A stretch of DNA of 64,000 bases from Sphingobacterium faecale (GCF_016746095.1 NZ_JAERTY010000013.1:62001-126000); one strand, 5' to 3'. Shown: positions 1 to 64,000, counted from the first letter of the stretch. Translations and numbers: made by a program. Notes: generated by a model from the sequence alone, not told the origin.

Positions 1-868
1 ACATCGCATTGTACTGTCCATTTTCTAGGATGGCAAAGTCAAATGGACCATGCGCATTACCGATCTCTTTAAAGTGCTTGCCATAACCACTATCACCTCC
101 TATAAATATCCGTTTAGAGCCTTTGAGCACAAATGAAGACCACAACGTTGTGTTTCGCTTGAAGGTACGTCCTGAAAAATGCCTTGCGGTGGTCGAGTGG
201 ATCTGGAATCCATCAATTTCTGCATGCTCTCCCCAATAGAGTTCTGTGATCTGTCCTGCGGGATATCCCCATTTTTCTAGATGTGCACCTACACCTAGTC
301 CCGTTACGATATGTTTGACCTTGTCCTTGAGCTTCATAAAGGTGTTATAGTCCAGGTGATCCCAGTGATCGTGTGTGATAAAAAGGATATCGATCTCTGG
401 TAGGTCGTCTACCTGATAATTGTATTCACTCTCAAAGGCACGTACACTCACCCGGACTGGTGTAGCATATTTGCTGAATACCGGATCCACCAATATTTTT
501 TTTCCATCCAGTTGGATATAATAAGAAGAGTGTCCAAACCATACATAGAGATTACTGTCTATAGGTAAGTTATGAAGGTTGTTTTTTTCTACAGGAATCA
601 GGTCTTTGGGGATGTTCTTTACTTTTTTCGCAAAGAAGAATTCATGGAGCATTTTTGAGTAACTCGTTCCTTCGGCAAGTGCGGGCGTGTCCTCTAGGTT
701 ATCAAAAGCCCCATCTTTATAATTAGGTTTGCTTTCCATCAGCGCCAAGCGGGAACCGTTGGCTTTTTTTCCAAATCTATCATGTTGCATGTACAATAGT
801 GTCGCCAGAACAAACAGTACAATGAGGGCTAGGATTACCTGCATACTTCGTTTTAAAAACTTTATCAT
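1..868 (-). CDS. MBL-fold metal-dependent hydrolase (UlaG/NAPE-PLD-like), C-terminus outside window
   Basis: The reading frame opens at an ATG at 868 on the minus strand and runs off the left edge, so only about 289 residues are visible. An N-terminal hydrophobic segment (about residues 8-20) suggests membrane anchoring or export. A metal-binding block THDHWDHLDY near the middle gives the HxHxDH signature of the metallo-beta-lactamase fold, and a later GGDSGYG block supplies the conserved Asp. The approach to the motif (VWFGHSSYYIQLDGKKILVDP) is typical of the UlaG/NAPE-PLD-like branch, which hydrolyses phosphodiester or lactone substrates. The exact substrate cannot be told. It is transcribed away from the lipase at 936, with an inverted repeat between the two genes. 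Confidence 0.85.
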   Translation of the reverse strand, partial: MIKFLKRSMQVILALIVLFVLATLLYMQHDRFGKKANGSRLALMESKPNYKDGAFDNLEDTPALAEGTSYSKMLHEFFFAKKVKNIPKDLIPVEKNNLHNLPIDSNLYVWFGHSSYYIQLDGKKILVDPVFSKYATPVRVSVRAFESEYNYQVDDLPEIDILFITHDHWDHLDYNTFMKLKDKVKHIVTGLGVGAHLEKWGYPAGQITELYWGEHAEIDGFQIHSTTARHFSGRTFKRNTTLWSSFVLKGSKRIFIGGDSGYGKHFKEIGNAHGPFDFAILENGQYNAM

Positions 869-882
869 CTCTTCTTAATATC

Positions 883-924
883 TAAAGTTATGTGAAATAT
901 TCTAATCTAAAAGTCATAACTTTA
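883..924. promoter_or_regulatory. 10-bp inverted repeat between divergent genes
   Basis: TAAAGTTATG at 883-892 is repeated as its exact reverse complement CATAACTTTA at 915-924, with a 22-bp spacer. Each arm contains TAACTTTA reading outward, one base away from the Bacteroidota -7 element TAnnTTTG, so the pair may be back-to-back promoters for the hydrolase (minus) and the lipase (plus), or an operator. No clear -33 TTG was seen. Confidence 0.4.
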
Positions 925-935
925 ACAAGCTACAT

Positions 936-2072
936 ATGATATATACTATACCCATGACGTTACCTGCCATTTGGAAACGGAGTATTCTCGGTTTTTCCTT
1001 TGTTTTCTTTTTCTTTTTGAGTGCTTCTTCTCAAGTCCTGCAACGAGGCTTTGACCCAGATGAATTTGCTGAAATTTTAGCTGTTAATTCACGTTTTTCG
1101 GAGAGTCCACAGATGGCCCAATATATTCCGCCACCGGCGCGCTCCAGGTTGCTTTATAAAAGCGGTGAGTTCGGTCTGGTCAATCATTGGCAGTTGTGGC
1201 TTATGGACGAGCGTGTTGCGGTTATTTGCACCCGCGGATCCACCAGAGAAGGCGAGAGCTGGCTGGCGAATCTATTTGCTGCACAGATTCCTGCCAAAGG
1301 AGTTCTGCATATCGAGAAGGATTTTGAATTTGACTATTCTTTGGCGGAGCACCCCCGCGCAGCGGTACATGCAGGTTACGTTTTCAGTTCGGCTTTCCTG
1401 CTTCGTGATGTGTTGCCCAAGATGGATTCTTGTTATCAGGCCGGTGTAAGGGATTTTATCCTGTCCGGGCATAGTCAGGGGGGAGGCATCACCTATATTA
1501 TGAGTGCTTATCTATTGCAAATGCAAAAAGCAGGTAAGCTACCGGCAGATATGCGTATCAAGGTATATACCAGCGCAAGTCCCAAGCCCGGCAACCTTTA
1601 TTTCGCTTACGACTATGAGCATAGCGTAGGAGAGGGCTGGTCACAACATGTGGTTAATACCGAAGATTGGGTGCCACAGTCTCCTTTTACGGTGCAGACT
1701 ATTGCGGATCTGCCCGACGTCAACCCCGTGCCCGCTCTACGTGTTACGCTCAAAAAACAGAACTTTTTCAAACGTTTGTTTTTTAACTCACTTTATAAGA
1801 AGATGACAAACCCATCGCAAAAAGCGGTAGACCGTTATCAAAAATACTTGGGCAAGTTTACGGGCAAGCAGATCAAGAAATACTATCCCGATTTCGTAAT
1901 CCCTGATTTTGTCAATAGCAACGAGTATGTACGTACCGGCAAGCAGGTGGTGTTATACCCAGATAGTGGTTATTTTGAAAAATTTGATTATAGCAAGGAT
2001 AAGACTAAGATCATGCTACATCACTCGACGGTTGCGTACTATTACCTGCTCAAGCAAACCTATGAGAAGTAA
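936..2072 (+). CDS. secreted lipase, class 3 (alpha/beta hydrolase) family
   Basis: This 378-residue protein has a long hydrophobic signal segment (about residues 15-32) ending near ASSQ, so it is probably exported. The central motif GHSQGG is the nucleophile elbow of serine lipases, preceded by a strand as in Lipase_3 proteins. A downstream VVNTEDWVP segment is a good candidate for the catalytic Asp, as in class 3 lipases where 'D.VP' follows the elbow. Histidines near the C-terminus (MLHHSTVAYYY) could supply the catalytic His. An ATG at 954 is an alternative start that still keeps the signal peptide. It stands alone, divergent from the hydrolase gene. Substrate is unknown; acylglycerols are the family norm. 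Confidence 0.75.
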   Translation: MIYTIPMTLPAIWKRSILGFSFVFFFFLSASSQVLQRGFDPDEFAEILAVNSRFSESPQMAQYIPPPARSRLLYKSGEFGLVNHWQLWLMDERVAVICTRGSTREGESWLANLFAAQIPAKGVLHIEKDFEFDYSLAEHPRAAVHAGYVFSSAFLLRDVLPKMDSCYQAGVRDFILSGHSQGGGITYIMSAYLLQMQKAGKLPADMRIKVYTSASPKPGNLYFAYDYEHSVGEGWSQHVVNTEDWVPQSPFTVQTIADLPDVNPVPALRVTLKKQNFFKRLFFNSLYKKMTNPSQKAVDRYQKYLGKFTGKQIKKYYPDFVIPDFVNSNEYVRTGKQVVLYPDSGYFEKFDYSKDKTKIMLHHSTVAYYYLLKQTYEK

Positions 2073-2188
2073 AGAGTCAGTTTTTTAAATAACTTTTATT
2101 ATTCGTAATACAGAGCACGTATTGTAAAGCGATTTGTCGTTCTTATCAGACTTCTTTAATTTTAATCCCATAATACGTTATAGCGAGC

Positions 2189-3562
2189 ATGGCAAAACAA
2201 ATAAAGGCATTAAAATGTCCACAATGTGGTAGTGTAAAGAAGCAGAATGTTAAAGAGGACCATTATATCTGTAACCATTGCGGTACCGAATATTTTTTGG
2301 ACAACGACGATATCAACGTTAATATCAGACATCAGTACGGAGATAATGGCCTTGACCCCAAAGTCAAACGTATAATAATATTAGGTTTGGCAGGTTTTCT
2401 GTTGCTTCTTTTTTTTGCGAGCATTATCCGAAACTGTGGAAGTAGTAATAGTACATCGACGGCTGTTTATTCAGCCATATCAACCAAAGAAAAATCCTAT
2501 GTCGAGCGAATCAAGGGATACTTGGCTTTTACGGCTTATAACAGCAGCAATCCAATGTTGCTCTTTGTCGTGGCCCGTGGTAAGGATAGCTTTGATAGAG
2601 AGAATGCCGAGTATTTTGCTCGTTTCTATGATCCGGTGAAGGAAAAAATTGTCAACGATATCCTATTGCTGAGGTGGAAAGAAGACTTTTATATACAGAG
2701 TCGAACTTTCGCTGATGGTGTTCTTTATATCTGTGCTGATAAAAGTAATAAGGTGCTCAAGGTCGACCCGGCAAAGAATGAAGTCGTAGATGTAACCGAG
2801 ACGTTTTTTGCAGGGGTGCCCGAGTTTGCATCTGGGATTGCTACATTAAAATTTATGCAGGAGGTAGAAGGTGATGGATTCCGGATCATGACCAATGATG
2901 GTAAAGAATATTATTATTACCCTTTGGTCCGTAAAATCTATAAAGATCATTCCGAACGTCGTAATGCAGGTATAGGTATGTCATCTTTATTGCCAGGAGC
3001 AAAGCCTTTGATACGTTATGCCCTTTCGGAGAAGAGCAGGGACTATCCAGACGAAAAAATACAATTGGTCAAATATTGGTATCAGCACAACCCAGGTTAT
3101 CCGATCATGCTGCCGTACTCTTATCAGGTTGTATGGGAAAAGGTATATGATTATCCCAAGAAATCGGGTGTTTATTATGGTTCATTTCCTTATACAAAGA
3201 AACTGTTTAAAGAATCACGGATTAATAAATTCGTAGATCTTACTCCTGACCGTTTGTATTTTGAAGCCAAGATCGAATATCAGGATAGTGCCAATGTGTA
3301 TATCTCCGGACTGCCCAATGCGAATCCCGAGGGTAATAGGTACCTGCAGAAGATAGATACAGAGACGGGCAAGATTGTGTGGAACTATACGCCAGCGAGT
3401 GATAGCTATTCTTTCGATACAGATATGTACGGTTATGCCGGCGGTCTTGTATTTGCCTATTATGATAGAGCTTCTACGGCCCGTACCAATCATCTGATCA
3501 TTATGGGCAACGATGGGACAATTGTAAAAGATATAAATAAGGACGAATTATTTAAAAAGTAA
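2189..3562 (+). CDS. zinc-ribbon, single-pass membrane protein with large exterior domain
   Basis: The N-terminus holds a zinc ribbon: cysteines C10, C13, C28 and C31 in two CxxC knuckles. A transmembrane helix follows at about residues 61-80, and then about 375 residues that read as beta-rich repeats with a PQQ-propeller-like strand near the end (TGKIVWNYTPASDSY). The order puts the zinc ribbon in the cytoplasm and the propeller-like part outside. The gene begins 116 bp after the lipase and ends 3 nt before the SPFH gene, so it heads a three-gene operon. I do not recognise a named family beyond the ribbon; a role as a membrane-bound sensor or scaffold is inference. Confidence 0.6.
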   Translation: MAKQIKALKCPQCGSVKKQNVKEDHYICNHCGTEYFLDNDDINVNIRHQYGDNGLDPKVKRIIILGLAGFLLLLFFASIIRNCGSSNSTSTAVYSAISTKEKSYVERIKGYLAFTAYNSSNPMLLFVVARGKDSFDRENAEYFARFYDPVKEKIVNDILLLRWKEDFYIQSRTFADGVLYICADKSNKVLKVDPAKNEVVDVTETFFAGVPEFASGIATLKFMQEVEGDGFRIMTNDGKEYYYYPLVRKIYKDHSERRNAGIGMSSLLPGAKPLIRYALSEKSRDYPDEKIQLVKYWYQHNPGYPIMLPYSYQVVWEKVYDYPKKSGVYYGSFPYTKKLFKESRINKFVDLTPDRLYFEAKIEYQDSANVYISGLPNANPEGNRYLQKIDTETGKIVWNYTPASDSYSFDTDMYGYAGGLVFAYYDRASTARTNHLIIMGNDGTIVKDINKDELFKK

Positions 3563-3565
3563 AAG

Positions 3566-4570
3566 ATGGGATTATTCAATTTTTTCAAAAAACAAGTCGC
3601 TACAGTCATCGAATGGCAGCCTCAGGCTCCAGGATTGTTGGTGTGGAAATATCCTGCAGTGACAGATGAAATAAAAAACGCGAGTAAATTGATTATTGCT
3701 CCAGGGCAAGGATGTGTCCTGGTGTATGAAGGCAAGATTACCGATGTGATCGATAGCGAGGGCGTTTACAATATCCGTACAGACAATCATCCCTTTATTA
3801 CGTCATTGCTCAAGGTTGCTCAGCTGTTTGAGAGCGAACATAAGATGGGCCTTTACTTCTACCGCAAGGCAGAGGTCGTTAATCAGGGCTGGGGTACATC
3901 CTCACCCATCAAATATATGGACGACTACTATAAGATTCCTATCCAGTTATCGGCCTTTGGTAATTTTTCATACCGTCTTGGCGATGCAGGGCGATTTTTT
4001 ACGGAATATGTCGGTTCACAGGATCGTTATAGTACCGAATCATTTCGTGAGGCAATACAGGCTCGTATCCAACAGGTGCTGACCTCTTGTTTTGCAGAAG
4101 AAAAGATGCCTTATACCAAGATCGATGCCGAGATTGCGCGGTTGTCTACGATTATGAAAGATCGGCTTATACAGGATTTTGAAACCTTTGGCCTGGTGCT
4201 CCGCGACTTTAGGATCGAAGGCAACTCGTTTGATGAGGAGACACAGACCCGTATCGGTAAGATTGCAGATATCACGGCCGACAGGCATGCTGCCTCTGAA
4301 GGTGGACTCAGCTATGTGGAGCTTGAAAAATTGAGAGCCCTCCGTGATGCTGCGAAAAATGAAGGCGGCCTTGCTGGAGCAGGGGTCGGCCTCGGTGCAG
4401 GTATGAGTCTGGGTAAGGTGTTCAGCAATTCCATTGACGAAGTCACGCAACCTACCGTAGGTGTCGATCCGATGGAGCAGTTGCGAAAGCTCAAGCTTTT
4501 GTTGGATGAAAACATCATTACCCAAGAGGAGTTTGAACAGAAGAAGAAAGAATATTTAAATAAACTGTAG
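3566..4570 (+). CDS. SPFH-domain protein with C-terminal SHOCT motif
   Basis: This 334-residue protein belongs to the SPFH/virion-core-protein group (YdjI-like). It opens with the typical IEWQPQAPGLLVWKYP stretch, has the SPFH fold across about residues 30-230, a Gly/Ala-rich linker (GGLAGAGVGLGAGMSLGK) and a SHOCT domain at the end (LLLDENIITQEEFEQKKKEY). Proteins of this group assemble on membranes and often travel with zinc-ribbon partners, as here: the gene starts 3 nt after the ribbon protein and is followed 3 nt later by a small membrane protein. No signal peptide is present, so it acts at the cytoplasmic face. The precise function is unknown. Confidence 0.8.
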   Translation: MGLFNFFKKQVATVIEWQPQAPGLLVWKYPAVTDEIKNASKLIIAPGQGCVLVYEGKITDVIDSEGVYNIRTDNHPFITSLLKVAQLFESEHKMGLYFYRKAEVVNQGWGTSSPIKYMDDYYKIPIQLSAFGNFSYRLGDAGRFFTEYVGSQDRYSTESFREAIQARIQQVLTSCFAEEKMPYTKIDAEIARLSTIMKDRLIQDFETFGLVLRDFRIEGNSFDEETQTRIGKIADITADRHAASEGGLSYVELEKLRALRDAAKNEGGLAGAGVGLGAGMSLGKVFSNSIDEVTQPTVGVDPMEQLRKLKLLLDENIITQEEFEQKKKEYLNKL

Positions 4571-4573
4571 GTC

Positions 4574-4795
4574 ATGAAGCATATCATTACATTTCTATTC
4601 ATCGTGTCCTTACTTGTCGTTGGCTTTGTCTCGCTCAATTATATGTGGAACTGGGTTGTTGTGGATTATACACAGCTTTCAAAAGTGGCTATTTCCATTT
4701 TTGTTTTTATTTTCATTGCCACAGGTCTAGCGATGGTGTTCAGCGCCGCCTATGCGCGTCCGAAGAACCAGACCGACGTAGGTAAGAAAGATTAA
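4574..4795 (+). CDS. small two-helix membrane protein
   Basis: A 73-residue protein with two hydrophobic helices (about residues 4-24 and 36-59), a short loop between them and a polar tail. It starts 3 nt after the SPFH gene, and its TAA stop lies at the edge of the terminator hairpin at 4794-4837, so it is the last gene of the zinc-ribbon/SPFH operon. It could be a membrane anchor for the SPFH assembly. The family is not recognised. Confidence 0.6.
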   Translation: MKHIITFLFIVSLLVVGFVSLNYMWNWVVVDYTQLSKVAISIFVFIFIATGLAMVFSAAYARPKNQTDVGKKD

Positions 4796-4837
4796 CAATG
4801 AGGCCTATCTATATAAAACAGGATAGGCCTCATTGTT
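4794..4837. terminator. bidirectional intrinsic terminator
   Basis: A perfect 16-bp stem (4794-4809 with 4822-4837) surrounds a 12-nt loop. It lies between the convergent ends of the SPFH operon (stop at 4795) and the GH3 gene (stop at 4843 on the minus strand), so it can serve both. There is only a short T tract, but the stem is strong. Confidence 0.75.
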
Positions 4838-4842
4838 GATTA

Positions 4843-7143
4843 TCAGTGTAACGTCCTAGGATCTAGAGTGAAAGTAGCTGTTTTCGTATCGGCCGAGTTT
4901 GTGCCGATGTATACTTTAAATTCGCCAGGTTCTGTCGTATATTTCAAATCAGTATTATAAAACTTCAAATCGTCTTCGGTCAATGTGAAGGATACCGTTT
5001 GGTTTGCACCTTTTTTAAGAAATATTTTCTGAAAACCTTTGAGTTCCTTGACCGGTCTGGTGATACTAGCTACGACGTCTTGAATATAGAGTTGGACAAC
5101 TTCCTCCCCATCATATTCTCCTGAATTGGTGATGGTGACCGACGCTTTTATTTCACCATCCGGAGATAGTCTTTGGCGATCCAACACTATTTCGCTATAG
5201 TCAAATTTAGTATAACTAAGGCCATAGCCAAAAGGATACAGAGGGGCGTTGTCTACATCGAGGTAGTTGGATTTGAATTTTTGAAACCAAGGAGCGTTGC
5301 TCAGTGGCCGTCCAGTATTTTTATGCGCATAATACAAAGGGATCTGTCCTACATTCTTTGGAAAAGTTGCCGTGATTTTTCCGGATGGATTGATATCGCC
5401 AAATAAAACATCAGCTACTGCTTTGCCTGTCTCCGTGCCACCAAACCATACGTTGAGAATCGCGGGTACATTTTCCTGTTCCCATGTTAATGTCAGGGGT
5501 CTCCCGGTAAATAATACAAGTACTACAGGTTTGTCTGTTTTCAGGAGTGCCTTCAGTAGATTTTGTTGTGTTTTTGGGATCTGAAGATCGGTACGGCTTG
5601 AGCTTTCTCCCGACATCTCTGACGATTCACCGAGTGCGGCGATGATGACATCAGCCTCTTTGGCGACAGTTAGTGCTTCCTCGATGATTTCTGCCTCGGG
5701 TCGTTCATCTCTAGGGATCGTGCGACCAAACATAGTTGCTCTTTCTTGATAAGCATGGTCGGTAAGAAGGTTTGAACCAAGGTGGGTGAGTATCTGGACC
5801 TGATCACCCATGACTTCCTTCATCCCGTCGACGAGCGATAGGGTTTGAGCATGGTCAGCGCTGACACTCCAGGTGCCTGGCATATTGGCACCAGTATTTG
5901 CCAAGGGGCCTATAACAGCGACAGTTCCCTTTTTCTGTAAAGGTAACACTTTATTTTCATTTTTAAGCAGGACAAATGTCTTTGTGGCTGCTTCACGGGA
6001 TTTGGCCCGATTTGATTCTGTAAATAGTTGTTGTTTGGCTCGTTTTTCATCGCAATAACGAAATGGGTCTTCAAATAGCCCTAGTTTATATTTCAGCATT
6101 AAAACATTTCTACAGGCATCATTTATGCGTTGTTCCGTTACTTTTTTCTGGAGTAAAGAATGCTTGAGTGTATGAAGAAAGCCTTCGCCTACCATATCCA
6201 TATCTAATCCAGCTTGTAGTGCCAATGCCGATACCGTCTGTAGGTCCCCCAGTCCATGGTCTATGAGTTCGTTGACCGATGTATAGTCCGATACAACCAT
6301 TCCTTCAAATCCCCATTGTTTACGAAGCACTTCTGTTAATAGCCATCGATTGGCAGTCGCGGGTATCCCATTTATATCGTTGAATGAGGTCATTACGCTA
6401 GCAACACCTGCATCTACCGCTGCTTTGTAAGGAGGCAAGTATTCGTTATACATTCTATGTAGACTCATATCAGTGCTATTATAATCACGACCTGCCTCGG
6501 AGGCCCCGTAAAGTGCAAAATGTTTGACACAGGCAGCCATTGTATGATGTGAAGAAAGATCTCCCCCCTGTAGACCATTGATCATAGCTGTGGCGATTTT
6601 TGCTCCCAAATAAGTATCTTCACCGGAGCCTTCTGATATGCGACCCCATCTAGGATCTCGTGATATATCTACCATAGGCGAAAATGCCCATTGAATACCA
6701 TCTGCTGTGGCTTCAGTGGCAGCGATACGTGCTGTTTCTTCAATCAGGGGCATATCCCAGCTTGCCGCGAGCGCCAAGGGGATAGGGAAGATAGTACGGT
6801 AACCGTGTATCACGTCTATTCCAAATATAAGAGGGATCTTTAGTCGGGAGTATTTTATCGCTAGCTCTTGCGTTTTACGTATTTTTGTAGGTGTACTCAT
6901 GCTAAATATTCCACCTATTTGGCCTGATTTGATTTTCGTTTCTACATCTGTAGATACAACTGAACCAGTCATAGTTTCCCCTGCAGTTACGAGGTTCAGT
7001 TGACCTATCTTTTCGTCGATGGTCATCTTTTTCATCAGATCGTCTACAAATTTATCTGCTTTTTGTTCCTGTGCCTTTAAAACGACGGGCAGTAGCAGGC
7101 TGTTCAGCAGTACCATTACGATAGTTCTGTACATCATGTTCAT
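4843..7143 (-). CDS. bglX: glycoside hydrolase family 3 beta-glucosidase
   Basis: This 766-residue exported enzyme has a signal peptide (about residues 1-25), a GH3 TIM-barrel domain, the (alpha/beta)6 domain, and a C-terminal fibronectin-III-like domain (about 670-750). The nucleophile is the Asp of VVSDYTSV, residue 286. KHFALYG and SRDPRWGR blocks are typical of the BglX branch. It should release glucose from the non-reducing end of beta-glucosides in the periplasm. Its ATG shares one base with the stop of the GH144 gene (TAATG), so the two are translationally coupled. Next to a GH144 enzyme, sophoro-oligosaccharides are the most likely substrate, as for related Bacteroides enzymes; this is inference. 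The symbol is by similarity only. Confidence 0.9.
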   Translation of the reverse strand: MNMMYRTIVMVLLNSLLLPVVLKAQEQKADKFVDDLMKKMTIDEKIGQLNLVTAGETMTGSVVSTDVETKIKSGQIGGIFSMSTPTKIRKTQELAIKYSRLKIPLIFGIDVIHGYRTIFPIPLALAASWDMPLIEETARIAATEATADGIQWAFSPMVDISRDPRWGRISEGSGEDTYLGAKIATAMINGLQGGDLSSHHTMAACVKHFALYGASEAGRDYNSTDMSLHRMYNEYLPPYKAAVDAGVASVMTSFNDINGIPATANRWLLTEVLRKQWGFEGMVVSDYTSVNELIDHGLGDLQTVSALALQAGLDMDMVGEGFLHTLKHSLLQKKVTEQRINDACRNVLMLKYKLGLFEDPFRYCDEKRAKQQLFTESNRAKSREAATKTFVLLKNENKVLPLQKKGTVAVIGPLANTGANMPGTWSVSADHAQTLSLVDGMKEVMGDQVQILTHLGSNLLTDHAYQERATMFGRTIPRDERPEAEIIEEALTVAKEADVIIAALGESSEMSGESSSRTDLQIPKTQQNLLKALLKTDKPVVLVLFTGRPLTLTWEQENVPAILNVWFGGTETGKAVADVLFGDINPSGKITATFPKNVGQIPLYYAHKNTGRPLSNAPWFQKFKSNYLDVDNAPLYPFGYGLSYTKFDYSEIVLDRQRLSPDGEIKASVTITNSGEYDGEEVVQLYIQDVVASITRPVKELKGFQKIFLKKGANQTVSFTLTEDDLKFYNTDLKYTTEPGEFKVYIGTNSADTKTATFTLDPRTLH

Positions 7144-8489
7144 TACTTCAAATAAGGGCTGTCAAATCCAAGTTTTTTTAAACCGACTTTCACTTCAGGA
7201 GCTTGCATGAAAAGATCCCATATTAATCCTGAACGGTAGTTTTCAATCATGATGACAATAGGTCCTTGGTCAATAGCGAGATAGCGTTTGGGAAACCAGT
7301 TTTCAGTTTCGCTATAGGCATCATAAAAACCATAAGTACCCCATACTTTGGATTGAAGATGATCAAATAGATAGCGGGCAAATGCAATACTCTCTTTTGG
7401 TGTGTAGGGGATGGATGAAAGTGCTGCGGTAGGGGATATCACTCCGCTATCGTTGTCTGGGTGATGGGCATCGTATCCTTTTATCGAGTAACTTGCAGTC
7501 CAGCCCCAGCCTTTATCCGCTCCATATCCTTTATAACCCGACGGGTTAGAATTGGCATAAGCGATATTTATTTTTGTATGATTTGTGACCACCTCTCCGT
7601 AGTCGGCGTACTTATCTGTCAGACCTTTAGGATTCAGACCTAGAAAACTGTAATGTGACCAAAATAAAGGGCCGATCTGACCTTCCTTGGAATTGTGTTT
7701 TAGGATAGTAGGGATTTCATATTTACTGGTAGGCGTTTTTATAGCGCCGGATCTAGCCCAGCCTTCGTGGTATACCTGAGGTGTTATAGCATGTTGTGGA
7801 GATGCCGCTGCCAGTACATATGCGATAAGGCATTCGTCAAATCCTTGAATAGCATGGTTCATTCCAAAACCATGATCTGGGCTCCAATGCCAATAAAGTA
7901 CATTTTTTTGATTGGTGTAGAAATTCCAATCTATATCTTTCCATAGACTGTCTGCTTTGGCGGCAATAGATTTTTGTGCCACATCTCCCGCTTTTAGATA
8001 TTCGCGTACTGTAATGAGACCTTGTGCCAAAAAAGCAGTTTCTACGATATCGCCACCATTATCTTTATCTGAAAAAGCCATTACAGTACCTAAATCACCA
8101 TTGTACCAATGGGCCCAGGCCCCGTGAAAGCGGGGGACTGAGGCTAGAAAATTTATCGCTTTATTCAATTGAGCTTCTCCCTGTTCTTTGGTTATAAACC
8201 CCCGCTCCATGGCCACTACTGTAGCCATCAGTCCAAAACCACTACCACCGGTTGTTACCACCTGTTGATCATTTAATGGATAGTCTCCATCGATATGTAT
8301 ACGTTCACGGGCTAACCCAGATTTAGGGTTAGCGCCTTGGTAGAAATATTGAAAAGTTTGTTGCTGAATTTTAGTTAACAAAGAGTCTTCAGATGATTCT
8401 GGTGCCATGTGATTTCCTGTTTTTACGGTATTGTCAGAGCATCCAGAGAGATAAGTAACGGCAATTATTAAAAATAAGTTGATTCGCAT
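7143..8489 (-). CDS. GH144-type endo-beta-1,2-glucanase lipoprotein (glucoamylase-like domain)
   Basis: A 448-residue lipoprotein: hydrophobic signal and lipobox LSGC with Cys17, so probably membrane-anchored in the outer membrane or periplasm. The rest is one (alpha/alpha)6 domain of the glucoamylase-like type used by GH144. Visible landmarks are GGSGFGLMATVVAMERG, GGDIVETAFLAQGL with acidic residues typical of the active site, HWSPDHGFGMNHAIQGFDE and PTAALSSIPYTPKES. GH144 enzymes cut linear beta-1,2-glucan to sophoro-oligosaccharides. It lies between a DUF4886 gene and a GH3 beta-glucosidase in a SusCD operon, which fits. Catalytic activity cannot be proven from sequence; the family name formerly used is DUF1793-independent 'glucoamylase domain'. 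Confidence 0.82.
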   Translation of the reverse strand: MRINLFLIIAVTYLSGCSDNTVKTGNHMAPESSEDSLLTKIQQQTFQYFYQGANPKSGLARERIHIDGDYPLNDQQVVTTGGSGFGLMATVVAMERGFITKEQGEAQLNKAINFLASVPRFHGAWAHWYNGDLGTVMAFSDKDNGGDIVETAFLAQGLITVREYLKAGDVAQKSIAAKADSLWKDIDWNFYTNQKNVLYWHWSPDHGFGMNHAIQGFDECLIAYVLAAASPQHAITPQVYHEGWARSGAIKTPTSKYEIPTILKHNSKEGQIGPLFWSHYSFLGLNPKGLTDKYADYGEVVTNHTKINIAYANSNPSGYKGYGADKGWGWTASYSIKGYDAHHPDNDSGVISPTAALSSIPYTPKESIAFARYLFDHLQSKVWGTYGFYDAYSETENWFPKRYLAIDQGPIVIMIENYRSGLIWDLFMQAPEVKVGLKKLGFDSPYLK

Positions 8490-8520
8490 AAAAAATAAAC
8501 TAGATAAATAGTATGGTGTT

Positions 8521-10017
8521 TTAGTTGTTTGAACTTAATCGGGCTGCTGTTATATAATAGAATCCCGATCCATTGTTGTTGTTTTCGCCAGCGGTGACTG
8601 TTACTTTGATTTTTCCAGCTGTATCCGGTATAATGGCATTGGCAGTAACTATTTTATCCGCATTGCTAGAGGTATTTAATCTTACGATCACTTCGTTTGC
8701 ACCTTTACAGATATATTTGGTTTCTCTATTATCATTCACGCCACCACGGGATCCAAAAAAGGCAATATTGTAAGTCCTGTTTTTATCCAGTCCAGTGATA
8801 TCAAAAGTGCTTTGTATGATGGTCATATTATTGAATGGTGCTTTTGAATTCCCAAAATATGAACTTTTGGAAACATTAGTAGGCATATCGAGGCTGGTGC
8901 TGGTTGTTGCAGGACCATCGTTATTGACACCATTAAAACGTTCGTTGATCAGCAGTTTGATACCCACATAAGAACCTAGGCTATCTTTGAGGTTGATGGC
9001 GGTACCTGCTAGAAAATTGTTGATCTGATTCCATTTTGGCGATGCCGTTGTATTACCAAAGTCTAATAATACAGCACTGTTCAGCGGGCCGCTCGTACCA
9101 CCTTGAAAATCGGTCATTTCAGTGATCTTATCCGGATTGGTAATAGCCATGTGTGCTGCATTTTGGGCAATGCTGATTTCAAAAGGAGACAATCCTTCTG
9201 GTTTGAAGTTATTGCCGACTACGGATTTATCAAAAATAGCCTCAAACCAGGTGCAGGCAGCCGTATATCGGCCTAAAGGAATAGCAAGGTGATAGCCATC
9301 TCTCGTGAAATTGTCTTCCACTACTGATGTTCTACCGTTTTGTATGGCCGTTCCCGTTGGTATAATCATAGTTATAGGGACGAGAGATTTTGCTTTGTTC
9401 ACTGCTTCGACAATCGCATTATACATCGTCAATTGATTTTTACCATAATTATCAAATCCGGTATGTGTTGAGTTATTGGCATAGGCCCAGGTTTGATGCA
9501 GTAAGAATTTGACGTTAGGGTGACCTGCGCGGGGCGCTACGTAATTGTATACTTTCTTAAGGTCAGCGGCCCAGCTGTCGTACATGCCCGATTGGGAGCT
9601 TACCTGTTGGAAACTGATATGTGTCCACTTTTCGTTGGCTAGTGTATTTGCGATTGTTTGGTTCGCTATGGTTGTTTTTTTTCCATCTTTATCTATTTTT
9701 CTATAGCTATATACGGCAGCATTCTTTGCGATATTCTCCGCGTGTTGAGCGAGTGAAGCATCGCCAATGAAAAGATTTCCGATGATTACCTGTTTGCCTT
9801 CTGCTTTTGCAAGATCATACAGGTAGTTTTCTACAGCATCTTCAGAAAACGAATTTCCAATAGCCAAGATTCTTATAGTGCCGTCATCGGGAGGGTCAGG
9901 AATATAGCTCATTTCTGGTCGCTCCATTTTTTGGCAAGAAGAGAGTCCGGTAGTCAGAATCAAGATGCTCCATAGTATTTTGATTCCTATTTTTCTGATG
10001 TTCATCATTGTATACAT
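8521..10017 (-). CDS. DUF4886 domain lipoprotein (SGNH-like fold) in glucan PUL
   Basis: A 498-residue lipoprotein: signal then lipobox with Cys28 (GLSSC). The domain opening ILAIGNSFSEDAVENYLYD is the DUF4886 signature and resembles block I of SGNH hydrolases (GNSFS with Ser). A DGYHLAIPLGRYTAA block further on matches the DxxH catalytic pair of that fold. The last 170 residues form a separate beta-rich domain ending in a carbohydrate-binding-like sandwich. It starts 8 nt after the SusD stop and is followed by the GH144 gene. It could be an esterase removing substituents from the glucan, or a surface glycan-binding protein. The true activity is unknown. Confidence 0.75.
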   Translation of the reverse strand: MYTMMNIRKIGIKILWSILILTTGLSSCQKMERPEMSYIPDPPDDGTIRILAIGNSFSEDAVENYLYDLAKAEGKQVIIGNLFIGDASLAQHAENIAKNAAVYSYRKIDKDGKKTTIANQTIANTLANEKWTHISFQQVSSQSGMYDSWAADLKKVYNYVAPRAGHPNVKFLLHQTWAYANNSTHTGFDNYGKNQLTMYNAIVEAVNKAKSLVPITMIIPTGTAIQNGRTSVVEDNFTRDGYHLAIPLGRYTAACTWFEAIFDKSVVGNNFKPEGLSPFEISIAQNAAHMAITNPDKITEMTDFQGGTSGPLNSAVLLDFGNTTASPKWNQINNFLAGTAINLKDSLGSYVGIKLLINERFNGVNNDGPATTSTSLDMPTNVSKSSYFGNSKAPFNNMTIIQSTFDITGLDKNRTYNIAFFGSRGGVNDNRETKYICKGANEVIVRLNTSSNADKIVTANAIIPDTAGKIKVTVTAGENNNNGSGFYYITAARLSSNN

Positions 10018-10025
10018 GCTAGCGG

Positions 10026-11516
10026 TTAATAATTAGGGTTTTGAATTAAAATACCTGCAGACTTGTCGATTTCAGGCTGTGGAATTGGAAAGAATCGGTT
10101 TTTTAGCTGATAACCTATATGTCCTGCGTCATGTAACGTTTGTACATCTATCTCCCAGCGTACAAGATCATAGAACCTTTCGTTTTCCATTCCCAATTCG
10201 ACTTGTCTTTCGTGGCGGATGGCTTGTCTTAGCTGAGCTTGGTCGCGTGTGTTCACCTTTGGTAGAATAGCGTTGTTGCTGCCTCTTGCGCGTGCTCTCA
10301 CCAGTTCTAGATAGGACAATGCGTTATTTATATTGTTTTCTCCACCGATCTCGTTTGCTGCTTCAGCTGCGAGTAGTACGATATCCGCATAACGGATGAT
10401 ACGTACATTGAACCATGCGCCTGCGCGGCTGCCATACTGGGCCCGCAGTGCCGGATTGGTATATACTTTCTTATTCCAATACGGTCTCGGAAGATTGCTA
10501 GGGAGTGTTTCACCATATGGTGTATTGGTTTGCCCACTAAATAGTACCGTTGTTTCCTTTCTCGGATCCCCCGGCTCAAAAGCATCGATCAGTATTTGAT
10601 GAGGTATATTCCATCCCCATCCCAGATCCCACTGTCCCGATCCGCGTACCCCCTGTCTACTGGCATAGGTTACACCAAAGTTTTGAACGCCATCAGCCAA
10701 AGCTTGTATCTCAAAAATAGATTCCTTATTATTTTCACTTTCTTCTCGAAAGATCATGTTGTATGGCGTGCTTAAGTCATATATTCCTGAGTTGATGACC
10801 TGTGTGGCGGCAGCCAAAGCTTCAGCATAGCGCTGGCGTGCCATGAACGTTTTCGTCTGTAGTGCTAACGCCGCTCCCCTGGTGACTCTGCCAGGGTGCT
10901 TAGGCCAAGTTTCTGGTAAGGCAGTCGCCGCATACTTTAAGTCATCATCGATCAATTTATAGATCGTAGCAATAGGAGCTTTCGGTTTGTTAGCGGACGC
11001 CTGATCCGTAATTCGGAAATCAATTAATGGAACTTCACCGAAAGTTCTTACCATATTGAAATAAGCCCAAGCGCGTAAGAATTTCACTTCACCGATATTC
11101 GCCATCGTTTCTGCCGTTGGATTATTTATAGAGTCGGCAGTAGAGATTACGTTATTGGCCAGATTGATGAGCTGATAGTGTCCTGTCCAGTAACTGTTGG
11201 TGAGCCAATGGGATAAGGGGTACTTAAAATCATCATATATGGGCCCTGCCGCGGCATAGTCGCCATCGTTGCTTCCTAGATGAGCATCATCCGCTCGTAT
11301 GTTATGCACCGCGACATAAGGCAAGCCACTTGTGGCCTCGCTGCGCAGTCCTGCGTAAGCCGCAAATACCTGTCCTTCTAGGGAGCCCACAGGTACGTCT
11401 TCTTCCGTGAATCTCCCTTTGGGTTTGATATCTAACCAATCTGTTCCACAACTGCTTAGTATTACAGCAGACAATGCAATGGCTGCAGCTTTATATATAG
11501 TTTGTTTTATTTTCAT
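10026..11516 (-). CDS. SusD/RagB-family glycan-binding lipoprotein
   Basis: A 496-residue outer-membrane lipoprotein with lipobox LSSC (Cys23). It has the SusD N-terminal helical TPR region (FLRAWAYFNMVRTFGEVPLI is the hallmark) and the C-terminal RagB/SusD domain ending in NRFFPIPQPEIDKS. It acts as the lid and ligand-capture partner of the SusC transporter encoded just upstream (19-nt gap). By context its ligand is a beta-1,2-gluco-oligosaccharide, which is inference. Confidence 0.93.
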   Translation of the reverse strand: MKIKQTIYKAAAIALSAVILSSCGTDWLDIKPKGRFTEEDVPVGSLEGQVFAAYAGLRSEATSGLPYVAVHNIRADDAHLGSNDGDYAAAGPIYDDFKYPLSHWLTNSYWTGHYQLINLANNVISTADSINNPTAETMANIGEVKFLRAWAYFNMVRTFGEVPLIDFRITDQASANKPKAPIATIYKLIDDDLKYAATALPETWPKHPGRVTRGAALALQTKTFMARQRYAEALAAATQVINSGIYDLSTPYNMIFREESENNKESIFEIQALADGVQNFGVTYASRQGVRGSGQWDLGWGWNIPHQILIDAFEPGDPRKETTVLFSGQTNTPYGETLPSNLPRPYWNKKVYTNPALRAQYGSRAGAWFNVRIIRYADIVLLAAEAANEIGGENNINNALSYLELVRARARGSNNAILPKVNTRDQAQLRQAIRHERQVELGMENERFYDLVRWEIDVQTLHDAGHIGYQLKNRFFPIPQPEIDKSAGILIQNPNY

Positions 11517-11535
11517 TTTATCGGTCTTATAAAGG

Positions 11536-14535
11536 TTAAAAATTGAGATTCAAGCCCAGTGTGTAAATTGCGGGAATAGGATATGTACCTTTATCCACGC
11601 CGAATGAAGTTGCGCTACCGCCGATTTCTGGGGTAAAACCGGTATTATTTGAAAAAGTAAAAATATTCTGTGCATTCGCAAAGAGCCGTAAATTCTTTAG
11701 ACGCAGTTTACCCAATGTCTCTTGTGGAAAGGTATAGGCCAAGGTCACATCTCTCAGTCTGAAGAAACTGCCATCTTCTATAAAATATGTAGAATAAACA
11801 CGGTTATTGGCTCTTCCTTCATGTATGATCGGTTCCCAGTTGCTTGTACCCTCACCGTTCCATCTGTTGATACGGTCGGTCAAAAAATTGTATGTGGCAA
11901 ATTGATTTTGATTCCAGGTGCGCATTATTTCATTACCATATACACCTTGGAATTCGATATTGAGATCGAATCTTTTATACGATGTCGACAGCGATAGACC
12001 ATAAAATAAATCCGGAGTTGGATTTCCGATCATGGTACGATCATTGGCCGTAATGGTTCCATCTCCATCAAGGTCTTTATAGCGGATATCTCCGGGTTTG
12101 AAATCACCTCCTCCCAGTCCATTTTTTGCGCTTTGATTGACATCTGCTTGCGTTTGGAAGATTCCGTCATGTACATAACCCCAGAAATAACCTATAGGGT
12201 ATCCTTCCGTAGTACGTGATGGTCCGTCCACAATATCGTAACCTTTACTGGATAGACTGACTACCTTGTTTTTTAAGGTCGTTATATTACCGCCAATTGC
12301 AAATTTCCAGTCATCAGAAAGTATTTGGTTCCATCGTACTGATGCTTCTATACCTTTATTCTGGATATTTCCCAGATTACTAAGACCGGGTAGACTGCCG
12401 AGTATTCCCGGTACCCGTACCAATATACCATCTGTATTTTTGCTATAGTATACTGCTTCGATGTCCAGTCTATTGTCAAAAGTACGAAGTTCGAAACCAG
12501 CCTCCCAAGCTTTAACGACTTCCCAATGTAATTTATCATCAGGAATATATTCAGGGCCATAAGCCGGTATGATCTGATTACCGAATACAGCCGTATTGCC
12601 CGCAACCATTGGTGCCCACATAGGATATTTGTTACTTCCGCCATCTTGATTGCCTAGATGAGCGACGGATCCTTTTATTTTTAAGTTATTTATTACATTT
12701 TGGTTCTGCATAAAATTTTCCTGTGTCACTACCCACGCTAAGCCGAGTGCATAGAAGTTTTGCCATGGTTTTTTATATCTACCAAAAGCCGAACTCCCAT
12801 CCCTACGGAAGGAGGTATTTAGCAGATATTTACCGTCGTAATTATAAAGAGCACGGGCTAGGTAAGAAATCGTTCTTGTCTCCCATCCGGTGCCATTTCC
12901 AGTATGTGTTTTAGCATCACCTATACCGACATACCAATATCTGGATTCATTGGGTATCTCATAGCCGTCCCCTTGTGTGCGCCTAGCAGTTGTATTTTCA
13001 AAGCCATTCATATAGGTCGTGTACCCCGCTGTTGCCTGTATATTATGTTTATCGAAAGAGTTTTTATAATTTAATAGCCAATCGGTTTGTATTTTGTAAT
13101 ATTTGTTCTGTTCTTGGTTGACTGCTGTAAGCAGATTGCCGACACGCTCTGCTTTATTGTCGCCTTGGATTTCTGGATTATAGACAGAAACCAGACCGTC
13201 ATACCCTCTTGTTTGATTGAAACCATAATCGGCAGAAAGATTTGTCCGGAACGAAAAGTTTTTTAGGAATTCCACTTCCGCATAATAATTTCCTATTATA
13301 CGATAATTATGGCCTATAAAGGTGTTTTTCCGTTCTTCTATAGTGGTCAACGGGTTACCGACCTGAGCGCGTTGGAATGCCGGCATCGTATGATACAGGC
13401 CATATTCCTGATTGAATACAGGAGCTATTGGTGCAGCGAGTACGGCACCGAATACATCTCGGTTCTGTGGTAGCTGGGCTCTATAACCATTTACAATGAC
13501 TCCGGTCTTAAAATTGTCAGTGACACGTACTTCATTGCTTAAATTTAGGGTGATCTGACTATGTTTCTCATGATTGATTACACCTTGATCCAAGGAGTAG
13601 CCTAATCCCATGCGAAAAGAATTTCTGTCGGTAGCATTGGATACGCTGAGATTATTGTAATTAAGTATACCTTTCCTGAATATCTCGTTTTGCCAGTCTG
13701 TATTTGCGTTCCAGTGTGTATAATCGTAGGGCGAGTCCCCCTGGTTGAATCGCTGTTCTTCATATAGCTCCTTAAACTGCGTAGCATCGGTCAATTTCAT
13801 ACGATGTGATACATCCTTGAATCCTATTCTCGAGCTGAAATCAAAATTGAGCTGTCCGGTTTTTGCACGTTTTGTCGTTATTGCTATTACGCCATTAGCA
13901 CCTCGCACCCCAAATATAGCCAAGGAAGAAGGATCCTTTAATACCTCTATATTCTCTACATCGTCAGGGTTTAGGAAATTGATGTTATCATTTAATAAAC
14001 CATCAACTACATACAGAGGTTTTACTCCGTGGATCGAGTTGGTCCCGCGTATGCGGAGATCAGGTTCCTGTCCAGGCCGACCCGAATTGGTTACCTGTAA
14101 TCCGGCTACCTTCCCCTGTAGACTGGCTATAGGGTTAGTACCTGGGCGATCGACAATTTCGGAACCTTTTACTTGGACGATCGACCCCGTCAGGTCTCTT
14201 TTATTTGCTGTACCATATCCAATAACCACAACTTCTTCCAAGGCTTCATTTTCACTTTCTAAAAATATCTCAAGTACAGTTTTCTTATTGATAGGTACCG
14301 TTTGGGAGGTGTAGCCAAGTATCACAAACTGCAGGCTCTCCGACGGATCCGCTTCAATTGTAAATTCTCCTTTTGAGTTCGTCTGCGTGGCAGTGGCTTT
14401 TCCTTTGATATTGATAGTAACTCCGGGAATCACCGCCAAAGATTTACTGTCTTTGACAATCCCGTTTACCGTAGTCTGTCCCCATGCAATTGTGGATATT
14501 AAGGACAGAAAAATAAGAATAGATAAACTCCTCAT
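11536..14535 (-). CDS. SusC/RagA-family TonB-dependent transporter (no STN domain)
   Basis: At 999 residues this is an outer-membrane beta-barrel. A signal peptide ends near AWGQ; a carboxypeptidase-regulatory-like domain covers about 20-100; LEEVVVIGYG marks the SusC signature at about 98-107; the plug follows with IEVLKDPSSLAIFGVRGANG; the barrel occupies the rest and ends in LGLNLNF with a terminal aromatic residue. It lacks the N-terminal STN signalling domain found in the three other SusC proteins of this window, in line with control by the adjacent sensor rather than a sigma/FecR pair. It is the first gene of the five-gene beta-glucan operon. Confidence 0.93.
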   Translation of the reverse strand: MRSLSILIFLSLISTIAWGQTTVNGIVKDSKSLAVIPGVTINIKGKATATQTNSKGEFTIEADPSESLQFVILGYTSQTVPINKKTVLEIFLESENEALEEVVVIGYGTANKRDLTGSIVQVKGSEIVDRPGTNPIASLQGKVAGLQVTNSGRPGQEPDLRIRGTNSIHGVKPLYVVDGLLNDNINFLNPDDVENIEVLKDPSSLAIFGVRGANGVIAITTKRAKTGQLNFDFSSRIGFKDVSHRMKLTDATQFKELYEEQRFNQGDSPYDYTHWNANTDWQNEIFRKGILNYNNLSVSNATDRNSFRMGLGYSLDQGVINHEKHSQITLNLSNEVRVTDNFKTGVIVNGYRAQLPQNRDVFGAVLAAPIAPVFNQEYGLYHTMPAFQRAQVGNPLTTIEERKNTFIGHNYRIIGNYYAEVEFLKNFSFRTNLSADYGFNQTRGYDGLVSVYNPEIQGDNKAERVGNLLTAVNQEQNKYYKIQTDWLLNYKNSFDKHNIQATAGYTTYMNGFENTTARRTQGDGYEIPNESRYWYVGIGDAKTHTGNGTGWETRTISYLARALYNYDGKYLLNTSFRRDGSSAFGRYKKPWQNFYALGLAWVVTQENFMQNQNVINNLKIKGSVAHLGNQDGGSNKYPMWAPMVAGNTAVFGNQIIPAYGPEYIPDDKLHWEVVKAWEAGFELRTFDNRLDIEAVYYSKNTDGILVRVPGILGSLPGLSNLGNIQNKGIEASVRWNQILSDDWKFAIGGNITTLKNKVVSLSSKGYDIVDGPSRTTEGYPIGYFWGYVHDGIFQTQADVNQSAKNGLGGGDFKPGDIRYKDLDGDGTITANDRTMIGNPTPDLFYGLSLSTSYKRFDLNIEFQGVYGNEIMRTWNQNQFATYNFLTDRINRWNGEGTSNWEPIIHEGRANNRVYSTYFIEDGSFFRLRDVTLAYTFPQETLGKLRLKNLRLFANAQNIFTFSNNTGFTPEIGGSATSFGVDKGTYPIPAIYTLGLNLNF

Positions 14536-14802
14536 ATAATATGGTTTAATAAGATTTATAAATAGGCACTGGTTATTGTCTATTGTATTTCAAATTTGCT
14601 GATGTATTGCGATGTATCCAATTATTTGTAATTCACATTACTACTACAGCCCAATAATTAGTTGCTCATCAAGTCTTTTTGTATATATTAATGCGTTGTT
14701 TTTTAGATGATTAGTGTTTGTTTGGGGATTCTCTTGATATAAGGCTAAGTGTTCTTGTGACACTTTTTGTTATGAGAGGTAATGATGTAGTGATTGGAAG
14801 GT

Positions 14803-17673
14803 TTACCTTTCCAATAAAAACTCACTTAAATTTTTTTCTGATGGTATGTTCAGTTTTTTACGTAATCTGTAGCGCCGTATTTCTACTCCCCGTGTTGTAA
14901 TATTCAAGAGCGAGGCGATTTCTTTACTGGACATATTTAGGCGTAGATAGGCGCAAAGTTTGAGATCATTAGGGACCAAGGTGGGAAAATCTGCTTTTAG
15001 TTTTTTAAAGAAATTGCCATGTGCTTCGTTGAAGCTTTTTTCAAATATGTCCCAATCGCGATCATCATTGTGAGCTTCGTCAATGAGCTTGTTTATTTTA
15101 CGTAATTCCTCTTCACTCAAACGATTTCCTTCAGCGTCTTTCAGTTCTTTCAGCTGGTTGTGCAGGTTGTTTAGCATTTCGTTTTTGTAAACAATATTCG
15201 TTGCGGCATTAGCCAGTTCTCTGTTTTTGACAACGAGCTCATTTTCTAACTGTTGATTTTTTATTTTAATGAGTTTTTGTTCGTTAAGCTCAGCTTCTCT
15301 GGCTATTGTTGCTTTTTGTTGCTCTAACAACCTGCGTTTGATTTGGAATTGACGCTTTTGCTCTTTTTTGCGTTGGTGTGTCCGGATAAACGCGAACAAA
15401 AGAGTTGCGGTCATCATGTAGATTATCAAGGCATACCAAGTGAGGTACCAGGGGTTGTTGATCTTAAATGCCAGTGTAGATACTGGTGATAGTACACCAT
15501 TAGCTGATTTCGCTCTTATCTGAAAGACATATTTTCCAGCTGGCAGATTGGTAAAGTCTTTATAGGCTGTATGATCCCAGCTGGACCAATCTTCCGAATA
15601 ACCTTCAAGGAAATATTGATATTCGAGAGGCGCAGTACTATAGAATGGTGTTGAAAAAGCTATTCTAAGGTTATTATTTTTATAATCGACAACAATCTCA
15701 GACGTATCGATTAGTATGGGGTCTTTCGATATGTTCCACACACCCGATATTATTGGGAGAGGGAGCTTTTCTTGTTCTTGTAAGCCTTCTTTATATATGG
15801 CAAATCCATTATCCAGTCCAATTAAGAGGTGATTCTTGTCGATAGTATATATATTTTCGTAATAGTCCATTACACGGTTTTGTAAACCATTTAATGAGGT
15901 AGAATCTACCGTTATTGTACCATTCTGTTTGAAGGCAATTTTGGCGATACGGGAGCGGTTAAAAAACCAATATTGATTTTTTTGTGTAGAGATTATTTTA
16001 TTGGCATACTGAAATGAACCTAATTGTTTGTTCAATTCATCATGAGTTTTAAATTTTTTAATAATATCGTCATAGATATATAATCCCGAATCGGAAGTGA
16101 ATACAATATTGTCCTCTAGGTTGAAGACACCAGTTAGTTCGATACGGTTTATAGAGCTGTCGTGTTTGGTCCGGATTAATGTTTTAAATGTTTTAAAGTC
16201 GGAGGCAAGTTCGATCAGACTGATATTGTTTCTGTTGCCGACCCAGTAATTCTGTTGATTTTTTGAGACTATAAAACGTATCGGTTCGCGAAGGCTCGGG
16301 TATTGTTGTACAAACGACACTGTAGGGTGCTTTTGAAAAAGGCTGATTCCTGTGTAATTTCCCTGTAGGATCAAGTCTGAATTCGGTATTTTCTCAAAAA
16401 ACCAGCCTCCTGTTACGGATGATAGCTTTTTGAAAGACATATTCTCGACTTCAAAGGTCCCGTCATTGTGTCCACAGAGCAGCTTGTCTCCGATTACCGA
16501 TAAGGACCACACTTGCCCACTTGAGGCAGAAACCTGTCTGAAATCTAAGGACTGAAAAGTATCGATCCCATTCCAGGGACTTACAAACAAACCTTGGTTG
16601 GTGCCTAGATAGATATGGCCTTTGAAAATAGCTGTAGCATATACAGTTCCTATATTCCCTAAAAAATCGGTGTAAAAGTACAAGGTCGAGTTTACTTCAA
16701 TCCGATCTATCCCGTTATCTAAGCCTACCCATATATTTTTCTGCTTATCTTTAGTAATACTTAGTACAGTGTTGTTTTGTAGTCCGTTGTTTTTGTTGAT
16801 ATGCTGCAGAATTTCCCCCTGTTTGTTCAATATATATACACCGTCCTGTATTGTTCCAAATGCATACTGATCGTTGTCCAGTAGTATGCCATTATTTATC
16901 TGAGCTTTAGCTAATATATGACCTGCACTGATATCCCATTTTTTTATATATCCATTTTTGTCTAAAAAGAATAAGCCATGATGGGCTGTACCCAGTAAAT
17001 AGCTGTCATTATTATAGGGAAGTATACAAAGTATATTTTTATTTTTTAAGATATCCTTATCTTTTACCGGGACTAGCTTTTGTCCTTGGAGCAAATGCAG
17101 GCCCGAGGGTATTTGTTCGAGGTAGAGCCTGTCCTGGATCAGATGCGGGAACAGAAATGGTTCCCCGTCGGCCGTTATAGTGTTAATTTTATTGTTTTTA
17201 TAGACGTAAATCTTTGAGAAAGAGTGGAAATATACGGCTTCATCTCGAATGATGATTTTCCATATCTCATCATTGGCCAGTATATTTTTGTCTTCCAACA
17301 AACCTGAGATACTGGTATAAGCCATATGGCCATAAGGCTTTCGCTGCCAATAGCCAAATTCGGCATGTCCACCGACATATATCTTTCCATTTTTATCTGC
17401 CTTGACCGAGCGTACGGCCGATTTGTTTTTCAACGGATACAATTTCCAGTATTGACCATCGAATACAAGTAGGCCATCAGTATTGCCAAAATAGAGTATA
17501 CCCTCGTCGTCTACAGATGCGCTCCAGTTTTGATTACCGGCCTTATAGGCTGTTTTGTCGAACTGTTGAATAGAAGGGCTTCCTACACGAATAATATTTT
17601 GAGCCTGTACCAAGAGAGGTGCTGCACAAAAGAGTAAAGTGAAATAGCAAAAAATGTATGTAGCCCATTCCAT
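14803..17673 (-). CDS. SusR-like membrane sensor: propeller + Y_Y_Y domain + LuxR-type HTH
   Basis: Start chosen at 17673, where MEWATYIFCYF gives a proper signal/TM segment; an upstream in-frame ATG at 17778 would add 35 polar residues before it. The product has about 956 residues: periplasmic two-component-regulator-type beta-propeller repeats (to about 700), a triple-tyrosine Y_Y_Y domain, one transmembrane helix (WYALIIYMMTATLLFAFI), a long coiled coil, and a C-terminal LuxR/GerE-type helix-turn-helix (SSKEIASLLNITTRGVEIRR). No histidine kinase or receiver domain is present, so it is a one-component sensor spanning the inner membrane, like SusR. It probably activates the neighbouring beta-glucan operon. 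A -7-like TATTTTTG on the minus strand at 17791-17798 supports the internal start. Confidence 0.85.
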   Translation of the reverse strand: MEWATYIFCYFTLLFCAAPLLVQAQNIIRVGSPSIQQFDKTAYKAGNQNWSASVDDEGILYFGNTDGLLVFDGQYWKLYPLKNKSAVRSVKADKNGKIYVGGHAEFGYWQRKPYGHMAYTSISGLLEDKNILANDEIWKIIIRDEAVYFHSFSKIYVYKNNKINTITADGEPFLFPHLIQDRLYLEQIPSGLHLLQGQKLVPVKDKDILKNKNILCILPYNNDSYLLGTAHHGLFFLDKNGYIKKWDISAGHILAKAQINNGILLDNDQYAFGTIQDGVYILNKQGEILQHINKNNGLQNNTVLSITKDKQKNIWVGLDNGIDRIEVNSTLYFYTDFLGNIGTVYATAIFKGHIYLGTNQGLFVSPWNGIDTFQSLDFRQVSASSGQVWSLSVIGDKLLCGHNDGTFEVENMSFKKLSSVTGGWFFEKIPNSDLILQGNYTGISLFQKHPTVSFVQQYPSLREPIRFIVSKNQQNYWVGNRNNISLIELASDFKTFKTLIRTKHDSSINRIELTGVFNLEDNIVFTSDSGLYIYDDIIKKFKTHDELNKQLGSFQYANKIISTQKNQYWFFNRSRIAKIAFKQNGTITVDSTSLNGLQNRVMDYYENIYTIDKNHLLIGLDNGFAIYKEGLQEQEKLPLPIISGVWNISKDPILIDTSEIVVDYKNNNLRIAFSTPFYSTAPLEYQYFLEGYSEDWSSWDHTAYKDFTNLPAGKYVFQIRAKSANGVLSPVSTLAFKINNPWYLTWYALIIYMMTATLLFAFIRTHQRKKEQKRQFQIKRRLLEQQKATIAREAELNEQKLIKIKNQQLENELVVKNRELANAATNIVYKNEMLNNLHNQLKELKDAEGNRLSEEELRKINKLIDEAHNDDRDWDIFEKSFNEAHGNFFKKLKADFPTLVPNDLKLCAYLRLNMSSKEIASLLNITTRGVEIRRYRLRKKLNIPSEKNLSEFLLER

Positions 17674-17893
17674 ATGAACTATGCGGGTCCAGACTCTGTT
17701 TCTTTTTATGTAGGGTACTGTGGTCAAACTGTGCTGTATATATTGGTGTTTACTAATATAATGCTTTTCTTGTAGCATCAGCTAAGAAAGCAAAAATAGC
17801 TTCCGCTAAGTACAGAGTCCAGGATATTAAACGATCGATATCGCCGTGCAGTTTGTTATTTGACATAGTCTCTTCACTGCTTTGTGCTAATAG

Positions 17894-18745
17894 TTATCTG
17901 GTCGTTATGTGGGTATGTGGCCGGATAAAATTTTTGTTGAAATAAGTCATATTCCCCGATACAATTAGATGCCCGATGTTTGGTTCGTTGGATGGTTTTG
18001 CGTTTGCTATCCATCGCGAATCGGTCGCTAAATAGGCGTTTTTGATTGAACTTTTTCCGTTTAAATATATTTTTAAAGAATCGATGTACGTACTCTGTTG
18101 ACAATTTAAAAAAGCGTCCGTTAGTTCGGCTGTACATTCATCCGCTTGTATTCCATTTAGATAAGCTTTTGATTGGTGCGACAGATTCAGTTTTAGATTC
18201 TTAATTTTTATTGGTCCATAAGATCCGTTTATTATTCCATTTCCATGTTTTTTTGTGTATTCTCCCATTCTTAACACGGACTTGTCGGCTAGGGTTATGT
18301 TTAGTTGTTGTAGACTATCCGTAGTAGGTTGTACGGGAATTAATTTTAGATTAGCATGGTCTGTACAGGATATCGACTGTATGGGCATTGGTTGTTCCAG
18401 ATATAAATAGGTGTCTCCTTTCTTGAGTTGTATCTCTAAGGTATCCTTGTGCAGTTTATATTCAAAATTTTGCTGATCATCACTCTTTAAAAGATGCTCG
18501 CCTGCTTTTTTTATTTCCAAAGAAGCTGTAGATTCTTTGCAGCCGATAATTTTTATATGTTTAATGATTTTCTCTCCATTTAAGTTGATATTATTAGGAT
18601 ACAGATTGAGCCAGAATCTAGATATAGGATCCGTCGGATTACCCTGATAATCTACACTGATGATCCCAAAAACCGCGGGGCAAAAGAAATACGTAATAGC
18701 AAAGGCTATGCTGAGTAGTAGGATTATATTTGATTTTTTCATCAC
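17894..18745 (-). CDS. exported beta-rich protein of unknown function, last gene of GntR-ABC operon
   Basis: A 283-residue protein with one N-terminal hydrophobic segment (about residues 5-25). The rest is short beta strands with repeated 'NLKLNLS..SKAYLNG', 'SLKIYLNGKSSIKNA' and 'LIVSGNM' patterns. These resemble the GIN/DUF2807 beta-helix repeats often found beside sensors and GntR regulators in Bacteroidota, but the match is weak. It starts 9 nt after the GntR stop, so it belongs to the ABC operon and probably sits in the periplasm or at the membrane. Confidence 0.55.
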   Translation of the reverse strand: MMKKSNIILLLSIAFAITYFFCPAVFGIISVDYQGNPTDPISRFWLNLYPNNINLNGEKIIKHIKIIGCKESTASLEIKKAGEHLLKSDDQQNFEYKLHKDTLEIQLKKGDTYLYLEQPMPIQSISCTDHANLKLIPVQPTTDSLQQLNITLADKSVLRMGEYTKKHGNGIINGSYGPIKIKNLKLNLSHQSKAYLNGIQADECTAELTDAFLNCQQSTYIDSLKIYLNGKSSIKNAYLATDSRWIANAKPSNEPNIGHLIVSGNMTYFNKNFIRPHTHITTR

Positions 18746-18754
18746 AAGAGTATT

Positions 18755-19126
18755 TTATTCGTTTGTAGTCTGAGTTCTGTTATTGTATTGTGCCAGCACT
18801 TCATGCATGGAGATATCAAGTATTTCCAGTTGGTTGAAAAAGCGAGGCAGTTCTATATTCATAAACTGTTCTTTTTGCAGCGCTGTTATCTTCTCTTTGG
18901 CGGAGGGGACTACAAACAGTCCTAGACCACGTTTATTATAGACTAAGTTTTGCTGTTGCAACAGGTCGTATGCCCGCATCACGGTGTTCGGTGTGACCTC
19001 CAATTCGGATGCTAGATCGCGTACAGAAAGTATTTTTTGATCTGCAGACCATTCGTCTTTCCGTATTTTTTCTTTGACGAAGTCAACGATCTGGAGATAA
19101 ATTGCCTTTTCTTCTTTAAACTCCAT
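18755..19126 (-). CDS. GntR-family transcriptional regulator, YtrA subfamily
   Basis: A 123-residue repressor-type protein. The N-terminal winged helix is clear: IYLQIVDFVKEKI, then SVRDLASELEVTPNTVMRAY, then RGLGLFVVP. The short C-terminal tail of about 50 residues without a ligand-binding FadR/UTRA domain is the YtrA subfamily pattern, in which the gene lies with an ABC transporter and represses it. Its ATG shares one base with the permease stop (TAATG). The 9-bp inverted repeat at 20792-20813 at the operon promoter is its likely operator. Confidence 0.88.
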   Translation of the reverse strand: MEFKEEKAIYLQIVDFVKEKIRKDEWSADQKILSVRDLASELEVTPNTVMRAYDLLQQQNLVYNKRGLGLFVVPSAKEKITALQKEQFMNIELPRFFNQLEILDISMHEVLAQYNNRTQTTNE

Positions 19127-19929
19127 TAGTGCTCCTTTTCTTTTAGTTTATAATAAAAGCTAAGTAAGATCATGAAGACCAAAAGTAGATAGTAGATATA
19201 CCGCCACAATTTTACCGCGGTGCCATCGATTGTATATTGTATCGTCCCCTCGGGGTTTACTTGGGTAAAAGTCATCACAAAGATATAAGCACCGATACCT
19301 AGTACTATAAATGCCATTGTGGCGTATTTTTTTAACATAAAGACAAATAAGGCGTAAGAAGGTATTATCATCAATAAGACCGTAGAGAAAATCTTCAGCT
19401 GTAGCGTTGTTATCGTATTAAACGCGCTATATTCACCAAATTGATAATAAAATTGACCTTGGTGCTCGAGATAGGTCCGCGTATCTTCAAGATAAAGATG
19501 TTTGTACAAAGCAACCAAGAGGTGGTCAAATAAGATAATCGATACGATGGTTAGTAGGTAAGTGAATCCTGTAAATAAGCCGATGCCAATCACCCGTTCG
19601 GAAGGCGATATGGGGTATGTCAGTGTATTGAAGCTTTCATTGAGCTGAATGAGGTATCCACGTAAAGTCAACATTAAAAATGCAGGGATTGTCAGTATAA
19701 CAAATACTTTTCCCTGATTTGGACGGATCAGCAAGTTCTCGTAAAACAGATTGGTTCTAAAATTTTCTTTGTTTATAAACTGTTCGTGGAGAGGTGCTCC
19801 CGACCAAAACGCAGCACCTACGAAGATTGCAAATACGATAATCGGAATACTGATAATAATATTTTTATTTATTGCCCACATTTCATATAGTACTACTTTT
19901 AAGGCAGTTGTTTTATTATATAGATTCAT
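19126..19929 (-). CDS. ABC transporter permease (six-helix membrane protein)
   Basis: A 267-residue integral membrane protein with about six hydrophobic helices (near residues 22-42, 75-92, 113-135, 180-205, 208-226 and 244-262). It overlaps the ATPase gene by 14 bp and the GntR gene by 1 bp, so the three are coupled. It has no recognisable substrate-specific motif; proteins of this shape are the ABC-2-type permeases of YtrA-controlled systems, often linked to cell-envelope stress or antimicrobial resistance. Confidence 0.8.
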   Translation of the reverse strand: MNLYNKTTALKVVLYEMWAINKNIIISIPIIVFAIFVGAAFWSGAPLHEQFINKENFRTNLFYENLLIRPNQGKVFVILTIPAFLMLTLRGYLIQLNESFNTLTYPISPSERVIGIGLFTGFTYLLTIVSIILFDHLLVALYKHLYLEDTRTYLEHQGQFYYQFGEYSAFNTITTLQLKIFSTVLLMIIPSYALFVFMLKKYATMAFIVLGIGAYIFVMTFTQVNPEGTIQYTIDGTAVKLWRYIYYLLLVFMILLSFYYKLKEKEH

Positions 19930-20776
19930 AAGTCTTTGTATTTATATGATCAGATATAGTTGTTGTATCCAGATTGGTTATAACGGCATTAAAGAATAAT
20001 TCAATATCAAATAAATTTTCATCCAAGTTTTCCTGCATTTTCACCACATATTTTCTGCCATACATATTTTCCTCTGTATATATAATGGTATCGTGCTCCT
20101 GTGGGGCAGTCGTTACTTTAAACAGTTTAGATAATTGCTCGATCGATTGGTCTATAACCAATCGGTGATCTTTTAAAATCAACAGATGGTCTATCAATGG
20201 ATGTATATCTCTGATTTGATGTGTAGATATTATTACCACCGAATCTTGGGAAGTATGCTTGGCCAATACCCTTCGTAGTTGACTTTTAGAAGGAATATCT
20301 AATCCATTGGCAGGTTCGTCCATCAACAAGATACGCGATCGTGTAGCTATGCCAAATGCGATATTCAATTTCTTTTTTTGTCCATACGATAGATTACTGA
20401 TATGCATATCTGGATCTATACTAAACTGGGAGAGGAGGTCTTCAAATAGAATCTGATCAAAATTGGTGTATATTGAAGAATATACTTTTAGCCATTTTTG
20501 TAGTGGCCAAGAAGGTAATTGTACCTCGTCTTCAAAAAAATAGAGGTCACTTAAAAAGCCTACTTCTCTTTCACTCGGTATTTTATCAAATACTCGAATT
20601 TCTCCCTTTTTTGGAAAGGTGATACCTGCTATCAGCTTTAACAGCGTGGTTTTTCCCACTCCATTTAGACCCAATAAACCATAAATCTGACCTGGGTAAA
20701 ACGTGGTAGATAACTGGTCAATGACTGGTTTATAGTTTCTTAAATAGTGAAAATGTAAGTTTTTTATGGCTATCAT
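19916..20776 (-). CDS. ABC transporter ATP-binding protein
   Basis: A 286-residue ATPase with Walker A GLNGVGKTT (36-44), signature LSYGQKKK (about 129-136) and Walker B ILLMDEPANGLD (Asp153, Glu154), followed by a switch His in STHQ. The C-terminal 70 residues are a variable extension typical of export-type ATPases. It is the first gene of a four-gene minus-strand operon (ATPase, permease, GntR regulator, unknown exported protein), transcribed from the promoter at 20816-20845. Confidence 0.92.
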   Translation of the reverse strand: MIAIKNLHFHYLRNYKPVIDQLSTTFYPGQIYGLLGLNGVGKTTLLKLIAGITFPKKGEIRVFDKIPSEREVGFLSDLYFFEDEVQLPSWPLQKWLKVYSSIYTNFDQILFEDLLSQFSIDPDMHISNLSYGQKKKLNIAFGIATRSRILLMDEPANGLDIPSKSQLRRVLAKHTSQDSVVIISTHQIRDIHPLIDHLLILKDHRLVIDQSIEQLSKLFKVTTAPQEHDTIIYTEENMYGRKYVVKMQENLDENLFDIELFFNAVITNLDTTTISDHINTKTYESI

Positions 20777-20791
20777 ATTTCAATTGTGTTA

Positions 20792-20813
20792 GTGTATTAC
20801 TAATGTAATACAC
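20792..20813. promoter_or_regulatory. likely GntR (YtrA-type) operator
   Basis: A perfect 9-bp inverted repeat, GTGTATTAC and GTAATACAC, separated by TAAT. It lies just downstream of the -7 element of the ABC operon, over the expected transcription start, where a bound repressor would block initiation. The half-sites AGTGTA and TACAC resemble those I recall for Bacillus YtrA. Confidence 0.65.
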
Positions 20814-20815
20814 CT

Positions 20816-20845
20816 CAAAGTTAATGATAGTTTTTAGAATTCAAA
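20816..20845 (-). promoter_or_regulatory. Bacteroidota-type promoter of the GntR-ABC operon
   Basis: On the minus strand, TAACTTTG (plus-strand 20816-20823) matches the -7 consensus TAnnTTTG exactly, and TTTG (20842-20845) lies 18 bp upstream as the -33 element. Start of transcription would fall near 20809, about 33 nt before the ATPase ATG. Confidence 0.7.
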
Positions 20846-21005
20846 AAATATTATTTTTTTCTGTTTGAACAGCTTGTCCTTTCTTCTCAATATTCGTTTG
20901 TTCCGGAAAGGAGATCGGGATAATGTGTTAAATGCGAAGGTGCATCTATTCGTGAGTTATAGGATCGGTCAAAGCTTAAATTTTGATAAGAGTTATGGTC
21001 GTCAT

Positions 21006-21590
21006 TTATTTTAAGCTTATAAGGTAAGCTATATAAAGATATAGCTTTAGATTTTTTTTCTTGAATACCTCTTTTAAGGTGGCCAGTGCTTTTGATCTAC
21101 TGAAATACACCGTGTTTTTAGAAGTGTTTAAGAGCTCACATATTTCGGTTACATCCATGTCCTCGATATAGGACATCCTAAATATATCAGCTTGTTGTTT
21201 TGGTAGCCTATTTACTTCTATAAGCAACTCATCTAGAAGCTCCATATATATTATCTTAGCTAATATATCCGTCTCCTTCTCTTCGATAGGAATAAAATAC
21301 TCTTCAGGAACAATTTCTGTCATTCCGTATGATGTATTATTATGGTTATAGCATGCGTTCCGAGTTACCAGATACAGAAATGATTTCACATAGGAGATGT
21401 TAGGAATTTGCTCTCTGGTATTCCAGAGCTTATAAAACGAATCAGATACAATCTCTTCAGCCTGACTAAAATTATTGGTTAGTTTATAAGCAAAAAAAAA
21501 CAATTTTTTTTCATGTTTTTTCATAAAATAGCGTAATCCATTTTCGTTGCCTAGTTGCAATTCTGATAATTTTGCGTTATCAAGGTTCAT
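21006..21590 (-). CDS. ECF RNA polymerase sigma factor (sigma-70 family)
   Basis: Start chosen at 21590 (MNLDNAKLSELQLG), which leaves a normal ECF N-terminus of about 194 residues; an upstream ATG at 21638 would add 16. Region 2 is seen as FAYKLTNNFSQAEEIVSDSFYKLW with NISYVKSFLYLVTRNACY, and region 4 as LPKQQADIFRMSYIEDMD followed by a helix-turn-helix TEICELLNTSKNTVY. It directs RNA polymerase to a specific set of promoters, probably the SusC/SusD operon beginning at 21794. Unusually it is transcribed divergently from the FecR anti-sigma gene. Confidence 0.88.
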   Translation of the reverse strand: MNLDNAKLSELQLGNENGLRYFMKKHEKKLFFFAYKLTNNFSQAEEIVSDSFYKLWNTREQIPNISYVKSFLYLVTRNACYNHNNTSYGMTEIVPEEYFIPIEEKETDILAKIIYMELLDELLIEVNRLPKQQADIFRMSYIEDMDVTEICELLNTSKNTVYFSRSKALATLKEVFKKKNLKLYLYIAYLISLK

Positions 21591-21793
21591 AAATCTAAGG
21601 ATAAAAGGTCTCTGCCAATGATATGAAAAATTTATCAAAGTTTGAAAACCTTTACTCTTTTTAACAGGTTAGGTATTCTCACAGTTTCTATTTAACTACG
21701 TGCATCTGCTGGTTAACATTTCTACTAAAAATATATTTTTTACTAAGGTTTACTCTTCTCAACTGTAATAGGTGTATATGACCAATTGAAAGA

Positions 21794-22966
21794 ATGTTGA
21801 CAAAAACTGAAATAGCAAAGTTGATTCGTAAGAAATATGAAGGTAAACTCGATAGAAAAGAGCAGTTCATGCTTGAAGAATTAGCGTCCCAGAATGTTCA
21901 TTTTTTAGAGTTACTCAGAGATATTGATAATAGCGAGGTTTTACATCAAGATCTACTGTTATGGCTGAATCTGGATGGAGAATTGGGTGGAAAGCTCTCT
22001 GTCAGATTACGGAACCGGACATTGGATAAGATAAAAATAAATCAACGGAGACATAAGCATTTTTTTTCATCGCGCATTAAGATGGTTTATCAAGCGGCAG
22101 CTTTGATTATTATATCGGCTGTACTCTATTTTTATATTTACAGGTCACAAGCTGTAGATCTTGTTCAGGAGATCGATACTATTGAGCTTTCGGGTGAGAT
22201 GCCATCTATTAAGATGCATGGAGGAAAAATCGTCGAACTCAAAATGACGGAGCACACTGTTGTGATCTCCGATAATTTGAAATATAAAAATGGGGCTGTT
22301 ATCGAGGGAAACTATATAAAGGATGATGAACCATTAGAGCTGTCAACTCCCAAAGGACGCACCTATGAATTGATATTGTCTGATGGTACACATGTCTGGT
22401 TAAATGCAGATTCTAAAATTTCATTCCCTAAGAAATTTTCTGGGAATGAAAGATTAATAACGTTGGAAGGGGAGGCCTTCTTTGATGTCGCTAAAGATAA
22501 AGGCCGTCCATTTATCGTTAAAACCCTCCGACAGGAAGTGGAAGTACTTGGTACAAAATTTAATATTAAAGCTTACGAAGAAGACTTCTCTACAACCACG
22601 ACCTTATTGGAAGGAAGTGTTAAAATCAACACAGAAAAAGAATCTGTTTACCTAACACCCAACGAGCAGAGTATAGTGAAAAATGGACAGTTGACAAGAC
22701 GACATGTGCTTACAGACCAGTATGTGGGATGGAGAGCTAATAAGTTTGTTTTTTACGAAACCGAACTTAGAGATGCCATACTCGCTATGGGAAGATGGTA
22801 TAACTTTGAAGTTGTAAATATGGATAAACTTCCCGCTATCCATATATATGGAACGATAAGCCGATCAAAAAAACTATCAGAAGTCATGCAGATTATGGGA
22901 ATAAGTGGGTTGACATTCAAAATAGACCAACGGGAAAAAATAACTAAACTAATTGTTATGGAGTGA
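21794..22966 (+). CDS. FecR-family anti-sigma factor
   Basis: A 390-residue inner-membrane protein with a cytoplasmic helical anti-sigma region (1-90), a TM helix (about residues 97-116), a periplasmic FecR domain (about 175-280; LSDGTHVWLNADSKISFP and LEGEAFFDVAKDKGRPF are the hallmarks) and a C-terminal DUF4974 domain (about 318-390) that contacts the STN domain of the SusC partner. The gene is followed 95 bp later by an STN-containing SusC, so it is the middle link of a cell-surface signalling chain with the divergent sigma gene. Confidence 0.92.
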   Translation: MLTKTEIAKLIRKKYEGKLDRKEQFMLEELASQNVHFLELLRDIDNSEVLHQDLLLWLNLDGELGGKLSVRLRNRTLDKIKINQRRHKHFFSSRIKMVYQAAALIIISAVLYFYIYRSQAVDLVQEIDTIELSGEMPSIKMHGGKIVELKMTEHTVVISDNLKYKNGAVIEGNYIKDDEPLELSTPKGRTYELILSDGTHVWLNADSKISFPKKFSGNERLITLEGEAFFDVAKDKGRPFIVKTLRQEVEVLGTKFNIKAYEEDFSTTTTLLEGSVKINTEKESVYLTPNEQSIVKNGQLTRRHVLTDQYVGWRANKFVFYETELRDAILAMGRWYNFEVVNMDKLPAIHIYGTISRSKKLSEVMQIMGISGLTFKIDQREKITKLIVME

Positions 22967-23061
22967 TTTTTTACATAGACGTTCACAGATTTGGCTTGAA
23001 GTTGCTTCAGCTGGAATATGGTAAACAGATAAACAACCAATTCGATTAATAAACCACTATA

Positions 23062-26000
23062 ATGATCAAAACGATGAAATTTATGTCTTCCCTATATCAA
23101 TTGTCATTGATATTAAGGTCGATAAGTGTATTGTTAGTTTTCAATATCTCTACGCTTTTTGCCAGTAGTTATGCCCAGACAGTGACATTGCTAGGAGGTC
23201 GAATGACTCTTGCTCAGGTGATGCTTGAAGTAGAGAGGCAGAGTGGGGTACCCTACTTTTTGAATAATAAAGACATCGCCAATCTCACTGTAGATATTCA
23301 GGTTAAGAACCTGTCTGTTAAACAGGTTATGGATAAGTTGATGATGACCGTACCTATTAGTTGTTTTGTGGACAATGAAACCATTATTATAAGACCAGAT
23401 ATACATAGATCAGGAGAGAGAGATGAAAATAAGAAAGATAAAGAGGAAAAACAGTCGTCAATTATCAAAGGAAAGGTAGTTGATGCTAGAGGTAATCCTT
23501 TGGTAGGTGTGACTATATCTATAAAAGGGAGCACTATTTCGACGCAAACAAAAGCCAACGGAGACTACATAATTAATGTTGGAACTATTCATGACCCTAT
23601 TTTAGTTTTTTCGACCATTGGACATGTTTCTGTAGAAAGAAAAGCGATGGGGAAGCCGTTATTAGATGTAATTATGTACTCAAGCGTTGAGCAAATCGAC
23701 GAAGTGGTCATTGGTTACGGCGTACAGAAAAGATCTGATCTCACTGGCTCCATCGGAAGTGTACAGATGGAAGATTTACAAAAGGCTCCGGTCAAGTCTT
23801 TTGATGAAGCTCTAGCCGGTAGAGTAGCCGGCGTGCAAGTCACGTCATCGGAAGGGCAGCCAGGGGCTTCAATTGATATTGTGATAAGAGGAGTCGGGTC
23901 GATTACACAAAATACAGGACCACTTTATGTCATTGATGGAATGCCGGTCGAGACCGGAGGGGATACGGGTGAGATAAATCCAATAAATGGTATTGACCCC
24001 GCAGACATCAAATCTATAGATATTCTGAAGGATGCATCAGCTACTGCTATTTACGGTGCCAGAGGGGGAAATGGTGTAGTAATTATTACGACTAAGCGAG
24101 GCGCAGAATCTGCTCCTAAAGTCACCTACAACGGTTATTTTGGACTTCAGAACAGTACTAAAAGACAAAAGGTATTAAGCCCCTTCGATTTTGTAAAATT
24201 ACAACAAGAGATAGATCCTCTGAGAACAATGGGGCTATATCTACAGGGGGGGGACGTAGATATGGAAGATTATAAGTTATTGGACGGGATAAATTGGGAA
24301 GACAAGGTAATGCGTGTTGCTCCGATGTTTAACAATCATCTTTCTTTGTCGGGTGGAAACCAGCAAACCAAGTACAGTGCATCCGTTTCAGCGATAGATC
24401 AAAGTGGTATTATAATTAATTCGGGGTTTAAGCGTATTCAAGGAAGAATGACTTTGGATCAGCAGATCAATAAAAAATTAAAAGTTGGTCTTGATGCTAA
24501 TTATTCCAATTACTCCAATTATGGTACACCTACGTCAACTTCCACCTATAGTCATGAAATAAATCTACTGTTCAATGTTTGGGCTTTCCGTCCGGTATCC
24601 GTTACCAATGAGAATTTTTTAGAAGAAGGGCTGGATCCAGAGATTGATCAGACCAATGATCAGCGTTTTAATCCTATCCTCACGGCCAAAAATGAACTAC
24701 GTGAAAACTATGGAACTACTTTTTTTGTTAATGGATATGCCGATTACAACCTGTTAAGTAACCTTAAGTTTAAAGTTTCTGGGACATACCATAGAGGTGC
24801 TAGGAGGTATGATGCTTTTAATGGATCAGAATCGCGTACAGGGCATCCTTTGTCAAATTATCAAATCAATGGCTCCCGCTCTTTTATTGAATCAAACCGA
24901 TGGTATATTTCTAACCAGTTGAATTACACAAAAACTTTTAACAAGAAGCATTATCTGAATGCTATGGCAGCCTTTACGGCCGAGCGAGCTTCTAGTTTGA
25001 GTTTCGGAGCTTCAGCTATAAGACTTCAAAATGAAAATCTAGGGCTATCTGGATTAGATGAGGGTGAACCCAATTTTATAACATCGTCCACCTCCGCATC
25101 ATCTATGGCGAGTTTTATGGCGCGAGCTATCTATTCTTATGATTCAAGGTACTTATTGACTGTCACAAATAGACTGGATGGATCCTCTAGATTTCTAGGA
25201 GAGTATATATATGGTTTGTTTCCTTCTGTAGCTGCTGCATGGCGCCTTAATAACGAGTCATTTATGAAATCTTTTGTATGGTTGTCAAATGCAAAACTTC
25301 GGAGTTCTTGGGGCAAAACCGGAAACAACTCTATAGGCAACTTTGTAGCACACGCTGCACTACAGAGTTTAAATACTACTGGCTACGGCTTCGGTAATAA
25401 TATAATCCGGGGAGTTGTTCCCACTTCCTTAGGAAATGAAGCGTTAAAGTGGGAAGCGTCGGAGCAGATCGATCTAGGGCTTGATGTCGGTTTTTTAAAT
25501 GATAGGATTGCAATGACGATCGATTTTTATCGGAAAAAGAGCCATGATCTGCTGATGAATGCAGAGCTATCACCATCTACAGGTTATCCGAGTGCAATCA
25601 AAAATATTGGGAAAATACAGAATGACGGACTAGAAATAACGTTGGGTCTAGTACCTATAAAAAAGACATTCACTTGGACTTCAGATTTTAATATCTCATT
25701 TAATAAAAACAAAGTTTTGGAACTCGTTGACAATCAGACATCACGCCTTACGGCTATGACTTGGGGGGATGATTGGCGTGGTGTGCACGGTTATATTGCC
25801 AAGTTGAATAAACCTGTCTCTCAATTTTATGGGGTATTGTGGGATGGAGTATATACCTACGACGATTTTGATTTTGATGGGATCAATTATACGTTAAAAC
25901 CTACTATAAGTACAAATGGTACAGCTAATGTACAACCTGGGCATATTAAGTACAAGGATCTGAATGGAGATCGGGTTATTGATGATAATGATAAGGTCGT

Positions 26001-26508
26001 CATTGGTAATCCTCTACCCAAGCATTTTGGAGGATGGTCCAACAATTTTTCATATAAGGGATTTGATCTTAATATCTTTCTACAATGGTCTTATGGTAAT
26101 GATGTGATGAATGCTAACCGTATTATTATGGAGTCAGGGTATAAGTATAATATCAATCAGTTCGCATCTTATAAAGACAGGTGGGCGCCTGATAATCAAG
26201 ATGGAAAACTTCCTGTGGCCAGAGGTGCCTTGTACAAAACATACTCAGATAGAGTGGTAGAAGATGGTTCGTTTATACGCTTAAAGACTGCTGCTTTCGG
26301 TTATAATATACCGTTAGACTATTTAAAAAAGATCAAGCTTGCTCAGCTTAGGCTTTATGTGTCGGCACAGAATCTGTATACCTGGACTAATTATTCTGGA
26401 TATGATCCCGAAGTTTCCATCCGCAACTCAGCCCTTACTGCAGGGTTCGATTATTCAGCTTATCCCCGTGCTAGAACGTATACTTTTGGCTTAAATATGA
26501 CCTTTTAA
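23062..26508 (+). CDS. SusC/RagA TonB-dependent transporter with STN signalling domain
   Basis: At 1148 residues this outer-membrane transporter has a signal segment ending near SSYAQ, an STN domain (about 45-115; MTLAQVMLEVERQSGVPYF), a carboxypeptidase-regulatory-like domain (about 138-215), the SusC signature VVIGYGVQKRSDLTGSI, the plug with IDILKDASATAIYGARGGNG, and a barrel ending in YTFGLNMTF. The STN domain should touch the FecR C-terminus when ligand binds. It is followed 17 nt later by its SusD partner. Confidence 0.93.
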   Translation: MIKTMKFMSSLYQLSLILRSISVLLVFNISTLFASSYAQTVTLLGGRMTLAQVMLEVERQSGVPYFLNNKDIANLTVDIQVKNLSVKQVMDKLMMTVPISCFVDNETIIIRPDIHRSGERDENKKDKEEKQSSIIKGKVVDARGNPLVGVTISIKGSTISTQTKANGDYIINVGTIHDPILVFSTIGHVSVERKAMGKPLLDVIMYSSVEQIDEVVIGYGVQKRSDLTGSIGSVQMEDLQKAPVKSFDEALAGRVAGVQVTSSEGQPGASIDIVIRGVGSITQNTGPLYVIDGMPVETGGDTGEINPINGIDPADIKSIDILKDASATAIYGARGGNGVVIITTKRGAESAPKVTYNGYFGLQNSTKRQKVLSPFDFVKLQQEIDPLRTMGLYLQGGDVDMEDYKLLDGINWEDKVMRVAPMFNNHLSLSGGNQQTKYSASVSAIDQSGIIINSGFKRIQGRMTLDQQINKKLKVGLDANYSNYSNYGTPTSTSTYSHEINLLFNVWAFRPVSVTNENFLEEGLDPEIDQTNDQRFNPILTAKNELRENYGTTFFVNGYADYNLLSNLKFKVSGTYHRGARRYDAFNGSESRTGHPLSNYQINGSRSFIESNRWYISNQLNYTKTFNKKHYLNAMAAFTAERASSLSFGASAIRLQNENLGLSGLDEGEPNFITSSTSASSMASFMARAIYSYDSRYLLTVTNRLDGSSRFLGEYIYGLFPSVAAAWRLNNESFMKSFVWLSNAKLRSSWGKTGNNSIGNFVAHAALQSLNTTGYGFGNNIIRGVVPTSLGNEALKWEASEQIDLGLDVGFLNDRIAMTIDFYRKKSHDLLMNAELSPSTGYPSAIKNIGKIQNDGLEITLGLVPIKKTFTWTSDFNISFNKNKVLELVDNQTSRLTAMTWGDDWRGVHGYIAKLNKPVSQFYGVLWDGVYTYDDFDFDGINYTLKPTISTNGTANVQPGHIKYKDLNGDRVIDDNDKVVIGNPLPKHFGGWSNNFSYKGFDLNIFLQWSYGNDVMNANRIIMESGYKYNINQFASYKDRWAPDNQDGKLPVARGALYKTYSDRVVEDGSFIRLKTAAFGYNIPLDYLKKIKLAQLRLYVSAQNLYTWTNYSGYDPEVSIRNSALTAGFDYSAYPRARTYTFGLNMTF

Positions 26509-26525
26509 TTCTAAATAAGAGCGCA

Positions 26526-28100
26526 ATGAAAAAAATAATAATAGGTACTTTATCCGCAATGATTCTCTTTAGTGGATGTAGTAATTTTTTAAAAGAAGAT
26601 CCGACCGATTTTGTTGCCCCCGTTAACTATTATAAGACGGAAAAGGAAGTTTTCTCCGCTTTGGCCGGTGTATACGATATTCTAGGAAATAGAGCCGCTT
26701 ATGGTCGATATCTTTTTTTTGAAATGGATATGAGTGATCAGTGTTATATGGCACTTTCTAGTACAGGGCAGGATATTGCTTTATACAACTATGATATCGG
26801 CGATCAGAAGCTCGTGGATACTTGGTCAATTTTGTATCAGGGTATTAATAGAGCAAACATGTTATTGGAAAGAATTGATCAGTCTGATATCTCAGAAACG
26901 CTGCGGGATAATTATAAAGGAGAGGCTCTCTTTTTGCGAGCCTATTATTATTTTCTTTTAACATCCAATTGGGGGAGCGTTCCCTTACGTTTGCAGTCTA
27001 CAAAGACACCCGGAGAGGTCGATATGAAACCCGCTAAGTTGAAAGATATATATGCCCAGATTATTGTAGATATGACCTCCGCTGCCGACCTAGTCGGTGA
27101 CGTTACGGCCTATAAAAATGCTGGACGCGTCTCCAAATCCACAGTTTGGGGTATTTTAGCCCGTGTTAATTTAAAGATGGCAGGCGCACCTCTACGTGAT
27201 AAGAGCAGGTATGCAGAAGCTAAAAAATGGGCGGAAAAAGTGATTAACCTTGGGTATCATACCCTGAATCCAGATTATACCCAAGTGTTCAAGAATCATG
27301 CTCAAAAAGTGTATGATACCAAGGAATCTATATGGGAAGTCGAATTTTCATATATGTCAGGATCACAATATGAGGAAGGCAACGTGGGGTCAATCAATGG
27401 TATAGGTACAAGTAATAAATTAGTAGGATATAGCTACGGTGCTCAAAAGATAATGAAGCCTTATTACGACTCGTTCGGGGTCGGTGATCTACGTAGGGAT
27501 TGGAATATTAATGATTATTATTATGAGAATGAGCCTGCAACAGGAAGAATCGTTTATGCTGGTAATGCAGCTGCCATTTTTTACAATAGATCCGCGTCCA
27601 AGTGGCGTAGAGAGTATGAAATCACACCACAGAAGAGTGTTAATACAACCACTATTAATTTTCCATTGCTGCGCTATGCTGATGTATTGTTAATGTTTGC
27701 CGAAGCCGATAATATGTCGCCAGAAGGACGAAGTTCACAAGCAGAATGGTGTGTAAATCAAGTCAGGCAGCGGGGCTTCGGTAATTTATTACCAGGAGCA
27801 GTGCCTACTGCAAATGTTGATCTTCCAACAGGATTGGATGTTGTTGATTTTCAAGAGGCTATCCAGAAAGAGCGTTCTTTCGAACTTGGATTCGAGGGAC
27901 TGAGAAGGCATGATCTCATACGTTGGGGAATATTTCTTCAGACTATGCAAGGGCTTAAGTCCTATAAGGCATCTGCCGCTGCCGATTATCAATATGGATT
28001 TAGAACAGCTGAGAATATAAAACCCCGAGATACACTTTTTGCTGTGCCAAGAAGTGAAATGGTTGTTAACAAGCTAATGGAGCAGAATTCAGGATGGTAA
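26526..28100 (+). CDS. SusD/RagB-family lipoprotein
   Basis: A 524-residue outer-membrane lipoprotein, lipobox FSGC with Cys18. The SusD helical region contains EALFLRAYYYFLLTSNWGSV, and the C-terminal region has LLRYADVLLMFAEA and FELGFEGLRRHDLIRWG, all diagnostic. It pairs with the SusC encoded just before it. An intergenic hairpin element begins 11 nt after its stop codon. Confidence 0.93.
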   Translation: MKKIIIGTLSAMILFSGCSNFLKEDPTDFVAPVNYYKTEKEVFSALAGVYDILGNRAAYGRYLFFEMDMSDQCYMALSSTGQDIALYNYDIGDQKLVDTWSILYQGINRANMLLERIDQSDISETLRDNYKGEALFLRAYYYFLLTSNWGSVPLRLQSTKTPGEVDMKPAKLKDIYAQIIVDMTSAADLVGDVTAYKNAGRVSKSTVWGILARVNLKMAGAPLRDKSRYAEAKKWAEKVINLGYHTLNPDYTQVFKNHAQKVYDTKESIWEVEFSYMSGSQYEEGNVGSINGIGTSNKLVGYSYGAQKIMKPYYDSFGVGDLRRDWNINDYYYENEPATGRIVYAGNAAAIFYNRSASKWRREYEITPQKSVNTTTINFPLLRYADVLLMFAEADNMSPEGRSSQAEWCVNQVRQRGFGNLLPGAVPTANVDLPTGLDVVDFQEAIQKERSFELGFEGLRRHDLIRWGIFLQTMQGLKSYKASAAADYQYGFRTAENIKPRDTLFAVPRSEMVVNKLMEQNSGW

Positions 28101-28110
28101 CCAATTTATT

Positions 28111-28168
28111 TTATGGAATACTCCTGTTTAGCGAAACGCAAACACGCATGAGTCCGCCAACTGGCGGA
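28111..28168 (+). repeat. conserved intergenic hairpin element, copy A
   Basis: The first 42 nt (28111-28152) match 53650-53691 at 33 of 42 positions without gaps. Within it ACTCCTG can pair with CATGAGT across about 20 nt. It is followed directly by a second hairpin, TCCGCCA-AC-TGGCGGA (28153-28168). Both copies lie about 10 nt after a SusC or SusD stop codon, so an RNA role in stabilising or tuning the operon transcript is likely. This is inference. Confidence 0.55.
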
Positions 28169-28235
28169 TGGTCATTAAAGAAAAAATAATAAACATATGA
28201 AATAGAAAATGCTATCTATAACTAAATATATGCAT

Positions 28236-29147
28236 ATGATTAACTTAAGAATAATACGGTTTTTCACAATACTAGCAGTTATGTCGATCTCTTGTCAGAG
28301 AGACGTGATTTCCATACCCCAGTCTACCGTCCACATTAATCAGCCTACATACCGTGTAAAAGACTCTGTTCGTTTTCAATTTCAGGGGGATGCAGATATG
28401 ATTACATTTTATTCGGGAGAGCGCGGACATGAATATAGACATCGTGATCGTGTACTATTAGAAGGCGGTGATTTATTAGTCAATATCGAAACGAATGTAC
28501 TGTATGGTGTACAAAAAGATAATCTAAAACTTTTGATGTCCACAGATTTCTCGGGCAAGTATACCAAAGACGATTTGACAGCGGCGACTTGGACTGATAT
28601 CAGTGACCGACTGGAGTGGAGCACAGGAACTCGCCTTATTTCCAAAGATGCTAATGTAACCGATCTGTTAATTGCGGGGCGTCCACTGTATTTTGGATTT
28701 AAGTATGCAGGAGCAAAATCAACAACGGGAACTGCCCAGCAACGTACTTGGCGTGTATATCAGTTCAATATACACAATAAGTTTTCCGAAAGTGAAATAA
28801 TTCCGGTTACTAATAGAGCAGAAGCAGGCTGGCAAGCAATAACTAATCTTTCATCAGATCCAGATTTGGGCGTGTGGAATTTAACAGGTTATTCAGACAT
28901 GATTACTTATGTTCCCGAAAGTAATTTAAATGACGTGGAGAAATGGGTGGTATCAAAACGATTTGATCCCAATAAAGTTGCTCCTGATAGGGGCGTCGCT
29001 ATAAAAAAATATCCTGATAGTCCGCTCAAAGAATTTAAATATGCCTTCACTGAAGCAGGTGAGTATGAAGTTACTTTTGTATTTGTAAATGCCAACTATA
29101 GTGATCAAAAAGAAGTTGTTCAGACCGTAAAGGTCATTGTTGAATAA
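28236..29147 (+). CDS. DUF5017-type surface lipoprotein
   Basis: The start at 28236 gives a clean lipoprotein signal (MINLRIIRFFTILAVMSISC, lipid Cys20); ATGs at 28209 and 28230 would merely lengthen it. The roughly 300-residue mature protein has a PKD-like N-terminal strand region (VHINQPTYRVKDSVRFQFQG, then DMITFYSGERGHEYRHRD) and the DUF5017 body, ending with a second PKD-like domain (AFTEAGEYEVTFVFVNANY). Proteins of this type sit after SusD in many PULs and probably bind glycan at the cell surface (SusE/SusF role). Confidence 0.75.
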   Translation: MINLRIIRFFTILAVMSISCQRDVISIPQSTVHINQPTYRVKDSVRFQFQGDADMITFYSGERGHEYRHRDRVLLEGGDLLVNIETNVLYGVQKDNLKLLMSTDFSGKYTKDDLTAATWTDISDRLEWSTGTRLISKDANVTDLLIAGRPLYFGFKYAGAKSTTGTAQQRTWRVYQFNIHNKFSESEIIPVTNRAEAGWQAITNLSSDPDLGVWNLTGYSDMITYVPESNLNDVEKWVVSKRFDPNKVAPDRGVAIKKYPDSPLKEFKYAFTEAGEYEVTFVFVNANYSDQKEVVQTVKVIVE

Positions 29148-29166
29148 GAAATATTTAACTCATATT

Positions 29167-30198
29167 ATGGTAAGATTTAGTTTAAAATATTCTTTATGGT
29201 TTATTACCCTAGTGATGCTTTCTGCCTGCGATAGCAAAGAAGATACAGGCCTTTACTCGATATATCAACTTGATAAATATAAAAATGGGAAGGGGGTTGT
29301 TTCATTAAACGAAACTTGGGAAAAGCAGGAATCTCTTATGAAGTCATTTCCTAAAGGCATAGAGGTATATCGAACCCATAGGGAGATTAATGGAAAGGTT
29401 TCCAATATCTGTTTAGTAGCCTTCAACCCTAAGCATAATATAGATTTTAAACCTATCGTTTCAAAAGTAGCCCAGACCCCTACGGATTTTTTTAAGGCAG
29501 AGTCTGGTGATGTTTATGTTTGCTTGAATGCTGGTTTTTTCTCAGGCAATACAAGCCTAAGCTTAGCCATATACAATACGGCTATACAATCTATTAATAC
29601 CAAGAGCTTGCAGAGACCTTTCAATAATGTCAATACACCTTATTATCCTACTAGGGCGGCTTTTGGGCTTAACAGTGATTTTGCTCCTTCTGTATCTTGG
29701 GTATACAGTGTAGGGGCCGGCAATGGGGTTCTTTATCAATACCCACAGCCGAGTCCCAATGAGCTCGGTTTGGCCCCACAGAATATACCTTCTGCAATTT
29801 TTCCTCAGGGAGGGGCTGTCTGGAATCCAAGAAGTGCCATTGGTGGTAGTCCTATGTTAATCCATAAAGGGCAGATCAAAATAACAGATAACGAAGAGTT
29901 GGCCGACTTAGACAACAACGCAAAGCGTGCCCGGTCTGCAATTGGACATCTTAGTAATGGAAATATAGTATTGTTGGCTGCGGAGGGAGCGCAGACGGGA
30001 AATGTTAATCCGTCATTTCATGGGTTGACATTGAGAGAATTAGCAGACGTGATGCTGGAGGTTGGATGTGTGGGTGCTATCAATCTCGATGGTGGAGGGT
30101 CGTCATCTATGGTTATTGGGGGAGAGCAGGTGATCACTCCTTCCGATAAAAATGGAGAAAGAAAGGTAGTCAGCGCTATTATTCTGAAGGGCCGATAA
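29167..30198 (+). CDS. phosphodiester glycosidase family (NAGPA-like) lipoprotein
   Basis: Start chosen at 29167, where MVRFSLKYSLWFITLVMLSAC makes a lipoprotein signal (Cys21) and avoids the 11-bp overlap given by the ATG at 29137. The C-terminal domain carries the NAGPA (DUF2233) hallmarks: CLNAGFFSG, NPRSAIGGSPMLIHKG, RARSAIGHLSNGNIVLL and GAINLDGGGSSSMVI. The human relative cleaves a sugar-1-phosphate phosphodiester to uncover mannose-6-phosphate, and bacterial members are thought to cut phosphodiester bonds in glycans. This hints that the ligand of this PUL is a phosphoglycan or teichoic-acid-like polymer, which remains inference. Confidence 0.85.
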   Translation: MVRFSLKYSLWFITLVMLSACDSKEDTGLYSIYQLDKYKNGKGVVSLNETWEKQESLMKSFPKGIEVYRTHREINGKVSNICLVAFNPKHNIDFKPIVSKVAQTPTDFFKAESGDVYVCLNAGFFSGNTSLSLAIYNTAIQSINTKSLQRPFNNVNTPYYPTRAAFGLNSDFAPSVSWVYSVGAGNGVLYQYPQPSPNELGLAPQNIPSAIFPQGGAVWNPRSAIGGSPMLIHKGQIKITDNEELADLDNNAKRARSAIGHLSNGNIVLLAAEGAQTGNVNPSFHGLTLRELADVMLEVGCVGAINLDGGGSSSMVIGGEQVITPSDKNGERKVVSAIILKGR

Positions 30199-30253
30199 TA
30201 TAATGTATCGGTTAGCACATATTAATAAAATATAAAAAAATAAGTATATAGAA

Positions 30254-31957
30254 ATGAAGAGAAGAAACTTTCTAGAGTCTTTAGCTATTGCAGGAGGAAC
30301 AATCGCCACTACAGCAATTCCCCGTTTACCGGCCATAGCCGCTACTCCAACTCATATTAATGCTGCCGCGCATAAAACTGATGTTTTGATTGCGGGAGGA
30401 GGATTAGGAGGATGTTCCTCCGCCTTAGCTTTACTTCGCAATGGGCATAGCGTCATTATGACCGAAGAGACAGATTGGATCGGCGGGCAGATGACTCAAC
30501 AGGCTGTTCCTCCCGATGAGCATGCTAGTATCGAAACCCATGGAGCGCCAGCCTCTTACTTAGTTTATCGCCAAAAGGTTAGGGAGTATTATTTTAAAAA
30601 TTACCCACTCACAAAAGCAGCGAAGGATAATCCTATATTAAATCCAGGAAACGGCTGGGTTTCTAGACTTTGTCATGAGCCAAAAGTAGGGTTGGCGGTT
30701 TTGTATGAGATGCTATCGCCTTATATTTCCAACGGACAGCTCAATTTACTTTTGGAACATAAGCTTGTCTCTAGTGACACCAAAGGTAAGTTTGTAAATA
30801 CGGTGACAGTCAGAGATCTGCGTTCTTCCCAATTGCACAAGATCGAAGCAGCCTATTTTATCGATGCAACCGAGTTGGGGGATCTGTTACCATTGACGGG
30901 TACGGAGTATGTCACAGGTACAGAGTCCAAAGCAGAGACCGGCGAGTTGCATGCTCCTGAAATAGGTAACCCACACGATAACCAAGCTTTTACCGCATGT
31001 TTCGCATTAGAGTACCATAACCGTGAAGATTATGCACAAAAACCGGCAGACTATAATTTCTGGTCAAAGTATATACCACAAATCCAACCAGCTTGGCCAG
31101 GTAAGTTACTGAGTCTGGTATATTCGGATCCACGTACATTACAGCCAAAGACCTATGCATTTGATCCCACAGGTGCAAGCACTGCCCCTGTGTACAATCT
31201 ATGGAGTTACAGGCGAATTATTGATAAGCGGAATTTTGAGCAAGATTTTTATAAAAGTGATATTACTATTATCAACTGGCCTCAGAATGATTATATGTTA
31301 GGTAATATTATAGGAGCTTCTGAAAATGAGTTTAAAGAACATGTTCATTCAGCAAAGCAATTGGGGCTTTCACTTTTGTATTGGTTACAGACTGAAGCCC
31401 CAAGGCCCGATGGTGGTAAAGGGTGGCCTGGCTTATGCCTCAATAAAGACGCGTTGGGTACAGTCGATGGTTTTGCTAAGTATCCTTATGTACGTGAAGC
31501 TAGACGGATCAGAGCACTATTTACTGTTGTAGAACAGCATGTCGGTCAAGATAATAGAGCAAAAGCGATAAAAGTAGGCGAAAATCCAAATAAGGCTGCG
31601 AGTTTTTATGACAGTGTAGGTATAGGTTATTACCCCATAGATTTACACCCTACCCAGCGTGTGAATTTTATTGATTTTCCGTCTTTAAAATTTGAAATAC
31701 CTCTAGGGGCATTGATTCCCGTACGCATGGAAAATATTTTTCCAGCAAACAAGAATATAGGGACGACACATATTACGAACGGTTGTTACAGGCTGCATCC
31801 GGTAGAGTGGAGTATAGGCGAAGCCGTCGGTTTGTTGCTAGTCTACGCTAAAGAAAAGAGTGTAAGCCCTAGAGAGGTAAGACAGAATAGAGAACTATTG
31901 ACTGACTTTCAAGCTTTTATCAAGACACAAGGGATTGACATACGTTGGAAAGACTAA
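30254..31957 (+). CDS. Tat-exported FAD-dependent oxidoreductase (FAD_oxidored family)
   Basis: A 567-residue protein beginning with a twin-arginine type signal (KRRNFLESLAIAGG). The FAD-binding Rossmann motif GGGLGG lies at 48-53 (DVLIAGGGLGGCSSALALLR), followed by the acidic residue of EETDWIGGQMTQQ. A YFIDATELGDLLPLTG block is typical of the FAD_oxidored family. A C-terminal TTHITNGCYRLHPVEWSIGEAVG motif closes the flavin site. The substrate is unknown. It lies after the phosphodiester glycosidase in the same operon, so it probably oxidises a released sugar or aglycone in the periplasm. Confidence 0.85.
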   Translation: MKRRNFLESLAIAGGTIATTAIPRLPAIAATPTHINAAAHKTDVLIAGGGLGGCSSALALLRNGHSVIMTEETDWIGGQMTQQAVPPDEHASIETHGAPASYLVYRQKVREYYFKNYPLTKAAKDNPILNPGNGWVSRLCHEPKVGLAVLYEMLSPYISNGQLNLLLEHKLVSSDTKGKFVNTVTVRDLRSSQLHKIEAAYFIDATELGDLLPLTGTEYVTGTESKAETGELHAPEIGNPHDNQAFTACFALEYHNREDYAQKPADYNFWSKYIPQIQPAWPGKLLSLVYSDPRTLQPKTYAFDPTGASTAPVYNLWSYRRIIDKRNFEQDFYKSDITIINWPQNDYMLGNIIGASENEFKEHVHSAKQLGLSLLYWLQTEAPRPDGGKGWPGLCLNKDALGTVDGFAKYPYVREARRIRALFTVVEQHVGQDNRAKAIKVGENPNKAASFYDSVGIGYYPIDLHPTQRVNFIDFPSLKFEIPLGALIPVRMENIFPANKNIGTTHITNGCYRLHPVEWSIGEAVGLLLVYAKEKSVSPREVRQNRELLTDFQAFIKTQGIDIRWKD

Positions 31958-32025
31958 GGGAGAAAAACCTGCTGTTTTATAGTTCACGTTTTAATGTATA
32001 GCATGTTTTTAAAGAATAAAGATAA

Positions 32026-32538
32026 ATGAACAGAAGAGATGCTTTGAAAAATGGATTGCTGCTTTTGGGAGGTGTTTTTGTAATATCAGGATGCGGCGAG
32101 GATCAAACAGTACACTACAATAATTTCAAACTGAAGGCTACAGAAGTTGTTTTTCTTAAAGTTTTGGCAGAGACTATCATACCACAGACAGACACTTTAG
32201 GGAGTGAAAAGTTAGGTCTTCATGAGTTTGTCTTAAAAATGCTGGACGATTGCCACAGTCCTACCGAACAGGCGCAGTTTTGCGATGGACTTAGCCGGTT
32301 TCGCAAGTGGGCACAGGAGAGGTTGGAAAAAGCGTTTGAAAATACCAGTTTAAAAGAACGTACCCATGTGTTGCAAAGCATGGGAGAAGTAGATATAGAA
32401 AATGTAGATCTATTTTATAAGATCACCAAAAAAAGGGTCATCCAAGGGTATCTAAAATCAAAATATGTCATGACTGATTTGGTACCGTACCAGTTGGTGC
32501 CAGATCGGTATGTGGGAGATGTAGCTCTATCATCATAA
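32026..32538 (+). CDS. gluconate 2-dehydrogenase subunit 3-like protein (hitchhiker small subunit)
   Basis: A 170-residue protein with both a twin-arginine start (NRRDALKNG) and a lipobox (ISGC, Cys23), so it should be a Tat-exported lipoprotein. The conserved LKVLAETIIPQTDTLGSEKLG is the family signature. Such small subunits carry a cofactor-loaded, signal-less GMC enzyme across the membrane; here the GMC gene follows 25 nt later. No cytochrome c subunit is encoded nearby, so the electron acceptor must lie elsewhere. Confidence 0.85.
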   Translation: MNRRDALKNGLLLLGGVFVISGCGEDQTVHYNNFKLKATEVVFLKVLAETIIPQTDTLGSEKLGLHEFVLKMLDDCHSPTEQAQFCDGLSRFRKWAQERLEKAFENTSLKERTHVLQSMGEVDIENVDLFYKITKKRVIQGYLKSKYVMTDLVPYQLVPDRYVGDVALSS

Positions 32539-32563
32539 AATCTTAATTGTAAAGAGAATTTAT

Positions 32564-34279
32564 ATGTCATTCAATATAAATAAAGTTAAATCTGCCAACA
32601 CATATGATGTCATCGTTGTTGGTTCGGGTGCTAGCGGTAGTTGGGCAGCAAAGGAGTTTAGTGAGCAAGGACTTCGTACCCTTCTTTTAGAGAGAGGCCG
32701 GGATGTGGAACATATCAAGGATTACCCTACCACCAATATGTATCCTTATGAGTTTGAGCATCGATTAGAAATGCCCTATGAAGATAAAGTTACGAATCCT
32801 ATCGTAAACCGATGTTATGCATACAAAGAAGACTCACAGCATTTTTTTGTCAAGGACCAAGAGCACCCTTACATCCAAGTTAAGGATTTTGATTGGATCC
32901 GGGGGTATCAAGTGGGTGGAAAGTCTCTCTTATGGGCGAGACAGGTACAGCGATGGAGTGATTTCGATTTTGAGGGGCCTGCCCGTGACGGTTTTGCCGT
33001 GGATTGGCCTATACGCTATACAGATATTGCTCCATGGTATAGCTATGTTGAACGCTTTATAGGTGTTTCTGGAAATCAGGATAATATTCCAGAGCTTCCG
33101 GATGGAGAGTTCCTTCCTCCATTTCCATTGGGTAGGGTAGAGCAGCACCTAAAAGAAACCGTAGCTAACCACTTTCCAGGTCGCCATGTGATCAGTGCAC
33201 GTTGTGCTCACTTGTCCAAAGCACAGCCCATACATTTTAAACAGGGACGGACGGATTGTGTCAATCGTTTACTTTGTCAGAGAGGATGTCCATTCGGAGG
33301 ATACTATAGTGCTAATGCGGTGACGATACCATGGGCAAAGAAAACGGGTAATTTGACCTTAAGGACTCATGCTGTAGTTCATTCTGTGTTGTACGAAGAG
33401 ACAACGAAAAAAGCAGTAGGCGTTAAGGTTATTGATGCGAATAGTAAAGAAGAAATAGATTATTTTGCACGTGTTATATTCCTTAATGCATCTACTTTAA
33501 ATACCAATTTGATTCTTCTGAATTCCAAATCAAACCGTTTCCCGGAAGGGTTGGGCAATGATAATCAATTGTTGGGAAAATATGTAGCATTTCATAACTA
33601 TACTGCATTGGTCATGGCAGAATATGAAGGTTTTCAGAACTATAAGACCACAGGTAGAAACCCTGCCGCAGGAGCTTACATGCCTCGTTTCAGAAATCTT
33701 CATAAGCAGGATACTGATTTTCTCCGCGGGTGGTCTGCAGGGATAAGTACACAGCGAAAAGAACTGATTGATCCCGAGGCTGTAGGTATTGATTTGAAGA
33801 ACAGTCTGTTAAATCCTAGATTGGGCCCTTGGAGTATTTTTTCTTATATGATGGGCGAAACGCTACCTAAGGAGAGCAATTTAGTTACTTTGGATAATTT
33901 ACAGACGGATTCTTGGGGAATTCCTCTATTGCGTATCGACGTTGATTATGACGATAATGATAGAAAAATGAGAGATGACTACTTTCAGGAAATGGGTGAT
34001 ATGTTTGATAAGGCAGGGTTTACCAATATCAAAAAAGTACCTGATAAGAGAAGACCTGGAAATGATATACATGAGATGGGGGGCGCCCGCATGGGAGTCG
34101 ATCCCAGGACATCTATTGTTAATAAGTGGAATCAGATCCATAGTTGTAAGAATGTCTTTGTTACGGATGGGGCATGTATGACGAGCACATCTACACAAAA
34201 TCCTACTTTAACTTTTATGGCACTCACTGCGCGGGCAGCTAACTACGCCTTGGGTGAAATGAAAAAGAGAAATTTATAA
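32564..34279 (+). CDS. GMC-family FAD oxidoreductase (sugar or glucoside dehydrogenase type)
   Basis: A 571-residue flavoenzyme without a signal peptide. The N-terminal dinucleotide site is DVIVVGSGASGSWAAKEF (about 15-32). The C-terminal catalytic block is HEMGGARMG and later TSTQNPTLTFMAL, the usual His/Asn pair. Cysteines C232, C238 and C242 form a C-x5-C-x3-C cluster in TDCVNRLLCQRGCPFGG, the spacing reported for the iron-sulfur ligands of FAD-glucose dehydrogenases. It is co-encoded with the Tat small subunit and likely forms a periplasmic dehydrogenase acting on a sugar, possibly at C3. Substrate is not shown by sequence. Confidence 0.88.
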   Translation: MSFNINKVKSANTYDVIVVGSGASGSWAAKEFSEQGLRTLLLERGRDVEHIKDYPTTNMYPYEFEHRLEMPYEDKVTNPIVNRCYAYKEDSQHFFVKDQEHPYIQVKDFDWIRGYQVGGKSLLWARQVQRWSDFDFEGPARDGFAVDWPIRYTDIAPWYSYVERFIGVSGNQDNIPELPDGEFLPPFPLGRVEQHLKETVANHFPGRHVISARCAHLSKAQPIHFKQGRTDCVNRLLCQRGCPFGGYYSANAVTIPWAKKTGNLTLRTHAVVHSVLYEETTKKAVGVKVIDANSKEEIDYFARVIFLNASTLNTNLILLNSKSNRFPEGLGNDNQLLGKYVAFHNYTALVMAEYEGFQNYKTTGRNPAAGAYMPRFRNLHKQDTDFLRGWSAGISTQRKELIDPEAVGIDLKNSLLNPRLGPWSIFSYMMGETLPKESNLVTLDNLQTDSWGIPLLRIDVDYDDNDRKMRDDYFQEMGDMFDKAGFTNIKKVPDKRRPGNDIHEMGGARMGVDPRTSIVNKWNQIHSCKNVFVTDGACMTSTSTQNPTLTFMALTARAANYALGEMKKRNL

Positions 34280-34289
34280 AAGCTAAGTT

Positions 34290-35120
34290 ATGCGAGCAGC
34301 TATATTGTTGTTGTTTTTATCGATTAGTTTCCCTCCTTCTGCTTCGATAGATAGGGTGGATTCTACTACGCGAAGGCCTTGTTATCCAGGAGCCTATTAT
34401 CGTAAGGTTGTCTCGGACCTTGATCACTGGACTGGCATTACAGGCAGAGTCAGACTGCCTGTAATTGAATTCGATAAGAATCGGGTCAATACGAATAAAC
34501 CGGGCCAGTTCTTAGATAATCCTACGGTATACATGGGAGGAAATATGGATGGACAAGAGACAGATATTGGTCTGACTTGGGAGGTAATCAAAGAGTCAGA
34601 TGGTACAATATCAAAAGAACGTAAGGCATATCGTCCTTTTTTTAGGCGTAACGCTTATGGCAAAAGTAAACAGAAGTTTACTTGGATTTCTGGTCCTCCG
34701 GAGCCCCAATATTACTGGTACCCAGGGGATGTTATCTCTATTACAGTAAAGATCATACGGGATGGTGTTTTAAAGTTCACGGTAGAGGGAGAAGGTAAGA
34801 AGTATGAGACTGAGGTCGCTTGTGATGCTTATATTTTCGGTCGAGCAGGCGAATTTAAAAGAGTGAATGCTATTGATCAGGTCGGTAATGAAAATAAGCC
34901 GGTGCAACCCACAAATACCAAGGTTATAAAGTCAGAGTGGGCCTATACTTATCTTTTAAAAATGGAAAATGGCAAAGAAATCAAACGTTCACTAAATACA
35001 GGTCGACATATAGAAATGAGTTGTCCGCAAATAGAACATTTTCCACTACAGCAACATCACAGACTGAATAAAAAAGGTGGAGAAAGTATAGATATTTACG
35101 GCCGGTTTCCGATCCCTTAG
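34290..35120 (+). CDS. exported protein of unknown function
   Basis: A 276-residue protein starting 10 nt after the GMC gene, with a short hydrophobic signal (RAAILLLFLSISFPPSAS). The body is rich in aromatic and charged residues, with a proline-rich turn EPQYYWYPGDVISITVK and beta-strand alternation suggesting a jelly-roll. Cysteines are few. I do not recognise a family. As the last gene of the operon it may bind or act on the PUL substrate. Confidence 0.55.
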   Translation: MRAAILLLFLSISFPPSASIDRVDSTTRRPCYPGAYYRKVVSDLDHWTGITGRVRLPVIEFDKNRVNTNKPGQFLDNPTVYMGGNMDGQETDIGLTWEVIKESDGTISKERKAYRPFFRRNAYGKSKQKFTWISGPPEPQYYWYPGDVISITVKIIRDGVLKFTVEGEGKKYETEVACDAYIFGRAGEFKRVNAIDQVGNENKPVQPTNTKVIKSEWAYTYLLKMENGKEIKRSLNTGRHIEMSCPQIEHFPLQQHHRLNKKGGESIDIYGRFPIP

Positions 35121-35270
35121 TCCGTTAGAATTGCCGCTGTATATCTCCCGATAACTACATCTAGGATCGCCCTTATCGAGATCTTAACAAAAACATAATA
35201 GTGTTTTGTTGTTTTATCTATATGTTAATGATTACTTTTATTCGTTTTTTATTTTAATTACCGTTTGTAT

Positions 35271-35318
35271 GTGTTGTGTACATTTAGTCTCTTAAAGGGG
35301 ACTAAATGTATACAACAC
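35271..35318. repeat. long hairpin, 19-bp stem
   Basis: GTGTTGTGTACATTTAGTC (35271-35289) and GACTAAATGTATACAACAC (35300-35318) are complementary over all 19 positions with one G-T wobble, around a 10-nt loop. No T tract follows, so it may be a terminator for the upstream operon, a regulator site, or the scar of a small mobile repeat. Confidence 0.65.
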
Positions 35319-35423
35319 TCAGAATTTGTTGATCTTCTTGTTTAATTTTTGGTGTTTATATGAATTTAGGAGAAATGTAATCATGGCGAACATTTTTTAT
35401 AATTTCATTTAAATTGGTAATTT

Positions 35424-35431
35424 TAGGTTTG
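35424..35431 (+). promoter_or_regulatory. possible -7 promoter element of sigma gene
   Basis: TAGGTTTG fits the Bacteroidota -7 consensus TAnnTTTG. No convincing -33 TTG lies at the right spacing. If used, the leader before the sigma ATG at 35556 would be about 118 nt. Confidence 0.3.
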
Positions 35432-35555
35432 TAATGCCCACTGTCTATATAACCGAAATAAACCCGAAAAGACTTTAGGAGATAAAATGATGTACGGCAT
35501 TTCTAATAAAAATCTATTTTCGAAACTTAAGAATCTTAATATATAATTTAGGGAC

Positions 35556-36152
35556 ATGATCCCTGCAGATTTAAACCGGATGGAAAGTATAGAGGGTAGA
35601 CTTATCCGCTTATTGAGGACAGATAGCGAAGCTGCATTTCAGGAAGTCTATGATATGTATTCTGCTCGTATATATCGTTTTTCATTGGTTCTGTTGAAAG
35701 ATACAGGGTGGAGCGAAGATATTGTTCAGGAGGTATTTGTCAAACTATGGAAAAGCAGAAGACAGCTGGATGTCAATAAAGACCTATGGGTCTATTTATA
35801 TGTGCTTACCAAGCGTACTGCCCTTAATAAATTAAGAGATATCGAGACTTTCAGTTCTTCTTTCGACCTTCTTTGGGAAAATATATCGCGACTTGGGGAT
35901 TCTCCGGATGAGAAGTTGATCAATAAGGAACTTGGATTATATTTAGAAAAAATATTGGGCAGACTACCTGAGCGGCAGCGTGAAGTTTTTAGATTAAGTC
36001 GATTCGAGGGCTATACCCATCAACAGATTGCAGAAAAACTCAATATATCACCCAACACAGTCAAAAATCACCTTATACAGGCTTTGAAAACAATCCGCTC
36101 TTTACCTCTGGATATTAATTATTTTCTTTTTATTCTTTTTATATCGCTGTAA
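35556..36152 (+). CDS. ECF RNA polymerase sigma factor
   Basis: A 198-residue sigma-70 family protein of the ECF type. Region 2 is seen in FQEVYDMYSARIYRFSLVLL, WSEDIVQEVFVKLWKSR and VYLYVLTKRTALNKLRD, region 4 in LPERQREVFRLSRFEGYTHQ followed by IAEKLNISPNTVKNHL. ATGs at 35556 and 35580 are both possible starts. It lies before a FecR gene on the same strand, and a terminator-like palindrome separates the two. It should direct transcription of the SusC/SusD operon that follows. Confidence 0.92.
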   Translation: MIPADLNRMESIEGRLIRLLRTDSEAAFQEVYDMYSARIYRFSLVLLKDTGWSEDIVQEVFVKLWKSRRQLDVNKDLWVYLYVLTKRTALNKLRDIETFSSSFDLLWENISRLGDSPDEKLINKELGLYLEKILGRLPERQREVFRLSRFEGYTHQQIAEKLNISPNTVKNHLIQALKTIRSLPLDINYFLFILFISL

Positions 36153-36195
36153 TTCAGTTGTTTATTTTAAATTTTCTTTTCTCTGTAAAAATAAT

Positions 36196-36217
36196 AAAAA
36201 AGGACTAGTCCTTTTTT
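36196..36217 (+). terminator. intrinsic terminator or attenuator between sigma and FecR genes
   Basis: A perfect 22-bp palindrome AAAAAAGGACTAGTCCTTTTTT, extended by two more T residues. The stem with CTAG loop plus T tract has the form of an intrinsic terminator. It lies 43 nt after the sigma stop and 57 nt before the FecR start, so it could reduce anti-sigma transcription relative to sigma. Confidence 0.65.
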
Positions 36218-36274
36218 TTCTTTTTAGGGTTCTGTACTATAAGCGACTATAGCTAAGAATTAAAAAAGAGAAAT

Positions 36275-37444
36275 ATGGATCAGGATAGACTTGCATATCT
36301 ATTTTCAAAATATCTACAAAACACCATCAGTAAGACAGAATTAGCTGATTTGTTACGGAGAATCAAAAAAGAAGATGATGCTATACTAGATGATATTATA
36401 GATAGATTAGGGTATGCCGGTAAAGAACCTCTAGGATTATTACAGGATGATTTTGACCAGAATAAAAACTATGAAAGAATACGGGAGCAGATTATGGGAG
36501 AGCCTCTCGTCAGAAGGAGTCGTTTTTTTAATCTAAAAAAGACTATACTGTTTGCAGCTTCTGTTCTCTTGATTGTATCTATAGGTTTATTCTTTTTACA
36601 GCGCCAATTTGATAATGCTCAAGTTTTGTCAGATAATGATATACAGTTACCAGAAGGGCAACAGGCGGTGATTATACTGGAGGATGGGAGCTCCCTAGAC
36701 CTGATGAAATCTGACAAGAAGTTGCTGGACCGTGAAGGTATACAGCTGGTCTTGTCCGCTACCGGTGAGGTTACTTTTAGGATCAATACGCGCGACGGCA
36801 AGCATACAAAGAATCATACATTTTTATCCCCTAAGGGGACTTCATCTGTCGTTATCTTATCCGATGGGACCAAGGTTTGGCTAAATTCGGGTTCCAAGAT
36901 CACCTATCCGACTGTTTTTTCATCCCAACAGCGAGCCGTTACATTAGATGGTGAGGCCTATTTTGAAGTACAGCACAATCCTTTACAGCCCTTTATAGTA
37001 TCCAGTGGGCGGACAGCCATAAGGGTTTTAGGAACAGAATTTAATGTAGCTACCAATATCGAAACCGATAAGATATTTACCACCTTGGTTTCGGGGTCCG
37101 TTGAAGTTCATACGGCAAATAACATGGAGTTATTGAAGCCAAATATGCAATCCGTGACCCATACTTTTTCCGACCAGATTGAGACTAGAGAGATTGAGCT
37201 CAGAGAGGTTCTGGCTTGGAAAGAGGGGTATTTCCGGTTTAAAAACGACGATATTAAAGTGGTGTTGAACAAAATAAAAACATGGTACGATATCGACGGA
37301 TTCGAAATTAAAAACTATACGCAGGATCGTTTTACAGGATCCATTGTCAGGACGCGTAAGTTGTCCGAATTATTGGGGCAATTAGAAAAAATATCAAACT
37401 ACAAATTCAGAATTGAAGAAGGGAGGGTTATCGTTATGAATTAA
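36275..37444 (+). CDS. FecR-family anti-sigma factor
   Basis: A 389-residue protein with the layout of the family: cytoplasmic helices (1-85), a TM helix (about residues 88-108), the periplasmic FecR domain (LSDGTKVWLNSGSKITYP and LDGEAYFEVQHNPLQPF) and a C-terminal DUF4974 domain (about 315-389). It links the sigma factor encoded just upstream to the STN-bearing SusC encoded just downstream. Confidence 0.92.
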   Translation: MDQDRLAYLFSKYLQNTISKTELADLLRRIKKEDDAILDDIIDRLGYAGKEPLGLLQDDFDQNKNYERIREQIMGEPLVRRSRFFNLKKTILFAASVLLIVSIGLFFLQRQFDNAQVLSDNDIQLPEGQQAVIILEDGSSLDLMKSDKKLLDREGIQLVLSATGEVTFRINTRDGKHTKNHTFLSPKGTSSVVILSDGTKVWLNSGSKITYPTVFSSQQRAVTLDGEAYFEVQHNPLQPFIVSSGRTAIRVLGTEFNVATNIETDKIFTTLVSGSVEVHTANNMELLKPNMQSVTHTFSDQIETREIELREVLAWKEGYFRFKNDDIKVVLNKIKTWYDIDGFEIKNYTQDRFTGSIVRTRKLSELLGQLEKISNYKFRIEEGRVIVMN

Positions 37445-37461
37445 AGAAGTAGTCTCATAAA

Positions 37462-37488
37462 ATCGGAAGTGCTACCAACACTCCCGAT
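37462..37488 (+). other. hairpin between FecR and SusC genes
   Basis: ATCGGAAGTG (37462-37471) pairs with CACTCCCGAT (37479-37488) over 9 of 10 positions around a 7-nt loop. It sits in the 112-nt gap before the SusC gene and lacks a T tract. It may act as an RNA processing or attenuation signal. Confidence 0.4.
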
Positions 37489-37556
37489 CTAAAAAGTCTA
37501 GTGATATAGATCAACAGATGTGAATAAGTAAACTATTATCAACCAAACACTACCAA

Positions 37557-40500
37557 ATGTATAAAATCTATTTTAATAATCGCATAAGACTGCGACAGTG
37601 CTTGATCAAATGCATTAAAATCATGAAAATAGTTGCGTTTTTTATAATGGCAATTTTACTCCATGTACAAGCCTCTACGTATGGGCAGAAAGTCTCTCTT
37701 AATTTCAAAAATGCTTCTTTGAGTGACGTACTGGACGAAATACAGAAGCAGACGGGTTATGACTTCCTATATAACAGTGCACTGATTGATGGACAGCATA
37801 CGATCACAATCAGAACCAAGAATACCGATGTCAGCAAGGTGCTGTCACAGGTGCTGGCCGCTCAGGGACTAGATTTTGAGGTGGATAATAAATCCGTTTT
37901 GATCAAGCGCTCTAAGCGTATGTTGGCTATAGAGGCCCAACAGCTAGAGTCTGGGAAGAGAGAAAATCAAAGACGGGTAATAACAGGCAAAGTCAGGAGT
38001 ATCGCCGGCAACGTTCTTACAGGAGCTACCGTGACTGTTAAAGGTAGCCCGGTCGGCACGTCGACAGATTCGGAAGGAACCTATTCGATAACGCTTGATA
38101 AAGATCATAAGGTCTTGGTTTTTACTTCTGTGGGGTATGATAGTCAAGAGGTCGTGGTAGGAAATCAATCCGTTATAAACGTAGTCTTACAAGAACAAGT
38201 TGACGATTTGGATGAAGTGGTAGTCGTTGGCTACCGTACCGTCAAGAAAGAATTGGTAAATGGAGCCGTATCCACGATACAGATGGCGGACAAGGAGAAA
38301 CAAACAATCACCCATGCTTCTCAAGCACTATACGGCACCAATGGAATTCATGTCAATCAAGGCGGGGCACCTCCGGGACGGGATGGAACGACCATTCGTA
38401 TTCGTGGAGTAAATACACTGGGCAACTCTAATCCTTTGGTTCTGCTTGATGGAATCGAATACAATTTGGGGGAGATCGATCCGGCGGATATCGAAACAAT
38501 AACTGTATTGAAAGATGCTTCAGCTGCTATTTATGGGTCTAGAGCTTCCAACGGTGTGATTTTAGTTACGTCAAAGCAAGGTAAAGTCGGTAAAACCAAG
38601 ATTGAGTTACGCAGTCATGGAGGTATGCAACAGGCTACCTATCTGCCTGATGTCGTCGATGATCCGATACTGTACATGCAGATGCGGAATAGAGCCGAGG
38701 CTAATTCCGGCAAAATGGCATTAACTTACTCGCAGGACCAGATTGATGAATATAGAGAAGGCCTGCTGACAGACCCTTCCGTATACCCTGCAACTAACTG
38801 GTTTGATGTTGTACTTGAAAATGGGTGGATGCAGCAGCATAATGCACGTGCGACTGGCGGTAATGATATATATAATTTTACTATAGGTGGTGGATATATG
38901 AAGCAGAAAGGTGTATTCATTGCTAATGATGATGCCAATCGGTATTCTTTTGATATTAAAGTTGCGGTCCAAGCGACCCCCCGTTTGAAAATAAATGCAG
39001 GAATGTTAGGTAATCTTAGGGAGTTTAATGCCAATATAGGTAGCTTGCTCAATTCGTTGATGCGAAGCCTTCCTATCTTTTCAGATTATCACCGCAATGG
39101 TTATTACGGTGGATCTTGGCTATATACACCAGGACGTAATAACCTCGAAAATCCAAGGATGTTGGTCGAACAAGGGGCGACCTATCGCGATTATCAGGAA
39201 ACGCTGACGAATATAAACCTAGAATACAAGTTACCTTTTAATATTACATATCACAATACCCTTGGTTATCGTCGAAACGATCACTTCTCCAAAGATTTTG
39301 TGCCAGAGATGTATTATGTAGATCCCAAAACCGGTTACACCAAGACATTTAACACATCGGTTCCGAGCGTAAAAGATTGGGATTCCCTTTTAAAGCAGTT
39401 TACATTTTCGCAACGACTAGTCTATGATCAGGAATTTGAAAATCATCATTTTCACGTGATGCTGGGGCAGGATTATCAAGTGAATAAAGCTATAGGTTTC
39501 CAAGCCTATAATTGGGGTTTTTATGACAATTCACTACGTGAATTAAATGCACTTTCGGATCAAACTAATGCACAGGCTACTGGTAGTTCTTCTTTGGATA
39601 AGTTGGCATCGGTCTACTCCAGATTGGCTTATGATTATAAACAGAAATATATTGTAGAAGGTTCTGTTCGGTACGATGGGAGTTCCAGATTTGCCCCTGG
39701 CAATCAGTGGTCCTTTTTCCCCTCCATGTCGGTGGGTTGGATCCTAAGCAAGGAGAAGTTCTTCGCTGTTCCTCAGATTGATCAGTTAAAACTTCGTGCA
39801 TCAATCGGCAAGCTTGGGAATCAGGCCGTCAGTATCGGTGCCTACAATAGTACCGTAAATATCAGTAATGCCTACAATTATACCTTTGGTGGAGATGTTT
39901 TTGGAGGAGCCGCTATTACTGCTCTGACCGACAGGGATATCCGGTGGGAGTCTACGCTATCCTACAATGGCGGATTTGATATGAGTCTATTAGGTAAGCT
40001 GTCTGTTACGGCCGATTATTTTTATAAAAGGACCTACGATATTCTGAGGGCGATATCGATTCCAGGGCAGATAGGAGGTTTGAGCGGCCCTACGGTCAAT
40101 TTAGGTAAGGTAGATAATAAAGGATGGGAGATTGGACTCAACTTTAATGATCAGCGGGGCGATTTTTCTTATGCATTGAATAGTTCGGTAAGTTATGTTA
40201 AAAACAAAGTTGTCGATATTGCCGGACAGCAGTCCATATCCGGAAGGTACATCATTAAAGAAGGATACCCGATCAATTCTTACTATCTGTATGAAGCCGA
40301 TGGTTACTACCAGTCACAAGAGGAAATCGACAATGCTAAAGCCGTTTATGGAACGCGTGCCAAGCTTAGACCAGGATATATAAAATATAAAAACCATACT
40401 GATGATAATTACATCGACGACGAAGATAAAATCATAACAGGTAGTTCTATTCCAGATTACACCTATAGTTTTGGTACCCGATTGGGCTATAAAAATTTTG

Positions 40501-40934
40501 TGCTCGACGCGCAGTTTCAAGGGGTGGCCAACATAGATGTCTACCCAGGAGGTAATGTAGCTCTCCCTTTTAATAATGGGGCAAATGTAACGTACGAATG
40601 GGCTCGGGATTCATGGACCCCTAACAATCCGAATGCAAAACTACCGCTTCTCACTACAGTGACAGATGCGGGCGAAAACTTTATTAATTCCACTTTTTGG
40701 TTACAGGATGCTTCTTATCTGAGGATGAAGAATATATCATTGACTTTCAATATGCCTGAAAAATGGCTTAAAAGGTGGGGCGCGAGCAAAATGGGAGTTT
40801 ACCTGAGCGGGCAGAATCTGTGGACTTTGAGTAAGTTTAAAATGATGGATCCCGAAATGACTACCACTTTGGCAAATCTAAATGAGTATCCAAATCTCAA
40901 GAGTTATAGCCTGGGCTTAAATTTAACCTTTTAA
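37557..40934 (+). CDS. SusC/RagA TonB-dependent transporter with STN signalling domain
   Basis: A 1125-residue outer-membrane transporter: N-terminal extension and signal (ending near STYGQ), STN domain (ASLSDVLDEIQKQTGYDFLY, about 55-120), carboxypeptidase-regulatory-like domain (about 140-210), SusC signature DEVVVVGYRTVKKE, plug with ITVLKDASAAIYGSRASNG, and barrel ending in LGLNLTF. The ATG at 37623 would give a shorter conventional signal. It is preceded by FecR and followed 12 nt later by SusD. Confidence 0.92.
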   Translation: MYKIYFNNRIRLRQCLIKCIKIMKIVAFFIMAILLHVQASTYGQKVSLNFKNASLSDVLDEIQKQTGYDFLYNSALIDGQHTITIRTKNTDVSKVLSQVLAAQGLDFEVDNKSVLIKRSKRMLAIEAQQLESGKRENQRRVITGKVRSIAGNVLTGATVTVKGSPVGTSTDSEGTYSITLDKDHKVLVFTSVGYDSQEVVVGNQSVINVVLQEQVDDLDEVVVVGYRTVKKELVNGAVSTIQMADKEKQTITHASQALYGTNGIHVNQGGAPPGRDGTTIRIRGVNTLGNSNPLVLLDGIEYNLGEIDPADIETITVLKDASAAIYGSRASNGVILVTSKQGKVGKTKIELRSHGGMQQATYLPDVVDDPILYMQMRNRAEANSGKMALTYSQDQIDEYREGLLTDPSVYPATNWFDVVLENGWMQQHNARATGGNDIYNFTIGGGYMKQKGVFIANDDANRYSFDIKVAVQATPRLKINAGMLGNLREFNANIGSLLNSLMRSLPIFSDYHRNGYYGGSWLYTPGRNNLENPRMLVEQGATYRDYQETLTNINLEYKLPFNITYHNTLGYRRNDHFSKDFVPEMYYVDPKTGYTKTFNTSVPSVKDWDSLLKQFTFSQRLVYDQEFENHHFHVMLGQDYQVNKAIGFQAYNWGFYDNSLRELNALSDQTNAQATGSSSLDKLASVYSRLAYDYKQKYIVEGSVRYDGSSRFAPGNQWSFFPSMSVGWILSKEKFFAVPQIDQLKLRASIGKLGNQAVSIGAYNSTVNISNAYNYTFGGDVFGGAAITALTDRDIRWESTLSYNGGFDMSLLGKLSVTADYFYKRTYDILRAISIPGQIGGLSGPTVNLGKVDNKGWEIGLNFNDQRGDFSYALNSSVSYVKNKVVDIAGQQSISGRYIIKEGYPINSYYLYEADGYYQSQEEIDNAKAVYGTRAKLRPGYIKYKNHTDDNYIDDEDKIITGSSIPDYTYSFGTRLGYKNFVLDAQFQGVANIDVYPGGNVALPFNNGANVTYEWARDSWTPNNPNAKLPLLTTVTDAGENFINSTFWLQDASYLRMKNISLTFNMPEKWLKRWGASKMGVYLSGQNLWTLSKFKMMDPEMTTTLANLNEYPNLKSYSLGLNLTF

Positions 40935-40946
40935 ACTAGAACAGAC

Positions 40947-42530
40947 ATGTCTAAGTTAAGAATATTTGCACTATTGGTCACAGTCATTACCATTTATTCG
41001 TGTGACCTAACAGTTTATCCTACCGATAAGTACGACCAAGATACATTTTGGTTGGGCGAAAAAACAGCTAGGGCGGGGCTCACAGGCTGTTATGCCGTGC
41101 TAACCGAACAATATTTATATGGGAGTGCGGCCCCCCTTTGGGAGGAAACAGCAACCCCCAATGCGTACAATTATGATAACAGTCAAGGTTGGAATAGTAT
41201 CTCATTGGGTACTCATACGGCCGATCAGGGGATTTTCAACGGAAGATGGATTTCTGCATATAGAGGCATAGGACGTTGTAATGCCTTGTTGGATAATATT
41301 GACCGTAACACGGTCTTGTCGGGAGCGGAGATTACGCAAATGAAAGCAGAAGCAAGATTTTTAAGAGCACTTTATTATCAGATTCTGATAACCTATTATA
41401 AGGACGTTCCTTTGGTAAAGGTAGAAGCCGAACTTGGGCAGAAAGATCTGTCCCGTAATCCGCACCAGGAAGTCGTCGGGTTTATCCTCGAAGAGCTAGA
41501 TGAAATAGCTTCGATACTGCCCACGCGGTATAGCCAACGCAGTGATATGGGAAGACCTACACGTGGAGCTGTGCTGGCACTCAAAAGCCGTTTGTTACTG
41601 TTTGAAGCTTCTCCTTTGAATAGTACTGATAGCGCTACGGATAAATGGGCAAAGGCATCCTCGGCAGCTCGCGCGGTTATCGATCTGGGTGTCTATAGTT
41701 TACACAGTAATTATCGCAACCTATTTTCCGTAGGGGCCGAGAATAGTACTGAAAGTATCTTTGATGTACAGTATATCAATGAGCCGGGGATGGGCAGTAA
41801 TTTTGATGTCATATTGAGACAGTATAATACAGCTGCTCCACTCAAAGGACTTGTAGACAGTTATTGGATGCTTGATGGCCGTCCGCGTAGTAGTTCTATC
41901 TATGTTAGTTCTCCAGCATATGAGAATTTAGATCCTCGTTTCAAAGCAACAGTTGTATATCCCGGATCTACCTTCATGGGAGAAGTGGTACGTCCAGACG
42001 GCAACAATACAAAATTCAAGACGCCACAGACAGGATTTACCTTCAAAAAATATAGTGTATACGACGCTGCGGCCACCTCGGGCGAGGAGAATATAGGAGA
42101 AGGCCGTTCCGAGATCAATTATATGGTATTACGTTATGCCGATATATTGCTGATGTATGCCGAGGCTATGAACGAGCAGGGTTTGTTGACACCGGATATC
42201 TGGAATATGACGGTAAAGGAAATCCGTAGAAGAGCGGGCTTCACAGCTACTTCAGCCTTAGAATATCCAGGGGTTGATCCTGCTGTTTTGCGTGAACATA
42301 TCCGCTATGAGAGACGCGTGGAATTTGCGGGCGAAGGATTTTATTACAATGACATCCGACGTTGGAAGCTGGCCGAAACCGCCTTACCAGGGAATATCCA
42401 GAAGCACGATGGGACCATTATCATAACACGATCTTTTGATGCAACGCGAGACTATTGGTGGCCGGTACCTACTACACAGATGGAACTGAACCCCAACCTT
42501 AAACCGAATAACCCAGGATGGGGAAATTAG
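40947..42530 (+). CDS. SusD/RagB-family lipoprotein
   Basis: A 527-residue outer-membrane lipoprotein with lipobox YSC (Cys19). SusD hallmarks are KAEARFLRALYYQILITYYK, VLRYADILLMYAEAM and VEFAGEGFYYNDIRRWK, ending in WPVPTTQMELNPNLKPN. It pairs with the SusC encoded upstream. The ligand cannot be told from sequence. Confidence 0.92.
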   Translation: MSKLRIFALLVTVITIYSCDLTVYPTDKYDQDTFWLGEKTARAGLTGCYAVLTEQYLYGSAAPLWEETATPNAYNYDNSQGWNSISLGTHTADQGIFNGRWISAYRGIGRCNALLDNIDRNTVLSGAEITQMKAEARFLRALYYQILITYYKDVPLVKVEAELGQKDLSRNPHQEVVGFILEELDEIASILPTRYSQRSDMGRPTRGAVLALKSRLLLFEASPLNSTDSATDKWAKASSAARAVIDLGVYSLHSNYRNLFSVGAENSTESIFDVQYINEPGMGSNFDVILRQYNTAAPLKGLVDSYWMLDGRPRSSSIYVSSPAYENLDPRFKATVVYPGSTFMGEVVRPDGNNTKFKTPQTGFTFKKYSVYDAAATSGEENIGEGRSEINYMVLRYADILLMYAEAMNEQGLLTPDIWNMTVKEIRRRAGFTATSALEYPGVDPAVLREHIRYERRVEFAGEGFYYNDIRRWKLAETALPGNIQKHDGTIIITRSFDATRDYWWPVPTTQMELNPNLKPNNPGWGN

Positions 42531-42541
42531 AAAAGAAGACT

Positions 42542-43552
42542 ATGAAATTACAAGATGTTTTTAATACTGTATTGATAACGGTAGCACTTTTTTTAGGAGC
42601 CTGTAAAGAGGAAAAACTACCCTTGTTAGATTTTTCCGATCCATTCGGCAATAGCGCTGAAAATAATCACCCCGTTCCTGAGTTAAAGGATAGCAAAAGA
42701 CCTATACTGATTACTGATGAGAGTGAGTATCAGGTGCTCATTGTGGACTCTTTAAGTGGTGGGATTATGTGGCAGTGGAAAGCTACAGATCATCTTAATA
42801 CAGCTGAAGCAGCCTGGTTTCGTGCGATGGACGAAGCAAAGGTGGTTTACAATAAAGAGTACGTACTGTTTACCGCGTCTAGCGGTGGTGCAGGTCTGGT
42901 TAGGATAGCAGACAAAAAACTTATGTTTTACACCAATGCCGGTGGAGGGCCACATTCGGCCGAATTATTGCCGGACGGAAACATAGTTGTTGCTTTAAGT
43001 AGTGGGAATGCCCTGAATTTATATCGTGTAGATGCCAACAAGCCTTATGTGTCTAATCCGATCAAACGGTATAATCTGACCTTTGGCCACAATGCAGTAT
43101 GGGATCTAAAGCGGGAGATCTTATGGACGACCGACGATCAGAATTTATATACATATCGATATGATAACAGTGATCCTGATAATCCTGATCTCATTAAGAC
43201 CCCTGATTTTTATCCCGTTCCGGACGGGCAGCCTCACGATCTGTTCCCGGTATATGGGCAGGATAAACTCTTTCTGACTACTACCAATGCAATTTGGATT
43301 TTTGATATTAATACCCAGGTCTTTTCCAAGAATGAATATTCCATGACGATGATAAAATCAATTTCCAATGGGCCGTCCGATTTTGGAACTTTAGTCATAA
43401 AGCCGACAAATGACTATTGGACCAATCGGTTGACAAATATAAAAGGTAGTAGCGTTTTTTTTAGAGAAAAATACAGGATGTATAAAGCCCGATGGTTTAT
43501 TGAAAACTCCTTTAGTTATCCCAGTGACCATCCCTATAGACAAAGCAAATAA
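42542..43552 (+). CDS. beta-propeller lipoprotein (DUF6528-like)
   Basis: Start chosen at 42542 (MKLQDVFN), giving a lipoprotein signal with Cys21 (FLGAC) and avoiding overlap with the SusD stop; an ATG at 42518 is inside SusD. The mature protein looks like a propeller of beta blades: RPILITDESEYQVLIVDS, GGIMWQWKA, GGGPHSAELLPDGNIVVAL and NLTFGHNAVWDLKREILWT. This pattern matches DUF6528 proteins that follow SusD in PULs. It probably sits on the cell surface or in the periplasm and binds ligand. Confidence 0.7.
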   Translation: MKLQDVFNTVLITVALFLGACKEEKLPLLDFSDPFGNSAENNHPVPELKDSKRPILITDESEYQVLIVDSLSGGIMWQWKATDHLNTAEAAWFRAMDEAKVVYNKEYVLFTASSGGAGLVRIADKKLMFYTNAGGGPHSAELLPDGNIVVALSSGNALNLYRVDANKPYVSNPIKRYNLTFGHNAVWDLKREILWTTDDQNLYTYRYDNSDPDNPDLIKTPDFYPVPDGQPHDLFPVYGQDKLFLTTTNAIWIFDINTQVFSKNEYSMTMIKSISNGPSDFGTLVIKPTNDYWTNRLTNIKGSSVFFREKYRMYKARWFIENSFSYPSDHPYRQSK

Positions 43553-43554
43553 CG

Positions 43555-44733
43555 ATGAAAACACAACTTATACATATCATCTTGGTGACCGTGTGGATGG
43601 CTGCACTTTCATCATGTAAAAAAGATACAAAATCTGCTGTACAGCAACCGGATTTTATTTCGACTTCCCTTTCTGGATCCTTATCTGTTGATGCCGGAGA
43701 GGAGTTCGAATTGTTTGTTCCTGACAATGAAGAAGGCGTAAAATATTCTTGGAGTATACCCGACATGCTCGATCTGCGGAGTGGGCAGGGAACCAATCGT
43801 ATAAAAGTAATTTCCAATATAGATAAAGGTATAGTTCCGGTCAAAAGTATCGGCGTTACAGCCGAAAGGGGTACCCAAAAAAGCTATACGCGGTGGCTGT
43901 ACCAAGAAATATCTATTCTTGCTCTCCCGCCCACGCTGGATGGCTACCGTACGAAACGATACGGGGCAAAGACCTGGATGATAGATAATCTAAATGAAGC
44001 AGGAGACGACGGCTCACTTGGTAAAACACACCCCAAATACCCTGATTTTGGTCGTTATTATACCTGGCACGAAGCAGTGACAGGAATCCCTAATGCTACA
44101 GCTTCGGATCACGGCTATGTGTGGGGTAGTAGTGGTACCGATGATGCAGGCAAGCCTTATGTGCTCGATGGCACTTATGCCAATGCTTCTAATATTCAGA
44201 TACAGGGTATTTGTCCAAAGGGCTGGCACATTCCCAATGCTAATGATTGGTATGACCTTTTAGTCGCCATAAAAGAAGATTTTAATGTTCCTGGTAATTC
44301 TTTAGACCAGATCAAGCAGATTAAAGAAGGGTATATCATAGCTTGGTCTCGTCAGGAAGGACTGAACAAAAGCATCGTTGCAGGAGACTGGGGTGTTATA
44401 GGTCCCTATTTAAAGGGGAGCCGTCCGCAAAGTGAAGGCGGGTTGTGGTTAGGTGGTACTACCTACACCCAAGGCAATTGGGGGCTCTTACCTACTTTTG
44501 TCGCTCAGAGCACCGATATCGGTTTCAATATACTTCCCAATGGATATTGGGTGTCTGCCACAGCTGCTTGGGGAGATGTCGAAGGATATTCATGGCATTT
44601 GGCGGCTGTCTTGAGAGAGCCCAATGATAACCGTCCATTACGGGTTACTATAGGGAATACAAATGCCAACTTTTCAAATAACCTATTGGGGATGGGGCAT
44701 TCTGTCTGCATAAGATGCGTTGCTAATTATTAA
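43555..44733 (+). CDS. FISUMP-domain lipoprotein
   Basis: A 392-residue lipoprotein, signal with Cys21 (LSSC). After a PKD-like stretch (about 40-105) it carries the Fibrobacter succinogenes major paralogous (FISUMP) domain: KTWMIDNLNEAG, YPDFGRYYTWHEAV, ICPKGWHIPNANDWYDLL and a C-terminal SVCIRCVAN. Cysteines inside the domain may form a disulphide. FISUMP domains are C-type-lectin-like and common on Bacteroidota surfaces. It begins 3 nt after the propeller gene. Confidence 0.8.
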   Translation: MKTQLIHIILVTVWMAALSSCKKDTKSAVQQPDFISTSLSGSLSVDAGEEFELFVPDNEEGVKYSWSIPDMLDLRSGQGTNRIKVISNIDKGIVPVKSIGVTAERGTQKSYTRWLYQEISILALPPTLDGYRTKRYGAKTWMIDNLNEAGDDGSLGKTHPKYPDFGRYYTWHEAVTGIPNATASDHGYVWGSSGTDDAGKPYVLDGTYANASNIQIQGICPKGWHIPNANDWYDLLVAIKEDFNVPGNSLDQIKQIKEGYIIAWSRQEGLNKSIVAGDWGVIGPYLKGSRPQSEGGLWLGGTTYTQGNWGLLPTFVAQSTDIGFNILPNGYWVSATAAWGDVEGYSWHLAAVLREPNDNRPLRVTIGNTNANFSNNLLGMGHSVCIRCVANY

Positions 44734-44770
44734 ATTATTATATTTAGAAATAACTAATAAATAATCAACC

Positions 44771-45856
44771 ATGAACCCAATTAAAAAACTAACATTATTC
44801 TTACAGGTCTGTCTTTTTGTGACCTTTTCTTTTGCGCAGACAGATAGTTATCGACCTCCTAAACTAACCGATCCTGACTCTTGGTCGATGATTCTTATTC
44901 CTGATGTGCAAAGCTATGTGAAATTTGAGCGCAATCACGGTATCTTAGAGTTGATGACAGGCTGGGTTGCCGAACAGATTGTGCCCTTGAATATACAGAT
45001 GGTACTCGGTACGGGCGATCTCGTCGAGCAGAACAATTGGCTCAGTCCCGATGGCAAACGTGCCAATCAGGCTAGTCCACAGCAGTGGAAGGCGGTGTCG
45101 CGGGCATTTGAAAGATTGGATGCTAAAGTACCTTATCTCAATGCCACCGGAAATCATGATTATGGGATCAAAAGTGTTGAAAACCGCAAGACCTACTACG
45201 ATGATTTTTTTCCCGTAGATCGCAATTTTATGGCGCAGCGATTGCTCAGCGAAGCGGGATTTAATGCCGATAACGACCCCTCTTTAGTGAATGCGGCTTA
45301 TACCTTCCGTAGTCCCTACAACGATGATTTTTTGTTTCTGGTCTTGGAGTTTGCGCCTAGAGATGCAACCATCGAATGGGCGAAGAAAATCATAGAAGAT
45401 AAAAAGTATAAGGATTATCGCGTCGTGCTACTGACGCACTCTTATCTCAACTCAAAGAGTGAGCATATTGTTAAGGAAAATTACCCCCTAGAGAACGGTA
45501 ATTACGGAAGAGCTGTTTTTGAAAAACTAGTACAGCCATCCAGTAATATTGAACTGGTCTTTTCAGGACATATCGGAAAACCAGATGATTTTGAAGGGCA
45601 CGTGGGCTATCGTACCGACAAAAACAGTGCAGGGCGTACTGTACATCAGATGACTTTTAATGCACAGGCTCTCGGTGGCGGATGGCATGGCAATGGTGGG
45701 GATGGCTGGTTGCGATGGCTAGAGTTTATGCCCGATAAAAGAACCGTCAAAGTAAAAACTTTTTCGCCCTTTTTTGCTATCTCTCCAACGACTCGGCAGT
45801 TTGCTTGGGAGCGGGCATCGTATAATGAGTTTGAGTTTCAATTCGATTCCAAATAA
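44771..45856 (+). CDS. secreted calcineurin-like metallophosphoesterase
   Basis: A 361-residue exported protein (signal ending in FSFAQ). Metallophosphoesterase motifs are in order: IPDVQSY (Asp45, with Gln replacing the more usual His), GTGDLVEQ (Asp83), NATGNHDYG (Asn128-His129-Asp130), THSYLN and SGHIGKPDD (GHxG). It should hydrolyse a phosphomonoester or phosphodiester in the periplasm or outside. It sits inside a SusCD operon, which suggests a phosphorylated substrate. Confidence 0.85.
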   Translation: MNPIKKLTLFLQVCLFVTFSFAQTDSYRPPKLTDPDSWSMILIPDVQSYVKFERNHGILELMTGWVAEQIVPLNIQMVLGTGDLVEQNNWLSPDGKRANQASPQQWKAVSRAFERLDAKVPYLNATGNHDYGIKSVENRKTYYDDFFPVDRNFMAQRLLSEAGFNADNDPSLVNAAYTFRSPYNDDFLFLVLEFAPRDATIEWAKKIIEDKKYKDYRVVLLTHSYLNSKSEHIVKENYPLENGNYGRAVFEKLVQPSSNIELVFSGHIGKPDDFEGHVGYRTDKNSAGRTVHQMTFNAQALGGGWHGNGGDGWLRWLEFMPDKRTVKVKTFSPFFAISPTTRQFAWERASYNEFEFQFDSK

Positions 45857-45885
45857 ACCTATTAGATACTAATTATAAAAACGTT

Positions 45886-47211
45886 ATGAGCTATACACGA
45901 AGAAAATTTTTACAATATGCCGGAGTTTCGGCAGTAGGAGGTGTTTTGGCCTCACATACAGTGCTAGGAGCGGATCTGCTGTCTGCAAACAACAGTAACA
46001 CGCTGCGAGTCGGTCTGGTCGGCTGTGGTGGGCGCGGTACAGCCGCAGCAGTCGAAGCGCTCAATGCGGACCCCAACGTGGTGCTTACCGCGATGGGCGA
46101 TGCCTTTGAGGATCACCTTTCCACGTCATTCCAGACGCTTAGCACAAAGATGGGTAAAAAAGTACAGGTGCCCTCCGGGAGCCGGTTTGTAGGGCTCGAT
46201 GCCTATCAGAAGGTCATCGGTTCTGATGTGGACGTGGTTATCCTAGCGGCACCTCCGGCATTCCGTCCGGCACATCTGGAGGCGGCGGTTTCAGCGGGCA
46301 AGCACATCTTCTGTGAAAAGCCCTTTGCGGTGGACGGCCCCGGTCTGCGCCGTGTCATTGCCGCAGCCCAGAAGGCCAAGGCTTCCGGGCTTGCTCTGGT
46401 TGCGGGTTTCTGCTGGCGTTACCACCAGCCCAAGCGTGAGACCTTCGGCAAGGTGCTCAATGGGCAGATCGGCAATATCCTGACGGCAGAATCCACCTAT
46501 AATACGGGGGAGCTCTGGTATAAGGAGCGGGAACCGGGCTGGTCCGATTTTGAATACCAGCTCCGCAACTGGCTTTATTATAACTGGCTTTCGGGCGATC
46601 ATATCGTCGAGCAGGCCATCCACAGCATGGACATGATGCAATGGGCGCTGGGCGACCGCCTTCCGTTGCGTGTGACTGCCAGCGGTGGCCGGCAGAAGCG
46701 AACAGATGCCCGCTTTGGTAATGTCTACGACCACTTTTCTGCGGTGTACGAGTATGGTGACGGTACCAAGAGCTATTTTTCCTGCCGTCAGCAGAACGGC
46801 ACCTCGCCTTCTTATGCGGTAGAGCTGTTCGGCGACCGGGGGCGCTGTCTGGTCGACTGCCGGACGGGGGAGCATATCATTACCGGACAGACCCCCTGGA
46901 AATACAGCGATGATACAAAGTTTACGGACGACAAGTCATACGAGAAAAAAACGGCCTCCCGGGGTATGTACCAGCAGGAGCATGACGAGCTCTTTGCATC
47001 GATCCGCAAAGGCAGTCCCCGTTACGATGGCGACTGGATGGTCAAAGCCAACCTGATGGCCCTTGCAGGGCGCGATGCGGGTTACAGCGGGCAGACCGTG
47101 GTACTTGACGATGTGCTGCGTTCGGAAAGGGTTCTTTTTCCGGCCCATGTTTCCTGGGATATGAAGTATGATATCCCCGTAGCAGTTCCCGGTTCTTCTA
47201 TATTAAAATAA
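45886..47211 (+). CDS. Tat-exported Gfo/Idh/MocA-family oxidoreductase
   Basis: A 441-residue protein starting with a twin-arginine signal (SYTRRKFLQYAGV). The NAD(P)-binding site LRVGLVGCGGRGTAA lies at about 40-54 and the family motif CEKPFAVD at 143-150. The C-terminal alpha/beta domain has SGDHIVEQAIHSMDMMQWALG. Exported members include NAD-dependent glycosidases of GH109 type as well as glucoside dehydrogenases, so either role is possible. From about 46000 its GC content is far higher than in the surrounding genes, and it shares this with the next gene, suggesting transfer or recombination. Confidence 0.88.
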   Translation: MSYTRRKFLQYAGVSAVGGVLASHTVLGADLLSANNSNTLRVGLVGCGGRGTAAAVEALNADPNVVLTAMGDAFEDHLSTSFQTLSTKMGKKVQVPSGSRFVGLDAYQKVIGSDVDVVILAAPPAFRPAHLEAAVSAGKHIFCEKPFAVDGPGLRRVIAAAQKAKASGLALVAGFCWRYHQPKRETFGKVLNGQIGNILTAESTYNTGELWYKEREPGWSDFEYQLRNWLYYNWLSGDHIVEQAIHSMDMMQWALGDRLPLRVTASGGRQKRTDARFGNVYDHFSAVYEYGDGTKSYFSCRQQNGTSPSYAVELFGDRGRCLVDCRTGEHIITGQTPWKYSDDTKFTDDKSYEKKTASRGMYQQEHDELFASIRKGSPRYDGDWMVKANLMALAGRDAGYSGQTVVLDDVLRSERVLFPAHVSWDMKYDIPVAVPGSSILK

Positions 47212-47216
47212 CAGTT

Positions 47217-48122
47217 ATGATAAGAAAAGATTTCATAAAAAGTGCTTCCCTGCTGCTCGGCGGGGCTGCACTTACCCCGCTATCAGCTCTTACAGCGGCT
47301 CCTACCGTAGGTACGGGACCATTGGTGCTTAAAAAGGCACTCGGTTACGCGATGATAGAAGAAGACCTTCCGCTTGTGGACAAGCTGATGCTTGTCCGCG
47401 ATCTGGGCTTCGATGGGGTAGAGTTCAACAGTCCTTTGGATTTCGGTATTGACGAGATCCTGCGTGCAAAAGAGAAGTCCGGCATACAGACAGCCAGCAC
47501 CGTCAATAAGGACCACTGGTCCAAACCCCTTTCCGATCCGGATGCCACCAAAAGATCGTTTATCGTAGATTCTATTGCCCGCTCACTGGAGGAGACACGG
47601 CAGCTTGGCGGAGATACGGTACTGGTAGTACCGGGAGTGGTCAACGACAAGGTATCTTATGAACAGGCCTACCGTACGGCCCAGGATTCGATCCGGCAGC
47701 TTATTCCGTATGTCGAAAAGACCGGTGTAAAAGTGGGCCTGGAAAATGTGTGGAACAATTTTATCCTGAGTCCGGTGGAAGCCAAGCGCTTTGTCGAGGA
47801 GATCGGCCATCCCCTTATCGGCTGGTATTTTGATATAGGCAATGTGCTTCGTTACGGCTGGCCCGAACACTGGATACAGACGCTGGGCAGTCATATTTTC
47901 AAGCTTCATATCAAAGAGTTCAGCCGTGAGAAGATGAACAAAGAGGGGCTCTGGAAAGGATTTGATGTAGAGATCGGCAGAGGGGACATCAATTGGCCTG
48001 CTGTAATGCAGTCGCTCCGCGAGGTGGGGCATAGCGGAGGCTGGATTACGGCCGAGGTAAAGGGAGGCGATCGCCACCATCTCCGGAAGATAGCCCTACA
48101 GATAGATGAAGTGATGAAGTAA
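47217..48122 (+). CDS. TIM-barrel sugar phosphate isomerase/epimerase-like protein, exported
   Basis: A 301-residue protein with a signal segment (KSASLLLGGAALTPLSALTA). The body is the xylose-isomerase-like TIM barrel (AP_endonuc_2), with probable metal ligands in VGLENVWNN, WYFDIGNV, FKLHIKEF and ITAEVKGGD. It starts 5 nt after the Gfo/Idh/MocA gene and shares its GC-rich composition. The two are a recurring pair in Bacteroidota sugar loci and may act on a keto sugar. It ends just before a strong terminator. Confidence 0.87.
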   Translation: MIRKDFIKSASLLLGGAALTPLSALTAAPTVGTGPLVLKKALGYAMIEEDLPLVDKLMLVRDLGFDGVEFNSPLDFGIDEILRAKEKSGIQTASTVNKDHWSKPLSDPDATKRSFIVDSIARSLEETRQLGGDTVLVVPGVVNDKVSYEQAYRTAQDSIRQLIPYVEKTGVKVGLENVWNNFILSPVEAKRFVEEIGHPLIGWYFDIGNVLRYGWPEHWIQTLGSHIFKLHIKEFSREKMNKEGLWKGFDVEIGRGDINWPAVMQSLREVGHSGGWITAEVKGGDRHHLRKIALQIDEVMK

Positions 48123-48153
48123 AACACGGACTTGTCGAAGGTGCACCATCACA

Positions 48154-48183
48154 AAGCCCAATTCTTAACGGATTGGGCTTTTT
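48154..48183 (+). terminator. intrinsic terminator
   Basis: AAAGCCCAAT (48154-48163) pairs with ATTGGGCTTT (48173-48182) around a 9-nt loop, followed by T residues. It lies 31 nt after the isomerase stop and ends the PUL that begins at 35556. Confidence 0.85.
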
Positions 48184-48285
48184 AATACCACTAGAAAAAA
48201 GGTTGTATCCCTTGCTATCTGAGCGGTGTTTTTTCCTGTTTAATAAAAAATACTTATCTTTCGGCATAACCCTATAAACTAACTT

Positions 48286-48885
48286 ATGATACTGCAAGAT
48301 ATAAATGGCGAAAAAGAGCTACTTCAGCGCATCGCTCTAGGGGATGAAGTAGCTTTTGTTAAAGTTTTTCGTCATTATCAGGATCCCGTTTTTAAGGTCG
48401 TTTACAGCTATCTAAAATCCACCGCACTTTCTGAAGAAGTATTGCAGGATATTTTTTTGAAGGTATGGCAGAAACGGGAGACCCTTGCTGATTTAGACAG
48501 TTTTAAAAACTGGTTGTTTATCGTGAGCCGCAATTACTTGGTCAACTATCTTCAAAAGCTTGCTAAGGATAAGGCGATGAGAGAACAGTGGATTACCGAA
48601 CAGCCTATTTACGAGAATTCTACAGATTACCGTCTTCGCGAAAAACACCTAGCTACCTATTTGCAGGAGATTATCAACCGATTGCCCCAGCAACAGCGCT
48701 TGGTATTCCAGTTGGCCAAAGAACAGTTTTTGACGTATGCCGAGATTGCCGAAGAGCTTGGCATTTCTCCTGGTACTGTACGCATACATATGAGTAGAGC
48801 GTTGGGCAATATCCGTGAAGAACTTAAGCAACACGGCATGGAATACCTGTTGTTGTATATCGTCACTTACCCTATTCTAAAATAA
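48286..48885 (+). CDS. ECF RNA polymerase sigma factor
   Basis: A 199-residue ECF sigma factor. Region 2: FVKVFRHYQDPVFKVVYSYL, LSEEVLQDIFLKVWQKRE and FKNWLFIVSRNYLVNYLQ. Region 4: LPQQQRLVFQLAKEQFLTY followed by AEIAEELGISPGTVRIHM. It is followed on the same strand by a FecR gene and an STN-type SusC, and should activate that operon. Confidence 0.93.
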   Translation: MILQDINGEKELLQRIALGDEVAFVKVFRHYQDPVFKVVYSYLKSTALSEEVLQDIFLKVWQKRETLADLDSFKNWLFIVSRNYLVNYLQKLAKDKAMREQWITEQPIYENSTDYRLREKHLATYLQEIINRLPQQQRLVFQLAKEQFLTYAEIAEELGISPGTVRIHMSRALGNIREELKQHGMEYLLLYIVTYPILK

Positions 48886-48981
48886 TTTTAAAAAAAATGC
48901 AACCTTCAGTATGAGGGCTGTCTGTTCTAACTGTCTTTACGTATAGATTGGGGATATAATGATCTTCAAGATTATAAACGT

Positions 48982-50175
48982 ATGAGACAAGAAGACCGAT
49001 TTGAGCTACTATTACAGTCCTATTTAGCGGACGAATTGAGTGTTGAGGAGATAGATGAATTCTTTACCTATGTAGAAGAGACCAGCTATCAGTTACGACT
49101 TCAAGCTGCCATTGATGCCTCCTTCCTACAACCAGATTCTAATGGACCCAGTCTGTCTGTCAATAGACTACGTTCTATAGAAAATCAGATATTAGGAAGG
49201 ACTACCAGACGCTTACCTTCTCTCTCTTGGCGTATAGCCGCGGCTTGTATTATCCTAGCCCTATCCGGTTTGACCGTATGGAAAGTGTTTTTTACATCCA
49301 CAGCCCTAAATGACCCATATGAAGTAGTTTATCAGAGGGGTGAGCAGATTACAGCCCCATCGGATCAACAAGCCTATATCACGCTGGCCGATGGTCGATC
49401 TGTTATATTAGACAGTCTATCTATAGATCCTTCGCTCGGTAGTGATTTGCGGAGGACGGCGGAAGGCGTCCGTTATGACGTTTCCGAAGAGGGATTAAAC
49501 CCTATAACCTACAATACCCTGACCAATCCCCGCGGCAGTAAAATTGTACAGTTGGTATTGAGCGATGGTACAAAAGTATGGCTTAATGCCGGCAGCAGTC
49601 TACGTTACCCTACACGATTTGCACTAGGCGATAGATCCGTGTATTTAGAAGGAGAGGGTTATTTTGACGTGCAGCATGATCAAAAACGTCCTTTTTTTGT
49701 AAAGCATAGTACCCTTGAAGTACAAGTGCTGGGTACGCAGTTCAATATGAGCGTTTATAAAGACGATTCCCAGCACAAGGTTGCTCTACTGGAAGGAAGC
49801 GTAAAGCTCCAAGCAACCCATGCCCAAGGGCAAGGACATATATCCCCCGTTTTATTATCCCCTGGAACAGCGGCCAGCATAAGACGTGGCGACCAGAAAT
49901 TTGCACTGAGTCAGGTGAGCTTAGGCCAGATAGGAGCATGGAAGGATGGACGCTTTGATTTTGAAGGGGTCGAACTTAAAGATGCGATGCGGCAGATCGC
50001 CCGTTGGTATGATATTGACGTACACTATGAAGGTACGTTGCCCCAGCTGGTTTTATCTGGAGACATCGACAGAACGACCAGTCTCAAGAGCTTTCTTATG
50101 ATATTACGATCATTAGGGCTATCCCTGCGTTTCGAAAACCGTGTACTTACTATTTATAACGAAAACCAATCCTAA
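48982..50175 (+). CDS. FecR-family anti-sigma factor
   Basis: A 397-residue inner-membrane anti-sigma factor: cytoplasmic helices (1-70), TM helix (about residues 78-98), FecR domain (LSDGTKVWLNAGSSLRYP and LEGEGYFDVQHDQKRPF) and DUF4974 (about 320-397). It begins 96 nt after the sigma gene and its stop is only 4 nt from the chosen SusC start, so the two are tightly coupled. Confidence 0.93.
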   Translation: MRQEDRFELLLQSYLADELSVEEIDEFFTYVEETSYQLRLQAAIDASFLQPDSNGPSLSVNRLRSIENQILGRTTRRLPSLSWRIAAACIILALSGLTVWKVFFTSTALNDPYEVVYQRGEQITAPSDQQAYITLADGRSVILDSLSIDPSLGSDLRRTAEGVRYDVSEEGLNPITYNTLTNPRGSKIVQLVLSDGTKVWLNAGSSLRYPTRFALGDRSVYLEGEGYFDVQHDQKRPFFVKHSTLEVQVLGTQFNMSVYKDDSQHKVALLEGSVKLQATHAQGQGHISPVLLSPGTAASIRRGDQKFALSQVSLGQIGAWKDGRFDFEGVELKDAMRQIARWYDIDVHYEGTLPQLVLSGDIDRTTSLKSFLMILRSLGLSLRFENRVLTIYNENQS

Positions 50176-50179
50176 TATT

Positions 50180-53100
50180 ATGCAACTGTTGTTTATTAGA
50201 TTTTATTATGCCACAGCATGGCTAAATCCAAATCGATGGCGTACTTTCAGTCCGTTTTTATGGAGACTGTTCGGTTTATTTTTGTTGTTCTCAGGTCATG
50301 CGTTTGGGCAGGAGATCAATATAAAAAACAGCCCACTGAGTCTCAAGCAGGTATTTGATGAAATACGTGAACAGACGGGCTTTAAAGTCCTAGCCAATCA
50401 AAATCTCTTCTTGGAGGTACCCCAGGTACGGGTACCTACCGAGCGGATGTCTCTCCTTGATTTTTTAGAAGCATTGTCTAAGACCGCTCCTTTACAATTC
50501 AGTGTACATGAGAAGAATGTGACTTTTACCTATACAGCGACTAAGCGTAAGGCTGTGGAGAATTCTAGTTTCGTAATACCCAAAAGGCAGGAAAATGATA
50601 CGGTAAAAGGGATGTTGTTGAATAATAGCTATCAACCTATAGTAGGAGCGAGTATTAGTGTGGTGGGTAAGCTCAAGGGGACAACTTCCAATAACAAAGG
50701 CGAGTTCCAATTATTGGTCAAGGATGGTGAGTCTATCGATATCACTATGATGGGCTTAGAATCTGCTCGTTTGGTACGCAGGGGAGGTGCTGTGCAGTTG
50801 GTGAGGAAAGAGAGAAAAGATAGTCTGGATGTCACCAATGTACAAGAAGCTGTTTTGCTGAATTCCTTAAAAGGAGCGATGGCTTTACTTCTTCCGCTGA
50901 GCACCTCGTCCTTGGACGAAGTGCAGGTTATTGCCTATGGTCGACAGTCGAGGCGCTATAGTACAGGTAACGTGGTAATGATAGGAGCAGAGGAAATAGA
51001 AAAGCAACCTGTGATGAATCCCTTGTTGGCATTGCAGGGGCGGGTTGCTGGACTCATTATTCAACCCACTTCTACACATTCCAGTGCACCCATCAAAGTC
51101 GAGCTCCGCGGTAAGAAAAGCCTTAACCCCAATGCACTTACCGAACCCCTGTATATAGTTGATGGTGTGCCTATCAATGTGCTGGCGGCGCCTAGGACAT
51201 GGTCTTATAGTCAAGGAGTTTCCCCCGGCCTAATTCAGGATGGAATGTCTATGACAGATGGGCAGAGCCCTTTATTCCATATCAATCCCAAGGATATCGA
51301 AAGTATTTCGGTGTTGAAGGATGGCGATGCCACCGCAATCTATGGATCTAGAGCAGCTAATGGGGTTATTCTTATTACGACTAAAAAGGGACAGGTAGGA
51401 GAGCCGCGACTTAATGTTAATATTACACATGGCTCTATCACCGTTTCAAAATTCCCGAGACTGTTATCTCTACATCAATATCTAGAAGTGCGACGAGAAG
51501 CCCTGGTGAATGACGGTATTATTCCCACCCCCGAAAATGCTCCCGATTTAACTGTTTGGGACTCTTCTAGATCTGAAGATTGGATGAGACGATTATCCAA
51601 TGAAGGTTACCAGAGTGAATTGAGTCTCGGCATTAATGGGGGAGATCAGCGCACGACCTACCGTCTGAATGGTAATTTTACTAAGAATAAAGACTTGTAT
51701 AATTACAAAGGTGGAAATCAGATAGGTAATATTTCACTGGATTTAATGAATAATGCGTATAACAATAGATTGACCACCAATCTAAGTGTTAAGTATTCAA
51801 AAAGTAAAACCGATGCTATTGTTGCTTTCCAGGATGAAGCATTGCAAGCACCTAATGCCCCCGCTGTATTTGATGACTCTGGCAATCTCAATTTTTCGGA
51901 ATGGAATCATTTGGGGCTCCCTGGTTATGAACATCCTTTTGGATACCTCTTGCGGCCTAATATAATTAATACAGACAATCTAATGGCCTCATTGAATTTT
52001 AATGTTAATATTCTAAAGGGGCTTGATTTAGAGCTTTTAACTAGTTACAATGATTCTAAGGCTAAAAGCAATATTTTAAATCCTCATGCTTCAAGAGACC
52101 CTCAGTCTTACCCGTTGTCATTATCTTTCTTTAATAAGACAGATGTTAAGGGCGTAATGATCGAACCCAAAATCTCTTATAGAACGTATTTTTTAGGAGG
52201 TAATCTGAATACATTATTGGGGACCAGTTATCAGGCTAGCTCTACCGATGTCGAGACTTTAGGGGGATATTTTGAATCGGATGATATGATGCATAGTATC
52301 AATAATGCGTTTCTGAAAGACATCACCACGCAGTTTTCTGAATATAGGTATGCGTCGGTATTTGTACGCTTAAATTACCAATGGCAGAATAGATATATCC
52401 TAAATCTTAACGGTCGTAGAGATGGATCTTCACGTTTTGCTCCAGGAAAGCAGTTTGGTCTTTTCGGTTCCGTGGGACTGGCATGGTTGATGTCTGAAGA
52501 GAAATGGTTGCAGAATAGATTACCTATTTGGGTCACCCTTATCAAATTAAGAGGGAGCCATGCTTTGACAGGAACTGACAATGTGGGTGATTATAGGTAT
52601 TTGAGCCTGTACTCTACTACTGGTCACAATAATTATACTCCATTTCACCCTTATGATGGCATGCAACCATATGTACCCAATGGACCATTTGATATGCAGT
52701 ATCGTTGGGAATCATCAAAATCTTCTGAAATCGCTTTAGATCTAGGTTTCCTGGATGACCGGATTAATTTTAATACTGCCCTTTCTGAAATCAGATCAGG
52801 GTCTCAGCTGACAGATATTCCGATCCCTGTATATACTGGTTTCTCGAGTGTTACCACTAATTGGGCTGCTGATATTCAGAACAAAACTTTGGAATTTACA
52901 CTACAGGCGAGTGCTATTAAAAAGTCAGACTGGACGTTGAATATTAATTTAAATTGGGCAAAAAACATTAATAAGTTGATTTCCTATCCAGGTTTGGAGG
53001 ATTCTCCTTATGCGAATATTTATAGTATAGGCCGATCTACCAATACCCGTTATGATTTAAATTATATAGGGGTAGATCCATTGACCGGTAAATATGCTGC

Positions 53101-53641
53101 AGAAGATTATAACGGCGATGGTTTTGTTACAGTAAATTTGTCAAAAAAGCCAGGTATAGATGACGATCGTTATTTAGCCTTTGATATGAACCCCCGGTAT
53201 GCTGGAGGGTTCGGATTTAATCTGTATTGGAAGTCCTTAGGTCTATCTTCCCAATTTTCATACTCTAGACAATTGGGAAATAATCCCGTGCTTGCTTTGA
53301 GATATGGCATTCTGAAGAATGCTATATATTCCAAGGGACTTTTAGAAGACCATTGGCGGTATCCCGGAGATCAAGCCACCTTTGCCAAGTTTACGACAGA
53401 AACCTTAGAAATTCCTACAACACCTGTTGATGCCTCGTTCTTATCGTGGAATAATATTTCTGTTTCTTACAGTTTGGGAGATCAGATATTGAAAAAAATA
53501 CGGGTAAAAAATTTGAGTCTTGCTCTAAATGTTCAAAACTTGTATAAGTGGACGGCATATGTCGCCGAACCAGAAATAAAGCAAGGATCCCTTATTCCTA
53601 TTCCTCGGACTTTTGTGGGAAGTTTAAATATTGGGTTTTAA
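50180..53641 (+). CDS. SusC/RagA TonB-dependent transporter with STN signalling domain
   Basis: Start chosen at 50180 (MQLLFIRFYYATAWLNP), 4 nt after the FecR stop; an upstream in-frame ATG at 50141 lies inside the FecR gene. The product of about 1153 residues has a signal ending near HAFGQ, an STN domain (SPLSLKQVFDEIREQTGFKV), a carboxypeptidase-regulatory-like domain, a SusC signature shifted to LDEVQVIAYGRQSRR, plug ISVLKDGDATAIYGSRAANG and a barrel ending in GSLNIGF. A longer than usual linker lies between the regulatory domain and the plug. It heads the operon containing the GldG-like and MutS-like genes. Confidence 0.92.
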   Translation: MQLLFIRFYYATAWLNPNRWRTFSPFLWRLFGLFLLFSGHAFGQEINIKNSPLSLKQVFDEIREQTGFKVLANQNLFLEVPQVRVPTERMSLLDFLEALSKTAPLQFSVHEKNVTFTYTATKRKAVENSSFVIPKRQENDTVKGMLLNNSYQPIVGASISVVGKLKGTTSNNKGEFQLLVKDGESIDITMMGLESARLVRRGGAVQLVRKERKDSLDVTNVQEAVLLNSLKGAMALLLPLSTSSLDEVQVIAYGRQSRRYSTGNVVMIGAEEIEKQPVMNPLLALQGRVAGLIIQPTSTHSSAPIKVELRGKKSLNPNALTEPLYIVDGVPINVLAAPRTWSYSQGVSPGLIQDGMSMTDGQSPLFHINPKDIESISVLKDGDATAIYGSRAANGVILITTKKGQVGEPRLNVNITHGSITVSKFPRLLSLHQYLEVRREALVNDGIIPTPENAPDLTVWDSSRSEDWMRRLSNEGYQSELSLGINGGDQRTTYRLNGNFTKNKDLYNYKGGNQIGNISLDLMNNAYNNRLTTNLSVKYSKSKTDAIVAFQDEALQAPNAPAVFDDSGNLNFSEWNHLGLPGYEHPFGYLLRPNIINTDNLMASLNFNVNILKGLDLELLTSYNDSKAKSNILNPHASRDPQSYPLSLSFFNKTDVKGVMIEPKISYRTYFLGGNLNTLLGTSYQASSTDVETLGGYFESDDMMHSINNAFLKDITTQFSEYRYASVFVRLNYQWQNRYILNLNGRRDGSSRFAPGKQFGLFGSVGLAWLMSEEKWLQNRLPIWVTLIKLRGSHALTGTDNVGDYRYLSLYSTTGHNNYTPFHPYDGMQPYVPNGPFDMQYRWESSKSSEIALDLGFLDDRINFNTALSEIRSGSQLTDIPIPVYTGFSSVTTNWAADIQNKTLEFTLQASAIKKSDWTLNINLNWAKNINKLISYPGLEDSPYANIYSIGRSTNTRYDLNYIGVDPLTGKYAAEDYNGDGFVTVNLSKKPGIDDDRYLAFDMNPRYAGGFGFNLYWKSLGLSSQFSYSRQLGNNPVLALRYGILKNAIYSKGLLEDHWRYPGDQATFAKFTTETLEIPTTPVDASFLSWNNISVSYSLGDQILKKIRVKNLSLALNVQNLYKWTAYVAEPEIKQGSLIPIPRTFVGSLNIGF

Positions 53642-53649
53642 AATATCAG

Positions 53650-53716
53650 TTATGAAATACTCATGTTGAGCAAAGCACAAAAAACCATGAGCATTCCATT
53701 CCGATTAATTGGAACA
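53650..53716 (+). repeat. conserved intergenic hairpin element, copy B
   Basis: The first 42 nt (53650-53691) match copy A at 28111-28152 at 33 of 42 positions. CTCATG and CATGAG near its ends can pair over a 20-nt loop, and a near-palindrome TTCCGATTAATTGGAA follows. It lies 8 nt after the SusC stop and before SusD. Confidence 0.55.
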
Positions 53717-53799
53717 AGGTAATGACAGATAAGGAGCAAACGTGCTTGCGAGCTCATTTATATAGACGATACCAAACACACATGAATAATTATACACAT

Positions 53800-55272
53800 A
53801 TGAGAAAAGTCAACCTAATAACAGTAGTTGGTCTGATCGTAACAACCTCTCTTTACAGTTGTACAAAGTGGTTGGTGATTGACGAACCGAAGGATGCAAT
53901 AGCGCAAGTGAAAATGTTTGCGACAGAAAAACAAGCTGAAAATGCATTGATGGGGATATACAATTATTTGATCCACGGCACTTCGGGATCTTCTATTGCA
54001 TCGAATGTTTTTTCCGGTGGACTATCCACCATAGCAGGATCTAGCTCTTCTTATGAATTAATTCCATCAGATGTGGGTTCTGGTGGGATGCCGGTATTGT
54101 GGCAGCTAAATAAAGAAAAATCAGCTGCGCTATGGACATCAGCCTATCAAGCGATTTTTTTGGCTAATGCAACCATAGAGGGAATCTCGAAATCTCAGTC
54201 CAATGAACTGAGAGATAGTGTAAAGCGACAATTTATTGCGGAGGCTAAATTTTGGAGAGCGTTTTCACATTTATATCTTATTCAATTCTTTGGCGATGTT
54301 CCGTTAGTCTTAACCAGTGATTTTAATCAGACACGAACTTATAGACGAACACCACAGGATCAGGTTTACCATCAGATTTTAATTGATTTACAGGAAGCCG
54401 AGCACGATTTACCCAGGACATTCGCTGCAGGTTCGGGTCAGCGTGTTCGAGTTAATGCTTGGGCTGCTACAGCCTTGCTAGCCCGAGTTTATCTGTATAT
54501 CCGCGATTATACGACAGCGATTTCTAAGGCAACTGAAGTCATAACGGCAACACATTTATTTAATATGCCTAAACTTTCCGACTCATTTCTGGCTAATAGT
54601 CATGAGGCTATCTTACAACTATTGCCCACTAATATGTATAGTGATCTGCTTAATGCTACACCCGAGGGCTATACCTTTTTACCTTCTCCTTTAAATACCG
54701 GAAATATCTATTATCGTCTTTCTGATCATTTGTTGGAGGCTTTTGAGCTTGGTGATCAGCGTCAGGAACAATGGATAGGCCTTACAGACCGTACAGCTTC
54801 ACAACTGCCATCTCCCACATCAGTTCACTTTCCTTTTAAGTACAAACAGGGGATATACAACGGTGCGCTAGGAGCACCTTCTCCCGAATACTATACGGTA
54901 TTACGACTTGCTGAGATGTATTTAATCCGTGCCGAAGCAGCACTGATTGATCCCAGTGGGGATATTTCTGCAGCACGTGCAGATTTAAATAAAATTCGTA
55001 GCCGCGCCGGTTTAACCGATCTGCCATTAACATTAGATCGGCAGGAATTGATTGCATCTCTCTGGCAGGAGCGCCAAGTTGAGTTCTTTGTTGAATGGGG
55101 ACATTATTGGATAGATATATGTCGGAATGGGAGTGCGCGACATATCCTTTCTAACGTCTCGGTAAATACGCCATGGTTGGGGGATTGGCAACTTCTATAT
55201 CCTATTCCTGAGGATGAAATCAAAAACAATAAAAACATAATTCAAAATGAAGGCTATGATCAGGTTCGTTAA
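53800..55272 (+). CDS. SusD/RagB-family lipoprotein
   Basis: Start chosen at 53800, where MRKVNLITVVGLIVTTSLYSC gives a compact lipoprotein signal (Cys21); ATGs at 53782 and 53722 only add a polar extension. The roughly 490-residue product has SusD landmarks: EAKFWRAFSHLYLIQFFGDV, NAWAATALLARVYLYIRD, VLRLAEMYLIRAEAAL and VEFFVEWGHYWIDICR, ending in YPIPEDEIKNNKNI. It pairs with the SusC upstream. Confidence 0.9.
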   Translation: MRKVNLITVVGLIVTTSLYSCTKWLVIDEPKDAIAQVKMFATEKQAENALMGIYNYLIHGTSGSSIASNVFSGGLSTIAGSSSSYELIPSDVGSGGMPVLWQLNKEKSAALWTSAYQAIFLANATIEGISKSQSNELRDSVKRQFIAEAKFWRAFSHLYLIQFFGDVPLVLTSDFNQTRTYRRTPQDQVYHQILIDLQEAEHDLPRTFAAGSGQRVRVNAWAATALLARVYLYIRDYTTAISKATEVITATHLFNMPKLSDSFLANSHEAILQLLPTNMYSDLLNATPEGYTFLPSPLNTGNIYYRLSDHLLEAFELGDQRQEQWIGLTDRTASQLPSPTSVHFPFKYKQGIYNGALGAPSPEYYTVLRLAEMYLIRAEAALIDPSGDISAARADLNKIRSRAGLTDLPLTLDRQELIASLWQERQVEFFVEWGHYWIDICRNGSARHILSNVSVNTPWLGDWQLLYPIPEDEIKNNKNIIQNEGYDQVR

Positions 55273-56017
55273 CAGTCGCTGTAATATATTAGTTTTGCTC
55301 GGCTTATTCTGTCTTTTCTCTTGTAAGGAGGAAGAAAAATCCCCCCAACAGATAAGTTCCCTAACCCTTGTACATGCGGTCGTCAACGCAGGTACCCTTA
55401 AGACTAATTTTAAAGGTCGGGAACCTATCCGATACACGACTGCCAATGGGGTCAACTACGGCATTTGGAACACTGGGTCAGGCCAGTATACGATCAGTTC
55501 TAAAAATAAACAATTGGGGCTTTTTCATGTTCCGGATACTTTGGTCGATAGTAAGCCGTTTTTTTTAATACCGCTAGAAGTCGGCTACTCACCGTTACAG
55601 ACTCTTTTTCTAACCGGGACATTACAGAACCCGGAATATAGACTGGTAAACGAACAATTGCCCCGATTATCCCCTGCGGATAGTATTGTAGGCGTAAGGT
55701 TCGTTCATCTAGCGCCGGACCAGCCGGCTGTGAACATCTATCTCAGGGGAGCGGTTTTGCAAGAGAAAATAGGGTACAGGGATAATGTTACAAATAATTT
55801 TCATCTGCTCTCTGCTAAGAAAAGCCAACCCGAGTATGTCTTTGAATTTAGAGATGCGACTACGGACGAATTATTGAATGAGTATCGGTTTGATCCTTCT
55901 GATGAATCTCTTGATCGGAATATCTACCGCAATCGTTGCATCAGTTTGGTGTTAACAGGGGGGCCGCACAAGTTGACAAGTCCTCAGTTTTCTACGATTT
56001 TAGTACACCACTTTTAA
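55247..56017 (+). CDS. DUF4397-like lipoprotein
   Basis: A 256-residue lipoprotein with lipobox FSC (Cys26). It overlaps the SusD stop by 26 bp (ATG at 55256 also possible). The middle block VRFVHLAPDQPAVNIYLRG resembles the DUF4397 repeat opening ('RfvHasPdapaVDvyv'); a weaker first copy may precede it. The fold is predicted beta. It probably sits at the cell surface or in the periplasm beside SusD. The family match is moderate. Confidence 0.65.
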   Translation: MKAMIRFVNSRCNILVLLGLFCLFSCKEEEKSPQQISSLTLVHAVVNAGTLKTNFKGREPIRYTTANGVNYGIWNTGSGQYTISSKNKQLGLFHVPDTLVDSKPFFLIPLEVGYSPLQTLFLTGTLQNPEYRLVNEQLPRLSPADSIVGVRFVHLAPDQPAVNIYLRGAVLQEKIGYRDNVTNNFHLLSAKKSQPEYVFEFRDATTDELLNEYRFDPSDESLDRNIYRNRCISLVLTGGPHKLTSPQFSTILVHHF

Positions 56018-56035
56018 ATAACTATAAACTACGAT

Positions 56036-56953
56036 ATGAGTATTTTAATAACAGAAAACCTGTCCCATAAATATGGGGCAGGCTGGGCTATCCGTGACAT
56101 TAATATCGATATTCCACAAAAAGGAGCTTATGGACTACTAGGGGCTAACGGCGCCGGTAAATCCACTCTGATGAATATTATATGTGGTGCACTCAAGCCG
56201 ACCGATGGACGTGTAATAGTCAATGGGATAGATCTAAGAAAGGAACCACAGCGTGCCAAGACCTCGATAGGTTTCCTACCCCAAATACTTCCTTTGTACT
56301 TAGATCTTAGTGTAGAAGAGTATCTACGCTACACAGCTAGTCTGCGACTCGTGGATAAGAAAAATATAGATAGAGCTGTAGAAGAAGTGCTAGAACGTTG
56401 TCAGATTACGCATTTTAGACGACGTCTTTTAAAAAATCTATCTGGAGGATACCGGCAGCGAGTTGGTATTGCGCAAGCGATCATCCATAAGCCACTGTTG
56501 GTGGTGATGGACGAGCCTACTAATGGTCTGGATCCGAATCAATTGATAGAAACGCGTAGACTCATACAGGAAGTAGCAGAGCAAAGCCTCGTACTTTTGT
56601 CTTCCCATATTCTAACAGAAATAGGTCAACTGTGTCAAGAAATCATTCTCATTGATAAAGGAGAACTTTTGTTTTCCGACAGTGCATCAGCCTTTCAACA
56701 GCAGGTCCAATCTACCTATTTACAGGTTATATTTGATAATCCGCCCCCTATCGAACAGCTTAGTCAGCTAGTTGGAGTTAATGCAGTAGATATGGAATCA
56801 AAAGGTAGTTATAGAATATCCTACGACAATCTGGACATGCTGACACAGCAATTATTAGAACTATCGATACAAAAGGGCTGGAAGTTGAAGACCATAAGAC
56901 CAGTCGAGAATAGTATGGATGAAGTATTTAAGGAATTAACCAATAAAAGATAA
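56036..56953 (+). CDS. ABC transporter ATP-binding protein (export type)
   Basis: A 305-residue ATPase: Walker A GANGAGKST (36-44), signature LSGGYRQRVG (135-144), Walker B LLVVMDEPTNGLDP (Asp159, Glu160), switch His in SSH. A C-terminal extension of about 90 residues follows, as in NatA/GldA/NosF-like exporters. It lies 18 nt after the DUF4397-like gene and 6 nt before the permease/GldG gene, so it powers that protein. Confidence 0.93.
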   Translation: MSILITENLSHKYGAGWAIRDINIDIPQKGAYGLLGANGAGKSTLMNIICGALKPTDGRVIVNGIDLRKEPQRAKTSIGFLPQILPLYLDLSVEEYLRYTASLRLVDKKNIDRAVEEVLERCQITHFRRRLLKNLSGGYRQRVGIAQAIIHKPLLVVMDEPTNGLDPNQLIETRRLIQEVAEQSLVLLSSHILTEIGQLCQEIILIDKGELLFSDSASAFQQQVQSTYLQVIFDNPPPIEQLSQLVGVNAVDMESKGSYRISYDNLDMLTQQLLELSIQKGWKLKTIRPVENSMDEVFKELTNKR

Positions 56954-56959
56954 AACACA

Positions 56960-59317
56960 ATGAAACTGATCCTTCGAATTGCAAAAGAAGAGTTGAGACA
57001 ATTATTCTTTTCACCAATAGCATGGTTTTTACTAATTGCTTTTATCCCTCTATGCTCCTTTTCATATTATATGATTGTAGAAGCTTTGAGCACGTGGCAG
57101 GACACATTGTTGGCAAATGATACTTCATTTACTGGTTTTCATGCAGGTTTGTCAAAAACAATTTTTACAGAATCGCTCTATCCGAGGGTTTTCCAACATT
57201 TATATCTTTTTTTTCCACTTCTGACGATGTCCATTATCAGTAAAGAAGAGGGAGCTGGTACTATTCGTTTATTACAATCATCTCCGTTGAAAATGAGTGA
57301 AATATTGTTGGGCAAGTATCTTTCTTTATTGACTTTTACTTTGATCCTAATCCTTATTGTTGGTGGTTTCGTTATTTGTGGGACACTTTCAATTTCGAAT
57401 GTGGATCTAGGGTATTTGCTACCCAGTCTCCTAGCCATGTTTTTGATGTCGGCCTGCTATATTGCGATAGGGATGTATTTCAGTAGTCTTACAGTATATC
57501 CGGTTATTTCGGCTCTGGCCACTTTCCTCACTTTATTCGTGTTGGGGAATATTTCATCCCTATGGCAACAGTATGATTTTTTCAGAGAGTTAACGTTCTT
57601 CTTGTCGATTTCTGGACGAGCCGAGAAAATGGTATTGGGTCTGATCACATCTTATGATCTAATCTATTATCTTTCGATTTGTATATTGTTCTTATCGCTT
57701 ACTTGGCTTCGCATGCAACGGTCCATCGAATCCAGACCTTGGTCTATTTCACTTTTGAAACATATTGCTATCATCTTCCCTATATTGGTCATTGGTTACC
57801 TCTCTATGAGGCCTGCTCTTCGTTATTATATAGATACCACAGCCAATAAGGATAATACCATTAAAACAACAAGTCAAAAGATTTTGGCTGACTTTCGTGA
57901 GGAGGAGCCACTGAAAGTGACATTTTATGTCAATCTTTTGAGCCCCGTCTATGATCGTGCATCCCCTGCTAATAGAAATGAATATGTTTGGAGTTTTTGG
58001 GAACGATACGTTCGTTTCAAACCTGATATTCAATTTGACTATATATACTATTATGATGTTAAAGATGGGGATAATACACTTTTTAACACTTACAAAAACA
58101 AGACTTTAGAGGAAATAGCTGAGCTTCAGATGGAAGGCCGGGGTAATAAGTCTGGTATTAGAGGCTTTGTAACTCCGGACTCTATTCGTAGTCTAGGCGA
58201 TTATCAGGAGGAGTATGGTATGCCCTTTATTAAATTGGAGTATGGGGAGCGATCCACTATTATACGAACCTTTTCAGATCCGGATTTTTGGCCGGATGAA
58301 ATGCAGGTATCCTCAGCTTTTAGAAGGCTGCAAAGACAACAGCCCCCGAAGGCGCTTTTTGCTACTGGTAATTTAGAGCGAAATGTTTATAAGAAAGGAG
58401 AAAGGGAATATTACGGACATACTATTGATCGTACGTTGCGTACTTCGCTGATTAATCTAGCTTTCGATGTTGATTCTATCAATTTGGATGTCCAAGAGAT
58501 ACCAGAGGGGACAGATATGTTAATTGTAGCGGATCCTAAGACAAGATTAAGTGGTGCCAAGATCGATAAAATAAAGAAGTTTGCAGATCAGGGAGGTAAT
58601 ATCAGTATTTTTGGTGAGCCTGATAAGCAGATGATCCTCAATCCTTTACTTGATACGTTGAATACAGGTGTATCCTTACTATCTGGTCGTTTGATCGAGG
58701 TTACTTATGATGAGATGGCCGACCATATTTGGCCGTTTAGTATTCCCGAAACTATTAGCTCACTTGCTCCTGATTATTTTTCTTCACTGATAGAAAAGAT
58801 AGGTGATGAGATGAAGATTGATAGTGCAGCGTTGTATCGTAAATTGGTGGGTGCTACAGCCATTACTTATGATCAACACAAATCTCTTTATACCATAGAA
58901 CCTTTGTCCCAAACACAAGCTCAGCGTAATACCTTCCTGAAACAGGGGAGGGTAGTTCTCGATTCCGTACCGCCATTATTTGAGCCTGATCGAGGAGATA
59001 TTCTGCAACCCAACTTTGATGTTTGGTTAAAGTTGATTAGAGAGACTAATGGTAATGTACAGCGTATTTCTATTCACGGGGATGCCGACGTAGGTAGCAC
59101 GATGCGTTCTCGCCCAATGGAAGATTTGTTGCCGATTTACAGTTGGATGACAGACAATCTGTTTCCCGTCGTTATCCGTGAAGCGAAACGTGAAGACATC
59201 TTTCTCAAATTGACGGCTGCAACAGCCGGTATCCAAAAGACCGTGATGTTATACATACTTCCTGGTTTACTATTACTTTTTTCCATCGTATTTTTAATTC
59301 GCCGTAATCGCCAATAG
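56960..59317 (+). CDS. ABC-2 permease fused to GldG-like auxiliary domain
   Basis: A 785-residue protein. The first 290 residues contain about seven hydrophobic helices with the ABC-2 layout and a GldF-type EEGAGTIRLLQSSPLKMSEI loop. From about 300 to 755 there is a large periplasmic domain with the GldG/ABC_transp_aux pattern: a nucleoside-amidohydrolase-like fold with LKVTFYVNLLSP, ALFATGNLERN and DMLIVADPKTRLSGAKIDKI, and one C-terminal TM helix (about 762-782). In gliding bacteria GldF and GldG are separate genes that work with GldA; here they are fused and inside a SusCD operon. Confidence 0.85.
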   Translation: MKLILRIAKEELRQLFFSPIAWFLLIAFIPLCSFSYYMIVEALSTWQDTLLANDTSFTGFHAGLSKTIFTESLYPRVFQHLYLFFPLLTMSIISKEEGAGTIRLLQSSPLKMSEILLGKYLSLLTFTLILILIVGGFVICGTLSISNVDLGYLLPSLLAMFLMSACYIAIGMYFSSLTVYPVISALATFLTLFVLGNISSLWQQYDFFRELTFFLSISGRAEKMVLGLITSYDLIYYLSICILFLSLTWLRMQRSIESRPWSISLLKHIAIIFPILVIGYLSMRPALRYYIDTTANKDNTIKTTSQKILADFREEEPLKVTFYVNLLSPVYDRASPANRNEYVWSFWERYVRFKPDIQFDYIYYYDVKDGDNTLFNTYKNKTLEEIAELQMEGRGNKSGIRGFVTPDSIRSLGDYQEEYGMPFIKLEYGERSTIIRTFSDPDFWPDEMQVSSAFRRLQRQQPPKALFATGNLERNVYKKGEREYYGHTIDRTLRTSLINLAFDVDSINLDVQEIPEGTDMLIVADPKTRLSGAKIDKIKKFADQGGNISIFGEPDKQMILNPLLDTLNTGVSLLSGRLIEVTYDEMADHIWPFSIPETISSLAPDYFSSLIEKIGDEMKIDSAALYRKLVGATAITYDQHKSLYTIEPLSQTQAQRNTFLKQGRVVLDSVPPLFEPDRGDILQPNFDVWLKLIRETNGNVQRISIHGDADVGSTMRSRPMEDLLPIYSWMTDNLFPVVIREAKREDIFLKLTAATAGIQKTVMLYILPGLLLLFSIVFLIRRNRQ

Positions 59318-59318
59318 T

Positions 59319-60623
59319 ATGAAGCCATTATTAGAGATTGATGAACAGAGTCGTGCTGATTTAGGGCTAATGGGGGATTTGAGAAATTCCCCACTATTCA
59401 AACTTTTTGATCATGCCTATACACGTGGTGGTATGCAATATTTGCAACAGTTATTTTTGAATCCATTATCAAGTGAAGAAGAAATCAAAATCCGTATCCG
59501 TATGTTTTCATACCTTTCGGCAATCGATCTTGATTTTCCTTTTCCGTCCCATCTTTTTGATACCTTAGAACGCTATATGCAGCATTCGCAGGCGCAGGAA
59601 CAAGAGCGCGAAGCTATATATCTACAGGATAAAGAGATAGAAGATGGAGTATTTGCTATGTTGCACCTGTTACACAAGGTAGAAAGCTTCTTTCATTCCG
59701 ATGCTGCAATGAAAGCCGTAGGACTGGAGGAACTTGTCACTTCCGTATTATCGATATTGAGCCTGCCATCACTACAACCGATATTGGGTGTTTCTAATAG
59801 TAAGGCTTTGTCTTACAGTTCTATCGTTGCCTATGATACCTTATTCCGAAGTATTGCCTGGACCGAGATAAGAACGTTGTTGCAATATCTGTACCGTCTG
59901 GATGCCTATCTAGCGGTTGGAAAAATCGCCTCAAAGCCAGGTTGGACATTACCTACCGTTTTACCGAGAGCGACTGGCGTATTGCGTGCCAATGGACTAT
60001 ATTACCCAACAATCAAAGGAGCTGTCGCCAATAGTTTTGAATTTAGTAAAGAAAAACGTTTGCTATTTTTGACTGGAGCCAATATGGCAGGAAAGAGCAC
60101 TTTTCTACGCTCATTGGCACTTGCTCTTTATATAGCCCACCTCGGATTTCCGGTTCCCGCAGATAGTATGGAGTTTTCTGTCCTTGACGGTATATTTACG
60201 ACGATAAACCTCCCTGATGATCTAGGCATGGGGGCCAGTCATTTTTATGTAGAAGTATTGCGGGTCAAGGATGTAGTAGAGAGTCTGCGAGCAGGTAAAT
60301 CCATTTTCGTAATATTCGACGAACTATTCCGAGGTACCAATGTGAAAGACGCGATGGAAGCAACTATTGCTGTCAGTCGGCGTTTTCTTCAATCGGAAAA
60401 CAGTCATTTTGTGATATCATCCCATATTGTGGAGGCTGCTGATGCGTTGCGTGAAGAAGGCACAATCGGATTTCAGTTCCTACCTACGAAGATGGAGGGG
60501 CACCATCCGGTCTATACCTATACGTTAGAAGATGGAGTGAGCGATGACCGCCATGGTATGCTTATTATACAAAATGAGCAAATATTAAGTATTCTGGAGA
60601 AAGGAGTAACACATGAAATTTAA
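59319..60623 (+). CDS. MutS-family ATPase lacking mismatch-recognition domains, copy 1
   Basis: A 434-residue protein starting 1 nt after the GldFG gene. Its C-terminal half is a MutS ATPase domain: Walker A GANMAGKST (253-261), Walker B VIFDELFRGTN (Asp334, Glu335), then SSHIVEAADAL. The N-terminal half is helical, like the core/lever domain. The mismatch-binding domain I and connector domain II of true MutS are absent, and DELFRGT replaces the DEIGRGT of MutS. The stop overlaps the next MutS-like gene by 11 bp. A repair role is doubtful; the partner and substrate are unknown. Confidence 0.85.
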   Translation: MKPLLEIDEQSRADLGLMGDLRNSPLFKLFDHAYTRGGMQYLQQLFLNPLSSEEEIKIRIRMFSYLSAIDLDFPFPSHLFDTLERYMQHSQAQEQEREAIYLQDKEIEDGVFAMLHLLHKVESFFHSDAAMKAVGLEELVTSVLSILSLPSLQPILGVSNSKALSYSSIVAYDTLFRSIAWTEIRTLLQYLYRLDAYLAVGKIASKPGWTLPTVLPRATGVLRANGLYYPTIKGAVANSFEFSKEKRLLFLTGANMAGKSTFLRSLALALYIAHLGFPVPADSMEFSVLDGIFTTINLPDDLGMGASHFYVEVLRVKDVVESLRAGKSIFVIFDELFRGTNVKDAMEATIAVSRRFLQSENSHFVISSHIVEAADALREEGTIGFQFLPTKMEGHHPVYTYTLEDGVSDDRHGMLIIQNEQILSILEKGVTHEI

Positions 60624-61923
60624 AATAGACCAACAGACGCTCGAAGAGCTTAACCTATTGGGACGATCTAAACCAGGTTCTGTCCAACAGCTGTTTTCCC
60701 GTGTTAAAAGCAGGGCGGGAGAGCAGCTACTGGACCGAATGTTTAAAACTCCTTTGATCGTTAAAGCTGAAATAGAGAATCGTATCAATTGCTTTCGCTT
60801 TTTTCAGCACAGGGATATCATATTTCCATTTGATAGCAAGGATCTATCTGAACTGACGGAATACTTTTCGCAGGTCTCTTCTCAAAGTACGATCAAAACT
60901 TATTTTCAGGTTTTTTGGAATCGCTTACTTGTTCGGGTATTGAACGATACGCGATTCAAGAAAGAATTGCAGGCATTACATGCACTGGTGTCGGTCTTAC
61001 AAAAATTAGATCAATTCCTACCGAAGCTTGGAGATATACCCAGTCCTATGTCACAGCGTATCGAAGTCATGCGACAACAAATACAGTCTGGGGTTTTTAG
61101 AGAGTTAGTTGCAAGCAATATCTACGAAGGCTTCAATGTAGGGCAGATTGCCCGTTATCAACAACAGCTTCGGGGTAGACTATCGAAAGATGTGCAGGGT
61201 ATCCTATCATTCATAGCCGAGCTCGACGTTTATATTGCGGTCAGTAATGTAGCAAGGGAGCGCAATTTCACTTATCCTATCGTTCAGGCAGCAGAGACCA
61301 ATATCTGGAAAGGAACTGATCTCAGGCATCCCGCTATTGAACATGCTGTGGGTAATGATTTTCATTTGGGTCAAGAGTGTAACCTTTTTTTCTTAACAGG
61401 AGCCAATATGGCTGGCAAATCCACTTGGATGAAGACCTTGGGTATATCTCTTTATCTTGCTCATATGGGATTCCCAGTTGCTGCAAAATCCTATGAGTTT
61501 TCTGTCAGAGAGGGGATGTATTCATCCATCAATGTGGCCGACAATGTTGCTTTAGGCTATAGTCATTTCTACTCGGAGGTAATACGGGTCAAGCAAGCCG
61601 CTGAAGCCGTAGCGTCAGGTGCCCGACTGGTGTTATTCTTCGATGAGCTCTTTAAAGGAACCAATGTTAAGGATGCCTTTGATGGTACCTTAGCTGTAAC
61701 ACGTGGCTTTGCACGTTACCGGCAATCACTTTTTATGATCTCTACACATATTATCGAAGTGGGTGAAGAATTAAAAGAGCTGCCCGGTATTCAGTTTGGC
61801 TTTATGCCTACCATTATGAATGGACACCGGCCTCAATATACCTATACGCTCAAAGAAGGAATTACAGAAGATCGACAAGGTATGATGATCATACGTAATG
61901 AAGGAATTCTGGATTTAATTTAG
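60613..61923 (+). CDS. MutS-family ATPase lacking mismatch-recognition domains, copy 2
   Basis: A 436-residue paralogue of the preceding gene. Walker A GANMAGKST (263-271), Walker B LFFDELFKGTN (Asp344, Glu345) and STHIIEVGEEL are conserved, and both proteins end in a TYTL..G..DR.GM.II.NE pattern. The N-terminal helical half has diverged strongly. Overlap with copy 1 suggests a heterodimer, as MutS ATPases act as dimers with two composite sites; this is inference. It is followed 20 nt later by the S41 peptidase. Confidence 0.85.
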   Translation: MKFKIDQQTLEELNLLGRSKPGSVQQLFSRVKSRAGEQLLDRMFKTPLIVKAEIENRINCFRFFQHRDIIFPFDSKDLSELTEYFSQVSSQSTIKTYFQVFWNRLLVRVLNDTRFKKELQALHALVSVLQKLDQFLPKLGDIPSPMSQRIEVMRQQIQSGVFRELVASNIYEGFNVGQIARYQQQLRGRLSKDVQGILSFIAELDVYIAVSNVARERNFTYPIVQAAETNIWKGTDLRHPAIEHAVGNDFHLGQECNLFFLTGANMAGKSTWMKTLGISLYLAHMGFPVAAKSYEFSVREGMYSSINVADNVALGYSHFYSEVIRVKQAAEAVASGARLVLFFDELFKGTNVKDAFDGTLAVTRGFARYRQSLFMISTHIIEVGEELKELPGIQFGFMPTIMNGHRPQYTYTLKEGITEDRQGMMIIRNEGILDLI

Positions 61924-61943
61924 AAAATATAAATACATAAACC

Positions 61944-63416
61944 ATGAGAAAATTACTTTTAATTTCCCTGATTTTTATCGGGCTGGGACAGCTATGGGCT
62001 CAGGAAGATAAGGACTTTTTGTTGACCAAAGAAAGAATCATAGCAGATTTTAAGCTGGCATCAGATATTTTGAAGAAACAGCATCCGCACCCTTACAAGT
62101 TTGTTGATTCCGTCCGGTTGGACCAACAATTGGACTCTTTGATGCATCTCGCTCAACAAGAAGAAGATGTCTATGCTATATTACAATATTCTCCTTTGCA
62201 ACTATTTAGAGACGTACATACCAAGCTACAGCTATCCGCCGAAAACTCAAAGCAGACTATACGTCATACTCGGTTTTTTCCCTTCCCGGTTATCATCGAG
62301 AAGGGGCGTATATTTGTAAATAGTAGAGGTGGCTCTATCCCGTATGGAGCCGAAGTGCTGACAGTAAATGGGCAACCCTCATCCATTATCATGCAGATGC
62401 TTGCTCCCAACTCGTACAGTGACGGTTTTATTAAGACAGGTACTGACCGTTTTTATGGTGATTTTCAAGGGGTCTGGGGGTATAACAATGCTAGTCCAAA
62501 GAACTATACAATACGCTATCGTCCTGCTGATGGCAACAAAGATCAGGAGCAGGTGGTCCCTGCACTGGATCCTTCAAAAGGAGTGCATAGTAGCAGGCTT
62601 GGTATTGCGCCGTTTAACCGTTTGGAGACTTCGTATTATGTGTACGGTACCTATCTTGACGAGGAGAGCACCGGCATCCTTACCGTTCTCTCCTTTGCTC
62701 TTGATGAGTCTTTTGCGTATAAAGAATTTAGTGATTTCTTTAACGAGGTAAAGAAAAGAAATATTCGTAATGTAATCATTGATATTCGTAGCAATGGAGG
62801 AGGCAATCCTGCGATTTCGGCACTATTGTATTCATTCCTGGCACCCAAGTCATTCGATAATGTTTACAATCAGCGTACTAAGACTATTGATATAGCTTAT
62901 CCGGAGTATACGATTAATAATGGGCGGAGAATGTCTGATGAAGATATACGAAATATGTACAATTTTATGAATCAGCGATTTAATAAAGATTCACTGACAG
63001 GGTTTTATGTCGGTAATGCCCGGCTAAAGGAAAGCCAACTCGAAAACTACCCGCCAGATAAAGACGCTTTTAACGGTAGTGTATATGTACTCACCAGTGG
63101 AGCTACGGTGTCGGCCGCTACTTATTTTGCATCCTTGGTCCAGAAGAACAAGCGTGGACTGGTGATAGGCAAAGAAACCGGTAGTGGCGAGCAGAGTACC
63201 ACAGCAGCTTGGTTCTTGAACTACCAGTTGCCCAATACCAAATCTATCTTGACGATCCCGATGTCCGAGATGTACTTTTTCAATGCGCAGACTGATAATG
63301 GCAGAGGGGTGATGCCCGACCGGGAGCTGTCGATGGAAGAATTTTTGAAATATTTCCGCTCCGAACAGGATCCGGAGATCAGCTATACCAGAGCGTTGAT
63401 AAAGCAGGGCACCTAA
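61944..63416 (+). CDS. exported S41-family serine peptidase
   Basis: A 490-residue exported protein (signal ending in LWAQ). The C-terminal half is the S41 (C-terminal-processing-peptidase/tricorn-core) fold: IIDIRSNGGGNPAISALLYS (about 278-297), TSGATVSAATYF with candidate nucleophile Ser390, and IGKETGSGEQSTT. FRDVHTKL (His92) is a typical family histidine. A PDZ-like piece lies at about 120-160. It would cut peptides or proteins in the periplasm. As the last gene of the operon it could process a peptide taken up by SusC/SusD. Confidence 0.85.
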   Translation: MRKLLLISLIFIGLGQLWAQEDKDFLLTKERIIADFKLASDILKKQHPHPYKFVDSVRLDQQLDSLMHLAQQEEDVYAILQYSPLQLFRDVHTKLQLSAENSKQTIRHTRFFPFPVIIEKGRIFVNSRGGSIPYGAEVLTVNGQPSSIIMQMLAPNSYSDGFIKTGTDRFYGDFQGVWGYNNASPKNYTIRYRPADGNKDQEQVVPALDPSKGVHSSRLGIAPFNRLETSYYVYGTYLDEESTGILTVLSFALDESFAYKEFSDFFNEVKKRNIRNVIIDIRSNGGGNPAISALLYSFLAPKSFDNVYNQRTKTIDIAYPEYTINNGRRMSDEDIRNMYNFMNQRFNKDSLTGFYVGNARLKESQLENYPPDKDAFNGSVYVLTSGATVSAATYFASLVQKNKRGLVIGKETGSGEQSTTAAWFLNYQLPNTKSILTIPMSEMYFFNAQTDNGRGVMPDRELSMEEFLKYFRSEQDPEISYTRALIKQGT

Positions 63417-63451
63417 AACCGGCACGTTGTAAAACTATATTTTTTAGGTGA
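63411..63451. terminator. inverted repeat at the end of the S41 gene
   Basis: CACCTAAAA (63411-63419, overlapping the stop codon) pairs with TTTTAGGTG (63443-63451) across a 23-nt loop. A weak transcription or RNA-end signal. Confidence 0.35.
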
Positions 63452-63548
63452 CCTGAAATTTGATACTAGCTACCTATGGTAATGTGATCGCTATAGACGG
63501 AAAAGGTATGTCTCTTGGGAATAGAGCATACCTGATCGCTATCGTGCT

Positions 63549-63572
63549 AGCGCTGCCCTTTTGAGCAGCGCT
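63549..63572 (+). terminator. probable terminator of the GldG/MutS/S41 operon
   Basis: AGCGCTGC (63549-63556) pairs with GCAGCGCT (63565-63572) around an 8-nt loop and is followed by a partly T-rich stretch. It is 133 nt after the S41 stop. Confidence 0.5.
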
Positions 63573-63680
63573 TTCGGTTTATAAAATACTTTATCTACCG
63601 TAATTTTAGGACCCTTTGAGGGTAGTGACACCAGCGGATGGTTTTTAATTTTTGTTAATATCTTCTTAATCTTAGCGTGT

Positions 63681-63688
63681 TATATTTG
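63681..63688 (+). promoter_or_regulatory. possible -7 promoter element of last sigma gene
   Basis: TATATTTG matches TAnnTTTG. A TTTG at 63651-63654 lies 26 bp upstream, longer than usual for a -33 element. The leader before the sigma ATG would be about 140 nt. Confidence 0.35.
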
Positions 63689-63778
63689 AATGGAATTATC
63701 ACGAGAATAAGAACAATTAGATTTAAGTTTTAATCACGATACTTAAAAATTAGATGGGTTTGCCCTTTGTTGTAGGTT

Positions 63779-63802
63779 TTTATTTGTTAATTAACAAATA
63801 AA
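63779..63802. promoter_or_regulatory. 24-bp AT-rich palindrome before sigma gene
   Basis: A perfect palindrome, centred on TTGTTAATTAACAA, ending 33 nt before the ATG of the sigma gene at 63836. It could be an operator for a dimeric regulator or a hairpin in the leader RNA. No binding protein can be named. Confidence 0.45.
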
Positions 63803-63835
63803 GTGCTTAATTCGCTAATTCCACTGTCCTGTTTT

Positions 63836-64000
63836 ATGTCTCAATTAACTGATGAAAATGAATGCGAACTACTTGCCCCATTAAGAAATGGTGATATTGA
63901 AGCGTTCAATCAGTATTTCAGACGCTATCATGCTAAATTAGTTTTTTTTTCTAATAGAATTTTAATGTCGTCTGACTTGCAGGATGCAGAAGAAGTGGTA
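63836..64000 (+). CDS. ECF sigma factor, N-terminal fragment (runs off window)
   Basis: An open frame from an ATG at 63836 to the right edge gives 55 residues. They read as an ECF sigma N-terminus: ECELLAPLRNGDIEAFNQYF, RRYHAKLVFFSNRIL and QDAEEVV, the start of region 2. By analogy with the rest of the window, a FecR gene and another SusC/SusD operon probably follow. Confidence 0.8.
   Translation, partial: MSQLTDENECELLAPLRNGDIEAFNQYFRRYHAKLVFFSNRILMSSDLQDAEEVV

Follow-up and report, generated by a model that had tools for sequence, protein, structure and literature searches.

Why does an outer-membrane nutrient importer share an operon with an inner-membrane ABC machine and two MutS-like ATPases? 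SusCD systems are the dominant route of nutrient uptake in Bacteroidota. To our knowledge, it is often unknown how their products cross the inner membrane, and the role of ABC-GldFG complexes has long been open. In Sphingobacterium faecale, one of the Bacteroidota (genome size 5.4 Mb), all these parts lie in one operon. We analysed this operon in a window of 64,000 nt (the whole stretch of DNA under study; contig C4, 62001-126000) and compared it with its relatives within and outside the genome.

The operon and its genes

The operon consists of ten genes on the + strand (48286-63416 of the window), in the order sigma-FecR-SusC-SusD-lipoprotein-ABC-GldFG-MutS1-MutS2-S41. The four genes from ABC to MutS2 are called the cassette below.

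48286-48885, + strand: ECF sigma factor, Bacteroidetes family (TIGR02985 137.2 bits, cut-off 126.4)
48982-50175, + strand: FecR-type anti-sigma factor (PF04773 3.4e-19, PF16344 6.6e-11)
50180-53641, + strand: SusC/RagA TonB-dependent outer-membrane transporter with an N-terminal extension, STN-like by eye (TIGR04056 535.7 bits, cut-off 368)
53722-55272, + strand: SusD lipoprotein (PF14322 2.4e-25, PF07980 7.5e-22)
55247-56017, + strand: DUF4397 lipoprotein, accessory (PF14344 1e-8)
56036-56953, + strand: cassette gene 1, GldA/DrrA-like ABC ATPase, motifs intact (TIGR03522 255.8 bits, cut-off 402.6)
56960-59317, + strand: cassette gene 2, GldF-GldG-like fusion (PF12679, PF09822; GldF TIGR03518 70.3 bits, cut-off 288.5)
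59319-60623, + strand: cassette gene 3, MutS1, MutS core ATPase (domains III+V), DELFRGTN (PF00488 102.9 bits)
60613-61923, + strand: cassette gene 4, partner in the MutS2 position, MutS core ATPase, DELFKGTN (PF00488, MutS_V, 82.3 bits)
61944-63416, + strand: S41-family periplasmic peptidase, variable 3' accessory gene (PF03572 3.9e-22)
63549-63572, + strand: terminator-like hairpin past the S41 stop (8-bp stem, 6 GC pairs)

From FecR to S41, the intergenic distances are 4, 158, -26, 18, 6, 1, -11 and 20 nt; the true translation start of SusD is probably 53800. An earlier note on this DNA had described eight tightly spaced genes on one strand, from SusC to the peptidase. All eight are in place, and Pfam and NCBIfam confirm their identities. 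The STN domain that the note assigned to SusC obtains no Pfam score and comes from reading the sequence, whereas SusC itself clears its TIGR04056 cut-off. The sigma and FecR genes, which the note placed before the operon, do lie there, but we count them inside the unit. The hairpin is a weak sign of a possible 3' end of the operon, as such hairpins are no commoner in the region than in shuffles. Promoter-like sites in the region occur at chance level.

The surroundings of the operon were read as well. Just upstream (45886-48122) lie two genes with Tat-like leaders, judged by eye to encode a Gfo/Idh-like oxidoreductase and a sugar-isomerase-like TIM-barrel protein. About 387 nt after S41 a second sigma-FecR-SusC-SusD operon starts on the same strand (window position 63803; L014:13804-19903), most of it beyond the window.

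The grouping recurs across Bacteroidota

The S. faecale genome contains five tandem MutS-like pairs. All five are found in cassette operons with their own sigma/FecR genes and in a common order: sigma-FecR-SusC-SusD, one or two accessory proteins, then ABC-GldFG-MutS1-MutS2.

Outside this genome, an alignment of GldFG was searched against 84,980 species genomes. It found at least 543 relatives, and 80 loci were retained among the matches listed. Since the query was the GldFG fusion alone, the counts of neighbouring genes are not biased by the choice of loci. The ABC gene stands upstream of GldFG in all 70 outside loci with enough flank, and SusC plus SusD in 69 of the 70 testable ones. Two MutS-like genes come after GldFG in 67 of 69. 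Upstream, a FecR gene is present in 50 of 62 loci, and a sigma gene likewise in 50 of 62. The hosts include Chitinophaga, Pseudoflavitalea, Niastella, Flavitalea, Niabella, Pedobacter, Mucilaginibacter, Sphingobacterium and others; Pseudoflavitalea rhizosphaerae alone holds 11 of the retained loci. In a sample spread over the phylum, 11 of 395 genomes (S. faecale included) carry a full-length fusion at E < 1e-200.

The order of the genes can vary. In L147 the ABC-GldFG unit has moved between sigma and FecR (sigma-ABC-GldFG-FecR-SusC-SusD-M16). In L150 three of the cassette genes run ahead of FecR-SusCD (GldFG-MutS1-MutS2-FecR-SusC-SusD-S9). The linkage of cassette parts and SusCD thus outlasts the reordering of genes.

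Could unrelated genes nevertheless have come together here by accident, or only recently and locally? The operon does include a variable accessory gene, and the trees of SusCD and cassette correlate modestly (see below). Yet five copies in one genome, about 67 to 70 of 70 outside loci and the rearranged loci refute this explanation, to which we assign next to no probability. The co-occurrence of MutS-like pair, GldFG fusion and SusCD, which the earlier note had made the touchstone of its proposal, holds across genomes. The five operons and the outside loci also support its central claim of one conserved system. We found no description of the combination, of its domains in this setting, or of GldFG or MutS with SusCD in the open-access literature, a coverage outside which most subscription papers and preprints lie.

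The cassette is not always complete. No MutS pair is present in the loci of the f4 family that were read (L142-L146, L178), where the unit ends in an M16 peptidase, and the pair is also absent from L112, L118, L141, L147 and L148. Hence, the invariable element is the ABC-GldFG unit, which the MutS pair accompanies almost always in the Chitinophaga/Sphingobacterium lineages. It follows that the pair is dispensable for some of the work of the ABC-GldFG unit.

Some loci carry additional genes. Two GldFG genes per locus occur in 16 of 80 loci. In L148 (SusC-SusD-DUF4843-PKD_2-GldFG-ABC-GldFG, no MutS) two fusions flank one ABC gene. Seven loci (L072, L080, L087, L093, L102, L103, L105) have a further ECF sigma gene within the operon, placed between SusD/lipoprotein and ABC. 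This gene encodes a C-terminal hydrophobic stretch in those read and is often found where two GldFG genes occur.

Receptor and cassette form two modules

Gene trees from 66-85 loci show that the cassette genes are co-inherited. The tree distances of ABC, GldFG, MutS1 and MutS2 correlate with each other at 0.71-0.90, and those of SusC and SusD at 0.80. Between the SusCD set and the cassette set the correlations reach only 0.27-0.49. The P. rhizosphaerae copies alone, which are few in number, split in a similar way. We read the high correlation within and low correlation between modules as a sign that one generic cassette has been combined with different receptor pairs.

The S. faecale genome has 122 SusD_RagB matches, about 117 of them outside the five cassette operons. 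Three loci of this genome (L203, L209, L218) are SusCD-DUF4843-PKD_2-TlpA operons without a cassette. Their lipoproteins are the same as in three sister cassette operons; the cassette therefore appears to have been added to a known operon type. The arrangement is modular: SusCD operons linked to sigma/FecR have taken in the cassette, whose receptor partners change from operon to operon.

The MutS-like pair has lost the DNA-reading parts

MutS1 and MutS2 are each about 440 aa long. The predicted structure of MutS1 (pLDDT 88) aligns to the core and ATPase domains of MutS and MutSbeta, with the best match to MutSbeta (Z 35.2, 407 residues, 3.7 A). On E. coli MutS, the match covers only residues 261 to about 788. 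By our count, the stretch ahead of Walker A falls about 95 residues short of its E. coli MutS counterpart, which leaves little or no room for a clamp. Compared with the genome's own MutS (a frame itself incomplete at its start), N-terminal, internal and C-terminal stretches are uncovered.

The ATPase motifs are intact. Walker A reads GANMAGKS in all 156 MutS1 and MutS2 proteins. The Walker B region is DELFRGTN or DEMFRGTN in 81 of 81 MutS1 proteins and DELFKGTN in 75 of 75 MutS2 proteins, so that R or K separates the two without exception. In a quick tree all MutS1s form a single group. Relatives of equal size that occur singly in other Bacteroidota branch outside the pair in this tree, and eight of nine mostly solitary forms of this kind have K. 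MutS1 and MutS2 look like the products of one old duplication kept as two distinct subunits. The retention of two distinct subunits in turn suggests a heterodimer.

The solitary protein was seen at L167-L171 and L173-L175; in several f2 genomes it lies beside a dihydroorotase-like gene.

Three known families were considered for the pair and rejected. Mismatch repair MutS scores 134.8 bits (cut-off 480), and its mismatch-recognition domain I, clamp and C-terminal region are missing. The MutS2 endonuclease family scores 64-71 bits (cut-off 400), and the proteins end after the ATPase domain, without the C-terminal Smr/KOW domains. KamC, a reactivase ATPase, scores 96-99 bits for both proteins (cut-off 300), and the operon has no aminomutase gene as its partner.

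The earlier note had called the two proteins DNA-repair-like. This label has to be corrected: they belong to a separate small MutS-like clade and have no mismatch domain, clamp region or C-terminal part, and a repair role is not indicated. The same losses weigh against the idea that the pair acts on DNA or RNA entering through SusC, in nucleic-acid uptake or repair. The MutS core fold speaks for such a role, but nucleases and helicases are absent from the frequent accessory families, and peptidases are enriched (see below). We consider nucleic acids a very improbable substrate.

The ABC-GldFG unit is not the gliding machine

The motifs of the ABC ATPase are intact in 85 of 85 homologues. The protein has a DrrA C-terminal domain, and its 255.8 bits against a GldA cut-off of 402.6 show that it is not GldA proper. 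GldFG consists of an ABC-2 permease, followed by a periplasmic GIFT-type domain (ABC_transp_aux) and a C-terminal transmembrane helix. In its predicted structure (pLDDT 86) the GldF half matches NosY (Foldseek E 3.6e-4) and the GldG half the GIFT domain of IFT52.

The GldG halves of the cassette reach at most 40.8 bits (cut-off 389.9). The true GldFG of the genome lies elsewhere (C51), without SusCD, and its GldG scores 540.9 bits against the same cut-off. The gliding GldA-GldFG complex is ruled out for the cassette by scores far below the GldA, GldF and GldG cut-offs.

What could such a unit do? NosDFY uses ATP for conformational work in the periplasm, and by analogy ABC-GldFG may perform mechanical work of this type. 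One version of this idea is envelope maintenance or assembly. ABC-GldFG would then act mechanically on SusCD or partner lipoproteins, as NosDFY does on NosZ, without transporting nutrients, and the MutS pair would regulate it. The NosY and GIFT matches fit this picture, as does a generic cassette that pairs with different SusCD pairs. However, the roughly 117 SusD matches outside cassette operons imply that SusCD needs no such help in general. We rate envelope maintenance as unlikely.

ABC-2 permeases are mostly exporters, and DrrAB and LanFEG are exporters, too. The operon could thus import and eject, or confer immunity: SusCD would import or sense a toxic peptide or antibiotic, ABC-GldFG would export it, and the MutS pair would shield the cytosolic target. 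The DrrA/GldA-like ABC protein with its DrrA C-terminal domain, the usual direction of ABC-2 permeases and the occurrence of ABC-GldFG without MutS all favour export. Against it, the sampled operons contain no known resistance or biosynthesis genes. PADLOC anti-phage models match generic ATPase parts only. Moreover, encoding an importer pair alongside would run counter to a defensive purpose. Ejection or immunity therefore seems a doubtful function for the operon.

Accessory genes and the ligand

The accessory positions vary. The DUF4397 lipoprotein is replaced in sister operons by DUF4843+PKD_2, an S8 protein or other lipoproteins. The 3' gene is S41, M16, S1, S9, a thioredoxin or missing altogether, and an S41 relative is found in 15 of 80 outside loci. 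The S41 peptidase, which the earlier note counted as a member of the unit, is present at the window operon but does not belong to the core.

In 14 loci a family of lipoproteins of about 300 aa takes the DUF4397 place after SusD (L059, L063, L068, L072, L073, L075, L076, L080, L082, L090, L101, L102, L103, L116). The three tested (L059, L063, L090) have no Pfam match. These proteins were rejected as zinc peptidases, since those checked lack an HExxH motif and Pfam gave no match.

The 66 accessory proteins sampled from cassette operons include 25 peptidases (ten M16, nine S41, three S1 and one each of S8, S9 and M15), 17 thioredoxin-like proteins and one GH106. Measured against flanking SusCD pairs only, the peptidase excess was not significant (26/72 vs 1/10, p 0.15), so we drew a larger control from 39 ordinary SusCD pairs of the S. 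faecale genome, leaving out one further region that lay on the wrong side. The 76 proteins beside them include at least four peptidases, a lower bound taken from the top 25 families, and 11 thioredoxin-like proteins. Cassette operons are enriched in peptidases (25/66 vs at least 4/76, Fisher p 1.5e-6, or 8e-4 if ten control peptidases are assumed). The cassette sample was thinned by hand from many genomes and its related loci are not independent, whereas the control comes from one genome.

Several unrelated peptidase families at the same place favour a peptide-like ligand. The earlier note had proposed a peptide from S41 alone, and the enrichment lends this moderate support. On the other side, the nearest solved SusC and SusD (8aa4 and 9sje) are not the peptide transporter RagAB: the window SusC matches 8aa4 at E 4e-52 and RagA at 1e-39, and the sequences do not decide the ligand. 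Many cassette operons are also without any peptidase, and one sister operon ends in a GH106 rhamnosidase. The noted lack of a glycoside hydrolase accordingly applies to the window operon and not to every sister.

A polysaccharide utilization locus (PUL) was rejected, with no glycan-degrading enzyme in the window operon and one GH106 among the 66 sampled accessory proteins (top families).

A proposed mechanism and its significance

We propose an undescribed trans-envelope system: a TonB-dependent importer, an ABC-GldFG machine in the inner membrane and a MutS-core ATPase heterodimer would be induced by a ligand and act together as one unit, with MutS-type ATPases serving membrane traffic. We put the probability of this reading at roughly 0.35. 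Stated for transport, and just as tentatively, peptides would enter through TonB/SusCD, a NosFY/GldFG-like ABC machine would serve this uptake, and the MutS pair would assist that machine as an ATPase in the cytosol. The usual export role of ABC-2 permeases counts against this model.

A peptide-like ligand would bind SusD/SusC, which would signal through FecR and the sigma factor and switch the operon on. TonB would pull the ligand into the periplasm, where operon peptidases may trim and thioredoxins reduce it. With ATP from the cytosol, ABC-GldFG (NosFY-like, with a GIFT-type periplasmic domain) would either transport the product through the inner membrane or act on it mechanically in the periplasm. 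The two MutS-like proteins would pair up in the cytosol as an asymmetric ATPase dimer that works like a MutS-core switch or like a remodelling ATPase, though not on mismatches. The dimer may gate the ABC machine or take over the product.

In this operon SusCD and ABC-GldFG are linked, together with a pair of MutS-type ATPases from which the DNA-reading parts are gone. Should the whole work as a single system, the function of GldFG-type ABC machines would become tractable, and the MutS fold would have a new job outside nucleic-acid or ribosome work. The system is common in many soil and water Bacteroidota and has cultured hosts, among them Sphingobacterium paucimobilis HER1398, whose operon (L096) shows 76% identity in GldFG.

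Comparison with known systems

SusCD/RagAB uptake operons with ECF sigma/FecR are the closest match to the operon as a whole. SusC (TIGR04056) and SusD (PF07980/PF14322) are adjacent, as in RagAB-type operons, and SusC, SusD, the lipoprotein and sigma/FecR all score. Beyond these parts, the window operon has an ABC-GldFG unit for the inner membrane and a pair of MutS-like ATPases, and it lacks glycan-degrading enzymes.

With GldA-GldF-GldG of gliding motility, the cassette shares domain types and the GldF-GldG fusion form of the genome's own GldFG. It differs in falling far under the GldG and GldA cut-offs, and the true GldG is separate. The likeness to NosDFY concerns the permease half only, where the GldF half resembles the NosY fold; no NosD, NosL or NosZ is seen, and the periplasmic part is a GIFT-type domain.

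MutS, MutS2 and KamC have the MutS core fold and the ATPase motifs in common with the pair. The pair, however, stays far below all three cut-offs and is always tandem in these operons. Its nearest relatives are the solitary 440-aa MutS-like proteins, alike in size and motifs (mostly DELFKGTN), but these are single copies with no adjoining GldFG or SusCD. What is new could be an inner module added to a SusCD system, and more than that if the MutS pair proves to act in membrane traffic.
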